This document shows positions 1 to 64,000 of a stretch of 64,000 nucleotides of DNA, piece after piece. The notes below the pieces were generated by a model, which worked only from the letters and a program-made list of their open reading frames with translations, was not told where the DNA came from and made no database searches. The stretch comes from Fodinisporobacter ferrooxydans. Lineage in GTDB: Bacteria; Bacillota; Bacilli; Tumebacillales; MYW30-H2. The stretch's first letter is position 1. Every line of letters begins with the position of its first letter. The stretch is taken from positions 983,536-1,047,535 of the forward strand of contig NZ_CP089291.1 in the NCBI RefSeq assembly GCF_022818495.1, read 5' to 3'. Position numbers and translations under genes: made by a program.

Positions 1-164
1 AACTCACCGACAATGTTGGTAACCGTGGGGGGAGTCAAATTTGTCAATTTGGCGATCTCTGCACGCGGAATCGGCCCTTGTGTGCGAATAACAGAGAGAA
101 TTGCAGAACGATTGATCTGTTTCATCAATTGTGCATTGCCTGCAAGAATGGTCGAGCCCGCCAT
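1..164 (-). CDS. ROK-family transcriptional regulator, N-terminal part (cut by window edge)
   Basis: The reverse strand starts with ATG at 164, preceded by a G-rich ribosome site (GGGGGG at about 173-178), and stays open to the window edge. The roughly 54 visible residues contain the winged-helix signature of ROK (NagC/XylR) regulators: NRSAILSVIRTQGPIPRAEI followed by a recognition helix LTPPTVTNIV. The sugar-kinase-like half lies outside the window. It is the last gene downstream of galT-galK-galE on the same strand, about 146 bp after galE. Inference: it is the galactose operon repressor. ROK regulators typically release DNA on binding a sugar. Confidence 0.85.
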   Translation of the reverse strand, partial: MAGSTILAGNAQLMKQINRSAILSVIRTQGPIPRAEIAKLTNLTPPTVTNIVGE

Positions 165-233
165 TGTCCAATCCCCCCTTTTTTCTGCAAATGCAGCCGA
201 TTGCACGGTTACAACCCATTACCGAACCGAGAC

Positions 234-256
234 GCCTGGAATGATCGAATCCAGGC
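234..256 (-). other. Intercistronic hairpin between galE and the ROK gene
   Basis: GCCTGGA (234-240) and TCCAGGC (250-256) form a perfect 7-bp stem with a 9-nt loop. No U-run follows on the transcribed strand, so this may be an mRNA-stability or partial attenuation element rather than a terminator. Confidence 0.35.
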
Positions 257-310
257 ACCTGATCGTTGATAGATGGTTCCATTCCGCTCCGGCGTGATAT
301 ATTTCCAAGA

Positions 311-1300
311 TTATTTGTCGTCATATCCCCGCGGATGGTTGCGATGCCAGTTCCATGCGTGTGCGAGAATCGTTTCCAGCTGTCCATATTGGGGCTTCCA
401 TCCCAACTCGTTTTGGGCTTGCTTGGACGAAGCGACAAGCACAGCCGGGTCGCCTGCCCTGCGCGGCGATACGACTGCGGGAATGGGATGCCCCGTGATC
501 ATGCGCGCCTTTTCAATCACTTCTTTGACGGAAAATCCTTTACCGTTGCCCAGATTGCAAATGCTGCTCGACTCGTTTTGCCGCAGGTATTCAATGGCCA
601 AAAAGTGCGCATTGGCCAAATCCATGACATGGATGTAGTCGCGGATGCATGTGCCGTCTGCTGTCGGATAATCGTCGCCGAATATCTGAATGGCTTCCCG
701 CTGTCCCAGTGCAACTTGCAAAATAATGGGGATCAAATGGCTTTCCGGCGTGTGATCTTCGCCGATGTGCCCGTCCGGATGCGCTCCTGCCGCATTAAAA
801 TAGCGCAAACACACCGATTTCAAGCCATACGCCTGGTCGCACCAGCGGAGCATCTTCTCAATGGCTAATTTTGTTTCTCCATATGGCGATGTCGGGTTTG
901 TATCGCTGCTCTCCGGAATCGGGATTTGTTTGGGTTCGCCGTATGTAGCAGCCGTTGAGGAAAAAACGATTTTTTTCACATCGTGCCCAATCATCGATTT
1001 TACAAGTGTATATGTGCCGACTACGTTATTTTGGTAGTAATGCAAGGGGATCTGTACACTTTCCCCGACTTGGGATTCTGCTGCAAAGTGTACAACTGCC
1101 TCAATTCCGTGCCCGGTAAAAATCTTGTGCAGAAGTTCTTCGTCCAAAATATTCCCTTGATAGAACGTACAGCCCGCGACAGCCTGTCTGTGGCCTTTTT
1201 GCAAACTGTCCAGCACAACCACCGTTTCTCCTTGCTGCAACAATTCTGCAACCGTATGACTGCCGATATATCCCGCTCCGCCTGTTACCAAGATTGCCAT
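311..1300 (-). CDS. galE: UDP-glucose 4-epimerase
   Basis: 329 aa, close to the usual 330-340. It interconverts UDP-galactose and UDP-glucose with bound NAD in the cytosol, as the last Leloir step. The Rossmann NAD motif GGAGYIGSH sits at residues 7-15, the short-chain dehydrogenase dyad is Tyr140 and Lys144 (PYGETK), and FSSTAATYG at about 113-121 carries the catalytic Ser/Thr. It follows galK by 48 bp in the same operon. The substrate call rests on the motifs plus the galT-galK context, which makes the GalE assignment firm. Confidence 0.96.
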   Translation of the reverse strand: MAILVTGGAGYIGSHTVAELLQQGETVVVLDSLQKGHRQAVAGCTFYQGNILDEELLHKIFTGHGIEAVVHFAAESQVGESVQIPLHYYQNNVVGTYTLVKSMIGHDVKKIVFSSTAATYGEPKQIPIPESSDTNPTSPYGETKLAIEKMLRWCDQAYGLKSVCLRYFNAAGAHPDGHIGEDHTPESHLIPIILQVALGQREAIQIFGDDYPTADGTCIRDYIHVMDLANAHFLAIEYLRQNESSSICNLGNGKGFSVKEVIEKARMITGHPIPAVVSPRRAGDPAVLVASSKQAQNELGWKPQYGQLETILAHAWNWHRNHPRGYDDK

Positions 1301-1348
1301 CGATTGTTCCTCCCAGCGTTTTTCGCTTTCTCTTTTACTACATCTCTT

Positions 1349-2539
1349 TTATTCCATCTCTTTCACTCCGTCGCCGATTCCGCAAAGATAGAAGGAAGGC
1401 GCAAGACCCGTTTTCTCCGTGTAGCGTTTGGCTACATCGATCTGAAACGCTTCCACTTGCCCGGATTCCACCAGACTGACTGTACAGCCGCCGAATCCTG
1501 CCCCCGTCATGCGCGTCCCGATGCATCCCTGCACCTGTTTTGCCACTTCATACAGCGTATCTAGCTCCACCCCGGTGACTTCATAGAGATCCCGCAAGGA
1601 ATCATGTGAAGCGATCATCAATTCGCCAAACTTCCGCAAGTCGCCCGCTTGTAATGCGCCAACCGCTTGCTTGACTCTGGCGTTTTCCTCCACGACATGC
1701 CGGACGCGTTTTTTTACATGGTGTTGCGGGATGACATGTTCGTACATTTCCAACATCTCGGGCGTTACATCCGCCAGATGCGAAATAGCAGGCAGGACTT
1801 TCTGCAATGCCGCAAGACCTTGTTCACACTCCGCCCGCCGTTCATTGTATTTGGAATCGGTCAAGCCGCGCCTTTTATTCGTATTCGTGATTACCAATTG
1901 GTATCCTGCCAGCCGCAATGGTACAAGCTCGTAGTCCAATGTGGCACATTGCAGCAAAATGGCGTGATCTTGCTTCCCCATTCCAACGGCAAACTGATCC
2001 ATGATCCCGCAATTGACGCCGACGAAATGATTTTCCGCCCGTTGGGATATTTTCACAAGGTCGACGGGGTCCAGTGATACTCCGGCAAGCGTCGAAATGG
2101 CGAGTGCCGTTACCAACTCAATGGAGGCGGAGGAGGAAAGACCTGCGCCATTGGGTATATTTCCATAGTACAACAAGTCGGCGCCAAAGGGCTCTATGCC
2201 AAGCTGCTGCAATTCCGCGATGACGCCTTTGGGATAATTCGCCCAATCATCCTCTGCTCTGTATTGCAAATCATCCGCAGCACATTCCACAGTTTCCGGA
2301 ATGTTTACAGATGCAAAGCGGATTCGACGATCCGGGCGTTTTCGAATCATCAGCCAAGTGCCCAACGTCAGCGCCGCCGGAAACACATATCCGCCGTTGT
2401 AATCGGTATGTTCTCCGATCAAATTAATCCGTCCCGGCGCAAAAAACAGCCGAACATTTGCCGGATCGCCGCCGTAGTGTTTGATAAATTCCTCTTGCAA
2501 AAACTGCCGTTCTGCTGTCTTTTGATCTGCCGGTTTCAT
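1349..2539 (-). CDS. galK: Galactokinase
   Basis: 396 aa GHMP-family kinase that phosphorylates alpha-D-galactose to galactose-1-phosphate. The galactokinase signature GRINLIGEHTDYNGG spans residues 36-50, the GHMP phosphate loop (PNGAGLSSSAS) residues 129-139, and the catalytic-Asp region (CGIMDQFAV) lies near residue 185. The start overlaps the galT stop by 4 bp (ATGA), so translation is probably coupled. Its ribosome site AAGGAG lies inside the repetitive 3' end of galT. Confidence 0.96.
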   Translation of the reverse strand: MKPADQKTAERQFLQEEFIKHYGGDPANVRLFFAPGRINLIGEHTDYNGGYVFPAALTLGTWLMIRKRPDRRIRFASVNIPETVECAADDLQYRAEDDWANYPKGVIAELQQLGIEPFGADLLYYGNIPNGAGLSSSASIELVTALAISTLAGVSLDPVDLVKISQRAENHFVGVNCGIMDQFAVGMGKQDHAILLQCATLDYELVPLRLAGYQLVITNTNKRRGLTDSKYNERRAECEQGLAALQKVLPAISHLADVTPEMLEMYEHVIPQHHVKKRVRHVVEENARVKQAVGALQAGDLRKFGELMIASHDSLRDLYEVTGVELDTLYEVAKQVQGCIGTRMTGAGFGGCTVSLVESGQVEAFQIDVAKRYTEKTGLAPSFYLCGIGDGVKEME

Positions 2540-3582
2540 TTTGCATCTCCTTGCGCATTTTTTTGGACATCACATTGGCCAGTTTTTTGGTCATTTTTTT
2601 GGGCCATATATTGGTCATTTTGTAAAAATGTTTGCAAAGCAATCCGCAGTTCTTCTGCTGTTTCTTCTACCGCGCGCGGGTTGCAGGGCGCCCATGCGGC
2701 TGTCTCCGATGATGCGTTGTATTTGATGCGATCTTTCGAACGCAGCGGCGGATAAAATTCGATGTGAAAATGATAGAATTCCTCCACAGAATCGCTGTTT
2801 ACCGGTCTTTGGTGCAATGCCATCATATAGGGAAAGGGCAGCTCAAATAACTGGTCCATGGCGCCTGTAATCTCTTTCAGGATCTCGGCAAGGCTCATTT
2901 TTTCTTCATTTGAAAAATCGGAAATTGCCGTTTTATGCTGTTTGCTAACGATAAAGACGCCATACGGATAGTCGGTAAAAAACGGAATATAGGCGGCAAA
3001 ATGGGCATTTTCCCGGATGATCCGCTGCTGAAATGCCGCTTCTTCCCGATTCATATCACAGATCAGACAGCGGCCTGTTGTTTGATGATGTCGTCCGCAT
3101 GTGTCCAGTTCCGTGCGAATCTTCAGCGGCAGGTAGGAATAGGCATAGATTTGCCCATGGGGATGCGGCATTGTGACACCGACTTCTTCCCCCCGATTTT
3201 CAAAAATCAGAATGTATTTGTGTTGCGGATCTTTTTCCAGCTCTTTGAATCGGTCTGTCCACAAATCAATCAGTTGGGTGATGTGGCTGACAGACAACTG
3301 TGGCAATGTGGCATGATGATCGGGAGAATACAGGATCACTTCACATGCTCCGTATGCTTCCTTTGTTTTGTATAGACCGCTTCCCACCGGATCGGGAACG
3401 GGAGGATGATTCGACAGCGCCGGGAAATCGTTGTCATATTTGTAAACCGTATATTCTTCCGGCACTTTCCCGGAACCCGGACAAAACGGGCAGTAGTCTT
3501 TGGGCATTTGCGGCCGATTTTGCCGATGGGACGCGACCATTGTCCAGTCATCCAGCAACGGATTATAGCGCAACTCCGCCAT
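2536..3582 (-). CDS. galT: Galactose-1-phosphate uridylyltransferase
   Basis: 348 aa HIT-superfamily enzyme that swaps UMP between UDP-glucose and galactose-1-phosphate. Motifs: Zn-binding CPFC at residues 31-34 and the active-site HPHGQ at 140-144, whose second His is the uridylylated nucleophile. First gene of the galT-galK-galE-ROK unit. Odd: the last 28 or so residues are a low-complexity Q/N/D/K tail (QNDQYMAQKNDQKTGQ and so on) encoded by degenerate tandem copies of a unit like ATGnCCAAAAAA. The tail lies past the conserved domain and also houses the galK ribosome site. Confidence 0.95.
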   Translation of the reverse strand: MAELRYNPLLDDWTMVASHRQNRPQMPKDYCPFCPGSGKVPEEYTVYKYDNDFPALSNHPPVPDPVGSGLYKTKEAYGACEVILYSPDHHATLPQLSVSHITQLIDLWTDRFKELEKDPQHKYILIFENRGEEVGVTMPHPHGQIYAYSYLPLKIRTELDTCGRHHQTTGRCLICDMNREEAAFQQRIIRENAHFAAYIPFFTDYPYGVFIVSKQHKTAISDFSNEEKMSLAEILKEITGAMDQLFELPFPYMMALHQRPVNSDSVEEFYHFHIEFYPPLRSKDRIKYNASSETAAWAPCNPRAVEETAEELRIALQTFLQNDQYMAQKNDQKTGQCDVQKNAQGDAK

Positions 3583-3701
3583 GTTTTAACCCCCTCGTAA
3601 AATATGCATATTGTGTATTGCGTGATGCGTTGGTTCGTTGGTTCGTAATGCGTAGTACGTTACGCTGCATGCAACTTGCCATATGCCACGAGAAAACTTT
3701 A

Positions 3702-3757
3702 TTAATTATTTTAATTAAGTATAATGCAAGTATACTATAATGATGGCTTGGTTACAA
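3702..3757 (-). promoter_or_regulatory. galT promoter with candidate ROK operator
   Basis: On the reverse strand TTGTAA (3757-3752), a 17-bp spacer and TATACT (3734-3729) fit a SigA promoter about 140 bp before galT. Just downstream, around the expected start site, is a perfect inverted repeat TTAATTATTTTAATTAA (3702-3718; 7-bp arms, 3-bp spacer). Its position would let a bound repressor block initiation. The link to the ROK gene of this operon is inferred. The rest of 3583-3955 shows no gene. Confidence 0.6.
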
Positions 3758-3955
3758 TTGATGTTCCACATTAAAATTGCAATTGTCTGACAAAATCTCA
3801 TAGTTATCGAGTAAATACGTCAAATACGTTGGAACGCTAATACTGGAACTTGCGGGTTTGGATTGCTACAATAATGGAAGTCGAATCGACCGTCGCAGTC
3901 CGATTGACAGTTTCAGTCCCATCAGCGATGGAACAATTTCAGAGGCGGGGATTTC

Positions 3956-4606
3956 ATGCAATGCATTATACTTGCAGGCGGACAAAGCAGGCGAATGGGC
4001 CAACCGAAAGCGTTTCTGCCGTACAAAAACAAAACAATCCTGGAAGCGATCATTGATCAGCTGCGGGAAGTTTGTACACATCTGATCATTGTTACAAGCG
4101 ACCAATTGTATGACAAAGCCGGAGAAATCATTCAGAGTGCTTATGATTTACCGGCAGCCATTTCTGTCGTTGCAGATGTTCCGGAATATACAGGAGCGGG
4201 TCCGCTTGCAGGAATATTTTCCGGCATGAGTACTGCTGAAACCCAATATGTAAAGGAAGCTTGGAACGAGGAAGCCAAGCCAGAAGACGAGCTGTTTTTT
4301 GTCATCGCTTGCGATATGCCATATATATGCTTGCCACTGCTGGAACGCATGAGGAAGATGGCGGCAGAGCATGTGGAGTATGATGCCGTCATGATTGAGA
4401 AACAACCGTTCCACGCCATTTACCGCCGCCGCATTGTATCGGATTTGCGCCATTGCCTTGATCGACGGCAATTGCGAATGAACGACCTGCTGCAGAAAAT
4501 TCATGCAGTCGAAATCCCTATGTCAGAATTGCCGCATATGGCACAGATCGCCTTTACCAATATCAATACACCTGAAGATTATCGGACGTTGCAACAACGT
4601 ACGTAA
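3956..4606 (+). CDS. mobA: Molybdenum cofactor guanylyltransferase (MobA-type)
   Basis: 216 aa, slightly longer than the typical 195-200. MobA joins GMP to molybdopterin to form the bis-MGD cofactor. The N-terminal nucleotide-binding signature LAGGQSRRMGQPKAFLPY is at residues 6-23, followed by GPLAGIFSG and the metal-binding ACDMPY near residue 120. The start has a GAGGCGGGG ribosome site 6 nt upstream. No other molybdopterin gene lies in the window, so the related NTP-transferase MocA cannot be excluded, although the LAGG-RMG pattern fits MobA best. Confidence 0.8.
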   Translation: MQCIILAGGQSRRMGQPKAFLPYKNKTILEAIIDQLREVCTHLIIVTSDQLYDKAGEIIQSAYDLPAAISVVADVPEYTGAGPLAGIFSGMSTAETQYVKEAWNEEAKPEDELFFVIACDMPYICLPLLERMRKMAAEHVEYDAVMIEKQPFHAIYRRRIVSDLRHCLDRRQLRMNDLLQKIHAVEIPMSELPHMAQIAFTNINTPEDYRTLQQRT

Positions 4607-4671
4607 TGGTATATCAGTCATCCCGCCGACTCGGGAATCCGCATCGACTCAGGCAATCCCAGCCATTGATT

Positions 4672-5058
4672 TTAATTGTTCATTTCCGGCGACTCTCCGC
4701 CATGTTTGGGGCCCGGCTGATCCGCATGCTCTCCGTGAATCGGCACTTTGCGATCGCTAAATACAGGATTTTCATCTTGAAAGCGGCTGACCACATGCTG
4801 GTCCACTTCCCACGGGGATGATTTTCCGATTTTCTGATCCAGATATACGGAAGCGCCATAGGGTCCATCCGGGAACTCCTCGACTTGTATATCTTTTGTA
4901 ACCGTCTGTACATCCACAAGCTCTTCATGGTCTGTATACAACTCCGGCTTATCGGCTAAATCCGCACTCTCGCGAATTTGGCTTTTCGCTTTCTTGATGC
5001 CCATTTCTTCCGATTTTTGTTTTTGCTGATACCACTTGGATTGCTTTATCTGATCCAT
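4672..5058 (-). CDS. Hypothetical acidic/charged small protein
   Basis: 128 aa from the ATG at 5058 (MDQIKQSKWYQQKQKSEEMG...); the frame is open 22 codons further but that extension has no ribosome site. Hydrophilic with no membrane segment or signal peptide. It has a Lys/Glu-rich N-terminus and a C-terminal part with Gly/Pro/His (HGEHADQPGPKHGG). I do not recognise a family. It ends convergent with mobA 66 bp away. Codon use looks native. It may be a small cytosolic or spore-associated protein, but nothing in the sequence proves this. Confidence 0.55.
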   Translation of the reverse strand: MDQIKQSKWYQQKQKSEEMGIKKAKSQIRESADLADKPELYTDHEELVDVQTVTKDIQVEEFPDGPYGASVYLDQKIGKSSPWEVDQHVVSRFQDENPVFSDRKVPIHGEHADQPGPKHGGESPEMNN

Positions 5059-5274
5059 ACACACAACACCCGCTTTCCCATTTGTTTCTTCCCTGTTACT
5101 TTTCCCTACAGCGCTTGCTCTCATGCGCGGGCGGATGCTATCAATGTCGAAGTTTACAAATATTTGAATGTAATATTTGAATGTATAGTGAACCAGTGAT
5201 CAAGATACTCGAAGTGTTGTATAATAAATAAAATCTCTTTATTTCTGTTTAAAAAAGAAATCAAGGTGTATATA

Positions 5275-5798
5275 ATGACTAGACAGATGCTATTTCACGG
5301 TACTATCGAACCGTACGCAATCGATATTTTATCCAAAAATAAAATTCAATTTTCTCAAGGAGAGAAACACTATCTTGGTAGAGGGCTTTATGTATACGAG
5401 GATCCATATCACGCTCACGTTTGGGCGATTAATAAAGCTAGATTTGAATGTTCTTATCATGTCAAAGACCTTCGTTCATATTCACAAACAGGAAACGGAT
5501 ATACTCACACGTTTTTCTAATGAGAAAGATACAAATCGAAACATTACACGACATTTTCGAACAGAAAAACAATATTGCTTAAAGTGAGTGTTCAAAAAGT
5601 GGTCAAGTAAGACACAAGGAGTGCGAAGTCGAAGCACGAAAAGGCGACGGAGTGTACGTGTTTGGTACATGAGTAAGCCTTTGGGGGATTCGACAAAGCA
5701 ATCCGCCGTGGAGTTTTGACTACTTTTTGAACATCCTCTTAAAAGATATTCATTTAATACAGAAAGTCACTCTTTGGGAGGGTGATAGCGATGAATAA
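5275..5798 (+). pseudogene. ADP-ribosyltransferase-like gene broken by a frameshift and a MITE insertion
   Basis: ATG 5275 has an AAGGTG ribosome site. The first 63 residues (MLFHGT...ILSKNKIQFSQGE...YLGRGLYVYEDPYHAHVWA) resemble the N-terminal half of small ART-fold proteins of the DUF3990 kind (FHGT, G-x-G-x-Y, Ala-x-x-Trp-Ala). The frame stops at 5520, but a one-base shift near 5463 (caaag) opens another frame (KTFVHIHKQETDIL...) that runs to the element at 5584. Removing the element and one 5-bp target duplicate (5584-5743) lets this frame continue to ...LWEGDSDE-stop at 5798, overlapping the next gene by 8 bp. Without the lesions the protein would be about 120 aa. The ART assignment is a weak pattern match; the two lesions are seen directly. 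Confidence 0.6.
5584..5738 (+). mobile_element. MITE-like element, copy 1 (155 bp)
   Basis: Terminal inverted repeats GTGAGTGTTCAAAAAG and CTTTTTGAACATCCTC bound a 155-bp non-coding unit. It is flanked by a perfect 5-bp duplication TTAAA (5579-5583 and 5739-5743). The sequence is nearly identical to 29307-29461. Internally it can fold: TGTAC/GTACA nested within AAAGGC/GCCTTT. No transposase is encoded, so it would need one in trans. Confidence 0.88.
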
Positions 5799-5988
5799 AC
5801 ATAAAAAATGGAATACTATAATCGATAATTACTTTGACGATATCACTGTAGATCAATTCATTGAAGATTCCAGAAAAGCCGGAATTATTCTTAAACAGCA
5901 ACCCGGAGTTAAAAAAGGAAAAATTTTACGTATAACGACTGGAAATAAAAAATTTCGTCAATCAAATAATAAAGTAAATCATAAATGA
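5791..5988 (+). CDS. Small basic protein, downstream partner of the broken ART-like gene
   Basis: 65 aa from ATG 5791, chosen over the in-frame GTG three codons earlier because GGGAGGG lies 7 nt upstream. Lys/Asn-rich, predicted pI high, no membrane segment; contains NYFDDITVDQFIEDSRKAG in the N-terminal half and a basic tail. No family recognised. Its start overlaps by 8 bp the reconstructed end of the preceding pseudogene, which suggests the two were translationally coupled, as in toxin-antitoxin or effector-immunity pairs. That functional reading is inference only. The gene itself looks intact. Confidence 0.55.
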   Translation: MNKHKKWNTIIDNYFDDITVDQFIEDSRKAGIILKQQPGVKKGKILRITTGNKKFRQSNNKVNHK

Positions 5989-6068
5989 ATGATTTTTGTC
6001 GTCTGAATACTTTCCCCCTCACGAATCCATACTCTATAAAGAATCAAATGAAGGAAAGGGTGGAATCC

Positions 6069-6323
6069 ATGCTCGATCCACAACAATTATACTTAGTCGC
6101 CGCAAAAAAGGATGCACAAGGGAATGTTGTCGCTTTCCGGACGAATCACGGGGATGTGTTCAGTTACGCACAAGCACTGGAATTTGCAAAGCAAGGAAGA
6201 ATTGCTGAAGTTGAGGTATACAATGTCAACGGAAAAGAAGTGCTGCGCGCCGAGGATGACGGCATCGAAGGAAATGATTTGAATGACTTGCCGGAGTTTG
6301 ATCAAATTTTGTCCGACAGCTAA
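6069..6323 (+). CDS. DUF3892-like protein
   Basis: 84 aa. Start chosen at ATG 6069, which has AAGGAAAGGGTGG just upstream; the frame is open 28 codons further but those codons look non-coding. The sequence has the DUF3892 pattern: a strand (LYLVAAKKDAQGNVVAFRTN), a Ser/Ala helix (YAQALEFAKQGRIAEVEVY) and an acidic end (LRAEDDGIEGNDLNDLPEF). DUF3892 proteins are small, cytosolic and of unknown function, common in bacilli. It is followed by a strong terminator at 6372-6420. Confidence 0.7.
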   Translation: MLDPQQLYLVAAKKDAQGNVVAFRTNHGDVFSYAQALEFAKQGRIAEVEVYNVNGKEVLRAEDDGIEGNDLNDLPEFDQILSDS

Positions 6324-6371
6324 CTCGCCCCGATTCAAGTTTTACTTTGTAAAAGATAGGGACAAATATGA

Positions 6372-6420
6372 AAAAAGCGTTCCGCCACCATTTTATCTCT
6401 TTGGCAACGGGACGCTTTTT
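6372..6420. terminator. Bidirectional terminator after the DUF3892 gene
   Basis: AAAAAGCGTTCCG (6372-6384) pairs with CGGGACGCTTTTT (6408-6420), giving a stem with one G-T type mismatch and U-runs on both strands. It serves the rightward gene before it. Confidence 0.8.
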
Positions 6421-6465
6421 CTTGCTTTTCTTTCTATTGTATAATTTCGCTTTTGTATGAATTTT

Positions 6466-6518
6466 TGCTTCGACTTCGCACTCCTTGTACCTTATTTAAC
6501 CACTTTTTGAACTCGCAC
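6466..6518 (-). mobile_element. Half copy of the MITE-like element (left end only)
   Basis: Read on the reverse strand from 6518, the sequence GTGCGAGTTCAAAAAGTGG... matches the first ~50 bp of the 155-bp element, including ACAAGGAGTGCGAAGTCGAAGCA, and then stops matching. The right end is missing. It begins directly after the stop codon of the HesB-like gene, and the 5 bp before it (TGTAA) fit the A/T-rich pattern of the other target sites. Confidence 0.75.
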
Positions 6519-6803
6519 TTACACATGAAATACAATTTCATCTTTCGCCCGATCATAGTCAACCGTTAAATCCGAATCGTTCAAATACCACATATCATCT
6601 GTTTCGATAAAAAAGAGAATGCCGGAAGATGTTGCGCTAATCCCGATTTCGCGGGGATGTTCCTTGGCAATCCCCAATGAGAATCCGGATTGCACCGTGC
6701 CGCACCCACCGTAACGGGCAAAAATGCGGACACCTTCCCCATCTTTCACATGCATTTCATCCCGAAACCAACTGACTGCCGCATCTGTGACTATAAGCTT
6801 CAT
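6519..6803 (-). CDS. HesB/YneR-like iron-sulfur-fold protein
   Basis: 94 aa, the usual size of the YneR branch of the HesB/IscA fold. It starts at ATG 6803 with TGAGGTG 6 nt upstream. MKLIVTDAAVSWFRDEM leads into the beta-rich core with RIFARYGGCGTVQSGFSLG. Only one Cys (GGCG) is present instead of the three of IscA-type cluster carriers, so classical [Fe-S] scaffolding is doubtful. The cellular role of YneR proteins is not established. Its 3' end abuts the half MITE, and it lies downstream of the terminator of the 5S unit, so it needs its own promoter. Confidence 0.78.
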   Translation of the reverse strand: MKLIVTDAAVSWFRDEMHVKDGEGVRIFARYGGCGTVQSGFSLGIAKEHPREIGISATSSGILFFIETDDMWYLNDSDLTVDYDRAKDEIVFHV

Positions 6804-6851
6804 AAATTCACCTCATGGCTGATAAAGAAGTTGTTTCTCTCAAAGGCAGTG

Positions 6852-6891
6852 AAAAATAAAAAAGCCATCCTGACGACTGCAGAATAGCTTT
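6852..6891 (-). terminator. Terminator of the 5S rRNA unit
   Basis: On the reverse strand AAAGCTATTCTG (6891-6880) pairs with CAGGATGGCTTT (6872-6861), with two mismatches, followed by TTTATTTTT. It lies 8 nt past the 5S 3' end. Confidence 0.85.
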
Positions 6892-6898
6892 GAAAGTG

Positions 6899-7015
6899 CC
6901 TGGCAATGTCCTACTCTCCCAGGAGCCTGCGCTCCAAGTACCATTGGCGCTGGAGGGCTTAACGGTCGTGTTCGGTATGGAAACGAGTGTGTCCCCTCCG
7001 CCATCACCACCAGAC
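6899..7015 (-). rRNA. rrf: 5S ribosomal RNA (orphan copy)
   Basis: About 117 nt on the reverse strand, containing the conserved 5S blocks CCATACCGAACACG, TTAAGC and GAGAGTAGGAC. Helix I forms between GTCTGG (7015-7010) and CCAGGC at the 3' end. There is no 16S, 23S or tRNA sequence upstream, so this is not the tail of a local rRNA operon. It has its own promoter (7023-7051) and terminator (6852-6891), forming a one-gene unit. Confidence 0.93.
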
Positions 7016-7022
7016 AATTGCT

Positions 7023-7051
7023 ATTATAGTACCAGGCTTATCAAATGTCAA
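7023..7051 (-). promoter_or_regulatory. Consensus SigA promoter of the orphan 5S gene
   Basis: TTGACA (7051-7046), exactly 17 bp, then TATAAT (7028-7023) on the reverse strand: perfect in both boxes and in spacing. The predicted start, 7-8 nt downstream of the -10, falls at about 7015, the first base of mature 5S. Confidence 0.9.
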
Positions 7052-7292
7052 CACGCATTTTGATACGAGCTTTTTGGATGCCTACGATCATTTCAAATTT
7101 CAAAGCCTTTATTGCAGGAACGTTTCATGGATTGGATGATCGTTATTTGCAACTTATATTCTTTTGTTTTTTAGCCATGCTGTATATAGCAGTGTGATAT
7201 AATAAAGTTCGGCTTTATAACCATTCGAGCAAATAATAAGAAATTTGGGATCTTCGGATTTTGTGGTGAAATGGACAAGAACCACTAGACAG

Positions 7293-7336
7293 AAACCGCA
7301 TAAATACTCGTAATATCAAGTATTTATGCGGTTTTT
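7293..7336. terminator. Strong hairpin terminator downstream of helD
   Basis: A perfect 16-bp stem (AAACCGCATAAATACT with its complement) around a 10-nt loop, with GGTTTTTC on the plus strand and GGTTTCTG on the minus strand. Confidence 0.75.
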
Positions 7337-7389
7337 CAAAAGGATTATTATTCAACTTACGCCCCCTTTTTAGTTCAAGAACAGTTTCG

Positions 7390-7407
7390 TTACTTGTGGT
7401 ACGGTTC
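7390..7407 (+). repeat. 18-bp direct repeat, left copy
   Basis: TTACTTGTGGTACGGTTC here is identical to 13342-13359, in the same orientation and 5,952 bp away. A related palindromic form lies at 10228-10254. The two exact copies bracket helD, the protease pair and the DUF262 gene. Confidence 0.7.
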
Positions 7408-7494
7408 TCTGTTCCATTTATCAGGCGAATTTTAGAGGTTCCTTTTGGGTGCCTTGTCTTCATTGAAGTTAAAGCCGCTTCTGCCAACCGTGCT

Positions 7495-9909
7495 TCAATG
7501 CCTTATGTTTACCTCAAACAAAGACGTATCCAATGCTTGAATGAATGGCGTCCATTCTCCTGTCGTATAAAGCAGAAGCTGGTGCATCGCACGCGTGCAT
7601 GCTGTATAAAAGAGCTTGCGCTCGCTTTCCCGATGATACGTCTGCGAAGAAGCATCATAGATCAGAACAGCGTCAAATTCAACGCCCTTAGCGAGATATG
7701 CGGGAATGACCAACGTTCCTTTTTCGAAGGTGGGCGTCTTCTTCGTAATCAGCCGCAGCGACGGGCATCCCTGAGCGGTCAAGAGCTCGTAAGCGTCGTG
7801 GCTTTCGGCCGCTGTTTTCGTAATGACGGCGATGGAGGCAAAGCCTTCCGCCTGAAGCGCCGCAAGATCCTCTGCTATTTGCGTTGCCAACTGCTCGTTA
7901 CTGCCCACCATTGAAAGAAGCGGCTTCTTCCCGCTTCTTTCGAAGGGCACGATCTCCTTGCCACTCGGCAATAACGACTTTGTGAACTCCACAATCTCTC
8001 GGGTTGACCGATAACTGCGAACAAGGCGAACCAATCTCGTTTCAGACTCGCCGTAAAGCCGAACCAGCGGTGAATCTGAAACGTACAGTTCCGTTGACTG
8101 AGCGAAGATTGCCTGGCCGAAATCGCCGAGTACCGTCATGCGAGCACGGGGAAACAACTTTTTTATAAATTCATATTGAAACATTGAATAATCCTGACCC
8201 TCATCAACGAATATATGCCGTACCTCTGTACTCGTCCGAACGCCCTCAACAAGCTCTTTTAAATACAGGTACGGTGTCGCATCTTCATAGAACAGTTCAA
8301 GTCGACTAAGCTTTTCCTTGGTTTGCTCGCAGATGTCCGGCCAAAGCTCGGGAGCTTCGGTCTCATTCGTCATCTTGCCATAATTGTCCTTATTGCCGAA
8401 CAGCTGCGCGTACAGCCCAACCATATCGATGAACAACATCTGCTTCACGCTTCGCCTCAACGGTTTAAAGTGATCCTTCACGATCATGCGACGCAGTATT
8501 TCTTCTTCCCGCTCGGCATAGTCGAAGTCGCCCTCGTCTCGCCGGCGCTTATTGTGCACTATCTCGTGAACTTCTTCATAGTGTTCGGCAAAGTCAAAGA
8601 CACCCCTCTCTTTGTGTAACTCGCTGAACGCAGCAGCGTATTGCTCCTTTTCAAGATAATAAAGCTCCTCCTGCACCCAGAGCGCCTCCCGCTCCTTGCG
8701 CTCCAGTATAGTCAGCTCCTTCAGCAACCACTCTTGCAGCATTGCAACGCGATTGGCCAAGCGAATGGAAGAATCATAACTGTAAAACTGTGTTTTCATT
8801 TGCTCTACTGTGATCAATTCGCGGTCCCTAAAACAGATGCTGTTGAATCGCATGCCCTCCTGACCCAGCCATTGCGCATAATTTTGGAGAGCTTGAAGGA
8901 ACGCTACAGACGCTTTATATTCAATCCCACTCAGCCGAGCCTCATGCTCTTGCGCTGTCAGCACGTATTCGATCTGATCGAACAGATCTTCTAGACACAA
9001 CGTCGTTCCGATCCAATATTCAAGATATTCTTGAAAGGTCGTCTGCTGCATATTTTCTTCACCAAGCTCGGGAAGGACGGTGGATACATAGCTGTTAAAC
9101 ATCGGATTCGGCGAGAAAAGAACGATTTGGTCAGCCTTGAGCCGCTCTCGGTGCTTGTACAGCAAGTACGCCACCCGCTGCAGTGCCGCAGAGGTCTTCC
9201 CGCTGCCGGCCGCCCCCTGCACAATGAGCATCCGGCTCTTGTCTTCGCGTATAATGGCGTTTTGCTCTTTTTGGATGGTCGCCACGATGCTCTTCATCTG
9301 AGCATCCGCACTCTTACCGAGCACCTGCTGCAGCAATTCGTCGCCGATCGTTAAGTCCGTGTCGAAAATATTGCATAATTGACCCTCATGGATCTGGTAC
9401 TGCCGCTTCAGCTTCATTGTCCCAGTTATGGATCCGGCCGGCGTGTCATATTCGGCTGCTCCCGGGGAATAGTCGTAGTACATGCTCGCAATAGGTGTCC
9501 GCCAGTCATATATCAGAAAACTCAGGCCATCTGTATCTACGAAGGATGATACGCCGATGTAGATCTGTTCGCTGAAGCTCAGACCATTCTCTTGGAAATC
9601 GATGCGCCCAAAGTAAGGTGATAACAGCAGCCGTTTCATGCTTTTCCATTGCTGCATGCGAAGTAGGTAGCTTCGCTCCCGTTCGGATAATAATGCCTCT
9701 TGTTGCTTTATACTGTAGAAAGTCTCTTCAAAATCTTCGTAGGTACTCGTGTTGACCGTAACTTCCTCCCAAAATCGTCTGCGGATGTCCGTCGCCTGAT
9801 CGCGCAGCCCAGCCACCTCCGGATCCAGTTCGACGATTCTCGCTTGAAGCTTTTCCGTTACCAGATCCAGTCTCTGCTGTTCTTGATTCCAATCCTTTGC
9901 GTTTATCAT
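7495..9909 (-). CDS. helD: HelD-type RNA polymerase-associated ATPase (UvrD/Rep fold)
   Basis: About 804 aa from ATG 9909. The frame also opens 16 codons earlier at a TTG, but the AAAGGAG ribosome site lies between the two. An N-terminal coiled coil of about 100 residues, rich in Arg, Glu and Gln, precedes Walker A (GAAGSGKTS, about residues 232-240). A superfamily-1 motor follows, with Walker B-like VDEGQDYS and the late helicase motifs LVRSYRST, KGVEFDAVLIYD and YTACTRAMHQ. HelD binds RNA polymerase and uses ATP to release stalled or DNA-bound enzyme. It stands alone between terminators, and its codon use matches the core genes. Confidence 0.88.
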   Translation of the reverse strand: MINAKDWNQEQQRLDLVTEKLQARIVELDPEVAGLRDQATDIRRRFWEEVTVNTSTYEDFEETFYSIKQQEALLSERERSYLLRMQQWKSMKRLLLSPYFGRIDFQENGLSFSEQIYIGVSSFVDTDGLSFLIYDWRTPIASMYYDYSPGAAEYDTPAGSITGTMKLKRQYQIHEGQLCNIFDTDLTIGDELLQQVLGKSADAQMKSIVATIQKEQNAIIREDKSRMLIVQGAAGSGKTSAALQRVAYLLYKHRERLKADQIVLFSPNPMFNSYVSTVLPELGEENMQQTTFQEYLEYWIGTTLCLEDLFDQIEYVLTAQEHEARLSGIEYKASVAFLQALQNYAQWLGQEGMRFNSICFRDRELITVEQMKTQFYSYDSSIRLANRVAMLQEWLLKELTILERKEREALWVQEELYYLEKEQYAAAFSELHKERGVFDFAEHYEEVHEIVHNKRRRDEGDFDYAEREEEILRRMIVKDHFKPLRRSVKQMLFIDMVGLYAQLFGNKDNYGKMTNETEAPELWPDICEQTKEKLSRLELFYEDATPYLYLKELVEGVRTSTEVRHIFVDEGQDYSMFQYEFIKKLFPRARMTVLGDFGQAIFAQSTELYVSDSPLVRLYGESETRLVRLVRSYRSTREIVEFTKSLLPSGKEIVPFERSGKKPLLSMVGSNEQLATQIAEDLAALQAEGFASIAVITKTAAESHDAYELLTAQGCPSLRLITKKTPTFEKGTLVIPAYLAKGVEFDAVLIYDASSQTYHRESERKLFYTACTRAMHQLLLYTTGEWTPFIQALDTSLFEVNIRH

Positions 9910-10086
9910 TCTCTTGAACACGCTCCTTTCAAAATCCGAAGAAAAAAAGTTTGACAAACAGCATTGTCATATGATACGATTAAAATGTAGATATAATGTT
10001 ATATTTTTGATTTTTTGAATAAATCGCTGGCGATTTTTTAATCTTATCATAGTGCTTTCTTCGCGTGCAATGTTTTATTTATAGTT

Positions 10087-10112
10087 GAACCCGGCAGACC
10101 TATGCCGGGTTC
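10087..10112. terminator. Terminator between the protease pair and helD
   Basis: GAACCCGGCA (10087-10096) and TGCCGGGTTC (10103-10112) form a perfect 10-bp GC-rich stem with a 6-nt loop. TTTAGTTT follows on the plus strand. Confidence 0.7.
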
Positions 10113-10227
10113 TTTAGTTTACTCATGCAACGCTTATTGAAAGGGGGACGTTTAAAGGTTTTTTGCCATCCACATTGTCAAAAGCAAAATCCTGGATTCG
10201 TAAGTCATCCCGAACAATTTCTCCCTA

Positions 10228-10254
10228 TTTATGATACGGTTCCCCGTGATAAAT
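10228..10254. repeat. Palindromic relative of the 18-bp repeat
   Basis: An ATTTAT...ATAAAT frame encloses ACGG-TTCC-CCGT, and its core (GATACGGTTC) matches the GGTACGGTTC core of the 18-bp repeats. It lies 20 bp past the end of the protease gene and may act as its transcript end. Confidence 0.45.
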
Positions 10255-10273
10255 CTAAATGAGGTTTTCTATT

Positions 10274-10660
10274 TTATTTTCTAATAGCAACCTTTTCATT
10301 AAAATCAATAATTAGACCTGCTTTAATCATAAAATCGACACCAAGAATTCCATTAAATCCATATGTCTCTTTTGTTATTCCTAACTGTATCTGAAAAGAA
10401 TCCAGCATAAATCCATCAATTTCTAAATTTGTTACAGTCTGCTCATAGCACAGTTCACTTTCTCCCCCAACTCCATACATTCTTCTTGGCCTGCCACCTT
10501 TACGGTCTATGATAAGTCCAACTTCTTCAACTTCATCCGTATCAAAGATTGTAGTTGAACATCCTGTATCCAAGAGCACATCATCCAATAGTAACTGTTT
10601 CCCTTTATATGCAAGGGAAACAGTTACTATTGGTAACCCGTATTGTATTTGAATTTTCAT
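10274..10660 (-). CDS. Retropepsin-like aspartic protease
   Basis: 128 aa. One retropepsin-type domain with the catalytic motif VLLDTGCSTTIF near residue 30 (Asp-Thr-Gly), a flap-like MYGVGGESE region and the hydrophobic GILGVDFMIKAGLIIDF strand pair typical of the fold. Such single-domain proteases act as dimers. There is no signal peptide, so it is probably cytosolic. Its start overlaps the end of the 87-aa gene by 4 bp. Related proteins are usually annotated as aspartyl protease family with unknown substrate; this pair suggests the small partner is a substrate or regulator. Confidence 0.8.
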   Translation of the reverse strand: MKIQIQYGLPIVTVSLAYKGKQLLLDDVLLDTGCSTTIFDTDEVEEVGLIIDRKGGRPRRMYGVGGESELCYEQTVTNLEIDGFMLDSFQIQLGITKETYGFNGILGVDFMIKAGLIIDFNEKVAIRK

Positions 10661-10920
10661 TGGAGCCGTCTCCTAGCTCCGATAAACTTCTGTTCTTTTA
10701 CATCTATTGTTTCATGGTCTGTATGGAAAATGTAGTATTCGCGAGAAGGGTCTGCTAGATGTAGTTTTTTATATTCTTTCCATGCAAAAGTCGACTCGGG
10801 GAAATTTGAAATGACGGATAATTCTTCAAGATGGCGGATAGAATCTTTTGAGTAAGCAGAGATGGCTTCGACAAGTACCCATTGTTCAGGATATAGTTCA
10901 CGAACTTGCTCCCATTTCAT
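10657..10920 (-). CDS. Small protein coupled to the retropepsin-like protease
   Basis: 87 aa. MKWEQVRELYPEQWVLVEAISAYS, then a middle region with HLEELSVI and EYKKLHLADPSREYYIFHT, and a basic tail GARRRLQ. Soluble, with no cysteine. The ribosome site GGAGGTG is well placed. It overlaps the protease start by 4 bp (ATGA), so the two are translated together. From memory, proteins starting WEQV-x-x-YP-x-xWV are often found next to such proteases in Firmicutes; function unknown. Confidence 0.7.
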   Translation of the reverse strand: MKWEQVRELYPEQWVLVEAISAYSKDSIRHLEELSVISNFPESTFAWKEYKKLHLADPSREYYIFHTDHETIDVKEQKFIGARRRLQ

Positions 10921-11110
10921 CTTATAGCACCTCCATTTTTTTACTACACCTAGTATATCATTAAAGCTTATTTATTGGACAAACTACGTCATACATCATC
11001 ATTAATTTGAATTTTTTATACAACGCAAAAAATGGATCTAGACTAAACGTACTGCTTTTCCCTTTCAACTTGCTGCCCCATTACTTATATAACTTTTATA
11101 GGAGAGATTT

Positions 11111-11157
11111 AAAAGAGAGCATCCTGAGGATCATTTCCAATCCTTTTTCTGCTCTCC
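11111..11157 (-). terminator. Terminator of the DUF262 gene
   Basis: On the reverse strand GAGAGCA (11156-11150) pairs with TGCTCTC (11121-11115), followed by TTTTAAAT. An inner GGAT/ATCC stem lies in the loop. Confidence 0.6.
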
Positions 11158-11199
11158 TAAAGATACATGCTTTATAACGTTATTTTTTTCCTATCCCCT

Positions 11200-13263
11200 T
11201 TAACCATTTTTTTCAAGATCCCTTAACAGCTCACCACTTATTGTCTTCCATTCCGTTAAACCATTAGCACTTCGCCCCATCACAATAGCTGCTGCAGTTG
11301 AAGGACTAGAAAAAGTATAATCTTCTGTGAGATATAACCCCCTATCTTTTTTAGCCACTAGTAATCCTTTTTCTATTAAGTTTTTCCTCATTTCTAAATA
11401 GTTTTGTTGATAAGAATCGCTGACAGAATCAGCAAAAAATGAATCTTTAAACACTTTAAAACCATTATACACAGGAGTACCCACAGCATTTGCCCCTCTA
11501 GCTGCATTTATAAAATATTTTTGAAGTAAATGACTATCAATTGATTGATTAAGCACAATCTCTGTATTATATGAAATATTGGTATTGCTTACATTGAGAT
11601 CCCATGCATTTCTTAATAGATTAATCAATTTTTTCTGCCTATCTTCTAAAACTCTCGGAGTCCACTCATTTTCCTGAATGACTTGAGTTGTTAATGCAAA
11701 AGTTGTAACTCCATTTTTTGATTGAAAATAGGATGTTTTCTTTTTATTAAAGTCATAGTTTTGGGCTTGCGAATTTTTGGAGCGAGTCAATAGAACCAAA
11801 TTCCCTAGTTTGTGCACATATTCAGATGGATTAGGGAAATTTGTTAACCATTCACTACCCACTTTAGGTGTTTGCGGTAGAACATGCTCAACTGTAATAA
11901 CGGAATGATCATAGAAAGGTTGTCCGTTTGTCAGTAATGAATCTAAGCGAAGCAAAACGTATCTCCTTACTGTATCTTTTAACTCTGTATAAACATCTCC
12001 ATTTAACCTTTCCAAAACTGCCCTTTTGTCATCATCTGAAACCGTTAATAAAGATTCCTCAGAAAAGATATTAATTCCTTTCTCCATTTGCCTTAGAATT
12101 TGTGAATACTTAGACATACGCCAATTGAAGTTTTTCCGCAAGACCATGCTGATACCTGCAAACTGCTCCAACAGATTTAAAAACCCTTCCAAATTATCTT
12201 TATATTGTTGAATATAATACATTGCTACGGGAATCCAATCATTATTATCAATTCGATTAAGCAAGCTTAATATTTTTAATATCTTGGGTTGATGGCTGTA
12301 AAAGGATTGATAATCAACAAGTTTCAAATAAATATCACTGTATGGGATTAAAATGTCATTAATGAAAAATTTTCCAGTTACTTTCGAGAAGATATCCTCA
12401 TATTCATCTTTATAATTTGCACTACCTTTTCTTTTTTGGATTATCATCCTTATATGATCAAATAATTTATTGAACCTATCCCGTCCTAAAGAGACTTCAA
12501 CATCTTCCCACTTACTTGTATAGAAATCTTGTTCATTATCAGGGATTGCTCCTATTACACGTGCTTTAAATATATCACTTGGAAGTAAATCCAACCCCCG
12601 ATCATTTAGAACAGTAAATATCCGAAAAGCTGAATCAAAATTGGGGGTAGAAACTACAACAATAAAACAAAGGGTGGCTAAAACTAAAGGGAGTGTTTTT
12701 ACTGTCTCTTCATCTAATTCATTTAAGCGTTCCATAAAATACAGTGCATTTTCCATAATTGCTTTTTGGCTGTCTGTCTTGAATGATGTATCCTTTGTTA
12801 ACTTATGTGTCATGCCTTTTGCTTGTATGTATTTTTTTAAGAATTCATCATCTCTTTTGCGCAAATGCAGTCTATATGTATCCTGTGTACCTAATATTTT
12901 GCTACCCTTCTGTACCACCATTTGTTCAATATCATTAGCGTAATCATCACTGAGAATGTCACGTAGTACAGAAAATAAAATAGTTAGTGTAGTCAATCGT
13001 TGTTGACCATCCAATACCTCAGCTTTTGGACCATCATTTTTGACTAAAACAATACTCCCTAGAAAATAAGGCTCGTCAACATGGCTGATATTATTTTCTG
13101 AAATACCATAGTGATTAATAAATTCCAATAAATCATCCAAAAGCTCCCCTGCTTCATCTGTTGTCCACGAGTATGGCCGTTGAACAGAAGGAACAGTGAA
13201 TAAATAATCATCTGAAAATACTTTATGTAAAGGAGTTTCTTGGGCTGTTAACTTTGTTTTCAT
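11200..13263 (-). CDS. DUF262-DUF1524-DUF4357 protein, GmrSD-like restriction/defence candidate
   Basis: 687 aa with three recognisable parts. DUF262 (GmrS-like NTPase/nuclease) comes first: VPSVQRPYSW at residues 24-33 and the signature DGQQRLTTL at 85-93. DUF1524 (GmrD-like HNH fold) follows: VEHVLPQ with His460, then LGNLVLLTRSKNSQAQN at 487-501. The C-terminal domain at about 600-675 reads like DUF4357 (YNGFKV...FSSPSTAAAIVMGRSANGLTEW). GmrSD enzymes cut modified (for example glucosylated) phage DNA; whether this one does is unknown. The gene is clearly more AT-rich than its neighbours, suggesting transfer. Start ATG 13263 has GGGGAGGA 7 nt upstream. No methylase accompanies it, consistent with a type IV-like system. 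Confidence 0.82.
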   Translation of the reverse strand: MKTKLTAQETPLHKVFSDDYLFTVPSVQRPYSWTTDEAGELLDDLLEFINHYGISENNISHVDEPYFLGSIVLVKNDGPKAEVLDGQQRLTTLTILFSVLRDILSDDYANDIEQMVVQKGSKILGTQDTYRLHLRKRDDEFLKKYIQAKGMTHKLTKDTSFKTDSQKAIMENALYFMERLNELDEETVKTLPLVLATLCFIVVVSTPNFDSAFRIFTVLNDRGLDLLPSDIFKARVIGAIPDNEQDFYTSKWEDVEVSLGRDRFNKLFDHIRMIIQKRKGSANYKDEYEDIFSKVTGKFFINDILIPYSDIYLKLVDYQSFYSHQPKILKILSLLNRIDNNDWIPVAMYYIQQYKDNLEGFLNLLEQFAGISMVLRKNFNWRMSKYSQILRQMEKGINIFSEESLLTVSDDDKRAVLERLNGDVYTELKDTVRRYVLLRLDSLLTNGQPFYDHSVITVEHVLPQTPKVGSEWLTNFPNPSEYVHKLGNLVLLTRSKNSQAQNYDFNKKKTSYFQSKNGVTTFALTTQVIQENEWTPRVLEDRQKKLINLLRNAWDLNVSNTNISYNTEIVLNQSIDSHLLQKYFINAARGANAVGTPVYNGFKVFKDSFFADSVSDSYQQNYLEMRKNLIEKGLLVAKKDRGLYLTEDYTFSSPSTAAAIVMGRSANGLTEWKTISGELLRDLEKNG

Positions 13264-13757
13264 AGAATATTCCTCCCCTCTCTTCGTAACATAACTCTAC
13301 AATACTTTTTTCGATCAATCATATCAATCAAAAAACCTCATTTACTTGTGGTACGGTTCACCGTGTTTGATCTTAAACTAATCTGGCCATTAGCGACATT
13401 TCTTGCATCATCACAAAATGGTATATTTATGCAAAAATGAAGTACGTCTTTAAATGTTATTCCACCACAAAATCTTCATTACTATTTGATTGGCTATACC
13501 CCTACCTGTGTTTGTATCCAAAAAACAGGCGATCTCCATATCAATTCCTGACGGTTATCCTAGCTTACATTGACAGTTTCCAATCCCGCAGTTTCCAATC
13601 CCACCGAAATATTCAGAATAAACTTTTATTTATGCAATGCTATTTTCTTCTTGCATAAGTGGCTGATTATCCCATATTATTATTTTGCCGGCAAAAAATA
13701 TGGAAGCAAACTATATGCTGACAAATTATAATTTAGCAATGTTTGGGAGTGCTCGAT
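13264..13757. other. Gene-free interval between the DUF262 gene and marR
   Basis: AT-rich. It contains the right copy of the 18-bp repeat (13342-13359) and a 14-bp perfect tandem duplication CAGTTTCCAATCCC (13574-13587 and 13589-13602). The open frame at 13437-13658 has no ribosome site and an unlikely composition, so I do not call it. Confidence 0.5.
13342..13359 (+). repeat. 18-bp direct repeat, right copy
   Basis: TTACTTGTGGTACGGTTC, identical to 7390-7407. It lies 79 bp upstream of the DUF262 start and continues as ACCGTG, making a small CGGTtcaCCG palindrome. Confidence 0.7.
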
Positions 13758-14270
13758 GTGGATTTACACCTGCAAAGCTTGCCTAAAAATTTGCCCGATC
13801 GACAAAAAGTACTGGAATTAAAAGAAAAATTCCCGGATATGGACCCGCTATCTGTCGAGGCGTTTTTCGTATTTTTGCGAACATCCGGAGATCTGATAAA
13901 GAAAATCGGCACGAATCTGTCCTGCTGGGGCATTACGCCCGGCCGCATGATGACGCTGATGGCTTTATTTAATCATTCCCGCAGCATGGCTCCTTCCGAA
14001 TTGGCCGAACGCATCGGAGTGACCCGCGGCACGATTACCGGTTTGCTGGACGGACTGGAGAAAGACGGACTCATACAGCGTATGGAATGCTGCAGCGACC
14101 GCCGTATGATCAATATACAATTGACCGATAAGGGAGTGGAATTTATTAATGAGATGGTTCCCAGTCATTTTGAATTGATAGGAAAAATAATGAAAGTATT
14201 GGACGAAACGGAGATCGGCACACTGATCGCTCTATTGGAAAAAGTCCATGGACGGGTGCATGAGCTTTAA
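13758..14270 (+). CDS. MarR-family transcriptional regulator
   Basis: 170 aa from GTG 13758, preferred over the upstream TTG because GGGAG lies 8 nt before it. Winged-helix core: MAPSELAERIGVTRGTITGLLDGLEKDGLIQR, then the wing with the CCSDRRMINIQLTDKG signature. MarR proteins are dimeric repressors released by small phenolic or hydrophobic ligands. It is transcribed in the same direction as the export genes 180 bp downstream and is presumably their regulator, perhaps also of itself. It has a longer N-terminus than minimal MarR (about 140 aa). Confidence 0.9.
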   Translation: MDLHLQSLPKNLPDRQKVLELKEKFPDMDPLSVEAFFVFLRTSGDLIKKIGTNLSCWGITPGRMMTLMALFNHSRSMAPSELAERIGVTRGTITGLLDGLEKDGLIQRMECCSDRRMINIQLTDKGVEFINEMVPSHFELIGKIMKVLDETEIGTLIALLEKVHGRVHEL

Positions 14271-14367
14271 ATCCTTTTCATGCTTTCAATGCTTCTCATC
14301 AATTGTAAGAAAAACTGGGCTTCATCAGTCTTTTCGACTGCTGTCTGTTAGTGAAAAATCCTCGATT

Positions 14368-14431
14368 TTGTTCGTAGATTTGTTCGCAGATTTATTCGTA
14401 GATTGACAATTTTACAGTTGTTTCACACGAT
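14368..14431 (+). promoter_or_regulatory. Promoter of the export genes with three 12-bp tandem repeats
   Basis: Three head-to-tail copies of TTGTTCGTAGAT-like units (14368-14403) end where the -35 TTGACA (14403-14408) begins; 17 bp later is CACGAT (14426-14431) as a weak -10. Repeats abutting a -35 are suited to binding a regulator in helical register (12 bp is close to one turn). MarR binding here is inference. Confidence 0.5.
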
Positions 14432-14451
14432 TTCCTGCTGGGAGGATACAT

Positions 14452-15096
14452 ATGGACAAAAAGAAAGTTGCGCGTATTTTTATTGGAGTCATTATTGCAG
14501 CAATACTAGGAATTGTCGGCTATTACGGCTATGAAAACTATTATTTTGTGTCGACAGATGATGCGACAATCACCGGGAACATTTATCGGATTGCTCCAAA
14601 AATCGCCGGGAAAATTGAAACTGTGAATATTCATGAGGGAGATACGGTACAAAAAGGGCAGGTGTTGATGCAAATGGAGCAGTCCAATGTTCCTACTGCA
14701 GACAGTGCAATGATCAAATCTCCCATCGACGGTGTCGTCATACAACGTACCGGACTATCAGGCGAAGTGGTCGGCGCCGGAACAACCGTTGCCTTGGTTG
14801 TATCGAAGAAAGATCTTTATGTCGAAGCAAACATCGACGAAACAAAAGCAACAGACATCAAAGTCGGGCAGCCGGTCGATATTACAGTCGACATGTACCC
14901 TGGCGTCACATTTCATGGCAAGGTGAAAGAAATTGATCCGGCTACACAATCTGCCCTTTCCCTTTTGCCGCCGGTAAACGCAGGCGGAAACTTTACAAAA
15001 ATAACGCAACGGATCCCGGTTAAAATTGCTTTTACTGACGGGCCTTATGATTTTAAACCTGGTCTGAATGCAGAGGTCAAAATTCATGTGAAATAG
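14452..15096 (+). CDS. HlyD/EmrA-type membrane fusion adaptor
   Basis: 214 aa, shorter than E. coli EmrA (390) because the long coiled-coil hairpin is missing. One N-terminal membrane helix (about residues 6-27: ARIFIGVIIAAILGIVGYYG), then the biotinyl-lipoyl halves (STDDATITGNIYRIAPKIAG...SPIDGVVIQR) and a beta-barrel ending FKPGLNAEVKIHVK. Strong GGGAGG ribosome site. It precedes the DHA2 pump by 13 bp. In a monoderm the adaptor would act in the wall space next to the pump; this compact form fits that setting. Confidence 0.85.
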   Translation: MDKKKVARIFIGVIIAAILGIVGYYGYENYYFVSTDDATITGNIYRIAPKIAGKIETVNIHEGDTVQKGQVLMQMEQSNVPTADSAMIKSPIDGVVIQRTGLSGEVVGAGTTVALVVSKKDLYVEANIDETKATDIKVGQPVDITVDMYPGVTFHGKVKEIDPATQSALSLLPPVNAGGNFTKITQRIPVKIAFTDGPYDFKPGLNAEVKIHVK

Positions 15097-15109
15097 GATG
15101 TGGTAGTGA

Positions 15110-16672
15110 ATGAAAGAATCCTTTTGGCCCGCTGTATTTACGATCTTGATCGGATCATTCATGGCTGTGCTCGACACGAGTATTGTGAACGTGGCCATCC
15201 CCAAGATGATGAACGTATTCGGAGTGGCAGCCGATCAGATCGAATGGGTTTTGACCGCTTATACCCTTGTAATGGCTGCAGTCATCCCTCTTACCGGGTA
15301 TTTGGGCAAACACTACGGATTTAAAAAAATGTATATTGTATCATTCGTGCTTTTTACCGTCGGTTCCCTGCTCTGCGGCTTAGCCTGGAGCAATAATACA
15401 TTGATTGCCGCCCGCATCATTCAGGCGCTTGGCGGCGGATTGATACAGCCAATCGGGCAAGCGCTGCTGTATCAAGTCGTACCGCGCGAAAAACTCGGAC
15501 CGGCCATGGGGGTTTTTGCCATCTCCGTCATGGTGGCTCCTGCGATTGGTCCGACATTGAGCGGTTATATCGTGCAATACCTTGACTGGCATCTGATTTT
15601 TACGATCAATGTCCCGATTGGCATGATCGGCATTCTCATGGCTTGGACTTTCTTAAATGAAACGGAAATTGTAAAAACAAAAGAAAAATTTGATCTGCCC
15701 GGATTCCTATATGCCGCCACCATGCTGACGACGTTGCTGCTGGGTGTTACAAAAGGACATGAGAAAGGCTGGACATCGTTTTATATCGTTTCGTTATTTG
15801 CCGCTTCCCTGATCTGTCTGCTTTTGTTGATCTATCGGGAATTGACATTTGAACATCCGTTGCTGGATTTGCGCTTGTTTAAAATTGCCGATTTTAGCAA
15901 CGGGATGATCATAGGCTCTTTAATCATGATCGGAATGTTCGGCCCTGTCTATCTGATTCCCATCTATGCGGAAAGCCTGCTTGGGTATACGGCTATGAAT
16001 ACGGGACTGTTGATGTTCCCCCAATCCGTCTTTTCGGGGATCGTATCACTTATCGCCGGCATGTTTCTCATGAAGCGCTTTGGCAGCAAACCACTGATTC
16101 TTTTGGGATTATCCGCCACGTTAATCAACGGAATCATGTTGACCGACATCAATATGAATACGACGGATTCCACGATTCGCTGGTTGCTTTCGTTGCGGGG
16201 ATTGGGGCTCGGTCTGTGCATGATGCCGACAATGCAAATGCCATTGGATCCTTTGGACAAATCCCAGACCGGCAATGGTTCGGCGCTTTTGAATATCTCG
16301 AGGCAAGTGGCTCTATCCATCGGTGTGGCGATCTTGACATCTGTGTTTCAAACGAATGGCGTAAAACATGCCGTTCAACTGGCCAATACGGTTAATGCAT
16401 CGAACCCGATCAACTCCGACTATTTATTAAATCAGCAAAATCTTTACATGGCGCAAGGGTTTTCAAGCAATGATGCATACGGATATGCGGTCAATTCCAT
16501 GCTGGGATTGGTGCAAAAGTACGCGACCATTCAGGCCGTCGATGATGCTCTCTGGGTAGCCGCGATCTTTGTCGCAATGGCGATTCCTCTGGCACTGCTG
16601 ATTCGCGGCGGAAAAGCGGCAAAAAAAAGCGTGGAAGAGCCGGAAGCTGCACATATGGCCGTAGAAATGTAA
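15110..16672 (+). CDS. DHA2-family (EmrB/QacA-type) drug:proton antiporter
   Basis: 520 aa, about 14 membrane segments as in DHA2 pumps. Motif D-like LDTSIVNVAIPKM at about residues 22-34, motif A-like GYLGKHYGFKKMY after helix 2, and the antiporter motif C (GPAMGVFAISVMVAPAIGPTLSGY) in helix 5. It exports hydrophobic or cationic compounds using the proton gradient. It sits between two adaptor genes and is translationally close to the first. Substrate unknown. Confidence 0.9.
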   Translation: MKESFWPAVFTILIGSFMAVLDTSIVNVAIPKMMNVFGVAADQIEWVLTAYTLVMAAVIPLTGYLGKHYGFKKMYIVSFVLFTVGSLLCGLAWSNNTLIAARIIQALGGGLIQPIGQALLYQVVPREKLGPAMGVFAISVMVAPAIGPTLSGYIVQYLDWHLIFTINVPIGMIGILMAWTFLNETEIVKTKEKFDLPGFLYAATMLTTLLLGVTKGHEKGWTSFYIVSLFAASLICLLLLIYRELTFEHPLLDLRLFKIADFSNGMIIGSLIMIGMFGPVYLIPIYAESLLGYTAMNTGLLMFPQSVFSGIVSLIAGMFLMKRFGSKPLILLGLSATLINGIMLTDINMNTTDSTIRWLLSLRGLGLGLCMMPTMQMPLDPLDKSQTGNGSALLNISRQVALSIGVAILTSVFQTNGVKHAVQLANTVNASNPINSDYLLNQQNLYMAQGFSSNDAYGYAVNSMLGLVQKYATIQAVDDALWVAAIFVAMAIPLALLIRGGKAAKKSVEEPEAAHMAVEM

Positions 16673-16768
16673 TGTTCCAACAAATACGTTTCGGAACGAT
16701 ACGTTTAGAAACGGACGGATTGGAATCCATTTGCGGATACGAAACTGTTTTATAAGGTGGAGAAAATA

Positions 16769-17926
16769 ATGAATAAAAAATCTGTGCCTCTCTATATCGG
16801 GCTTATCATGAGCGCTAGTGTATTCAGTCTATACGGCTGCGGTGCCGTAAAACCGGCCATGCTGCAAGTACAATCGGGCGGCAGCGGGCAAGGCGGCCAA
16901 CAACAAGGCAACTATCTTCTTTTTACAGGAAAACTTTCCGGAATCGAGGAAGTTCAAATTTATCCGAAAATTTCCGGACGTGTAACAACGGTTTCCAAAG
17001 ATATCGGCAATGCGGTCAATCCCGGCGATGTGCTGGTTCAACTCGAAACGACCGATTTGCAAGCACAGCTCAACAGCGCCCAGTCGGATCTTGCCATGGC
17101 TCAAGCCAAATATCAGGATGTGACAAACGGGACGAGGCCTGAAGATATCCAGGCGGCACAAGCAGCTTACGAACAGGCGCTAAACCATTATGAAGACGTC
17201 AAAAACGGCACGCGCCCTGAACAATTGGACAGTTTAAAGGCGGCTCTTGCAACGGCTCAAGCCAATTACGAGAATGCCAAGCAAGAATTGGATCGCAACC
17301 AGGCGCTATTTGATCAAGGAGTGATTGCCAAGCAAGCATTTGATAACATACAAGTGTCGTATCAACAAGCGAATGCTGCCTATGTTGCAGCACAAAACAA
17401 TTTGAAACTGGCCGAAGAAGGACCTACCCAGGATACGTTAAACTCCCTCAAAGCGGCAGTGGACCAAGCAAAAGCATTGTACGACAAGGCGCGCAACGGA
17501 GCGACGCCGCAACAAATCGAAGAAGCAAAAGCAGCCTTGCAAAAAGCACAGGCAAATGTAAATCTGAATCAATACAATTATGACAACGGGACGCTGAAAA
17601 GCCCGATCAAAGGATATGTAGCTGCCCGGAATATTGATCCGGGTGAAATGGCAAATCCCTCTTCCTCATTGATGACAATCGTGGATACCGATCAAGTGTA
17701 TCTATCCATCGATGTACCGGAAAATGAATTGAAGTATATCAAGCAAAATGCAGATGCGGATGTGCAAGTGGCTGCCCTCGGCAAAACTGTCAAAGGAAAA
17801 ATCAGCATCATCAGCCCCCAAGCCGAGCCGAACTCGGATAAATATTTGGTGAAGATATTGATCAACAATCCTGACCACAGCCTGCGCGCCGGCATGACCG
17901 GAGTTGTGAAAATCAAGGATAAATAA
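16769..17926 (+). CDS. HlyD-type adaptor lipoprotein with internal repeats
   Basis: 385 aa from ATG 16769 (AAGGTGGAG 6 nt upstream; an in-frame GTG four codons earlier overlaps this site). N-terminal signal with lipobox-like LYGC at about residues 21-24, so probably anchored by a lipidated Cys. Lipoyl half 1 (YPKISGRVTTVSKDIGNAV...GDVLVQLE), then a long helical hairpin made of repeated units (NGTRPEDIQAAQAAYEQAL and three relatives), lipoyl half 2 (LKSPIKGYVAARNIDPGE) and a barrel. A second adaptor in the same cluster, of a different type from the first, is unusual. Confidence 0.86.
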   Translation: MNKKSVPLYIGLIMSASVFSLYGCGAVKPAMLQVQSGGSGQGGQQQGNYLLFTGKLSGIEEVQIYPKISGRVTTVSKDIGNAVNPGDVLVQLETTDLQAQLNSAQSDLAMAQAKYQDVTNGTRPEDIQAAQAAYEQALNHYEDVKNGTRPEQLDSLKAALATAQANYENAKQELDRNQALFDQGVIAKQAFDNIQVSYQQANAAYVAAQNNLKLAEEGPTQDTLNSLKAAVDQAKALYDKARNGATPQQIEEAKAALQKAQANVNLNQYNYDNGTLKSPIKGYVAARNIDPGEMANPSSSLMTIVDTDQVYLSIDVPENELKYIKQNADADVQVAALGKTVKGKISIISPQAEPNSDKYLVKILINNPDHSLRAGMTGVVKIKDK

Positions 17927-18026
17927 ACAATGTATAATGCAATACACCCGGATTTCCGGGCGTTTCTTTGAATAGCTGGATTGCATTTATGTAAAAGCAG
18001 ACGGATGTAAAAGCAAATCTTGCAAT

Positions 18027-18076
18027 AAAAAAACGAGCAGGTTTGCCAAGACCTATTGGCAGACTGTTCGTTTTTT
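18027..18076. terminator. Bidirectional terminator between the export cluster and murA
   Basis: AAAAAAACGAGCAG pairs with CTGTTCGTTTTTT, with an inner TGCCAA/TTGGCA stem. U-runs on both strands serve the two convergent units. Confidence 0.88.
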
Positions 18077-18129
18077 ATCGCTTATGCCTATTCATCATTT
18101 TTAAAGAATCAAACTGCTTGATTCAAAAA

Positions 18130-19431
18130 TCAGACGACTTGGAAAATGCGCTTGTTTGTATTTATTTCGTCATCCCGTTCAATATCCGCGCCAAGAGAAC
18201 GCAATTTGCCTACAATATCGACATAACCGCGATCAACATGATGCAGCCCGTGAATTTCCGATACCCCTTGGGCTGCCAGTGCAGCCGTAATCAATGCGCC
18301 GCCTGCACGCAAATCGCTCGCCGTTACAACCGCGCCCGTCAACTTCGGAACACCTTCCACAACTGCCGTCCGGCCTTCCACTTTGATCTCCGCACCCATG
18401 CGCTGCAACTCGCTGACATGCATAAACCGATTTTCAAATACCGTTTCCGTCACCAGGCTATTTCCTTGAATGACAGTCAAAAATGCCATCATCTGCGCCT
18501 GCAGATCCGTCGGAAACCCTGGATAGGGCAGTGTCTTAATATCGATCGGCTTCAAGGTTCTTTCGATTCCCTGCACACGAATTCCCTTCACATCATCGAC
18601 CACCGAAACTCCAGCTTCCCGGAGTTTGGCCAGCAATGGCGTCAAATGGTTGGAGATCGCTCCTTCCACATATACATCTCCATTGGTAATCGCTGCTGCA
18701 AGCAAAAATGTCCCGACTTCGATCCGATCGGGAATCACTGTATGATTGGCGCCGTGCAGTTCATCTACGCCTTCGATGCGGATCACATCCGTGCCCGCGC
18801 CTCGCACATGCGCACCCATTGCATTCAGATAGTTCGCCAAATCTATGATTTCCGGTTCCCTTGCCGCATTATGAATGAATGTCTGACCTTTCGCCAAAAC
18901 TGCCGCCATCATCACATTCTGGGTTCCGCCAACCGTATTCACATCAAAATAAATCCGACTGCCGCGCAAACCGCCGCTCGGCACTTTCGCATCGACAAAT
19001 CCATGACCCACTTCAATTTCGGCACCCAATGCCTGTAACCCTTTCAGATGTTGATCGACCGGCCGCGCACCGATCGCACATCCACCCGGCAAAGCCACCC
19101 GCGCTTGTCCAAAACGTGCAAGCAGCGGACCCAGTACAGTAAAAGACGCCCGCATTTTACGAACCAATTCATCCGGTGCTTTTGGATTATGTAAATTCTC
19201 CGCATTCAAACGCAATGCGTCCGGCCGTATCTCCTGTACCTTGACCCCAAGATTTTCAATGACTTCTGTAATAATCTGTACGTCCGTTAGCTGCGGAACA
19301 TCTTCAATGATGCTGTCACCTTTCACAGGTAAAATGGAAGCAGCCAAGATCGGTAAAACGGAATTTTTCGCACCGCTTGCCCGTACGGTTCCGTATAATT
19401 GATTTCCTCCGCGAATCAATATTTTTGGCAC
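18130..19431 (-). CDS. murA: UDP-N-acetylglucosamine 1-carboxyvinyltransferase
   Basis: 433 aa. It transfers enolpyruvate from PEP to UDP-GlcNAc, the first committed peptidoglycan step, in the cytosol. Substrate-binding [14 protein letters not shown] at residues 19-32. The catalytic Cys118 in [15 protein letters not shown] is the residue attacked by fosfomycin. The ATG has GGTGT-type spacing typical here. It lies 33 bp after ywmB in the same order as Bacillus ywmB-murAA, so this is probably the MurAA-type main enzyme. Confidence 0.95.
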
Positions 19432-19464
19432 GTTGACACCCTCCGCATCAGCGGGATTCTCTCC

Positions 19465-20229
19465 CTAATACTCGATGGTTACTATCGGAGATCCGACAAG
19501 AACTTGTGTCCGATGACGGTATGAGTCATAATGAACCGCCACTTGCAAGTTCATCTTTTTTCCATTTGTCAAAATATAATCCTGTGACATCGGCGAATAC
19601 GCCGAGATACTTGTCACAAGGTCAGATTTTACCCCTTCCACCTCTGTTGCCTGAACAGATTTGAATGTTTTGGAAATCAGTGCATTTGTCTCCACCTTGT
19701 TCATTCTATCACTCACAAATCCTTCAATACAAGTGCTAATTTGTGGTCTAACGTTTGTAAGCGCTGTCGTTTTTTTGATTTTTTCGATATCATTGGAAAG
19801 TTGGGTTCGATTGCCTGATTTGCTTTCTGCGCGAATCACTAACGTTGTTTGCGGATTGCTGCCTGGAAATTTCATGCTTGTCAAAATCATGCTGACTTTT
19901 GTGGAAGTTCCCCAACTTCCTCTGATTTGATAGACGTTGCGGCTGCCGTCGGAGCTGGAATATGTGCTGGGATTCTCAATGTGTATAAGGTCGTTTAACT
20001 TTTGGCTGTATGTACGCAAATCGGCCTCACTGTGATAGTTTTGGTCAATGACCGTCCAATCATGCACGTTATAGCCCGATTGTGTTGCACCGGTGGCAGC
20101 AAACGCTTGACTTACCAGGCGTGTCATGTCATCGTTTTGATCGTAGGAATGTGCAGATCGGCTCTGCCAAAGACTCATTGTGAAAAGAATAGCACAAACG
20201 GAGAGGATTCCCAAACCTATTTTCTTCAT
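19465..20229 (-). CDS. ywmB: YwmB-family secreted/anchored protein
   Basis: 254 aa from ATG 20229, chosen because AGGAGG lies 8 nt upstream; the frame opens 12 codons earlier without a site. One N-terminal hydrophobic segment (IGLGILSVCAILFTMSLW) acts as signal or anchor, then an extracellular domain with repeated beta-alpha units ending VLVGSPIVTIEY. It matches the YwmB (TATA-box-binding-like fold) family, whose role is unknown but which sits beside murAA in bacilli. It shares the murA operon. Confidence 0.8.
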   Translation of the reverse strand: MKKIGLGILSVCAILFTMSLWQSRSAHSYDQNDDMTRLVSQAFAATGATQSGYNVHDWTVIDQNYHSEADLRTYSQKLNDLIHIENPSTYSSSDGSRNVYQIRGSWGTSTKVSMILTSMKFPGSNPQTTLVIRAESKSGNRTQLSNDIEKIKKTTALTNVRPQISTCIEGFVSDRMNKVETNALISKTFKSVQATEVEGVKSDLVTSISAYSPMSQDYILTNGKKMNLQVAVHYDSYRHRTQVLVGSPIVTIEY

Positions 20230-20394
20230 ATTGTCTTCCTCCTGCTTTTGAGGTCTACTAGGCATTTTCGCCGCAAAAACAAGGGAATATACTCGTGCTT
20301 ATAAATATTGCCGATGAATTGAGAAATATTGTAAATGCAATGGATTGTGAATGGGTTTATGAACTGGCCGGTGAAGCGCAAGGGGCGAAAATCA

Positions 20395-21063
20395 ATGATG
20401 GAACATCCGGAGAAGGAAGCATGTATCCAAAATCAACAAACAGATCAAACGCTCGCGGTTCGACTGCTTCCATTTCAGCGAAAGCTTGTCGCTGCTCTGT
20501 TGAAGCTGCTTGATTCGCCACAGGTTGCCCCTTATATCGACATGCCCGTCAACGAGAAATCGCTGACAGAGTTGGCAGAGCATAGCACGGTTCTGGAACA
20601 TTTCGGCCTTGGAGCGTACCGAGTCATCGGTGTACACCATTCGAAGACGTTTGATCACACTCGCAACGCCTGTCTGGATCCCCGTTCCTTTTTGCAAATC
20701 GCAGGTCTGATCGGCTTTACGCGGCCGGAAGTTTTCGAGGATACGGCTGTTCTCGGCACCTGGCTCGGAGAATCTTTTCAAGGCAAAGGGATCAATTCCC
20801 TGGCGAAACGCGATATGTTGCAGCTTGCTTTTGCCAACCCGGACATTACGCGCGTGATTTGGATGGTTGAGCAAACCAATATACGGGCTATTCGGGCATC
20901 CCGAAAACTTCCGTATACAATCGAGACAGAGACGATTGCAGAGCAGGATCAACCGCTTTGGCGCTATAAAAAGTGGTATGAGTTTAAAACTGGCCTTTCT
21001 GTCGCAGTATTCCAAGTTACAAGAGCTGCCTTTTTCGCTGACACTATAAAAAGCGGCCGGTGA
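20395..21063 (+). CDS. GNAT-family N-acetyltransferase
   Basis: 222 aa from ATG 20395 (AAGGGGCG 7 nt upstream; the frame continues 20 codons further without a site). The acetyl-CoA loop is visible as LGTWLGESFQGKGINSLAKRD (Gln-x-Gly-Lys-Gly with Gly), followed by ANPDITRVIWMVEQTNIRAIRASRKL, the usual motif A/B arrangement of GNAT enzymes. The N-terminal 60 residues are less typical. Substrate unknown. It is read divergently from ywmB and lies upstream of, but separate from, the S-box unit. Confidence 0.68.
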   Translation: MMEHPEKEACIQNQQTDQTLAVRLLPFQRKLVAALLKLLDSPQVAPYIDMPVNEKSLTELAEHSTVLEHFGLGAYRVIGVHHSKTFDHTRNACLDPRSFLQIAGLIGFTRPEVFEDTAVLGTWLGESFQGKGINSLAKRDMLQLAFANPDITRVIWMVEQTNIRAIRASRKLPYTIETETIAEQDQPLWRYKKWYEFKTGLSVAVFQVTRAAFFADTIKSGR

Positions 21064-21150
21064 TTCACTATATTTTCTTCAAAATTTCTGTGTCACCAAA
21101 TATGTATCGTCCGTTTTTTGTGTGTCGATTCACGTGTGCCTATCTATCTG

Positions 21151-21179
21151 TTGACCGTTTTCAATGGGGATGATACGAT
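21151..21179 (+). promoter_or_regulatory. Promoter of the metY leader
   Basis: TTGACC (21151-21156), 17 bp, TACGAT (21174-21179). The start site near 21186 leaves about 37 nt before the riboswitch. Confidence 0.6.
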
Positions 21180-21222
21180 TGTCATTAAGGAATTTAATAG
21201 AAAATTAAAAACTTTTGTTTTC

Positions 21223-21340
21223 TTCTTATCAAGAGAGGTGGAGGGACTGGCCCGTAGAAGCCCGGCAACCGACAGTTATAGAACTTACACTGTAGTGGTG
21301 CCAATTCCAGCAGGACGTTTGGTTCTGAAAGATGAGAGGG
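21223..21340 (+). ncRNA. SAM-I (S-box) riboswitch
   Basis: Contains the S-box blocks in order: CTTATCAAGAGAGGTGGAGG, GACTGGCCC, AAGCCCGGCAACC, GGTGCCAATTCCAGCAG and GATGAGAG, with P1 formed by TCTTATC and GATGAGA. Binding S-adenosylmethionine favours the terminator just downstream and shuts off metY. Confidence 0.95.
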
Positions 21341-21360
21341 AGTCGAGTATGTGGATCATA

Positions 21361-22714
<1,354 letters not shown>

Positions 22715-22825
22715 CCTGGAATACCAGCCGTTTCAGAATGACGAACCGCAGGGATTCAGATATGATAATGACAGTGCTAGTAACCTCTCTACATTAAATA
22801 AACAATCGACAACTCAATCTATCCC

Positions 22826-22859
22826 GGAGATCCATCTTCCCCCACGGATCTCCTTTTTT
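22826..22859 (+). terminator. Terminator of metY
   Basis: GGAGATCC (22826-22833) and GGATCTCC (22846-22853) form a perfect 8-bp stem followed by TTTTTT. Confidence 0.88.
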
Positions 22860-22877
22860 ATGGTTTTTTTCCTTGCT

Positions 22878-23606
22878 TCATTGCATGAGTTCCGGCTTGT
22901 CCACATATTCGTAGTAGCCATTGTTTAATTTCCGGATATGTGAATTAATTTTACAAAATTGGGAAATTTTTATCCAGGGATTTGTGCTCCAGTAGACATT
23001 TTCCACCTGCTTGACAAGATCACAGACTCGCTGCTTGCCATTCTCCTGCAGATACGCCGCCAGGATATTCGCCTGTTCTTCAATCGTTCGTCTCCGTTTG
23101 CCTGATTGCCTTGCATGGCTTGAACGATCCGCTTTCTGTGCCGGCACATCTTGCTCAATGGCTGAAGCAATCCAGGGATTTGTTTGAATCGGATTTACCT
23201 GAATGAGATTTGTCTGAATAGTTTCGATATGTTCTCTGTTTTTGTCATATTGACCCGGCAACACAGGCTGCTGCCAAAGGATTGGTTGCAACTGCTCCGC
23301 AGCCGTACGTATCTTGGCTGCAGCTATCTCAAAAATTTCCGTCATTTTCCTTTCAATGGCCGCTTCTACTATCTGGTTCAACTGATTTTCAATCGCCCGT
23401 TCCACCGTATTGGCGAATAATTGGGCAAATATCTGCAACCCTTCTTCTGTAAATACGGCCGCCGCTTCTTTTAATCCGCCTTTGTCCTGTAATGCTTGTA
23501 CACCCGGTATATCTTCCCGCTTTTCAAATGTTGAACTCGCTAATGCATATCGATCCGCTTCGCCTTTTTTCCATTTATTTTGAAATTTCTGCATTTGATT
23601 CACCAA
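22878..23606 (-). CDS. Unrecognised helical protein with a basic linker
   Basis: About 241 aa; the start is uncertain (TTG 23606 or the next GTG, with GGGGTGA upstream). The N-terminal half is rich in amphipathic helix (IFAQLFANTVERAIENQLNQIVEAAIERKMTEIFE), suggesting a coiled-coil oligomer. A Gln/Asn/Pro linker with RQSGKRRRTIEEQ follows, and the last 70 residues look like a compact helix-turn-strand unit that could be a winged helix (IEEQANILAAYLQENGKQRV...HIRKLNNGYYEYV). No family recognised. DNA binding is only a guess from the basic linker and fold impression. It lies in its own leftward unit. Confidence 0.55.
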   Translation of the reverse strand: MVNQMQKFQNKWKKGEADRYALASSTFEKREDIPGVQALQDKGGLKEAAAVFTEEGLQIFAQLFANTVERAIENQLNQIVEAAIERKMTEIFEIAAAKIRTAAEQLQPILWQQPVLPGQYDKNREHIETIQTNLIQVNPIQTNPWIASAIEQDVPAQKADRSSHARQSGKRRRTIEEQANILAAYLQENGKQRVCDLVKQVENVYWSTNPWIKISQFCKINSHIRKLNNGYYEYVDKPELMQ

Positions 23607-23829
23607 TCATCACCCCGTTGCCACAATTTGCGCTGCTCTATTTTGCTTGCCTGTTTTTGCATTTTCGTCTATGTTTGCGGCTCCATACTCGTATGTTTGT
23701 AACCACCTGTTATGTTTGCAACCACTTTTGACATGCTTGCAATTATACTAGCATACTCTTGCCAAAGTGTGCGGATATTCGCAAATGTAGTGCAAATTCG
23801 ACAAAAATAGTGATAACATGGCAAATCTT

Positions 23830-24801
23830 TTACATCCATTTTTTCCCTTTGAAGAAATACACCATGTATAAGGATATGACAACCAATAAAATAACGATTA
23901 CGACCGTGGTAATCCAACTGTCTTTAAAAGGCAAAGGTGTATTCATTCCGAAAAATCCTGTAATTGCCGTGAGTGTCGCTGTAACGGTAGTAATAATCGT
24001 AAGCACCCGCATCGTGTCATTCGTGCGGGCCGATACCAGGGAATAGTAGGTTTCCATGGCGCCCGACACAAGATCCCGTGCGACTTCCAATGAATCCGAA
24101 ATGCGCTCCAAATGGTCAACGAGATCCATATAATAAGGCACATTGTCCTCATGCACTTCAAAGGAATAGGGTCCGCCAACACCTGCGAATATCCGTTTTT
24201 TGGGCTGAATGACTCTTCGGATCAACACAATCGTCCGCTTCAATGCCAGGAACTCTTCGGTAATTTCCTGGGCCGGATGCTCATACATCTCGTCTTCCAA
24301 TTCATCGATCCGGGCCATGATCCGTTCCATGATCGGAAAGTATTCGTCCGTAATTCCATCCACAATGGAATACAACAGAAAGTCCGGACCTTTATCCATA
24401 AAATGCAGGGCGCGCAACGAGCGATAGGCGATTTTTCCGATGGAATGAAGCGGATTTTTATGGACGGTGACAATATAATTTTTGCCGAGAAACACATTTA
24501 ATTCTTCTGTCGTAATCTCTTTCTCACTTTCTTCATCGTATCGCAATGCATGAAAGGTAAAAAAGTAATAGTCATCGTAATGATCGACTTTTGAGCGGGG
24601 AGAATCGTGCAAACAATCCTCAATGGCCAAAGGGTGGAAAGCAAAAATTTCCCCAATGTACTTTAACTCATCCGCCGAACATTTATATAGATCAATCCAT
24701 AAAAGATTTTGATGATCTTCCAAAAGTTCTTTTTTCTTTTTCAAGTCTATATCGTGGTACATTTTCTTTTCTTCTGCATGATAAAAATACGTTTTGATCA
24801 C
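23830..24801 (-). CDS. corA: CorA-type magnesium/cobalt transporter
   Basis: 323 aa from GTG 24801, chosen because AAGGGAG is 8 nt upstream and homologues begin with MIKTY; the frame extends 19 codons further. A large cytosolic N-domain with long helices (MERIMARIDELEDEMYEHPAQEI), then two C-terminal membrane helices separated by the selectivity motif GMN (GFFGMNTPLP) and a basic tail FFKGKKWM. It forms a pentameric Mg2+ channel. Single-gene unit. Confidence 0.93.
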   Translation of the reverse strand: MIKTYFYHAEEKKMYHDIDLKKKKELLEDHQNLLWIDLYKCSADELKYIGEIFAFHPLAIEDCLHDSPRSKVDHYDDYYFFTFHALRYDEESEKEITTEELNVFLGKNYIVTVHKNPLHSIGKIAYRSLRALHFMDKGPDFLLYSIVDGITDEYFPIMERIMARIDELEDEMYEHPAQEITEEFLALKRTIVLIRRVIQPKKRIFAGVGGPYSFEVHEDNVPYYMDLVDHLERISDSLEVARDLVSGAMETYYSLVSARTNDTMRVLTIITTVTATLTAITGFFGMNTPLPFKDSWITTVVIVILLVVISLYMVYFFKGKKWM

Positions 24802-25210
24802 AGCATAAACTCCCTTAGATTTTCCGACGTCGACACCGATACATATTCGTATCGGCAATAAAATTCATCGAATCATTCATCTTATTATCAAAATGAATAT
24901 AAGACATTGCTTGAAATAACGCCCCAAACTTACCACCCACTATTGCAACTCGTTTTCTCTGAACTATTTTATTAAATAACGAGATGTATATTTCAATTCA
25001 AAATTTTAAAAGATCTTTATTTCAAATCGGAATAAAGATGTTATAATCATAATAAAATACATTGTATATTTCATAACGGTTGTTTTTTGTCTGCTTACAT
25101 GCTTTCTTCTTTGTATCGAATATGCAAACAATTCATTTGCAGCAATTGTAAATATTCTTCCAAATAAACACTGTTCAATATTTACATTATTTAAGTAAGG
25201 AGTAATAAAT
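24802..25210. other. AT-rich intergenic interval between corA and the DHA2 pump
   Basis: Divergent region. A TATAAT at 25042-25047 could serve the rightward pump gene, but no good -35 is paired with it. The pump ribosome site AAGGAG lies at about 25197-25202. No gene or repeat found. Confidence 0.45.
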
Positions 25211-26713
25211 ATGTCTACTTTACCATTGCCTACACCAAATTGTGATAAACCTCATCAATCATCACTTTGGAGTCATTTCCCATTGAAATCCATTTGCAAT
25301 CGTCGCGGTTATCATTGGTATGTTGTTGGCACCGTATGCATTGGCGCATTTATGGCCGCATTAGATGCCAGTATTATCAATATTGCTTTACCAACCTTTC
25401 AAGCTCAATTTCACATGTCAATTAATTCAGTTGAATGGATTAGCTTGGTGTATCTTTTGACGCTCGCGGCACTTATTGTGACATTCGGGCGCCTCGCTGA
25501 TCTATTTGGCAGGCGCTGGATGTACTCGATCGGCTTTCTTATTTTCATCATTGGCTCAACGTTCTGCGGCACTGCTTCTTCCGTTCCGCTTCTTCTCATA
25601 TCAAGAGTCGTCCAGGCGATTGGCGCTGCCATGCTGCAAGCCAATAGTGTAGCAATCATTACCGCAGCTACCCCTTCTAAAGACCGCGGCAAAGCAATCG
25701 GACTGCAAGCGAGTGCACAAGGAATAGGACTTAGCCTTGGGCCTGCTATCGGTGGAGCTTTGATTCATTTTCTTAGTTGGCGGTGGTTGTTTTTTGTCAA
25801 CATACCTGTGGGAATTATCGGAACAACTTTAGGTGTTTTATTTTTACCCAAAGATAGCAAAAACCCGAATAAAGAAGGATTTGATTATCTTGGTACGATA
25901 ATCCTTGCACCGACGTTGGTTGCATTGATTTACTTGCTCAATATGGGGTTAAAGCAAGGATGGACCTCTCCTGTTGTTATGATGAGTTACACGATCACCA
26001 TAGTAGGCATGGTTGCTTTTATATGGATCGAACGAAACATGAAATTCCCCATGGTTGATCTTTCCTTATTTAAAAATCCGACGTTTACTCTTGGAAACGT
26101 AACGGGAATTCTATCATTTGCAGTCATGTATGCAGTCCTTTTGCTTGTCCCTTTTTACCTTGCGGGTGTGCAAAAGATCAATCCGCTTCAATCGGGGCTG
26201 TTTCTTTCCATCATCCCAATCGGCATGACGATATTCACACCAATTTCAGGAGCAATCGCCGACCGCTTCGGTACGCGCATCCCTACAATAATCGGCATGT
26301 CGGCTGCTGCCTGCGGTTCTATCATGCTCTCATTTGTCGGTGGAAACTGGACCTATCTCTATCTGATTCTCGGGCTTTTTCTGGTCGGGAGCGGGCTTGG
26401 TATATTTACACCCCCTAATAATAGTAGTGTTATGGGCAGTACGCCATCGCATCGACTTGGGGTAGCCGGCGGGATTTTAAATATGTCGCGTACACTTGGC
26501 ATGGGATTTGGCATAACATTCGGCGGTCTTTCTTACCAACTGTTTATTTCATATGAAGGTGTGTTGTCGGAACATATGGCTTCCAGTCTACAAATGCTGT
26601 TTGCTTTCCGGATGTCTTTCGTAGTCATCGCTGCTGTTGCCGGTATTGCCTGTATACTTTCTGCCGTACGCCAAAACAAAAAAAAGAAGATGATTATTCC
26701 GTCAATTGATTGA
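25211..26713 (+). CDS. DHA2-family (14-helix) drug efflux transporter
   Basis: 500 aa. After a 35-residue soluble lead, about 14 membrane segments. GAFMAALDASIINIALP in helix 1 (motif D1), GRLADLFGRRWMY after helix 2 (motif A), and a motif C region ASAQGIGLSLGPAIGGALI in helix 5. Proton-driven exporter; substrate unknown. Clear AAGGAG ribosome site. Its last 20 bp overlap the end of the convergent ROK-type gene, so the two cannot both be terminated independently. Confidence 0.88.
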   Translation: MSTLPLPTPNCDKPHQSSLWSHFPLKSICNRRGYHWYVVGTVCIGAFMAALDASIINIALPTFQAQFHMSINSVEWISLVYLLTLAALIVTFGRLADLFGRRWMYSIGFLIFIIGSTFCGTASSVPLLLISRVVQAIGAAMLQANSVAIITAATPSKDRGKAIGLQASAQGIGLSLGPAIGGALIHFLSWRWLFFVNIPVGIIGTTLGVLFLPKDSKNPNKEGFDYLGTIILAPTLVALIYLLNMGLKQGWTSPVVMMSYTITIVGMVAFIWIERNMKFPMVDLSLFKNPTFTLGNVTGILSFAVMYAVLLLVPFYLAGVQKINPLQSGLFLSIIPIGMTIFTPISGAIADRFGTRIPTIIGMSAAACGSIMLSFVGGNWTYLYLILGLFLVGSGLGIFTPPNNSSVMGSTPSHRLGVAGGILNMSRTLGMGFGITFGGLSYQLFISYEGVLSEHMASSLQMLFAFRMSFVVIAAVAGIACILSAVRQNKKKKMIIPSID

Positions 26714-27890
26714 TCATCATAACAGCCGCACCTGTAGCGATCCCATCGCTTCCAAGTTTCCCACGACTAAATTCTACAGAATAGGAAGGCGAATCATACG
26801 TTTTTTCTAAGGCGACTTCTTTTGCAATAGCAAAGAACAAATCATTCGTATCGATTAACGGACCGCCCAAAATCACATGTTCCGGATGAAGAATATTCAA
26901 TACATTCGCGAGTCCTATGCCAAAACACGTAGCTGATTGGGTAAATATTTCGACCGCTAAAGGATCCTTTTCATTCAGCGCGTACAGCAAGTGATGAAAT
27001 CGTACATCTTCCGGGGCATATACCAATTCATTCAACATGCATTTTCGACCTGATTTAAGCAGGGATTGAGCCTTTTGCTCCAAGGCATAAATGGATACAT
27101 AGGATTCCAAAGAGCCGTAATTCCCCCCAGGTTCCCTTGGCGGAGGACCATCTGTTTGAATGATCATTTGTCCAATGGAGCCTTCCATATCAACGGCGCC
27201 ATATACAACTTTTCCACTCGTCATCATCGATGAACGAATCCCGACACCCGCAGTAACATAAAGCAAATGCTGATATCGATATTGTGAAGATGCCCAGTAT
27301 TCCCCCAAGATTGAAGTGTTTGTACCGTTATCAAGCATGACAGGAAATCCGAACGGTTCTTCAATCATTTGACAAATCGGTACATTGCTCCAACCGTTCG
27401 CAGGAAAGTACTTTGGGGATCGTATGATACCTTGTGTCCGATCGAGTGGACCAACCGCTCCTATCCCCATACCCAAACAGGATGCTAACGCGATATTGTG
27501 ATTTGTCATCATAGTTTGAACAGCATATATGATTTCATTTATTAATTTTTCCGGCGTCATGCTTGTTGTCATGGACCAACGAACGGTATCCACTATCTTT
27601 AAATCAAGATCAAATAAAATTAATTTGGAATACGTTCTGGAAATGTCAAGTCCAAACACATGCGCATACGCAGGATTTATCTTATATAGGATTGGTTTGC
27701 GTCCACCTGTGGACTCGCCAAAACCCGCTTCCAAAATGAGTCCCAAGGAAATAAGTTCTTCCAATATTCTTGTCAACGTGCTGACGGTTAATTTGCTTTT
27801 TTCCAGAAGATCTGCTTTTAAAGCAACACCTTGCGTACGAATCAGTTTGTATATTTCCTTCGCATTGCGTCCCGGTATTCTTTCATTCAT
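26694..27890 (-). CDS. ROK-family regulator with degenerate zinc site
   Basis: About 398 aa; the start is ambiguous between ATG 27890 and ATG 27899 (GGGGA nearby). N-terminal winged helix (NAKEIYKLIRTQGVALKADLLEKSKLTVSTLTRILEEL) joined to a ROK sugar-kinase-like domain (FGLDISRTYSKLILFD...GMGIGAVGPLDR...LDNGTNTSILGEYW). The ROK zinc motif (Cys-x-Cys-Gly-x-x-Gly-Cys, with a preceding Gly-His) is replaced by GGNYGSLESYVS preceded by IGQMII, so zinc and probably sugar binding are altered. Convergent with, and overlapping, the DHA2 pump gene. Confidence 0.82.
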   Translation of the reverse strand: MNERIPGRNAKEIYKLIRTQGVALKADLLEKSKLTVSTLTRILEELISLGLILEAGFGESTGGRKPILYKINPAYAHVFGLDISRTYSKLILFDLDLKIVDTVRWSMTTSMTPEKLINEIIYAVQTMMTNHNIALASCLGMGIGAVGPLDRTQGIIRSPKYFPANGWSNVPICQMIEEPFGFPVMLDNGTNTSILGEYWASSQYRYQHLLYVTAGVGIRSSMMTSGKVVYGAVDMEGSIGQMIIQTDGPPPREPGGNYGSLESYVSIYALEQKAQSLLKSGRKCMLNELVYAPEDVRFHHLLYALNEKDPLAVEIFTQSATCFGIGLANVLNILHPEHVILGGPLIDTNDLFFAIAKEVALEKTYDSPSYSVEFSRGKLGSDGIATGAAVMMINQLTE

Positions 27891-27975
27891 CTTTATCATA
27901 ATCCCCAATGCACCTGCGCCCCGGTTTTATTTAAAATTCTAACGAAGTTATCGAATAAATCTTCAAACGATCATT

Positions 27976-29274
27976 TTAATTGCCAAATCTTTCATATCGT
28001 AAAATACGAAAGACCTCTAACAATATGATATTGAACGTTAGCCAAACTCCTCCAAATACAAATCCCGCCATGACATCGTTGGGAAGCTGAATGCCAAAAT
28101 AAATCCGACTCAATCCTAATAAAATGGATACAAAAATCACTGAAAATAAAGCAAAGACACGAATCCATGCTCTTCCGTAATGGCGAACGAATAAAAAAGC
28201 CGAAAACCCATAAACCGTTATCGATAGCAATGACTGTTCACCCGGAAATATACGAGAGGTTTCGTTTAGAAAAGGCCTTTTCGTACCCAATAAAGCGAAA
28301 ATGGATTGCAGCATCTCTTCCAGGATCCCTCCGCCAATCATCACTACCAGTAAAAAAATAATTTCAAGTTTTTTGTCTTTCCCCTTTATAAGAATCCAAA
28401 GCGTCGCCAAAACAGCCAAAGGTATCAAAATTTTATAAGATGCCAATGCGGAAAACCCCTTCATCCAAGGAGTCCAATCCTTGCTGAAAATCAAATGTAT
28501 CAAAAGTATTGTAACGGTATTAAAATCTTGAAACTCATTTGCCAAATAATCTTGAATAAGACCAATCATCAATCCAAAAAGCACGAGAAATACGACTGCA
28601 GTTCCAGCAACAAAAAATTTCACGCGTCCTAATGAATGAAATGTGTACACCGCTTTGCTTATGATTGTTTTTGTGGATTCAAAGATTTGAATACGGTACT
28701 TTTTGTAAACATAAAAAGCGATGATAACTAGCGCCAAGTATACAAAGCCGATGATTAAATACTTTTCAATTGTACGTTGATACTGCTCCCACTGCGGTCC
28801 CAAGATCTTTCCAAGCGTAATAAATGTCGAAACCCATATCAATGCACCCAGATATGCGTAAACAGAAAAAACACGATACGGAATTTTTGTGATACCTGAA
28901 AAATATCCGGTAATGTGGCGAACTCCAGGAATGAAATATGCTACAACAAGCAATTTATTCCCATACTTGCCAAACCATTGCGACGTTTTTTCCACTCGTT
29001 CCGGGCCCATATGAAATTTATGCCCGTATTTATGAAAAAAAGGAGTTCCAAGCCTGTAGCCGATCCAATAGGAAAAAGTAATGCCAATCATCGCTCCAAG
29101 CCCTGCCGAAACGATTGAAGAAATCCACCCCAATTTTCCCTGAAAGATGAGAAAACCGGCATACATCATAATGATTTCTGTGGGAATGCCGAAAGCAACA
29201 AGTTCAATCATCAGTGATACAAATAAGACCAGGTATCCGTATTGATTCAGCCACAAAGTGATATTTGCCAACAA
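27976..29274 (-). CDS. DedA-PAP2 fusion membrane protein, PAP2 site degenerate
   Basis: 432 aa starting at TTG 29274 (GGGGGA 6 nt upstream). Residues 1-200 form a DedA/VTT domain (EIIMMYAGFLI, FIPGVRHITGYFSGI with the conserved Arg119), thought to flip lipids or transport across the membrane. Residues about 220-425 form a PAP2-type multi-helix domain. PAP2 motif 1 is TKRP (331-334). Motif 2 PSGH reads PGEQ (344-347), and motif 3 SRxxxGxH reads SRIYFGIQ (389-396), so both catalytic histidines are Gln. Such fusions are known; loss of both His argues against phosphatase activity. Confidence 0.85.
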   Translation of the reverse strand: MLANITLWLNQYGYLVLFVSLMIELVAFGIPTEIIMMYAGFLIFQGKLGWISSIVSAGLGAMIGITFSYWIGYRLGTPFFHKYGHKFHMGPERVEKTSQWFGKYGNKLLVVAYFIPGVRHITGYFSGITKIPYRVFSVYAYLGALIWVSTFITLGKILGPQWEQYQRTIEKYLIIGFVYLALVIIAFYVYKKYRIQIFESTKTIISKAVYTFHSLGRVKFFVAGTAVVFLVLFGLMIGLIQDYLANEFQDFNTVTILLIHLIFSKDWTPWMKGFSALASYKILIPLAVLATLWILIKGKDKKLEIIFLLVVMIGGGILEEMLQSIFALLGTKRPFLNETSRIFPGEQSLLSITVYGFSAFLFVRHYGRAWIRVFALFSVIFVSILLGLSRIYFGIQLPNDVMAGFVFGGVWLTFNIILLEVFRILRYERFGN

Positions 29275-29306
29275 TTTCTTTCCCCCTACTTTTACCCAAC
29301 ATATAA

Positions 29307-29461
29307 GTGCGTGTTCAAAAAGTGGTTAAGTAAGACACAAGGAGTGCGAAGCCGAAGCACGAAAAGGCGACGGAGTGTACGTGTTTGGTACATGAGTAAG
29401 CCTTTTTGGGATTCGGCAAAGCAATCCGCCGTGGAGTTTTGACTACTTTTTGAACATCCTC
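29307..29461 (+). mobile_element. MITE-like element, copy 2 (155 bp)
   Basis: Same length as copy 1 and nearly identical, with terminal repeats GTGCGTGTTCAAAAAG and CTTTTTGAACATCCTC and a perfect 5-bp target duplication TATAA (29302-29306 and 29462-29466). It sits 33 bp upstream of the DedA-PAP2 start, between that gene and any promoter to its right. Confidence 0.9.
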
Positions 29462-29633
29462 TATAAGAAAACACGTATGAGAAACTACATATACCCTTTT
29501 ATTATTTCTCAATCGATAGCTACTTGCAAATGGAACTGCCAGAGAAACTTTGAAAATCAACGGCCCAATTAAAGAAATCGCTTTCTTTACAGGGAAATGA
29601 GTTAAACTCTCGTGTTTTTTAACAAAACTCGCT

Positions 29634-29662
29634 TTGCTATTCTATTCTAGCCAGAGTATGAT
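29634..29662 (+). promoter_or_regulatory. Promoter of the kimA leader
   Basis: TTGCTA (29634-29639), 17 bp, TATGAT (29657-29662). The start near 29669 is about 30 nt before the aptamer. Confidence 0.6.
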
Positions 29663-29700
29663 TCCATTCATACCCATTAAACAAATATTGCACTCAAATT

Positions 29701-29825
29701 CGCTGAATTCCGTGAAGGAAACGGGGGAACCAACGGAGAGAAATTTTCTTGCCGGGGTGAATCCTGTTGAATACAGGTAGGGCGACTCTCACGTCCGAAT
29801 CCGTCAGCTAACTTCGTAAGCGTTT
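29701..29825 (+). ncRNA. c-di-AMP (ydaO/yuaA) riboswitch
   Basis: Conserved ydaO blocks: GGAAACGGGGGAACCAACGG, GGGGTGAATCC, ACAGGTAGGGCGACT, and TCCGAATCCGTCAGCTAAC followed by TTCGTAAGCG, closed by CGCT/AGCG. When c-di-AMP is high the downstream terminator forms and the potassium importer is shut off. Confidence 0.94.
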
Positions 29826-29874
29826 TAGAGAGGAGGAAATTTCATGTGCAAGCATGGCTTGTTTCACCATGCAT

Positions 29875-29920
29875 AAAAGCCGCGGAAAGATTTACTCTTC
29901 TGTGGCTTTTTTGTTTTTTT
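29875..29920 (+). terminator. Riboswitch-controlled terminator before kimA
   Basis: AAAAGCCGCGGAA pairs with TTCTGTGGCTTTT around a short loop, followed by TTGTTTTTTT. It lies between the aptamer and the kimA ribosome site. Confidence 0.85.
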
Positions 29921-29965
29921 GGGCAGTCTAAAATAGAGAAGTTAGAATCAGGGGGGCACAGAGGA

Positions 29966-31798
29966 ATGACAACCCAATCGTTAAAACGATTATTATTGGG
30001 ACGACCGTTAAAAACAAGCGAAGCGGAAGCTGAAAAAATGCAGATTTGGAAGGCGTTGCCCATTTTGTCTTCCGATGCTCTTTCGTCTGTGGCATACGGT
30101 ACGGAAGAAATCCTGCTCGAATTGATGGTTGTCGGAAGTGTTGCTTTCTCATTTGCTTTACCGGTAGCATTGGCAATTATATTACTTATCGGGATTTTGG
30201 TCATCAGCTATCGTCAAGTGATTGATGCGTATCCACAAGGAGGAGGCGCCTATGTTGTTGCAAAGTACAACTTAGGAATGGCATGGGGGCGTCTTGCCGG
30301 AGTATCTTTATTGATCGACTATACCCTAACAGTCGCGGTGTCAGTATCTGCCGGCGTTCAAGCGATTACTTCCGCCTACCCTGCGTCCATACCCTATATT
30401 GTTCCGATTGCTTTGTTTCTTGTCTGGCTGATGGTGTGGATGAATCTGCGGGGCACATCCGAATCAGGAACCGTATTTGCGTTTCCGACATACTTGTTTA
30501 TCTTCTGTATGTTGGCTTTGGTTGGAAAAGGGTTGTTCGACCTAATGTCTGGAAATATAGTAAAACCTGTAAGTATACCTGGTACAATTCCAACCGGATT
30601 GACGTTGTTTATCATACTTAAAGCGTTTTCTTCCGGTTGTTCGGCTGTTACCGGAATTGAGGCGATTTCCAATGCGGTTCCGCATTTTCGCAAACCTTCT
30701 CAAAAAAATGCAAAACTAACGATGCTTACGCTTGGCATCTTGTTGACCATTATTTTTGGCGGGGTAACAGTTTTGGCATTGGCATATGGCGCAACTCCTG
30801 ATCCGACCGGAAACACTTCCGTACTGTCGATGGTTGCCGAACACGCCTTTGGCCGTGGAGCATTTTATTTTATCACGCAGTTAGCCACAATGGCTATTTT
30901 AACATTAGCTGCCAATACCAGTTTCAATGGTTTCCCGATCCTTGCTTCCATCATGGCACAAGATAAAAACTTCCCAAGGATGTTTATGAATCGGGGGGAT
31001 CGTTTAGCATACAACTATGGAATTATCGTATTGGGCATATTGTCCAGCATACTTTTAATTGTGTTTAAAGGAAAAACGGATCTCTTAATCCCGCTTTATG
31101 CAATTGGAGTTTTTTTATCATTTACATTATCGCAAACAGGCCTTGTTCGCAAATGGCTGCAAGAACGTCCCAAAGGTTGGCAACGTAAAATTCTGATCAA
31201 TGGAATAGGAGCCATAGTGACACTCGCCGTTGTCATCATTTTCTGTATTACAAAATTTACGGAGGGCGCCTGGATTGTCATTGTTGCATCGCCTATTTTG
31301 CTGTGGATGATTACGAAAGTTTACAAACATTATGAAGCCGTTGCGAAAGAATTGCGAGTCAATTTGGAAGAACCGCTGCCAAAAAAGGGGTCTGTTATTA
31401 TTATACCGGTCGCGGGGATTCATCGAGTGGTAGTGTCTACCGTTGCGTATGCAAAGACACTTTCCCCGAACATTATTGTATTTTATGTTGCCTTTAGCGA
31501 TGAGGATGCAGAAAAAATGGAAGCAAGATGGGAGCAGTGGAACCCAGGCGTTCGGCTTGTCATTTTCAAATCACGCTACAGATCCGTAACAAAGCCCCTT
31601 TTGGAATTTATTGATCGGATTGAGAAGCGCGTAGAGGAAAAAGATGTCATTACGGTGCTTTTGCCACAATTTATCGTAACAAAATGGTGGCACCGTTTGT
31701 TGCACAATCAATCTGCCTTTCGTATCCGATCGATCTTGTTGGCTCGTAAAGATATAGTGATTTCAACTGTCCCTTACCACCTGCACGAAAGAGATTAG
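29966..31798 (+). CDS. kimA: KimA-type potassium importer (APC superfamily, YdaO family)
   Basis: 610 aa from ATG 29966; the in-frame ATG 40 codons upstream lies within the terminator hairpin and is rejected, while GGGGGG and GAGGA precede 29966. Twelve membrane segments (first SSDALSSVAYGTEEILLELMV, typical APC helix 1 with a broken core; PQGGGAYVVAKYNLG after helix 2), then a cytosolic C-domain of about 150 residues with a Rossmann-like fold (IIIPVAGIHRVVVSTVAYAKTL) that binds c-di-AMP in this family. High-affinity proton-coupled K+ uptake. Both RNA and protein could sense c-di-AMP. Confidence 0.92.
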   Translation: MTTQSLKRLLLGRPLKTSEAEAEKMQIWKALPILSSDALSSVAYGTEEILLELMVVGSVAFSFALPVALAIILLIGILVISYRQVIDAYPQGGGAYVVAKYNLGMAWGRLAGVSLLIDYTLTVAVSVSAGVQAITSAYPASIPYIVPIALFLVWLMVWMNLRGTSESGTVFAFPTYLFIFCMLALVGKGLFDLMSGNIVKPVSIPGTIPTGLTLFIILKAFSSGCSAVTGIEAISNAVPHFRKPSQKNAKLTMLTLGILLTIIFGGVTVLALAYGATPDPTGNTSVLSMVAEHAFGRGAFYFITQLATMAILTLAANTSFNGFPILASIMAQDKNFPRMFMNRGDRLAYNYGIIVLGILSSILLIVFKGKTDLLIPLYAIGVFLSFTLSQTGLVRKWLQERPKGWQRKILINGIGAIVTLAVVIIFCITKFTEGAWIVIVASPILLWMITKVYKHYEAVAKELRVNLEEPLPKKGSVIIIPVAGIHRVVVSTVAYAKTLSPNIIVFYVAFSDEDAEKMEARWEQWNPGVRLVIFKSRYRSVTKPLLEFIDRIEKRVEEKDVITVLLPQFIVTKWWHRLLHNQSAFRIRSILLARKDIVISTVPYHLHERD

Positions 31799-31823
31799 AC
31801 ATACACGAAAAAGATTAAAAAGG

Positions 31824-31877
31824 AAAGCATATCCATTGGAAAGCATATTCTTTGGAAAGGATATGCTTTTGTTTTTT
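31824..31877. terminator. Bidirectional terminator between kimA and the DUF1146 gene
   Basis: AAAGCATATCC (31824-31834) and GGATATGCTTT (31859-31869) pair; TGTTTTTT follows on the plus strand and CCTTTTTAAT on the minus strand. The loop carries a third imperfect copy of AAAGCATAT. Confidence 0.8.
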
Positions 31878-31900
31878 AACGCTTTTTTTATTCGATGTTG

Positions 31901-32149
31901 TTACCAGTGGCGCAATAATATCGTTGCATTTACGTATTGCATAAAAAAGTCGGACAGTTGCGTACCTAATAAAATCGCCACAATCAATCGCAATATGCGA
32001 ACAGAACCGCTCGCCGGATGTTTGGCAAATATCTCCCAACGCACGTTTCCCAATGCATACCAAGAAATCACAATACTGCCCATCAGAAAAATCAGTTGCA
32101 ATGCACCTTCCGATCCCAAACTTAACGCATAGCCGGAACCTGCTGCCAT
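31901..32149 (-). CDS. DUF1146-family membrane protein (YwzB-like)
   Basis: 82 aa from ATG 32149 (AAAGGCGGTG upstream); the frame extends 82 codons further but through a tandem-repeat region. Two predicted membrane helices: ALQLIFLMGSIVISWYAL and ILRLIVAILLGTQLSDFF. The short loop with NVRWEIFAKHP is the DUF1146 signature, as in YwzB of bacilli, whose gene lies between atpC and ywmB there. Here it follows nuoN. Function unknown; location inferred to be the cytoplasmic membrane. Confidence 0.8.
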   Translation of the reverse strand: MAAGSGYALSLGSEGALQLIFLMGSIVISWYALGNVRWEIFAKHPASGSVRILRLIVAILLGTQLSDFFMQYVNATILLRHW

Positions 32150-32278
32150 GTTTTTCACCGCCTTTCTGCCATCCCCACTGTTTTCGTCACCCATCCTGCC
32201 TTGCTGCCATCCAGTCTGCCTTTTCGCCGTCCATCTTGCCTTTTCACCGACCATCCTGCCTGCCGGCTTGCACCCGCA
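32150..32278 (-). repeat. Degenerate ~20-bp tandem repeats upstream of the DUF1146 gene
   Basis: On the reverse strand a unit close to GGCAGGATGGTCGGTGAAAA recurs about five times with drift (also GGCAAGATGGACGGCGAAAA). Some units carry a Shine-Dalgarno-like purine run before ATG. The last unit provides the ribosome site and start of the DUF1146 gene. Confidence 0.65.
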
Positions 32279-32283
32279 ATTTG

Positions 32284-32312
32284 AAAAAAAGAGCCTCTTT
32301 TCGAGAGGCTCT
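32284..32312 (-). terminator. Terminator of the nuo operon
   Basis: On the reverse strand AGAGCCTCT and AGAGGCTCT form a perfect 9-bp stem with a 5-nt loop, followed by seven Ts. It is 75 bp past the nuoN stop and before the DUF1146 gene. Confidence 0.88.
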
Positions 32313-32387
32313 GCCCAATCTGCGTACAACAGGAACAGCAGAATCGGAATCGTCAGAATCGTTGGCTTACAAATACTTGTTGCCGCA

Positions 32388-33884
32388 TTATCCAAACCAA
32401 TGCAAGTTGCTGAGTACGTTTAACAGCAAATCCGGGTACACTCCCAAAAGAATGGTACCCAGTACGCACAGGATCAGTACGGAATTTGCACCAAAGGAAA
32501 TGTCTATTTTTTTGCCTTCCAATACTTCTGCCGGTTCGCGTACGAACACTCGCCGCAATACGCCAAAATAATAGTAAAACGCAATGGCGCTGGCCAGGAA
32601 TAAAATCGCCGCCAGCCAGATGAAGCCGAAATTGATGGCTCCGATAAATATGTAAAACTTTCCAAAGAAACCGGATGTAATCGGAATCCCTGCCATTGAC
32701 AGCAAGAATACCCCCATACAAACTGCCAACCATGGAGAACGTTTGTACAATCCCGCATACCCATCGATATCGTCCGTACCGACTTCCTGGCTAATGACTG
32801 CATGAACGGTAAATGCTCCTACTGTCATAAAAACGTAAGCAGAGAGGTAAAACACGATTTGGCTTAACCCCTGCCAGAGATTCGCTTGTTGTGTCGCTTT
32901 TCCCAGTACAGCCAAAGGAATCAATACATATCCGGCTTGCGCAATGCTGGAATACGCCATCAAACGTTTAAAGTTGCGCTGCGGCAATGCGGCAACGTTC
33001 CCCACAATCATCGTGACTGCAACGATCACCGCAATATATAGATACCAGGAATCGTAGTGGTGGCTGTATCCCCAGATGAATACGCGCACCATCATCGCAA
33101 TCGCTGCTGCTTTTGACAAAACTGCCAGAAAAGCGGTAATAGGTGTCGGTGCGCCTTCGTATGCATCCGGCGCCCACATATGGAACGGCACAAGGGATAC
33201 TTTGACACCGAAACCGATCAGCAGAAACAAGAGCGACATCAAAATCAAGGCAGGCGCCTGATCCCACATTTGCGCCAATTGGGAAGATGCCTGTGCAATA
33301 TTCGTAGTTCCGGTAAATCCATAAATAAACGACATTCCGTACAAAATAAAGGCAGATGCAATCGAACCTACCACAAGGTATTTCATCGCACCTTCGCTCG
33401 ACTTCGCTTCATCGCGCCGCAACGCAATTAATACATACGACGTGATCGAAAGCAGCTCAAGACCCACATATAATGTGATCAATTCCAGCGCCGATGCCAT
33501 AACCATCGCACCGACTGTGGCAAACAACAGCAAATACGGATATTCACCGATATGCAATTGAATTCGCTTGTTGTAATCGATCGACATCAACAACACAAAT
33601 CCGGTCGTAACTAAAAACAGCAGTTTGAAGATACTGCTATACCCATCGACATAATACAGTCCCTGCGCCACAACCACCGGCTGTGACAGTCCGAATTGCC
33701 GCACTGTCAGGCCGATCGCAATCACAATGCCCAGAATCGCCAACCATGTCAAAGACTTGCGGGACTCTTTCGATATAAACAGATCAAGAACCATCAACAA
33801 GAATGCAAAACCTGTCAGTACTACTTCCGGTGCCATTCCTGCCCAAATTTCATGAAACGTTACCATAGCTGCTGGCTGGTTCAC
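32388..33884 (-). CDS. nuoN: NADH-quinone oxidoreductase subunit N
   Basis: 498 aa, about 14 membrane helices; antiporter-like subunit of complex I with a central proton-pathway Lys/Glu pattern (helices with ELITLYVGLELLSITSYVL and KVSLVPFHMWAPDAYEGAPTP). The last motif, LVPFHMWAPDAYEGAP, is the conserved H-P/Lys channel signature shared with NuoL and NuoM. Last gene of the 11-gene operon, 3 bp after nuoM. Confidence 0.96.
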   Translation of the reverse strand: MNQPAAMVTFHEIWAGMAPEVVLTGFAFLLMVLDLFISKESRKSLTWLAILGIVIAIGLTVRQFGLSQPVVVAQGLYYVDGYSSIFKLLFLVTTGFVLLMSIDYNKRIQLHIGEYPYLLLFATVGAMVMASALELITLYVGLELLSITSYVLIALRRDEAKSSEGAMKYLVVGSIASAFILYGMSFIYGFTGTTNIAQASSQLAQMWDQAPALILMSLLFLLIGFGVKVSLVPFHMWAPDAYEGAPTPITAFLAVLSKAAAIAMMVRVFIWGYSHHYDSWYLYIAVIVAVTMIVGNVAALPQRNFKRLMAYSSIAQAGYVLIPLAVLGKATQQANLWQGLSQIVFYLSAYVFMTVGAFTVHAVISQEVGTDDIDGYAGLYKRSPWLAVCMGVFLLSMAGIPITSGFFGKFYIFIGAINFGFIWLAAILFLASAIAFYYYFGVLRRVFVREPAEVLEGKKIDISFGANSVLILCVLGTILLGVYPDLLLNVLSNLHWFG

Positions 33885-33887
33885 GGT

Positions 33888-35414
33888 TTACCCTCCTATC
33901 CTCGTCACGAAGGTTTGCACCGTTTGATTCACAACATCGCCTAATACTGCCGGATATACACCGATCAAAATAATACAAGCGAGAAAGACAAAGATCGGTA
34001 TATATTCGATCGCGCGAACATCGTCCAGTCCCTGCCAAATGCCGCGGGACGGACCAAATGTCGTACGCTGCATCGCCCACAGCAGATATACGGCTGCAAG
34101 AATCAATCCGAGTGTACCAAATGCGGACAGTACAGGGAAAATGGCAAACCCTCCGATAAACGATGTGATTTCACTGATAAATCCACTCATGCCTGGAAGG
34201 CCCAAAGAACCCAAAGACGCCGCCAACCATACACCCGATAAAATCGGCATGGATTTGGAAAGCCCGCCGAGTTCGTGGATCTGTGTGGTCTGCGTCCGAT
34301 CCTGAACGGCTCCAAGTACAAAGAACAACAAGCCAGACAAAAGCCCGGAAGATACAATCATAAAAATGGCACCTTGAATGCCGGCGCTATTATGCGCTGC
34401 AATCCCTAATAAGACAATTCCCATGTGGCTGATCGTCGAAAATGCGACAAGCCGTTTCCAATCCTTTTGCACCATGGCCACCAATGCGCCGTACAAAATA
34501 TTGATGACGCCAAGTACAGCGATCAATGTCGCATAATGTGCCAAAGCGTCCGGCAAGATGCCGACGCCGATTCGAATCAGCACATACGCGCCAATTTTCA
34601 TCAAGACGCCGCCAATCACCATACTTAAAGCCGGGTTTGCAGATGCATGCGTATCCGGCAACCAGGTATGGAATGGGAAAAATGCTTCTTCAATCAAGAC
34701 TGCGATAAATAAAATCATGAACAATCCGTATTTCAACGCAAGCGGAACGTTTGCCGCCGTTTTCAGAACTGTGCCAATCGTCACGAAATTGGTGGAGATT
34801 TCACCTGTGCCGCCGATTGCAGCCATGTAGGCCAATCCGATAAAGGAAATGAGAATCCCAATACTTGCAATCGCCCGATAGACGACGAATTTCGTAGCCG
34901 TATGCTGGCGGCGTTCCCCGCCCCAAATATTGATCAGGAAGTACACAGGCACCAACGTCAATTCAAGGAAGAAGAAAAACGCAAACGCATCAAGGGATGT
35001 AAAGACGCCAAACAGTCCTGTAATTAAAAGCAAGTACCAGAAAAAATACGATTTTATCCGGTATTCAATCTTCCACGAAGCGATAACCGCCAAGAACGAT
35101 ATAACGGCTGTTAAAATGACAATCGGCAATGACAGTCCGTCAACACCCATGAGCAGCGATACAGTCAACGTGTGATCCCCGCTTTGATCTGCATAGGCAT
35201 GCGGGATATGGATCCAGTCAAAGGAAGATGTGAACTGCATGCCGGTCGCTGTCGTATCATATTGGGACCATAAGATCAATGCGAGTATCAAGGGCAATAG
35301 CGTTGCCAAAAAAGCAATCCCCCGAACGGCTCCATTGGATCCTTTCGGCACGAACAGAATCAACAAAGCGCCTAACAATGGAAGGAGTGTCAGAATCAAA
35401 AGCGAATTCGTCAT
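33888..35414 (-). CDS. nuoM: NADH-quinone oxidoreductase subunit M
   Basis: 508 aa, 14-helix antiporter-like proton-pumping subunit. LELTLVPVYFLINIWGG carries the helix-5 Glu, EAFFPFHTWLPDTHASANPA the helix-7 signature, and DWKRLVAFSTISHMGIVLLGI the helix-8 Lys region. It sits between nuoL and nuoN with 3-bp gaps, in the standard L-M-N order of the membrane arm. Confidence 0.97.
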   Translation of the reverse strand: MTNSLLILTLLPLLGALLILFVPKGSNGAVRGIAFLATLLPLILALILWSQYDTTATGMQFTSSFDWIHIPHAYADQSGDHTLTVSLLMGVDGLSLPIVILTAVISFLAVIASWKIEYRIKSYFFWYLLLITGLFGVFTSLDAFAFFFFLELTLVPVYFLINIWGGERRQHTATKFVVYRAIASIGILISFIGLAYMAAIGGTGEISTNFVTIGTVLKTAANVPLALKYGLFMILFIAVLIEEAFFPFHTWLPDTHASANPALSMVIGGVLMKIGAYVLIRIGVGILPDALAHYATLIAVLGVINILYGALVAMVQKDWKRLVAFSTISHMGIVLLGIAAHNSAGIQGAIFMIVSSGLLSGLLFFVLGAVQDRTQTTQIHELGGLSKSMPILSGVWLAASLGSLGLPGMSGFISEITSFIGGFAIFPVLSAFGTLGLILAAVYLLWAMQRTTFGPSRGIWQGLDDVRAIEYIPIFVFLACIILIGVYPAVLGDVVNQTVQTFVTRIGG

Positions 35415-35417
35415 GAA

Positions 35418-37298
35418 TTACACGCCCCCCTGTATCAATAATGAGATTCCCAAAAGGATGATCGCGCCAAACAAGGAGATCAATCCGTATGTTTGGACTT
35501 GCCCCGTCTGTCCATATTTCAAACCAAGTCCGGCGATGTACGTACCTTCACCAAATACGGTGACGACTCCATCGATGATCCAACGGTCGATTCCGTTCAG
35601 GATTTTTCCAATCCAGACAACCGGAATCACGATCACATAATGGTACAACTCATCCATATAAAATTTGCGGAACGATACGAGATACAGGAAACGAAGGGAG
35701 TTCGCCCATGTTTCCGGGTTTATGACTTTCCACCAGTACATGGCAGCCGCAAGCAGGATGCCAAGCAAACCGATGATGCTGGAAATCGTCATCAAAGCGA
35801 CATTCGGTTCGTAGGTGACGCCTAATTTGCCGCCTTTTTCAAGGAAACCGGCAAATGCCTCATGGGTCAGCGGCGAATTCAAGAATCCTGCGACCGTTGC
35901 GAGAATCGCCAAAAGAACAAGAGGCAGCGTCATGACCCAGGAACCTTCATGCGGATGCTTTTCCCCTTTATATTCACCGGTGAACGTCAGGAAGTACACG
36001 CGGAAAATATAAAATGCCGTAAAGAATGCCGCGATCACACCCAAATAAAACAGCGTCATATGACCGCTATTGTATGCGCCCAATAAGATATCATCTTTCG
36101 ACCAGAAGCCTGCGAACGGCGGGATTCCCGATAATGCCAGCGCACCGGCCAAAAACGTGATCGCTGTTACAGGCATTTTTTTGAACAATCCGCCCATTTT
36201 GAAAATATCCTGTGTATCAACCGCATGTATCACGCTGCCTGCTGCCAGGAATAATAACGCTTTGAAAAAGGCATGTGTCATCAAGTGAAACACGCTGGCA
36301 ACATAGGAGCTGACGCCTAGCGCCATCATCATGTAGCCAAGCTGTGAAACCGTGGAATATGCAACAACCCGTTTAATATCCCTTTGTGTCAATCCGATAC
36401 AAGCTGCAAAAATTGCCGTAATGCCTCCTATGTATCCAACAACAGTCAATGCATCCGGGGATGCGGCGAAAAGCGGAAATGTCCGTGCCACCAAGTAAAC
36501 ACCGGCTGCCACCATTGTTGCGGCGTGAATCAAAGCGGAAACAGGAGTCGGACCTTCCATCGCATCCGGCAACCAGACATGCAGCGGAAATTGTGCAGAT
36601 TTTCCGATCGCCCCGATAAAGATCAATATCGCCGTCAATGTGATAAACGCTTGGGGACTCATCCAGTGAACGGCAAAGTGATGTGCTTGCACCGCTTTAA
36701 AAATGGCATCGTAGTCAAACGAGCCCGTGCCGAGGAACAAAAGAATAATACCGATAAACAGACCGACATCCCCGATCCGCGTAACGATAAACGCTTTTTT
36801 GGCCGCTTCTGCCGCTTCCGGTTTGAAATACCAGAATCCCACCAGCAAATAGGAACATAAGCCGACAAGTTCCCAAAACATGTATACTTGCAGCAAGTTT
36901 GGAGAAATCACCAAACCCAACATGGAAAAAATAAACAGATTCAAGTATTGATAGAACACTCCAAAACGTTCGTCTCCATGCATATATCCCCTGGAAAACA
37001 GCAATACCAATGTACTGACAAACGTTACAACAACCAACATCATCGCATTCAGCGGCGTGACTTCGTAACCGACCGATATCGAATGCCCCGCAATGCTGAT
37101 CCATGGATATGTAACCGCCGGGTGGATGCCATTTTGTACGACGTCATTCAAAATCAGGAATGACAGCACAAATGCAACGAGCACAAACAAAACGCTGACA
37201 GTTGCTGCAATGCTTTCTTGTACCTTCCTGCCGAGGATCAATACCACAAGATATGCGAGCAAAGGCAGGAAAGGGACAAGCCAGGCATACTGTACCAT
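35418..37298 (-). CDS. nuoL: NADH-quinone oxidoreductase subunit L
   Basis: 626 aa, the largest antiporter-like subunit, at the far end of the membrane arm. FWELVGLCSYLLVGFW carries the Glu, QFPLHVWLPDAMEGPTPVSALIH the helix-7 signature, and RDIKRVVAYSTVSQLGYMMMALG the Lys helix. The C-terminal part (about 530-626) should form the long lateral helix along the arm. It starts 42 bp after nuoK. Confidence 0.97.
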   Translation of the reverse strand: MVQYAWLVPFLPLLAYLVVLILGRKVQESIAATVSVLFVLVAFVLSFLILNDVVQNGIHPAVTYPWISIAGHSISVGYEVTPLNAMMLVVVTFVSTLVLLFSRGYMHGDERFGVFYQYLNLFIFSMLGLVISPNLLQVYMFWELVGLCSYLLVGFWYFKPEAAEAAKKAFIVTRIGDVGLFIGIILLFLGTGSFDYDAIFKAVQAHHFAVHWMSPQAFITLTAILIFIGAIGKSAQFPLHVWLPDAMEGPTPVSALIHAATMVAAGVYLVARTFPLFAASPDALTVVGYIGGITAIFAACIGLTQRDIKRVVAYSTVSQLGYMMMALGVSSYVASVFHLMTHAFFKALLFLAAGSVIHAVDTQDIFKMGGLFKKMPVTAITFLAGALALSGIPPFAGFWSKDDILLGAYNSGHMTLFYLGVIAAFFTAFYIFRVYFLTFTGEYKGEKHPHEGSWVMTLPLVLLAILATVAGFLNSPLTHEAFAGFLEKGGKLGVTYEPNVALMTISSIIGLLGILLAAAMYWWKVINPETWANSLRFLYLVSFRKFYMDELYHYVIVIPVVWIGKILNGIDRWIIDGVVTVFGEGTYIAGLGLKYGQTGQVQTYGLISLFGAIILLGISLLIQGGV

Positions 37299-37340
37299 AC
37301 AATCACCTTTCTCCTATTAGAGGTTGTTCGAAACTGCTTG

Positions 37341-37649
37341 CTACCATTTCATTTGATCCATATCCCGGATATCGCTCGTATTCCGGTTGCGATACAATGC
37401 AATCAACGTAGCAAGACCCACTGCAACTTCAGCAGCCGCGACCGTCATCGAAAACAATCCGAATACTTGGCCCGTGATGTTTGGGATCGCCCCATATTTC
37501 GAAAAGGCAACCAGATTAATATTCACAGCGTTCAGCATCAACTCAATGGAAACCAACACGATTACAAAATTCCGTTTGGTCAAAGCACCGAACAATCCAA
37601 TACAAAATAAAATCGCAGACAGCGCCAAAAACGAAGATAAAGGAACCAT
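37341..37649 (-). CDS. nuoK: NADH-quinone oxidoreductase subunit K
   Basis: 102 aa, three membrane helices, with the conserved membrane glutamates in [17 protein letters not shown] (proton path) and [18 protein letters not shown]. It overlaps nuoJ by 1 bp. Confidence 0.96.
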
Positions 37650-38173
37650 TATTGGTCGCCCTCCTTTCTTCCTAATACAACCGCACCAACCAAAGCGACA
37701 ATCAGTATTAAGGAAACGAGTTCGAATGGGATGGCATATTGTGTGAATATCGCTTTGCCAATCGTCGCTACATCGTTTCCCGCTGATGGATCCGGGTTAT
37801 TCAATGGCACCCATTGTGTTTTTCGAATTCCCGTAATCAAAACAAGCAAGAGAATGATTACGCCGATCGCAGAAAACACATACTGGGAAGCTTTCGTCTT
37901 CAGATGATCCAAATCGTGCGGTGTCAACATGACGGCAAATAACATCAAAATCGTTACGGCGCCAGCATAGATGGCAATTTGGGCCACACCCAAAAATTCA
38001 GCGTTCAGCAAGAAATAGAGGCCGGCAATTCCAATAAACACGCCACCGATGGCAACTGCCATATACATCGTCTTGGTAGTGCTTAACATGGCCACACCAC
38101 ATCCGATGATCCACAATGCCAGGATAAAAAAAGCGATCATCTGTCCGCTTAACGGAACTCCCAAAAACGTCAC
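37649..38173 (-). CDS. nuoJ: NADH-quinone oxidoreductase subunit J
   Basis: 174 aa, five membrane helices. The third helix carries the NuoJ signature [24 protein letters not shown] with the pi-bulge and the conserved Tyr, important in coupling. It overlaps nuoI by 4 bp and nuoK by 1 bp. Confidence 0.95.
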
Positions 38174-38631
38174 GCTTTGTCACCTACTTTTCCGGCCGTA
38201 TCCTCTGCAGTCTCAGCGACTGCAGTTGGCTCAGATTTGGTGTAGAAAAGATGATTTTGATACAGCCATTCCATATTTTTATAGAGGTCGTCCCGATTAT
38301 ACTCCGCCAATTCAAAGCGATCTGTCATTTGAATCGCCTCCGTCGGACACACTTCCGTACATAATCCGCACAAAATGCAGATCTCAAAGGCGATATCATA
38401 TGTGTCAATCCGCATTTTTTTATTTTCGTCACGATGTCCGCTTAACGAAATACAGCTTGTCGGACAAATCCGGGCACACTGGTGGCACACGATACAAGTA
38501 TCGATATTAAACTGGTGAATACCTCGAAACCGTTCCGGCCACTGCGGTTTTTCTTCCGGATATTGAAGGGTGACTTTCTTTTTCGGTATCTGGCTTAACG
38601 TTACGCCAAGTCCTTTGAGGAATCCAAACAT
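38170..38631 (-). CDS. nuoI: NADH-quinone oxidoreductase subunit I (2[4Fe-4S])
   Basis: 153 aa. Two ferredoxin motifs, CIVCHQCARICP and CILCGLCTEVCP, bind the N6a and N6b clusters that pass electrons to NuoB. An N-terminal amphipathic helix and a Pro/Glu-rich C-terminal tail ([20 protein letters not shown]) flank the core; the tail goes beyond the minimal subunit. It lies between nuoH and nuoJ. Confidence 0.96.
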   Translation of the reverse strand: MFGFLKGLGVTLSQIPKKKVTLQYPEEKPQWPERFRGIHQFNIDTCIVCHQCARICPTSCISLSGHRDENKKMRIDTYDIAFEICILCGLCTEVCPTEAIQMTDRFELAEYNRDDLYKNMEWLYQNHLFYTKSEPTAVAETAEDTAGKVGDKA

Positions 38632-38664
38632 GCTTGCTCACCCCCGATTTATTGAACATACCAT

Positions 38665-39654
38665 TTATAATAAGACCTTCACAATTGCGGTTATCACAAT
38701 ATTCAGGATGGCCAACGGCATCAGCACTTTCCAGCTAAAGGACATCAACTGGTCTCCGCGAATCCGCGGCATTGTCGCGCGAATCCAATACATGAAGAAA
38801 ATGAATACGCAGGTTTTGATTCCGAACCACAACCAGCCAGGTAAAAACGGACCTGACCAGCCACCCAGGAACATCGTTGCGCCTAATGCCGACATGGCAA
38901 ATACGTATACATATTCGGCCAGCATAAAGAACGCGAACCGGAAACCTGTGTACTCTGTATGGTAACCGGCAACCAGTTCGGATTCGGCTTCCGGCAAGTC
39001 AAATGGCGTCCGATTCAACTCGGCGACAGCAGAAATGAGAAAGACACAGAACCCTAGTATTTGCGGAATAATGTTCCACAAATGGCTGGCATGCTGCTGT
39101 TCGACAATCTGATTGAGATTCAGAGAGCCATCCATCAACACAACGCCGATCAACGACATCCCCAGGGGAATTTCATAACTGACCATTTGCGCGCCGGAAC
39201 GCATGCCCCCGATCAGAGAGTATTTATTGTTGGACGCCCAACCACCCAGCACAACCCCGATGATCGTCATGGATGACAAGGCGATATAATACAATACACC
39301 GACATTGAGTCCTGCTGTAAACACATGCGTTGCCGAGAACGGTATGACTGCCAGTACCATAAACGACGGCGCAAATGCGATAATCGGCGCCAGCATGAAC
39401 AGCGAACGATCAGCGGCTGCCGGAATCACGTCTTCTTTTAAAAGCAGTTTCAACACGTCCGCAAGAGATTGCAGCAAGCCAAGGGGACCCACCCGATTGG
39501 GACCGATGCGGTTTTGCATCCAGCCGATGACCTTCCGTTCAAAGTAAATCAGATACATAACGACGAACAAAATAAAACCAAGAACGACAACAGCGCCGAT
39601 GACCATTCCAAGAAATGTGGAAAGGGATAAGGGTTGATCCTGCCAATGCAGCAT
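38665..39654 (-). CDS. nuoH: NADH-quinone oxidoreductase subunit H
   Basis: 329 aa, about eight membrane helices. It forms part of the quinone chamber: ERKVIGWMQNRIGPNRVGPLG, the GSLNLNQIV loop and AELNRTPFDLPEAESELVAG are the family signatures, with the conserved acidic residues of the E-channel. It overlaps nuoD by 1 bp. Confidence 0.97.
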   Translation of the reverse strand: MLHWQDQPLSLSTFLGMVIGAVVVLGFILFVVMYLIYFERKVIGWMQNRIGPNRVGPLGLLQSLADVLKLLLKEDVIPAAADRSLFMLAPIIAFAPSFMVLAVIPFSATHVFTAGLNVGVLYYIALSSMTIIGVVLGGWASNNKYSLIGGMRSGAQMVSYEIPLGMSLIGVVLMDGSLNLNQIVEQQHASHLWNIIPQILGFCVFLISAVAELNRTPFDLPEAESELVAGYHTEYTGFRFAFFMLAEYVYVFAMSALGATMFLGGWSGPFLPGWLWFGIKTCVFIFFMYWIRATMPRIRGDQLMSFSWKVLMPLAILNIVITAIVKVLL

Positions 39655-40757
39655 TACGCATCGACCTCCCCTAAAACAATGTCGACAGCTCCGAGAATTG
39701 CAATCAAGTTGGCCATTGACTGGCCGATGAGCAGTTCGCGCAAAATTTGCAAATTCACAAAGGAAGGTTTTCTAAGCTTCAGCCGATACGGTTTGTCTTT
39801 TCCTTCACTGACAATATAAACGCCCAGTTCCCCGCGAGCACCTTCGATGGAGGAATAGTATTCGCCTGCAGGTACACGAATTAATTTGGGAACTTTTCCA
39901 AGCACCGGCCCTTCCGGTATGGCTTCCAATGCTTGCTCGACAATTTTCAGCGATTCCATAAGTTCCTGGATATGGCAGATGTATCGATCGTAACAATCGC
40001 CATTCGTCCCCGTGATCACTTCAAAATCAAATCGATCATAAATCGAATACGGACGATCCCTGCGCAAATCCCACTTGTAGCCGGTGCTGCGCAAATTGAT
40101 GCCGCTCAATGAATAATTGATGGCCGTCGCCGCATCAAATTTTCCAATACCCTTTACACGGTTTAGAAATATTTCATTGCCTGTTACCAAGTCGTGGTAT
40201 AACTGCATGCGATCCTTCATGTATTTCACAAAGGCTTTCGCTTCGTCGATCCAGCCTTCCGGCGCATCCCATCTGACACCGCCGACGCGCATATAATTGT
40301 AAGTGAGTCTGGCGCCGCAGATCTTGTTGAACAAATCGACGATTTGCTCACGATCCTGAAACGCGTATAAGAATGGGCTCATGGCACCCAAATCCAATAG
40401 ATATGTACCCAAAAACACGAGATGCGACGCGACACGGTTCAACTCTGCCACGATAATTCTCAGATATTGCGCCCGCTCAGGCACTTCAATATCCGCTGCC
40501 TCTTCGACCGCATGAACAATTGCAAAATTGTTCAACATGGAAGATAAATAATCGAGACGGTCTGTATACGGGATAAACTGTGTATATTGCAGTCCTTCCG
40601 CAAGCTTTTCCGTTCCCCGGTGGAGATACCCGATGACCGGTTGCGCATCTACGATTGTTTCACCATCGACTTTTACAACCAAACGAAACACGCCATGTGT
40701 ACTCGGGTGCTGGGGACCAACATTCAGTAACATTTCTTCAGTACGAATCTGTGCCAC
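39654..40757 (-). CDS. nuoD: NADH-quinone oxidoreductase subunit D
   Basis: 367 aa, the [NiFe]-hydrogenase-derived 49-kDa subunit that forms the quinone site with NuoB. LNVGPQHPSTHGVFRLVV carries the conserved His near the quinone, and MRVGGVRWD and LEGARGELG-like (SSIEGARGELGVYI) are typical. Not fused to NuoC here. It follows nuoC by 10 bp. Confidence 0.97.
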   Translation of the reverse strand: MAQIRTEEMLLNVGPQHPSTHGVFRLVVKVDGETIVDAQPVIGYLHRGTEKLAEGLQYTQFIPYTDRLDYLSSMLNNFAIVHAVEEAADIEVPERAQYLRIIVAELNRVASHLVFLGTYLLDLGAMSPFLYAFQDREQIVDLFNKICGARLTYNYMRVGGVRWDAPEGWIDEAKAFVKYMKDRMQLYHDLVTGNEIFLNRVKGIGKFDAATAINYSLSGINLRSTGYKWDLRRDRPYSIYDRFDFEVITGTNGDCYDRYICHIQELMESLKIVEQALEAIPEGPVLGKVPKLIRVPAGEYYSSIEGARGELGVYIVSEGKDKPYRLKLRKPSFVNLQILRELLIGQSMANLIAILGAVDIVLGEVDA

Positions 40758-40767
40758 TTTTATCCCC

Positions 40768-41514
40768 CTAATCCATCACAGAATAGTCTTTACGTAACGG
40801 ATGCCCTTTCCAATCGTCAGGCATCATGATACGGCGCAAATCGGGATGTCCCGTAAACTGTACGCCAAGCAAATCAAAAATCTCCCGTTCTTCCCAATTG
40901 ACTCCCTGAAAAACAGATGCCAATGAAGGAAGCGCCGGGTTTTCCCGGTCTGCACGAGCTTTGACGCAAATATAGTAATTCTGGGTCATGGACTGGACAT
41001 AAACAGCCACTTCAATGTATCCTTTCGCAGGATAATCCGTTCCAGCCATGCATTCCACATAATCGAGCGCAATCGAAGGTTCGTTTTTCAAATAGGTTAC
41101 CACATCAAGCCACGCATCGTTTTTAACGACAAGAGTCGGACGGAATTTTGCCAATAGAGCTTCTTCCAGGACACCCGTTCCAAACTCTTTTTCCACTTTT
41201 GCACGCAGTTCATCAAGCACCTTTTGCGCTTCCAGTCGGCGAGGATCCGGGGGAGCATCTTCTTTCGCCGCAGCTTTCGCAGGTCTTGCAGGCTTCGCTT
41301 CCGACTTTCCGTCCGCCTGTGCTTCCTTTGCGGGCGTTGCAACAACCTTCTTCTCAGCAACAGCCTTCGCGACAATCGGCTTCTCAGATGCAGCCTTCTC
41401 GGTAACCGGCTTTCCCTCCACATTGGATTCTTTCCTGGGAATTGCTTCTTCTTTTGTATCAGCTGTTACGGGCGTTTCTGTTACAGGCGTTTCATTTTGC
41501 CGATCATCCGCCAT
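40768..41514 (-). CDS. nuoC: NADH-quinone oxidoreductase subunit C with long charged N-terminus
   Basis: 248 aa. From about residue 95 it is the 30-kDa complex I subunit, with the signature EEREIFDLLGVQFTGHPDLRR ending PLRKDYSVMD. The first 90 or so residues are a low-complexity Ala/Lys/Glu/Pro segment (EKAASEKPIVAKAVAEKKVV and similar) not found in the minimal protein and probably disordered. Such extensions occur in some bacillus relatives; their use is unknown. It abuts nuoB with no gap. Confidence 0.93.
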   Translation of the reverse strand: MADDRQNETPVTETPVTADTKEEAIPRKESNVEGKPVTEKAASEKPIVAKAVAEKKVVATPAKEAQADGKSEAKPARPAKAAAKEDAPPDPRRLEAQKVLDELRAKVEKEFGTGVLEEALLAKFRPTLVVKNDAWLDVVTYLKNEPSIALDYVECMAGTDYPAKGYIEVAVYVQSMTQNYYICVKARADRENPALPSLASVFQGVNWEEREIFDLLGVQFTGHPDLRRIMMPDDWKGHPLRKDYSVMD

Positions 41515-42054
41515 TTATCGTTGCACCTTCTTCCCACGGGCCTCAAGTTTGATTTTCTCTTGCAACATATTGAGACCATAGATTAATGCAGGTGGAGATG
41601 GCGGGCAACCAGGGATGTACACATCCACCGGGACGATTTGATCGACGCCTTTGACTACAGAGTAGGAACGAATATACGGCCCGCCTGCCGTCGCACAGGA
41701 ACCCATTGCAACAACCCATTTGGGATCCGGCATTTGGTCATACAAACGGCGCAGCAACGGCCCCATCTTCTTGGTGACCGTCCCCGCGACAATCATTACA
41801 TCCGATTGCCTTGGCGATGCGCGAAATACGATCCCAAATCGGTCAAGATCATAATGGGACGCACCTGTACCCATCATTTCAATGGCACAGCAAGCAAGAC
41901 CAAACGTCAATGGCCACAAGCTATTGCTGCGTGCCCATGCTTTCACTTGTTCAAGTTTGCCCACCAATACATTTTGCTGCAATTGACGTGATTCTTCCGG
42001 CGTAAAACCTTCATATTCGATTTTTGGCAATTGATTCAGGTTTACTACATCCAT
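41515..42054 (-). CDS. nuoB: NADH-quinone oxidoreductase subunit B (cluster N2)
   Basis: 179 aa from ATG 42054, chosen because AAGAAGGTG lies 5 nt upstream (an ATG seven codons earlier has no site). Four cluster ligands are visible: tandem Cys in [11 protein letters not shown], one in [10 protein letters not shown] and one in PGCPPSP. It passes electrons to quinone. It overlaps the nuoA end by 10 bp. Confidence 0.96.
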
Positions 42055-42413
42055 TCCAACACCTTCTTTTTCCATGCATAGAGCAAACCAATGATCAGCA
42101 TGAAGATAAAAAACAACATTTCAACCAGTCCAAACGCTCCCAGTTGCTTAAATGTTGCTGCCCATGGATATAAGAATACGATTTCAACATCAAAAACAAC
42201 AAAGAGCAAAGCAAATAAATAATACCGGACATTGTAACGGACGTGGGCTTCTCCAAATGGTTCGACTCCGCTTTCGTACGTTGTGAGTTTTGCTTTGTAA
42301 GGATTTTTGGGGCGAATGAGCGGCCCAAGCACAACGATCGAAGAGAAGGGAAGAAAAATGCCCAAGAGCAGGAACAATACTACAAATAAATAGCTGTTCC
42401 AGTATGAGAACAT
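42045..42413 (-). CDS. nuoA: NADH-quinone oxidoreductase subunit A
   Basis: 122 aa from ATG 42413 (GGAGGGA 6 nt upstream; the frame extends 29 codons upstream but into the promoter region). Three membrane helices with the signature [20 protein letters not shown] and the helix [15 protein letters not shown]. First gene of the operon nuoABCDHIJKLMN. Confidence 0.95.
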
Positions 42414-42467
42414 AGTAGTCCCTCCAAAATTGAGAAAAATTTCACAGATTCTTGAATAGCCTTCACT

Positions 42468-42496
42468 ATTATAGCAAATGTAAAAACTACTGTAAA
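42468..42496 (-). promoter_or_regulatory. nuo operon promoter
   Basis: TTTACA (42496-42491), 17 bp, TATAAT (42473-42468) on the reverse strand, about 55 bp before nuoA. Confidence 0.75.
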
Positions 42497-42682
42497 ACAA
42501 TAGCTTTTTGTCAAAACTTTATTAAAAACACAGCCAATTGCCTGATTTCCTGCAGATTATCCATATCTTCATATAAAAAGTTTTTGATTTCTTGATTTGA
42601 AAATTGTGTGAACGATTGAAAGAATTACTTAAAATACAAAAACCGCATAATTTCCAAAAATGAATATTCTCTAACATGAGGA

Positions 42683-42707
42683 AAAAGGTGCCCGTAAGGC
42701 ACCTTTT
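42683..42707 (-). terminator. Terminator of the atp operon
   Basis: AAAAGGTGCC and GGCACCTTTT form a perfect 10-bp stem with a 5-nt loop, with T-runs on both strands, 58 bp after atpC. The rest of 42497-42764 carries no gene. Confidence 0.9.
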
Positions 42708-42764
42708 CATTTGTACATAGTCTATTCTCACGAAATACGAAATATTCGCGACAACAGAATCGTT

Positions 42765-43178
42765 TCAAATCGCTTTATTTTTCTGCAACGCAGCTTTCAA
42801 ACGTAATTCCGCACGTTCCAATGCTTTCTTTGCGCGTTCGACATCAACAGAATCATCCTTGCCCGCCAGACGTTTTTCCGCACGTTCTTTTGCCGCACGT
42901 GCACGATCCACATCAATCTCTTGCGGCGACTCTGCCGTATCTGCCAAAATCACTACGCGCTCCGGTGTTACATCCATAAATCCGCTAGTTACAACAAACT
43001 GTTCCTCGGCATTGTTTTTTTTGATCCTTACAATCCCTGGCTTTAATGTTGTCATTAACGGCATATGTCCGCGCAATACGCCCAAATCTCCGTCGCCACC
43101 GCGAGCGATAACCATATTGACATCATCTTTGTATACAAGACGATCCGGTGTAACAATCTCGAGTGGTACAGTTCTCAT
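42765..43178 (-). CDS. atpC: ATP synthase epsilon subunit
   Basis: 137 aa: N-terminal beta-sandwich (VPLEIVTPDRLVYKDDVNMV...GDGDLGVLRGHMPLMTTLKPG) and a C-terminal helical hairpin (DRARAAKERAEKRLAG...ALERAELRLKAAL) that in bacilli can extend and inhibit ATP hydrolysis. Central-stalk subunit. Last gene of the operon, 42 bp after atpD. Confidence 0.97.
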   Translation of the reverse strand: MRTVPLEIVTPDRLVYKDDVNMVIARGGDGDLGVLRGHMPLMTTLKPGIVRIKKNNAEEQFVVTSGFMDVTPERVVILADTAESPQEIDVDRARAAKERAEKRLAGKDDSVDVERAKKALERAELRLKAALQKNKAI

Positions 43179-43220
43179 TACGCTAACCTCCTACGGCTAT
43201 TGTCCTAAACCGGGAGTCGA

Positions 43221-44651
<1,431 letters not shown>

Positions 44652-44740
44652 TCACGGTAAACGACTCAATTTTTAGATCCGACAAATTTCAATCTAACAT
44701 TCAAGCCGAATGCAATAGTCTCATGCAATGTTTGAACCAT

Positions 44741-45646
44741 TTACGAATTTAGAGCTTCAGCCCCACCGACGATTTCCATGATTTGCAGGGTAATTGCACT
44801 TTGACGGGCACGGTTCAACGCAAGCGTCAACGAATCGATCATGTCCGATGCATTATCTGTCGCATTGCCCATTGCCGTCATCCGCGCACCTTGCTCGCTG
44901 GCTTTTGATTCCAGAAGCGCCGAGTAGATCAGCGTTTCAGCAAACTTCGGCAACAGCTTGTCTAATACCGCTTCAGCGGAAGGCTCAAACTCATAACTTG
45001 GTTTATAACCAGTATTCTCTTTATTCGAGGATCCCCCAGGTACATAAGATGCTTCCTTTTGTTCCGATTTTGCCAAATCTTCCAAAGGAAGAAGCTTCTT
45101 CATAACCGGTACCTGTTGAATCGGGTTGATGAATTCGTTGTAAAGCAAATACACTTCATCAAACACTTCGTCCTGATACAAATTGACGACCATTTCACTA
45201 ATCGCTTTAATATCGGCGAAATTCGGAAAGTCGGGAAGTCCTACGACTTCACCGGACATCGGATACTCCCGCTTTTTAAAGAAGTCCCGTCCCCTGCGCC
45301 CAATGGTAATCAAAGAATATTGATCCCGCGACTTGTTTGCCAGTTCGTTCACCGCCAAACGTATGACCTGTGCATTAAAGGACCCTGCCAGCCCGCGATC
45401 TGCCGTCAAGACGATATATCCTGTCTTTTTGACAGGCCGCGAGACAAGCATCGGATGCTTTCCGCCACTGCTCTTAGCCACACTTGCAACAACTTCTTCG
45501 ATCTTTGCCGCATACGGCCGCGCTTCCTGTACTTTCTCCTGGGCGCGGCGCATTTTGGCAGCCGCCACCATCTTCATCGCCTTCGTAATTTGCTGTGTAT
45601 TCTTAACGCTTTTAATCCGTCTGCGTATATCTCGAGTACTTGCCAC
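44741..45646 (-). CDS. atpG: ATP synthase gamma subunit
   Basis: 301 aa; typical length is 285-290. N- and C-terminal helices form the rotating coiled coil (RDIRRRIKSVKNTQQITKAMKMVAAAKMRRAQ and the end SLTLALNRARQSAITLQIMEIVGGAEAL). A short insertion around residues 200-225 (KSEQKEASYVPGGSSNKENTG) explains the extra length. It lies between atpA and atpD. Confidence 0.97.
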   Translation of the reverse strand: MASTRDIRRRIKSVKNTQQITKAMKMVAAAKMRRAQEKVQEARPYAAKIEEVVASVAKSSGGKHPMLVSRPVKKTGYIVLTADRGLAGSFNAQVIRLAVNELANKSRDQYSLITIGRRGRDFFKKREYPMSGEVVGLPDFPNFADIKAISEMVVNLYQDEVFDEVYLLYNEFINPIQQVPVMKKLLPLEDLAKSEQKEASYVPGGSSNKENTGYKPSYEFEPSAEAVLDKLLPKFAETLIYSALLESKASEQGARMTAMGNATDNASDMIDSLTLALNRARQSAITLQIMEIVGGAEALNS

Positions 45647-45683
45647 CTATGTCACCACCTTCTGTTTGAAATGGTGAACCCAT

Positions 45684-47198
<1,515 letters not shown>

Positions 47199-47213
47199 TC
47201 ACCCCTCACGCGT

Positions 47214-47765
47214 CTAACGTACTGCACTTGATTGCGCGAATGTATTCCGGAATTTTTCCAACTGGGTTTTCACACTCGCATCAATCACGCGATCCCCGAT
47301 GGTCAAACGCACTCCGCCAATCAAGTCTGGATTTACCGATGTAATAAGCTCCACCTGTTTGCCTTGCAAACCTGTCAGGTGTTCTTTTACATTGGATAAT
47401 TCCGAATCGGATAAAGCTATTGCTGATTCAATATGCACTTGCACTCGGCCTTTTTCCGCATCTGCCAATCGATTGAATTCCTCTGCCAATACGGAAATAT
47501 AAGCTTCACGATGTCTTTGCACCAATACGTTAAGGAAATTGATCACAACTTCATGAACGCTTGTCTGAAATACATCTGCAATAATTTGCTGCTTGACCGT
47601 CATCGGAATCGTAGGATTCAGCAGAGTTTTCTGCAAATCAGCAGATTCTTGTACCGTCTTTGCAACGAGCGCCATATCTGTTGCCACACGCTCTGTTGCC
47701 TGTTTTTCCCGGGCGACTTCGTAAAGCGCCTTTGCATAACGCTTTGCCACAGCACCTTTTAACAT
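47214..47765 (-). CDS. atpH: ATP synthase delta subunit
   Basis: 183 aa. It caps F1 and binds the b-subunit stalk. N-terminal six-helix bundle starting AVAKRYAKALYEVAREK, and the C-terminal signature DPDLIGGVRLTIGDRVIDASVK-like (NPDLIGGVRLTIGDRVID). It overlaps atpF by 7 bp. Confidence 0.96.
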   Translation of the reverse strand: MLKGAVAKRYAKALYEVAREKQATERVATDMALVAKTVQESADLQKTLLNPTIPMTVKQQIIADVFQTSVHEVVINFLNVLVQRHREAYISVLAEEFNRLADAEKGRVQVHIESAIALSDSELSNVKEHLTGLQGKQVELITSVNPDLIGGVRLTIGDRVIDASVKTQLEKFRNTFAQSSAVR

Positions 47766-48247
47766 ACGCGGTCACCCAATTCCTTGACCGCGTCATCAAT
47801 CAGCACTTGATGACGCGCCAGATCAATTTCTTTTGCAACGACTTTTTCAGCCAATAAAACGGTCAATAAACCAACTTGTTCTTTCAATTCGGCAATTGCA
47901 TTTTCTTTTTCCCGGGCAATGTCCGTGAGAGCTTCTTCTTTCAATCTTCTTGCTTCTTCTTCCGCCGCCTTGAGGATTTCTTGTGCCTGACGTTCGCCAG
48001 TCTTACGGCCATTTTCCATCAATTCATGGGCATCGCGCTTTGCCGCTTCAATCGCTTGTCGATGCTCTGCAGCAAGTTTCTCCGCTTCTGTACGGTTTTG
48101 TTCTGCCACATGAATCTGACTCTCAATGTATTCTTGGCGGGCCTTCATCATTTTCATCAATGGTCCAAATGCGTACTTTTTCAAAAACCAGTACAGCAAC
48201 AGGAAGATGACTAACTGGGCCAGCATTGTACCAAAATCGATCGACAC
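47759..48247 (-). CDS. atpF: ATP synthase b subunit
   Basis: 162 aa. One N-terminal membrane helix (MLAQLVIFLLLYWFLKKYAFGPL), then a long charged coiled coil (about residues 30-140, rich in Glu, Ala, Lys) that forms the peripheral stalk as a homodimer. 138 bp after atpE, which is the largest gap in the second half of the operon. Confidence 0.95.
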   Translation of the reverse strand: MSIDFGTMLAQLVIFLLLYWFLKKYAFGPLMKMMKARQEYIESQIHVAEQNRTEAEKLAAEHRQAIEAAKRDAHELMENGRKTGERQAQEILKAAEEEARRLKEEALTDIAREKENAIAELKEQVGLLTVLLAEKVVAKEIDLARHQVLIDDAVKELGDRVC

Positions 48248-48336
48248 TCTCTTTCACTCCCCTCGACCAACCGTTATCCTGTTATGCCATGTATCGTAGC
48301 CATTCAACTTTCACTTCGAGTCGTTTACAAAAGGAA

Positions 48337-48363
48337 GGCAAGGCAAACGTGGATTGCCTCGCC
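48337..48363 (-). promoter_or_regulatory. Hairpin between atpE and atpF
   Basis: On the transcribed strand GGCGAGGCAA (48363-48354) pairs with TTGCCTTGCC (48346-48337), with one G-U pair and a 7-nt loop, then TTCCTTTTG. It begins 23 nt after the atpE stop and may protect or partly end the atpE message, helping to make many c subunits per complex. Confidence 0.6.
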
Positions 48364-48385
48364 AACCTTCGATAGCCGGTTGACA

Positions 48386-48888
<503 letters not shown>

Positions 48889-49641
48889 TCAATGGTGATG
48901 AGCAAGATTCGCTTTGGAAGAAATATACACAAACGTTAACACAGTAAATACGAACGCTTGAATGCTGCTTACAAACCCGCTATATGCCAGCCACGGGAAC
49001 AACGGAATGACACCCGTCGGCAGGACGCCAAACAATTTGGGAATTTGCAAACAAACAGCGATCAAAACTTCACCGGCAAAAATGTTGCCAAACAGACGAA
49101 GACCTAACGTCAAGATTTTTGAAACTTCTTCGATAATCGTCATCGGCAACATAAGTGCATACGGTTGCACATAGTGGCCAAAATAAGCTTTCGGATGGCG
49201 CAAACCGATTGCATGCGCATAGATGTTGACCATCAGCGACATGCCCATCGCCAAACTCAAATCAGCAGTCGGAGACATAAAGAAAGATACTTGATCTCCC
49301 GGCTTAATGCCAAAGAAGCTGCTTCCGGTTTCGGTATGGACAACCACATTTGTGATCAAACCCATCCAGTTGGCCACAAACAAATACGTGATCATTACCA
49401 AACCCAATGGCAGATATTTTTCAGCGGTTTCTTCATCCATCATGTCGCGTGCCAATCCACGGACAAAATCAACTACCCATTCAAAAAAGTTTTGCAATCC
49501 ACTTGGACTTCTTTGATCCAATCGACTCGCTGCTGCGCGCGCAACAATCGCTACGATCAATGCTGTAATAATGGACATTCCAATAACCGTCAGATTAAAG
49601 GTAAGACCTGCGATTGTAATTTTGGGAAACGCGTGTTCCAA
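48889..49641 (-). CDS. atpB: ATP synthase a subunit
   Basis: 250 aa, six membrane helices. The essential Arg is in LTLGLRLFGNIFAGEVLI, and PYALMLPMTIIEEVSK precedes it. It forms the proton half-channels beside the c-ring. It follows atpI by 18 bp. Confidence 0.97.
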   Translation of the reverse strand: MEHAFPKITIAGLTFNLTVIGMSIITALIVAIVARAAASRLDQRSPSGLQNFFEWVVDFVRGLARDMMDEETAEKYLPLGLVMITYLFVANWMGLITNVVVHTETGSSFFGIKPGDQVSFFMSPTADLSLAMGMSLMVNIYAHAIGLRHPKAYFGHYVQPYALMLPMTIIEEVSKILTLGLRLFGNIFAGEVLIAVCLQIPKLFGVLPTGVIPLFPWLAYSGFVSSIQAFVFTVLTFVYISSKANLAHHH

Positions 49642-49659
49642 ACCTTTTCACCCCTTTCG

Positions 49660-50037
49660 TCACTTGGAATCTGTTGCGTGAAACAGCATAGCATCCATGA
49701 GCAACAGCAACCAGCCGACACAAAGACCGATTACAGTACACACAATGCTAATCCCGGGCGTTTTGGCGGCAATCAAACCGGCAAGCATAACTGCAACCCA
49801 GCGCGAGACCATACCAAAAGCAGGTTTCCTGCGCACTCGCCCAAGTGCAAAAGCTGCGATTTTCTCAGATTGCACAGCGATGCTAAAAACCTGATACAAA
49901 CTAGCAAGACCACCCAACAATAGACCGTTCGTATAGTATCGAACGCCTGTCCAAACCAATCCGAGGAGCAGAAAAAATACATCAACCAGCAACACTTCGA
50001 GCAAAACCCGTTTTGCCCGCAGATGAAATTCATTCAT
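49660..50037 (-). CDS. atpI: ATP synthase subunit I (AtpI)
   Basis: 125 aa from ATG 50037, which overlaps the stop of the preceding gene (TGATG). Four membrane helices (LLEVLLVDVFFLLLGLVW; YTNGLLLGGLASLYQVFSI; RWVAVMLAGLIAAKTP; IVCTVIGLCVGWLLLLMDAML). AtpI helps assemble the c-ring and may carry Mg2+. A longer in-frame start at 50130 runs through the upstream gene and is rejected. Confidence 0.85.
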   Translation of the reverse strand: MNEFHLRAKRVLLEVLLVDVFFLLLGLVWTGVRYYTNGLLLGGLASLYQVFSIAVQSEKIAAFALGRVRRKPAFGMVSRWVAVMLAGLIAAKTPGISIVCTVIGLCVGWLLLLMDAMLFHATDSK

Positions 50038-50264
50038 CAACGACGATCCCCCAGAAATGCTTTCACCAATTTCACAGCGGCAAATATCCCGCCAGATGTT
50101 CCAATGACTAATCCTACAATTGTCAACCACGGTGAAGTATGAAAGTGTCTGTCAAAAAACCGGCCTCCATACAGTCCGATAAGGATCGATGCCACCAACT
50201 GTATTCCCACCCCATGCACGAGTACGAAAGCTCGCCAGGGACTCCCCCCTCCACCTTGTTTCAT
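50037..50264 (-). CDS. AtpZ/AtpQ-like small membrane protein of the atp operon
   Basis: 75 aa with two membrane helices: VHGVGIQLVASILIGLYGGRF and WLTIVGLVIGTSGGIFAAVKLV, joined by DRHFHTSP. This is the AtpZ pattern (AtpI-associated, Gly-rich helix ends). First gene of the operon; GATGAGG precedes the ATG. It probably works with AtpI. Confidence 0.82.
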   Translation of the reverse strand: MKQGGGGSPWRAFVLVHGVGIQLVASILIGLYGGRFFDRHFHTSPWLTIVGLVIGTSGGIFAAVKLVKAFLGDRR

Positions 50265-50407
50265 ACAAACCTCATCCTTTTCATTTATTCAGTGTAACCA
50301 AATCAGATAAGGAAGTATGCCAAAAAAGTGGAAATCTCAATCGGAAACAGGCATGAGAAAAACGTCAACGAAAACTGTTGCAGTACACTTCCCCATAGTC
50401 CCAGAAC

Positions 50408-50436
50408 ATAGTACAACATGCCTGTATGTTTGTCAA
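50408..50436 (-). promoter_or_regulatory. atp operon promoter
   Basis: TTGACA (50436-50431), 17 bp, TACTAT (50413-50408) on the reverse strand; the leader before the first gene is about 135 nt. Confidence 0.78.
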
Positions 50437-50516
50437 CGAAAAATACCCGATTTCCGGCGTTTTTATGCGGTTTTCAAGGATTATTCGCAAAAGTAAATTT
50501 CACTTCCGAAATATGT

Positions 50517-51698
50517 TTAAGCCAATCGCTCGACAATTAATGCAACGCCTTGGCCTCCACCGATGCAAAGTGTTGCCAGTCCATACTTTCCTTCTCTTTT
50601 TTCCAGTTCATGCAGTAAAGTTACCAGGATTCGCGCTCCGCTTGCTCCAATCGGATGACCTAATGCAATCGCACCGCCATTGACGTTTAATTTTTCATCT
50701 GGAATCCCCAGTTCCTTGCCGACCGCCAACGCCTGTGCCGCAAATGCCTCATTCGCTTCAAATAGATCGATCTCATCCAGTGTCAATCCCGCTTTTTGCA
50801 ACGCGCGTTTGGTCGCATAAATCGGACCTAATCCCATCACTGCAGGATCCAGTCCGACAGATGCATAGCTGACGATTCTGGCGATCGGGCGGATTTGCAG
50901 TTCTGCTGCTTTCTCCCCGCTCATCACGACTGCCGCTGCTGCCCCGTCATTGATCCCTGATGCATTGCCCGCGGTAACTGTACCGTCTTTTTTAAATGCC
51001 GGGCGCAATTTGCCAAGCGACTCCAACGAAGTCGCTCTGGGATATTCATCCTGCACAAAAGAAAGGGGGTCTCCTTTTTTCTGCGGCAGTGCAACAGGCA
51101 CGATTTCTTCGGAAAAACGTCCGGAGCGAATGGCTTCTGCTGTTTTTTGCTGACTTTGCTCAGAAAATTGATCCTGCTCAAATCGGCTGATGCCCAATTG
51201 TTCTGCAATATTTTCCGCCGTAATACCCATATGTGTATCTGAAAATGCACACCACAAGCCGTCGCGGATCATACTGTCCGTAACTGTTTGATCACCCATT
51301 CGAAAGCCATCTCGGGCACCGTCTAACAAATATGGCGCACGAGACATGTTTTCCATGCCGCCTGCTACGATTACATCTGCATCGCCGGCGCGAATGGCTT
51401 GAGCTGCCAACATGACTGCCTTCAATCCGGAACCACAAACTTTATTGATGGCAACCGACGGAACTTCCGCCCTCACGCCTGCAGCAATTGCCGCCTGTCG
51501 GGCAGGATTTTGCCCAAGCCCCGCTTGCAGAACATTGCCCATGATCACTTCATCCACTACATCTTGGGTTGTACCCGCCCGTTTCAAAGCTTCTGCAATG
51601 ACAATGCCGCCCAATTGCGTGGCAGGAATCGAACGCAACGAACCTTGAAAACTGCCGATGGCAGTACGTACAGAACTGACGATAACTGCATCTTTCAT
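50517..51698 (-). CDS. Acetyl-CoA acetyltransferase (thiolase)
   Basis: 393 aa from ATG 51698 (GGAGTCG ribosome site; 15 extra codons upstream are not used). Thiolase fold with nucleophile Cys88 ([12 protein letters not shown]), the His in [17 protein letters not shown] and the second Cys in [10 protein letters not shown]. It condenses or cleaves acetyl-CoA units; biosynthetic versus degradative use cannot be told from sequence alone. No beta-oxidation partner genes are adjacent. It lies between wecB and the atp operon, where bacilli usually have none. Confidence 0.92.
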
Positions 51699-51803
51699 CG
51701 ATATCGACTCCTTTCCGCTTGCAAAAAATGTACGTTCCAACACACAGAACGCCCCTTATCTATGATAGCGTTTTCCGGCTTTAAAAACTATACTTTTTTA
51801 CTA

Positions 51804-51867
51804 ATGCATGTTCAAAAAGCAGTTAAGCAATCCCCCGTGGAGTTTTGACTGCTTTTTGAACATCCTC
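51804..51867 (+). mobile_element. MITE-like element, copy 3 (64-bp internal deletion)
   Basis: Ends ATGCATGTTCAAAAAGC and GCTTTTTGAACATCCTC match copies 1 and 2, but the central ~90 bp are gone. The perfect 5-bp duplication TACTA (51799-51803 and 51868-51872) shows it is a real insertion. Both arms share an altered GCAGT/ACTGC in place of GTGGT/ACTAC. Confidence 0.85.
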
Positions 51868-51913
51868 TACTAGCCGTTTTTAACGAATGTGATCCGAAAG
51901 CCATCCGCACACT

Positions 51914-51939
51914 AAAAACTCCCGCTCTGCTTGCGGGAG
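51914..51939 (-). terminator. Terminator of the upp-wecB unit
   Basis: On the reverse strand CTCCCGC and GCGGGAG pair with a 7-nt loop, then TTTTTAG; 60 bp past wecB. Confidence 0.8.
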
Positions 51940-51998
51940 ATATGCTGCGCTATATGATCGGATCAAACGTGTTGTTCGCTTTACTCTATCTGCTCATG

Positions 51999-53138
51999 TT
52001 ACTGAAATTGTTCCGGCCGTTGTCCTTGTTGAAAATGATGAAGGATTGCCTGCACAATTCTCTTTGATGCGTGGCCATCCCCATACGGATTTGCGGCAAT
52101 CGCCATCTTCCGATGTTCCTCGGAATCATTCATTAGCGTATTGGCAAGTTCAAAAATGTCGGATTCATCCGTTCCCGCCAATTTCAGAGTTCCTGCGGCA
52201 ATTCCTTCAGGCCGTTCGGTCGTATTCCGCAACACTAGCACGGGAACCCCTAATGAAGGCGCTTCTTCCTGGATCCCGCCGCTGTCTGTAAGAATCAGAT
52301 AGCTGCGCGCCATAAAATTGTGCGTATCTTGCACGTCGAGCGGATCGATCAGATGGATTCGCGGATGATTGCCCAGAATGGTCTGCGCCGTATCTTGTAC
52401 GACCGGATTCAAATGCACCGGATAGATGACGACAACATCGTCATGTTCCTCTACAAGGCGCCGAACCGCCCGGCAGATATTTTCGAGCTTTTCTCCTAAA
52501 TTTTCCCGCCGATGTGCTGTCATGAAGACCAACCGCTGTCCGTCTGCCAATCCATCGAGAATGGGATGCCTGTACTTCTGCAGAACCGTTGTCGCCATCG
52601 CGTCGATGACCGTGTTCCCGGTAATATAAATCGATTCCAAAGGTTTATGTTCTTGCAGCAAATGTTGTGCCGCCTGCTTAGTCGGCGCAAAATGCAAATC
52701 TGCCAGAACGCCTGTCAACTGCCGATTCATCTCTTCCGGATAGGGAGAATATTTATCATACGTCCGCAGACCCGCTTCTACATGTCCCACGGTGATTTGT
52801 TGATAAAATGCGGCAAGGCTTGCAACAAAGGTTGTGGATGTATCGCCATGAACGAGCACAATGTGCGGCTGCTCTTTCTGCAATACATCTTCCAGACCCT
52901 GCAAAACTCGAACGGCGATTCCTGTCAGTGTCTGCTTTTGCTGCATAATATCCAAATCATAATCCGGAACGATTGCAAACAGCTCCAATACTTGATCCAG
53001 CATTTGACGATGCTGTGCTGTCACGCAAACTTTCGAAACGATTTGCGGATGAGCCGCCAGTTCTTTGACAAGCGGCGCCATTTTCACCGCTTCCGGACGC
53101 GTTCCAAAAATCGTCAGTACACGAATCTTTTCCGCCAC
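51999..53138 (-). CDS. wecB: UDP-N-acetylglucosamine 2-epimerase (non-hydrolysing)
   Basis: 379 aa. It makes UDP-ManNAc for wall teichoic acid linkage or capsule. GTRPEAVKMAPLVKEL at residues 11-26, HGDTSTTF near 95, HVEAGLRTYDKYSPYPEE and the late DSGGIQEEAPSLGVP are the family signatures. The mnaA gene of Bacillus is the equivalent, and it too lies between upp and atp there. It is 24 bp after upp. Confidence 0.95.
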   Translation of the reverse strand: MAEKIRVLTIFGTRPEAVKMAPLVKELAAHPQIVSKVCVTAQHRQMLDQVLELFAIVPDYDLDIMQQKQTLTGIAVRVLQGLEDVLQKEQPHIVLVHGDTSTTFVASLAAFYQQITVGHVEAGLRTYDKYSPYPEEMNRQLTGVLADLHFAPTKQAAQHLLQEHKPLESIYITGNTVIDAMATTVLQKYRHPILDGLADGQRLVFMTAHRRENLGEKLENICRAVRRLVEEHDDVVVIYPVHLNPVVQDTAQTILGNHPRIHLIDPLDVQDTHNFMARSYLILTDSGGIQEEAPSLGVPVLVLRNTTERPEGIAAGTLKLAGTDESDIFELANTLMNDSEEHRKMAIAANPYGDGHASKRIVQAILHHFQQGQRPEQFQ

Positions 53139-53162
53139 AGTTCCATCTCCATTTCCAACCTT

Positions 53163-53822
<660 letters not shown>

Positions 53823-54002
53823 TCAAGAGGACCGAACACGGTTATTGATTTTTTGAAATTTCCGTGTATCGAACTTCTTGACTTTGTTTATCCTCTTTTT
53901 CATAAAGACCGTTTTATACCACCACTTGAAATTTCATGTTTGTCTAAATACCCGTACATTATAACAGAGCGCCTGCCCTGACACTAGTAACTGTACATAT
54001 TA

Positions 54003-54011
54003 TGGTATAAT
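54003..54011 (+). promoter_or_regulatory. Extended -10 promoter for the glycosyltransferase gene
   Basis: TGG followed by TATAAT (54006-54011) without a clear -35; about 65 bp before the start codon. An opposing TATAAT (53963-53958, reverse strand) could serve upp. Confidence 0.4.
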
Positions 54012-54077
54012 TTAGACATTTCTTTACAATTTCATGTGAAGCAGCGGAACGAATGCTACATGCCAGGAGTGGATTCT

Positions 54078-55238
54078 ATGAAGAAGCCGAACCGTGTCCT
54101 CATATTATCTTCTTCATATGGAGAAGGTCATACACAAGCATCTATCGCAATTCAGTCTGCGTTTCAAACGATTGCTCCCGATACGCAGATACGAATCGAT
54201 GATTTCATGGAGATGACCCATCCTGTACTGAATTCTTTGACCCGATACTGCTATTTCCAAAGTATTCGCTATGCTCCGAAGTTATATGGGGCATTTTACA
54301 AAAGTACTCGTTCCATCAAACCAGACTCCCTGTTTCAAAAACAATTAAACCAATTGGGCAGCCGGACGTTAAAGGATTTCCTGCAGGACTATCAACCGGA
54401 TATCGTCATTGCGACATTCCCGACGCCTGCCGGAGTCGTGTCGGGCTTGAAAGAACGCGGCGTCACCAACGTTCCGTTAGTAACCGTCATTACTGACCAT
54501 GCGGTACATAGCCAATGGCTGCATTCACAGACGGATTTATATCTGGTGGGGTCCGACTATGTGCAAAAAGGAATGATCCAACGAGGGATTGCTGAAGACA
54601 AAATTGCCGTGACAGGCATCCCCATTCGGCCGAATTTTAATCAGACCATCGAAACGCAAGAAGCGCGCAAACGATTAGGCCTGCGTCAGGAACTCCCCAC
54701 ACTTTTAATCATGGGTGGGGCATACGGGATAATGGGAGATATCGGATCCTTATGTGAAGAACTTTTTCAATTTCCGAAACCTTTGCAAATCGTTGTCATT
54801 TGCGGAAAAAACGAAAAGCTCAAACAACAGTTGGAGTCTTCGCTGCAAACAAAACAACCCATTGGGAAGAACGCCATTCATATTCATGGATTTGTTGAAA
54901 CCATTCATGATTTTATGGCAGCAGCCGATTTGATCTTGACAAAGCCTGGCGGATTAACGGTTACAGAATGTCTGGCAATGGAATTGCCGATGCTTTTGTA
55001 TCGTCCAATCCCCGGGCAAGAACAGCAAAATGCCGATTTTCTCATCCAGTCAAACGTAGCTGTATTGGCAAACACCAAAATGGAGGCTATCGATTCTGTC
55101 AATACTCTGTTATTTCGAAAACGTATTGTTTTGAAAAAAATGGGTGACCATACAAAGCAATTGAAACACACGCATGCTGCGGAAGACATTGTCGAACAAA
55201 TTATCAATCGGTTCGAAAAAACGCTGAAATACGTATAA
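54078..55238 (+). CDS. GT28/MGDG-synthase-type glycosyltransferase (UgtP/YkoN-like)
   Basis: 386 aa from ATG 54078 (CAGGAG 8 nt upstream). N-terminal SSSYGEGHTQASIAIQSAF is the galactolipid-synthase domain signature. C-terminal nucleotide-sugar site: HGFVETIHDFMAAADLILTKPGGLTVTECLAM with the conserved Gly-Gly-x-x-x-x-Glu. Enzymes of this group add glucose to diacylglycerol or act in spore-related glycosylation. No membrane helices. It is 41 bp before the deacetylase gene, so they may work on the same glycolipid or polymer. Confidence 0.85.
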   Translation: MKKPNRVLILSSSYGEGHTQASIAIQSAFQTIAPDTQIRIDDFMEMTHPVLNSLTRYCYFQSIRYAPKLYGAFYKSTRSIKPDSLFQKQLNQLGSRTLKDFLQDYQPDIVIATFPTPAGVVSGLKERGVTNVPLVTVITDHAVHSQWLHSQTDLYLVGSDYVQKGMIQRGIAEDKIAVTGIPIRPNFNQTIETQEARKRLGLRQELPTLLIMGGAYGIMGDIGSLCEELFQFPKPLQIVVICGKNEKLKQQLESSLQTKQPIGKNAIHIHGFVETIHDFMAAADLILTKPGGLTVTECLAMELPMLLYRPIPGQEQQNADFLIQSNVAVLANTKMEAIDSVNTLLFRKRIVLKKMGDHTKQLKHTHAAEDIVEQIINRFEKTLKYV

Positions 55239-55279
55239 ACCTAATACACATCCCCGAAATAGAAAGAAGGTACATCGTC

Positions 55280-56623
55280 GTGCTTGATTGGACAAGTTGG
55301 AGTATGGCTGCAGTATTGGCGCTTCTGATTGTCTGGATTCTTTACGCCGGACTGCCAGATCTTCTGTATCACATCCTTTGTATTGGCGTTTTTACAAAAG
55401 GATTTGGTGGAGAACGAAGGATTGCCTTGACATTTGATGACGGGCCCGACCCACGATTCACGCCTGAACTTCTGACAATTCTGCGAACATTTGGGGTCAC
55501 GGCTACTTTTTTTGTGATTGGCCAAAAAGCATTGCAATATCCCGAATTGTTGCGGCAAATCAATGAAGAGGGGCATGAAATCGGAATTCATGGCTTCTCA
55601 CATACACATGCCTGGTATCTGACTCCTGTACGGACATTTCGAGAATTTCGGGATACGGCAGATGCGATTGAAAGGATCACGGGCACTCGTCCCACAAGTT
55701 ACCGCCCGCCTTGGGGAATGTTTAACCTATTTACAAAATGGGCCGGAACAGCCGTCGGTGCAACACCTGTGTTATGGAATATTTCAACATATGATTGGCG
55801 CAAAGGCGATCAAACAGCTTTGATTGTACGAACCATTGTAAAAAAAGTCTGTCCTGGGTCTGTCATCCTTCTTCACGACAGCGGCGGCGCGTCAAACGCC
55901 CCTTGCAATACGCTGCAAGCCATACAAGAAGTCATTCCGTTCCTACAGCAATTGAATTATGACTTTATTCCTATTTCAAACATGAAGCAGGTATCGTATA
56001 CATACAAAGAACGCTATCGACAGTTAAATCGAATCTGGATTCAGCCGCTGTGGAATATCTGGGAATGGCTGTTTGCGAAATTATACAAAGTGGAAGTGAT
56101 CGACCCTTTAATGCGACTGTCGATCAATCGGTGGCAGCACTCGAATATATCAGATGAGCAAGGGCGCTCATTGATTGGAAAGGGAGACACAGTAGCAGAA
56201 CTCCATTTTCAAAATGATTTTCTGCGCAGTCTGTCTAGTGAAGATTCGTCAGAACGAACGGCGATTCAAGCGATTCGCCAAATGCGAAAATCTTTGCACA
56301 ATCTTGCTGCAACGCTGCAACATGATCCCCGTTATAAGCATGTAAAGGCAATCTATGGAGTGACGCTCATTCACCGCGGTGCCGAAGGAGTGGGATTTCA
56401 TGTGGCGGACATTCCGAATACGCTTGGCAACCGATATGAAAAACTATTTTTGCGTTGGTTGCTAATCTTATATCATCCCCAAGGCGCCAAACGTTTGCAA
56501 AAACGAACCCATTTGCTCGTCCCGCGGTTAGTATGGATGTCCCGTGAAGAGCTTTTCAATCAATATTTGCAAGCTGTGCCCAAGCAAAAGCAACATAAGC
56601 AGCAAGGAGCCGCTCTCCATTGA
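55280..56623 (+). CDS. NodB-type polysaccharide deacetylase with C-terminal YkoP-like domain
   Basis: 447 aa from GTG 55280 (GAAGG 8 nt upstream). One N-terminal membrane anchor (MAAVLALLIVWILYAG). The NodB domain at about residues 45-240 has metal-binding TFDDGPD (Asp, Asp), HxxxH as HGFSHTH, RPPWG and the late catalytic-His motif LLHDSGG, so it should be active. Residues about 255-430 form a second domain (LYKVEVIDPLMRLSINRW...GDTVAELHFQNDFLRSL...HRGAEGVGFHVADIP) similar to Bacillus YkoP, usually a separate protein. Acts at or outside the membrane on wall or glycolipid sugars. Confidence 0.8.
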   Translation: MLDWTSWSMAAVLALLIVWILYAGLPDLLYHILCIGVFTKGFGGERRIALTFDDGPDPRFTPELLTILRTFGVTATFFVIGQKALQYPELLRQINEEGHEIGIHGFSHTHAWYLTPVRTFREFRDTADAIERITGTRPTSYRPPWGMFNLFTKWAGTAVGATPVLWNISTYDWRKGDQTALIVRTIVKKVCPGSVILLHDSGGASNAPCNTLQAIQEVIPFLQQLNYDFIPISNMKQVSYTYKERYRQLNRIWIQPLWNIWEWLFAKLYKVEVIDPLMRLSINRWQHSNISDEQGRSLIGKGDTVAELHFQNDFLRSLSSEDSSERTAIQAIRQMRKSLHNLAATLQHDPRYKHVKAIYGVTLIHRGAEGVGFHVADIPNTLGNRYEKLFLRWLLILYHPQGAKRLQKRTHLLVPRLVWMSREELFNQYLQAVPKQKQHKQQGAALH

Positions 56624-56677
56624 TTCATATTTCCATGCACAAGTTTCTGACAGCACAAACAGGATGTGAATAAGAAA

Positions 56678-56714
56678 CCCGCACCACTACTATGTGAATG
56701 CGGGCTCCCTTTTT
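56678..56714 (+). terminator. Terminator after the deacetylase gene
   Basis: CCCGCA (56678-56683) and TGCGGG (56699-56704) pair, followed by CTCCCTTTTTCC. Its position also suits the end of sodA on the other strand. Confidence 0.65.
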
Positions 56715-56791
56715 CCTTTATTTTTCAACGATATTACGAAGCACGAATTACGGGTATTACGGATGGGCATTACGGAAACAAGCCAGAAGTC

Positions 56792-57406
56792 TTAGCGAGC
56801 TGCCAAGTAACGCTTATTTACTTCGTCCCAGTTGACAACGTTCCAGAATGCCGCAATATAATCCGGGCGCTTGTTTTGATACTTGAGGTAGTACGCATGC
56901 TCCCAAACATCAAGGCCAAGAACCGGAGTACCACTGCCGTCCATTAAAGGATTGTCCTGGTTCGGTGTACTTGTAATCGCCAATTTTCCACCTTTCACCA
57001 CTAACCAAGCCCAACCGCTTCCGAAACGTCCTGCAGCAGCTTTTGCAAAGTCTGCTTTAAACGCGTCAAAACTGCCAAATGTACTGGTAATTGCATCTGC
57101 AACTTCACCTGTTGGCTGACCGCCGCCATTTGGGCTCAATACTTGCCAGAACAAAGAGTGGTTTGCATGACCGCCGCCGTTATTCCGTACTGCCGTCCGA
57201 GCAGCTTCCGGAACGCGATCCAAGTTTGCGATCACTTCTTCAACACTCATATTGAAAAACTCGTCATGACCTTCTAAAGCCGCATTTAAATTATTCACGT
57301 ATGTAGCATGGTGGCGATCATGGTGAATATTCATTGTTTGTTCATCAATATGTGGTTCGAGAGCGTTTGCAGCATAAGGCAGTGCTGGTAATTCAAACTT
57401 TGCCAT
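56792..57406 (-). CDS. sodA: Superoxide dismutase (Mn/Fe family)
   Basis: 204 aa. Ligands: His in MNIHHDRHH, His in [11 protein letters not shown], and [18 protein letters not shown] with Asp and His. The GGGQ-type glycine near the C-terminal region and the overall sequence fit the Mn form, as in bacilli. It removes superoxide in the cytosol or spore. AAAAGGAGG is 6 nt before the ATG. Single gene. Confidence 0.96.
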
Positions 57407-57512
57407 TAGTATTACCTCCTTTTGTCATCGAAACCTATTGTATGCGAATTGTTTCCACGCTATACGAAACATTGCTAGCATACATTCTTATTTTTTACCA
57501 ATTGCCCGGGAT

Positions 57513-57539
57513 TGTCAACCTAACTTAGAAGAATTCTAA
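57513..57539 (-). promoter_or_regulatory. sodA upstream region: -35 and PerR/Fur-like box
   Basis: Reverse strand: TTAGAATTCTTCTAA (57539-57525), a near-perfect 7-1-7 inverted repeat close to the PerR/Fur consensus, then 6 bp and a perfect -35 TTGACA (57518-57513). No good -10 is seen 17 bp further (A-rich). Confidence 0.45.
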
Positions 57540-57660
57540 TAAAGTAGATATAGAAATATTTATATCTACATGATGAAACAAAACAACCACCCATACTACC
57601 CATATCAGCCAGATGAGTGGTCATTTTGCAGAATTGTTTGATTGCGTTCGATTCTTCTTT

Positions 57661-57984
57661 TTAAAAAGCCGGCCCGTGGCCACAAACCGGACAGCATTTA
57701 TACACATAATAACAGTGTTTTAAATGTTCCAGATACATCATGTGATGATAATGAATATACTCCAAGTGCATATGATAATGATGTGGTTGCGGGTGTGGAG
57801 CGGGTTGTGTTGCTATCGGCGCTGTCATCTTTGCCTTTGGCATCTGCATAGGTGGCATCTGCATGGGCATTTGCATAGGCATTTGCATAGGCATTGGCGC
57901 CGGTGCCGGCGGCATGACAGGAGCTGGAACAACTTGCATCGGCTCCATCTGCGGAACAGGTTTATACATTGGTGCTTTTTCCAT
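57661..57984 (-). CDS. Met/Pro- and His-rich small protein, possible metal-binding coat protein
   Basis: 107 aa from ATG 57984 (AAGGAGG 8 nt upstream; a frame 15 codons longer is not used). Residues 21-50 are Met-Pro-Gln repeats (MPMQMPMQMPMQMP); 18 Met in all. Residues 64-103 hold 11 His and several Tyr (HPQPHHYHMHLEYIHYHHMM), then CYYVYKCCPVCGHGP with four Cys. No signal or membrane segment. Met, His and Cys clusters are typical of copper or other metal binding, and His/Tyr-rich small proteins are common in spore coats. Both readings are inference; no family recognised. Confidence 0.7.
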   Translation of the reverse strand: MEKAPMYKPVPQMEPMQVVPAPVMPPAPAPMPMQMPMQMPMQMPPMQMPKAKMTAPIATQPAPHPQPHHYHMHLEYIHYHHMMYLEHLKHCYYVYKCCPVCGHGPAF

Positions 57985-58113
57985 TCGATAGTTCCTCCTT
58001 AGTTGCTTCCAAAAATACTCAGTATTCACTGGTCAATACACCATATGCAGTTGCCCGGATTTGTGCGCATGCCCGCCAAAAAATAAGTGCATAAAAATCG
58101 ATGTTTGCGGAAC
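57985..58113. other. Interval between the Met/His-rich gene and the leuS leader
   Basis: Carries the ribosome site of the leftward gene. No terminator, repeat or further gene is seen. Confidence 0.4.
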
Positions 58114-58142
58114 TTGCAGTTTTTTGAAAATTTCAATACAAT
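58114..58142 (+). promoter_or_regulatory. leuS promoter
   Basis: TTGCAG (58114-58119), 17 bp, TACAAT (58137-58142); start near 58149, just before the T-box leader. Confidence 0.65.
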
Positions 58143-58149
58143 AGAATTT

Positions 58150-58404
58150 AAATTGCAAACGGTATCGACAGTGAGAAGGAGCAGTAATAAACAAAAGCAG
58201 TCCAGAGAGTTGGCGATTGGTGTAAGTCAATCTGCGTTTCGTTTATGAACTCGCCTTTGAGTTGCAAAAATGAAAAGATTCCCACGGCAATACCCACATG
58301 CTGGAAACCAAGTAATTTTTGCCGTCATCCACGTTACGGAAATGAAGTGAGTGCATCATATGTACTAAGTTGGGTGGTACCGCGGGAATTAGCTCAAGTA
58401 TGCT
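58150..58404 (+). ncRNA. T-box leader, leucine-specific
   Basis: Stem I elements: AGAGAG near 58204, GGTGTAAG distal loop, then GAA-CTC-GC with CTC (Leu) at 58250-58252 as the likely specifier codon. The T-box itself, GTTGGGTGGTACCGCGG, spans about 58369-58385. Uncharged tRNA-Leu would stabilise the antiterminator and let leuS be read. Confidence 0.93.
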
Positions 58405-58447
58405 AACCTCTCGTCCCAAGCAATTGGGATGAGAGGTTATTCTATTT
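58405..58447 (+). terminator. T-box-controlled terminator
   Basis: AACCTCTCGTCCCAA (58405-58419) and TTGGGATGAGAGGTT (58424-58438) pair with one mismatch around GCAA, then ATTCTATTTT. Confidence 0.9.
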
Positions 58448-58492
58448 TACGATTGTTTACATGTAGAAGGATTCTGAAGGAGGATTTTTGGT

Positions 58493-60907
58493 ATGGCTTT
58501 CGATCACCGTTCGATCGAGAAAAAATGGCAAACCTATTGGGAAGGCAAAAAAACATTTCAAACGACAGACGATCAGAAAAAAAAGAAATTCTACGCACTG
58601 GACATGTTTCCATATCCATCCGGAGCAGGCCTGCATGTTGGTCATCCGGAAGGCTATACAGCAACTGATATCGTATCACGTATGAAACGAATGCAGGGGT
58701 ATGACGTGCTGCATCCCATGGGTTGGGATGCATTCGGCTTGCCTGCAGAACAATATGCATTGGATACCGGGAATGATCCGGCAGAATTTACGCAAAAAAA
58801 TATTGATAATTTCCGCCGTCAGATCAAGGCACTCGGGTTTTCCTACGACTGGGATCGGGAAATCAACACGACAGATCCCGAGTACTACAAGTGGACACAA
58901 TGGATTTTTCTCAAATTGTACGAGCATGGTCTTGCCTACATCGACGAGATTCCCGTAAACTGGTGTCCTGCCCTTGGAACTGTGCTGGCGAATGAAGAAG
59001 TCATCGACGGCAAAAGCGAACGGGGCGGTCATCCGGTGGAACGCCGTCCGATGAAACAGTGGATTCTGCGAATTACCGCATATGCGGATCGTCTGTTAGA
59101 TGATCTGGAGGAGTTGGATTGGCCGGAAAGCATTAAAGAAATGCAGCGCAACTGGATCGGCCGCTCGGAAGGTGCAGAGATTACATTCCAGATCGACGGA
59201 CATGATGTTTCATTCAACGTCTTTACCACACGCCCGGATACATTATATGGCGCTACATATGCAGTATTGGCGCCGGAACATAAATTGGTCGATGTGATTA
59301 CAACACCGGAACAAAAAGCAGCGGTAGACGCATACCTGGAGCAGGTAAAACGCAAAAGCGACTTGGAACGAACCGACCTCGCCAAAGAAAAAACAGGCGT
59401 ATTCACGGGTGCCTATGCAAAAAATCCGGTTACCGGCGAACATATGCCGATCTGGATTGCCGATTATGTGTTGGTCAGCTACGGTTCAGGCGCTATTATG
59501 GCAGTACCTGCACATGATGAGCGGGACTATGAATTTGCCAGAAAATTTGATCTCCCCATCAAAGAAGTGGTGTCTGGCGGAGATATCAGCAAAGAAGCTT
59601 ATACAGGCGACGGCGACCACATCAATTCAGGATTTCTCAATGGAATGAAGAAGGCCGAAGCCATCCGCGGGATGATTGACTGGTTGGAACAGCAAAAAAT
59701 CGGTACAAAGAAAGTCACCTATCGTTTGCGCGACTGGCTATTCAGCCGACAACGCTATTGGGGTGAGCCGATTCCCATCATTCACTTGGAAGACGGTTCG
59801 ATGAAGCCCGTTCCAGAGTCAGAGCTGCCTTTAATGCTGCCGAAGACGAAGGAAATCCGCCCATCCGGCACCGGCGAGTCCCCACTTGCGAATATTTCCG
59901 ATTGGGTGAATGTTGTCGACCCGCAGACAGGAATGAAAGGCCGCAGGGAAACCAACACGATGCCACAGTGGGCAGGCAGCTGTTGGTACTATTTGCGCTT
60001 TATCGATCCGCACAATGAGGAACGTCTGGCAGACCCGGACAAGCTTGCATACTGGATGCCTGTAGACATTTATATCGGCGGTGCGGAACACGCAGTCCTG
60101 CATTTGTTATATGCCCGCTTCTGGCACAAATTTCTTTATGATATCGGCGTTGTACCGACAAAAGAGCCATTCCAAAAGCTATTCAATCAAGGCATGATTC
60201 TCGGTGAAAATAACGAGAAGATGAGTAAATCCCGCGGCAATGTCGTCAATCCGGATGATATCGTCGAACAGTATGGCGCAGATACATTGCGCCTCTATGA
60301 AATGTTTATGGGACCTTTGGATGCATCCATTGCCTGGTCTACAAATGGTCTTGACGGTGCCCGGCGCTTTCTGGAGCGTGTATGGCGACTGTTTGTGACA
60401 GAAAGCGGAGAATTAAGCGGAAAAGTCCAAAATCAGCCGGGTACAGGCACACTGGAACGCATCTATCATCAAACCGTGAAAAAAGTTACCGAAGACTATG
60501 AGGGATTGCGGTTTAATACAGGGATTTCTCAATTGATGGTATTTATCAACGAAGCATACCGAACCGATGTCTTGCCAAAGTCATTTATGGAAGGATTTAC
60601 TAAACTGCTTTCGCCGATTGCTCCGCATATCGCCGAGGAGCTATGGGAAAAGCTCGGCCATGCAAAGACATTGGCATATGAAGCTTGGCCAACCTATGAG
60701 GAAAGCAAGTTAGTCGAAGATGAAATTGAGATTGTCGTACAGTTCAACGGAAAGTTGAAAGCTAAACTGATGATTCCAGCTGCAGCTACCAAAGAGCAAA
60801 TGGAAGAACTGGTATTAAGTCAGCCTTCCGTAAAAGAGCAGCTTGAGGGCAAATCCATTCGCAAACTCATTGTCGTACCAGGCAAATTAGTGAATATCGT
60901 CGTATAG
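58493..60907 (+). CDS. leuS: Leucyl-tRNA synthetase
   Basis: 804 aa, typical of bacterial LeuRS. The class I motif HIGH appears as HVGH at residues 48-51 ([16 protein letters not shown]), and KMSKS as [10 protein letters not shown] near residue 580. The editing domain CP1 includes [19 protein letters not shown] with the conserved Thr-rich and Asp residues. GGAGG ribosome site. Regulated by the T-box leader. Confidence 0.98.
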
Positions 60908-60916
60908 TTCATACAA

Positions 60917-60976
60917 AAACGGACGAGCACCGGAAATGATTATGATCGATTCCTTTCGGTACTCGTCCAATTTTTT
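60917..60976. terminator. Bidirectional terminator between leuS and glyA
   Basis: GGACGAGCACCGGAAA pairs with CTTTCGGTACTCGTCC with small mismatches; AATTTTTTATTT follows on the plus strand and GTTTTTGTAT on the minus strand. Confidence 0.8.
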
Positions 60977-61000
60977 ATTTGAATGCTTTATTCGAATTGT

Positions 61001-62245
61001 TTATTCCAATCCGTCATAAAGCGGAAACTTCTCTGTCAATTCTTTTACTTTCGCAACCGCCTGTTGCACTGCATGTGCATCATCCCGTTGACGCAATGCC
61101 AAGTCGATAATTTCTGCAATCGCCGCCATCGCGCCAGTATCCATGCCGCGTGACGTAACAGCCGGTGTACCGATCCGGATTCCGCTTGTTACAAAAGGAC
61201 TTGCAGGATCAAAGGGAATGGTATTTTTATTGACGGTAATGCCGACTTCATCAAGCAAATGTTCCGCTTCTTTTCCTGTTAAGCCGAGATTGCGAACATC
61301 AATCAGCATCAAATGGTTGTCAGTGCCGCCGGAAACAAGCGTGAAGCCGCGGTCTGTCAATGCTTTTGCAAGTGCTTGCGCGTTATCGATGACCGCTTGG
61401 CTGTAAGCGCGGAACTCTGGCCGCAATGCTTCACCAAAGGAAACAGCCTTTGCAGCAATCACATGCATCAAAGGCCCGCCTTGAATTCCCGGGAAAATTG
61501 CCTTATCGATTTCTTTCGCATATTTTTCTTTGCATAAAATGAGACCGCCGCGGGGTCCACGCAATGTTTTATGTGTTGTCGATGTAACAAAATCGGAATA
61601 TGGAACAGGATTTGGATGATGGCCTGTCGCGATCAGGCCTGCAATATGTGCCATATCCACCATTAAATACGCGCCGACTTCATCCGCAATGGCCCGGAGC
61701 CTTGGGAAATCAATGACGCGCGGATATGCACTGGCGCCTGCCACAATCATTTTCGGTTTATGTTCCAACGCCAATTGGCGAACCGTATCATAATTGATCA
61801 TATGTGTCGTTTCATCTACGCCATATGGTACAAAGTTATAGTATTGACCGGAAATATTGACAGGACTTCCGTGTGTGAGGTGGCCGCCATGGGAGAGATT
61901 CATCCCCAGAACCGTATCCCCCGGCTTTAAAAACGCAAAATATACGGCCGTATTCGCTTGTGCGCCGGAATGAGGCTGGACGTTGGCATGCTCTGCGCCG
62001 AATAGTTCCTTGACCCGATCACGCGCCAAATTTTCGACGATATCTACGTATTCGCATCCGCCATAATACCGTTTGCCAGGATATCCTTCCGCATATTTAT
62101 TGGTAAGTACCGTTCCTAATGCTTCCAGTACCGCACGGCTTACAAAGTTTTCGGATGCAATCAATTCAATCTTTGAACGTTGTCTTCCCAGCTCTAACTG
62201 GATTGCTTTTGCAACTTCCGCATCAATTAATTGTAAATGGCTCAT
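61001..62245 (-). CDS. glyA: Serine hydroxymethyltransferase
   Basis: 414 aa PLP enzyme that makes glycine and methylene-THF from serine. The PLP Lys226 is in [26 protein letters not shown] binds PLP phosphate, and [11 protein letters not shown] is the N-terminal signature. GGAGAG ribosome site. Same relative position as in Bacillus (next to ywlG and rpiB). Confidence 0.98.
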
Positions 62246-62364
62246 CGATTGTCTCTCCTTTATCTCGATCCTTACATTCAGGCTTTCGATATTTTACGAA
62301 CATTATAACATATATACATGACAAATCTAGGGTATTTTCATTAAAAACACGAATATTGTTTGGT

Positions 62365-62973
62365 TTATTCCAAATTATATACGGCTCTTGCCCCGCCGAT
62401 CAGCTTTGGACGGGTAACCGCTGTTACGACGTGCGCTGCACCAATTGTTTTCACAGAAACGCGTACAGGTACAGCCACTGCTTTTAAATGCATGCCAATT
62501 AACGTATCACCGATGTCGATCCCGGCATGTCCGCGAATGGCTTCCACCGCCACCGGTGTTTGAAAGGTTCGGTATGCTTGTGCAGATACGGCCCCGCCTG
62601 CTTTCGGTACAGGAATCACAGTAACCTCTTCTAGAGAGTATTCTTCCATTGTCCGCCTTTCACATACAAGTGCCCGATTCAAATGTTCACAACATTGAAA
62701 TGCGAGCTGAAAACCATATGAATTGCGGGCATCAAACAGCGCTTGTACAATCGCCTTCGCCACTTCTTCCGAACCGGACGTGCCGATTTTCTTCCCTAAC
62801 ACTTCACTGCTGCTGGCGCCGACCACGAGAATCTGCTTCGCATCCAATTTGGCGGTCTGCTGCAATTCCTCCACGACTTGACGTGTTTGCCGATACACCT
62901 CTTGATACAACGCTCCCGATTCCATATCTGATTTTTGGGACAAATCCGAATCCCCTTTTAACGAGCCTGACAT
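62365..62973 (-). CDS. ywlG: YwlG family protein (UPF0340)
   Basis: 202 aa. Family features are ILVVGASSSEVLGKKIGTSGS and the late PKLIGGARAVYNL. The first 20 or so residues are extra and variable. Soluble; function unknown. AGAAGGTG lies 7 nt before the ATG. Its start overlaps rpiB by 16 bp, so the two are coupled. The order ywlE-rpiB-ywlG-glyA is the same as in Bacillus. Confidence 0.9.
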   Translation of the reverse strand: MSGSLKGDSDLSQKSDMESGALYQEVYRQTRQVVEELQQTAKLDAKQILVVGASSSEVLGKKIGTSGSEEVAKAIVQALFDARNSYGFQLAFQCCEHLNRALVCERRTMEEYSLEEVTVIPVPKAGGAVSAQAYRTFQTPVAVEAIRGHAGIDIGDTLIGMHLKAVAVPVRVSVKTIGAAHVVTAVTRPKLIGGARAVYNLE

Positions 62974-63437
62974 CCTTGCACACCTTCTTCACGGCCATAC
63001 TGTTGTTCAATCTTCTCGATTTTGCCGAGGCGATTCGCATGTCGTCCGCCTTCAAACTCTGTAGTCAACCAGAGACGGGCAATTTCAAGAGCCAGGCTGG
63101 GTCCAATCACGCGGGCGCCCATTGCCAAAATATTTGAATCATTGTGTTGGCGAGTTACTTTCGCTGTAAAGCAATCATGAACCAATGCGCAGCGAATCCC
63201 TGGTACTTTATTGGCTACAATGGACATTCCGATGCCAGTTCCGCAAATTAAAATGCCACGATCATACTCACCGCCGGCAACCTTCTCGGCAACTTGTATG
63301 CCAAAATCGGGATAATCCACAGAAGATTCATTAAATGTTCCAAAATCTTTATATTCAAATCCCAATTCATCGAGCAACGGCTTCATTTCCTCTTTTAGAG
63401 AATAACCGCCATGATCGGCCCCTAACGCAATTTTCAT
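62958..63437 (-). CDS. rpiB: Ribose-5-phosphate isomerase B
   Basis: 159 aa, slightly longer than the usual 145-150. It interconverts ribose-5-P and ribulose-5-P. GADHGGYSLKEEM at the N-terminus, catalytic Cys65 in CGTGIGMSIVANKV, and His98 in RQHNDSNILAMGARVIG. The tail after EGGRHANRLGKIEKIEQ reaches over the ywlG start. Confidence 0.96.
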   Translation of the reverse strand: MKIALGADHGGYSLKEEMKPLLDELGFEYKDFGTFNESSVDYPDFGIQVAEKVAGGEYDRGILICGTGIGMSIVANKVPGIRCALVHDCFTAKVTRQHNDSNILAMGARVIGPSLALEIARLWLTTEFEGGRHANRLGKIEKIEQQYGREEGVQGCQAR

Positions 63438-63516
63438 CGAACCATTCCTCCCGAAACCATTTATGTATTGGCCTATGCTTTTTCATTCCAAAGCACAATT
63501 TTCTATCTATTGTATC

Positions 63517-63547
63517 AAAAAACCGCAACATATCCATCCTGTTGCGG
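63517..63547 (-). terminator. Terminator after ywlE
   Basis: On the reverse strand CCGCAACA and TGTTGCGG pair around a 9-nt loop, then TTTTTTG; 87 bp past the ywlE stop. It makes ywlE and rpiB partly separate units. Confidence 0.8.
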
Positions 63548-63634
63548 CCGTTTATCCAATCTTCTTAATCACATATTTCTCATCCATGTTTGTGTTCATG
63601 TCCGCGATCCCGTGTCGGGGAATTTCATGGCTGT

Positions 63635-64000
63635 TTATGATGAACGATGCAATTGCTCCTGTATTTTTACATATAACCGCTCGATCGCACGTTCCAATTG
63701 ATCGGCACATGCTTCATAACGCTCGCGATCACCGCCATATGGATCTGACACATCCATGCTCCATCCATTCGCCGGCATCTGTTGCGGGTCTTCTTGTATA
63801 TATTCCAGCAATGCGAACGCCTTTCCGCTGCTCTCCGGATATTGGGATACCAAGATATGTTTATGTGACATTGTCATTGTCAAAATCATATCTGCCCACT
63901 CCACCAGCCTTGCATCTACAGGTGTTGATTGATGGGAATCCAATCGTATATTTCTTTGTTTCAGCACCTCAATGGCATGTGCCGATGCTGCTGCTGCTTG
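63635..64000 (-). CDS. ywlE: Low-molecular-weight protein phosphatase, YwlE type (N-terminus outside window)
   Basis: The frame stays open to the window edge, and the visible 121 or so residues match the part of LMW phosphatases after the P-loop: AHAIEVLKQRNIRLDSHQS, then VEWADMILTMTMSHKHIL and the general-acid loop DPYGG. The catalytic Cys-x5-Arg loop lies outside. In Bacillus YwlE removes arginine phosphorylation made by McsB; the placement next to rpiB-ywlG-glyA supports that branch. The GTG at 63967 is not the true start because coding sequence continues upstream. Confidence 0.9.
   Translation of the reverse strand, partial: QAAAASAHAIEVLKQRNIRLDSHQSTPVDARLVEWADMILTMTMSHKHILVSQYPESSGKAFALLEYIQEDPQQMPANGWSMDVSDPYGGDRERYEACADQLERAIERLYVKIQEQLHRSS

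Follow-up and report, generated by a model that had tools for sequence, protein, structure and literature searches.

Bacterial 5S rRNA is usually co-transcribed in fixed proportion to 16S and 23S rRNA. The locus described here, on the chromosome of Fodinisporobacter ferrooxydans, raises the question of what a 5S rRNA gene does when it lies outside any such transcript. It is contained in a window of 64,000 nucleotides (the whole stretch of DNA that was analysed), which corresponds to positions 983536-1047535 of the 4,856,687 bases of the chromosome. An Rfam search of the window places a full-length 5S rRNA gene of 117 nt (RF00001) at positions 6898-7014 on the minus strand, i.e. at 990,433-990,549 of the chromosome. 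The match covers model positions 1-120 and reaches 94.3 bits, the gathering score being 38, and it falls within the range of the operonic 5S copies of the same genome (89.7-95.2 bits). The mature ends of the gene are set by homology to the Rfam consensus and to the operonic copies. This orphan copy is, in our view, likely to be functional, to constitute a single-gene transcription unit and to add to the 5S supply. The features of the locus are the following:

6519..6803, minus strand: downstream neighbour, small Fe-S_biosyn family protein (HesB/IscA-like), context only
6861..6891 (read from 6891 to 6861), minus strand: predicted intrinsic terminator, 12-pair stem and 7-nt loop, then TTTATTTTTC
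6898..7014, minus strand: 5S rRNA gene (Rfam), 33/34 scored pairs, structure intact
7015..7022, minus strand: AGCAATTG, the eight bases between the -10 box and mature 5S
7023..7051 (read from 7051 to 7023), minus strand: consensus sigma-A promoter TTGACA-N17-TATAAT, 12/12 matches, 17-nt spacer, function deduced from the consensus only
7495..9957, minus strand: upstream neighbour, UvrD-like helicase, HelD-like by reading, context only

Besides the orphan 5S, no other rRNA was found in the 64-kb window by Rfam and no tRNA by ARAGORN. The nearest other rRNA found in the readable genome is a 16S gene at 1,238,731, about 248 kb away, in agreement with the initial annotation of this DNA, according to which no 16S or 23S is nearby. 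Since the window searches show that 16S, 23S and tRNA are absent from its transcription unit, the gene stands alone; it does not follow a 23S in one transcript, as the 5S of an rrn operon does. The terminator stands between the orphan 5S and the downstream Fe-S_biosyn gene. Relatives of this neighbour occur in three of 13 genomes of the order, and no 5S match was reported at their locations. The orphan 5S lies about 237 kb from dnaA (1,227,441) and the origin region, with transcription directed away from it, a distance and an orientation that would suit a gene with high output. A long inverted repeat (CCGCATAAATACT...AGTATTTATGCGG) is located at 7294-7345, in the region that separates the 5S promoter from the helicase gene, and shows a run of T on the plus strand. 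This repeat may act as a terminator, though only weakly for transcription of the minus strand, and some read-through into the 5S may therefore occur. Elsewhere in the window, the plus strand carries a SAM riboswitch (21223-21338), a c-di-AMP riboswitch (29691-29837) and a T-box leader (58162-58421).

The perfect TTGACA-N17-TATAAT promoter reported by the initial annotation is indeed present before the gene. According to shuffling, 0.55 sites with at most one mismatch are expected per whole window, and the promoter of the orphan is exact. When 20,000 random window positions were scored like a 5S start, two reached 12/12, both of which may well be the orphan's own promoter; a chance promoter before the orphan 5S was rejected by this test. 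Furthermore, the regions before the eight operonic 5S genes of the same genome score 7-8/12 and those before 58 5S genes of related genomes 5-8/12, none of which is comparable to the 12/12 of the orphan. These 58 genes belong to seven genomes, four from the same order region (G004, G006, G011 and G013) and three from the class (G014, G016 and G038); the 23S genes in the stretches fetched from relatives were located by BLAST. The promoter is therefore special to the orphan copy. It is a plain housekeeping consensus, and neither a site for an alternative sigma factor nor one for a regulator was identified.

The transcription start had been assigned to the first base of mature 5S, which is more precise than can be proven. 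The eight bases AGCAATTG that follow TATAAT put it, by the usual spacing, at a predicted position of about 7014-7017, i.e. between 0 and approximately 3 nt before the mature 5' end; the G at 7015, a suitable start base, is a likely candidate. It is thus plausible that the orphan transcript would require little 5' processing. On the 3' side, the claim of a terminator stands and only its distance has to be corrected: the predicted stem starts 6 nt past the 3' end of the 5S, and the 8 nt previously given is obtained when the outer A-U pairs are not counted. Promoter, 5S and terminator are hence all found at the sequence level, as expected from a complete one-gene unit. In the predicted fold of the RNA from 7016 to 6852, helix I of the 5S is lengthened by two pairs into the flanks and the terminator forms a separate hairpin. 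Because of this hairpin and of the 6-nt spacer, 3' processing would still be required. The genome contains a gene for RNase M5, detected above the curated cut-off.

Whether the gene is still sound can be judged from the operonic copies. The orphan differs from them at 10-14 of 117 positions, without any indel, and is distinct from every readable one. It forms 33 of the 34 scored consensus pairs, versus 30-31 for the operonic copies. Compared with the commonest type of operonic copy (L003), it shows ten differences, including five at paired positions that all leave standard pairs; two of these turn A-A mismatches into T-A. With ten random substitutions introduced in the operonic sequence, the mean number of pairs falls to 27.9, and 31 or more pairs remain in 3.2 percent of trials and 33 or more in 0.01 percent; this null is a rough guide since it takes the operonic copy as ancestor and the positions as independent. 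A decayed copy or 5S pseudogene was rejected, given the full length, the lack of indels and a pairing at least as good as that of the operonic copies. The initial annotation had named beforehand such decay as what would speak against its proposal, and had suggested as checks a count of 5S copies inside and outside rRNA operons and a comparison of helices. The proposal withstands the test for decay, since the substitutions keep or improve pairing. The count gives eight operonic copies and one orphan in the readable genome.

An intact gene may nevertheless be an unneeded one. The orphan could be a relict, i.e. a 5S copy displaced by rearrangement of an rrn operon or brought by DNA of a foreign lineage, which retains transcription signals and is expressed at a low level or made and then degraded. 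Its isolated position and its 10-14 differences would fit this scenario, as would its identity, about 91 percent to its own operonic copies and 90-91 percent to the 5S of other Bacilli families, i.e. equal similarity to both. Identity to the 5S of most of its own order is 80-84 percent, and a sequence of 117 nt is too short to decide the origin of the copy. There is also a precedent, since the stand-alone 5S of Desulfallas gibsoniae was interpreted as a displaced fragment whose control elements are accidental (PMC7812874). However, the pairing of the orphan is better, not worse, than that of the operonic copies, and a 12/12 promoter that lies exactly at the gene start, and that no related 5S has, is unlikely to have arisen by accident. 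We therefore regard a relict as unlikely.

The direction of the changes was examined against 81 other 5S sequences. The orphan has the commonest base at positions 16, 24, 33 and 63 and a rarer base at positions 29, 34, 39, 70 and 108. Since it holds the commoner Bacilli base at the first four, much of the difference may have arisen in the operonic copies, whose evolution is presumably concerted. The divergence thus appears to be in part change in the operonic copies and in part change in the orphan. At position 70, the less common base of the orphan (A in 14 of the 81 sequences) could matter for protein binding.

Why a functional gene would be kept outside the operons may be related to the state of the operons themselves. 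The genome of strain MYW30-H2 was described as a single contig of 4.86 Mb with twelve 16S genes of 1544 bp, 99.48-100 percent identical, and twelve 5S genes (PMC11123200). We saw twelve 16S loci, eleven of which are complete (1544 nt) and at least 99.48 percent identical. The readable genome contains nine 5S genes, namely eight behind a 23S in rrn operons, plus the orphan. Hence, 8/10 readable operons have a 5S. The two others, located at 354,497-359,746 on the minus strand (L033:3998-9247) and at 1,662,852-1,668,103 on the plus strand (L034:2353-7604), have complete 16S and 23S genes and tRNA genes directly after the 23S; the sequence read around them is free of masked bases. In the former, the 23S is followed by a long tRNA array that includes the gene of RNase P RNA. 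No hidden 5S was found in the 4.0-4.4 kb downstream of these two operons, and none elsewhere in the readable genome is unaccounted for. Three other rrn loci carry N blocks of exactly 2500 or 5000 bases, which look like masked stretches rather than assembly gaps, so that the presence of a 5S can be read there only in part or not at all. Since twelve 5S genes were counted by the authors of the genome and nine are readable, up to three may lie in these blocks, and the total number of 5S genes may match that of 16S genes without any deficit. Besides, the 23S copies of both 5S-less operons and of L040 carry, around position 1496, an insertion of about 88 nt, which is absent from the other copies and is probably an intervening sequence. 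Some rrn operons of two relatives from the class (G016 and G014; L158, L165 and L170) show the order 16S-5S-tRNA-23S.

In the reading that we favour, RNA polymerase with the housekeeping sigma factor would start about 0-3 nt before the mature 5' end and stop at the terminator behind the gene. The short precursor would adopt the 5S fold, followed on the 3' side by the terminator hairpin, and the tail would be removed by RNase M5 or by 3' trimming. The 5S-binding ribosomal proteins would then bind the orphan RNA, which would be assembled into large subunits like any other 5S. Since two readable rrn operons provide 16S and 23S without 5S, the 5S supply is short by gene count, a calculation that holds for the ten readable operons only, and the orphan may top it up. 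Operons without 5S, together with an intact 5S under its own strong promoter, offer a natural case for studying 5S balance when the link by co-transcription breaks. Moreover, the sequence tags of the orphan (for instance positions 29, 34, 70 and 108) would distinguish its share in RNA-seq of purified ribosomes.

Having its own promoter does not imply that the orphan is controlled separately. The regions upstream of 6/11 readable 16S genes carry a TTGACA-17-TANNNT promoter with 10-11/12 matches, so that control of the orphan along with the operons is just as likely as separate control of its supply, which is possible. It is very doubtful that the gene is a separately regulated source of a distinct 5S variant, kept since some rrn operons lost their 5S, which would allow 5S to be tuned independently of 16S and 23S and would give two kinds of ribosomes. 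Also very unlikely is a specialised 5S with regulation of its own (growth phase, stress or sporulation), serving a distinct ribosome population or acting as an extraribosomal RNA: a sequence unlike all readable operonic copies and a promoter of its own would suit it, and it has been suggested that surplus and separate 5S genes point to additional roles (PMC7283268), but the promoter is of the plain housekeeping type, the difference at positions 16, 24, 33 and 63 may be operonic change, and the viability of E. coli lacking free 5S excludes any essential role outside the ribosome in that species (PMC7283268).

Other bacteria are known to have stand-alone 5S genes as well, although such genes are uncommon. 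Unlinked 5S genes were reported earlier in Leptospira and Mycoplasma. Several searches of the open-access literature for further bacterial stand-alone 5S genes returned none, which is no evidence of novelty. When 84,980 species genomes were scanned for a perfect promoter immediately preceding a 5S start, 13 stretches were found, all 13 with a 5S gene there; the scan detects perfect promoters only and the true number is therefore higher. Nine of these stretches are from Clostridium or labelled Caproiciproducens, one is from a Bacillota MAG (5S-tRNA) and three are from Chloroflexi MAGs, with the 5S alone in the stretch read. Since Clostridium, Chloroflexi and D. gibsoniae cases exist, the architecture is not new. 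What sets this genome apart is that a divergent but intact copy, a perfect promoter at the start site and rrn operons without 5S occur together.

The known cases resemble the orphan to various degrees. In D. gibsoniae DSM 7213, the 5S likewise lies outside rrn operons, between protein genes, with its own terminator; however, it is oversized, has kept a 107-bp operonic leader and has its promoters in a neighbouring pseudogene (PMC7812874), whereas the orphan has a normal size and a promoter that abuts the gene. As in the genome studied here, the number of 5S genes of Syntrophomonas wolfei departs from that of 16S and 23S (thirteen versus three), but this reflects a surplus of 5S and not a relocation (PMC7283268). 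The Clostridium units (L076, L078-L081, L083 and L086-L088) share with the orphan a perfect promoter directly before the 5S but are not single-gene units, since one or two tRNAs follow the 5S; in four of them (L079, L080, L081 and L087), the 5S is about 100 nt behind a 23S. Within the same order, 5S genes located in tRNA arrays (L140, L147, L141, L142, L145 and L146) also lack a 23S within 2.5 kb upstream but are embedded behind tRNAs and have no promoter of their own (5-7/12). The Chloroflexi MAGs (L077, L082 and L085), although from a distant phylum, carry TTGACA-TATAAT 8-9 nt before the 5S and, like the orphan locus, lack any further rRNA gene and any complete tRNA gene within the 6.6-8 kb that were read. 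These isolated Chloroflexi 5S genes (L077:768-884, L082:1274-1390 and L085:1310-1426) have in common a conserved promoter that immediately precedes the gene.
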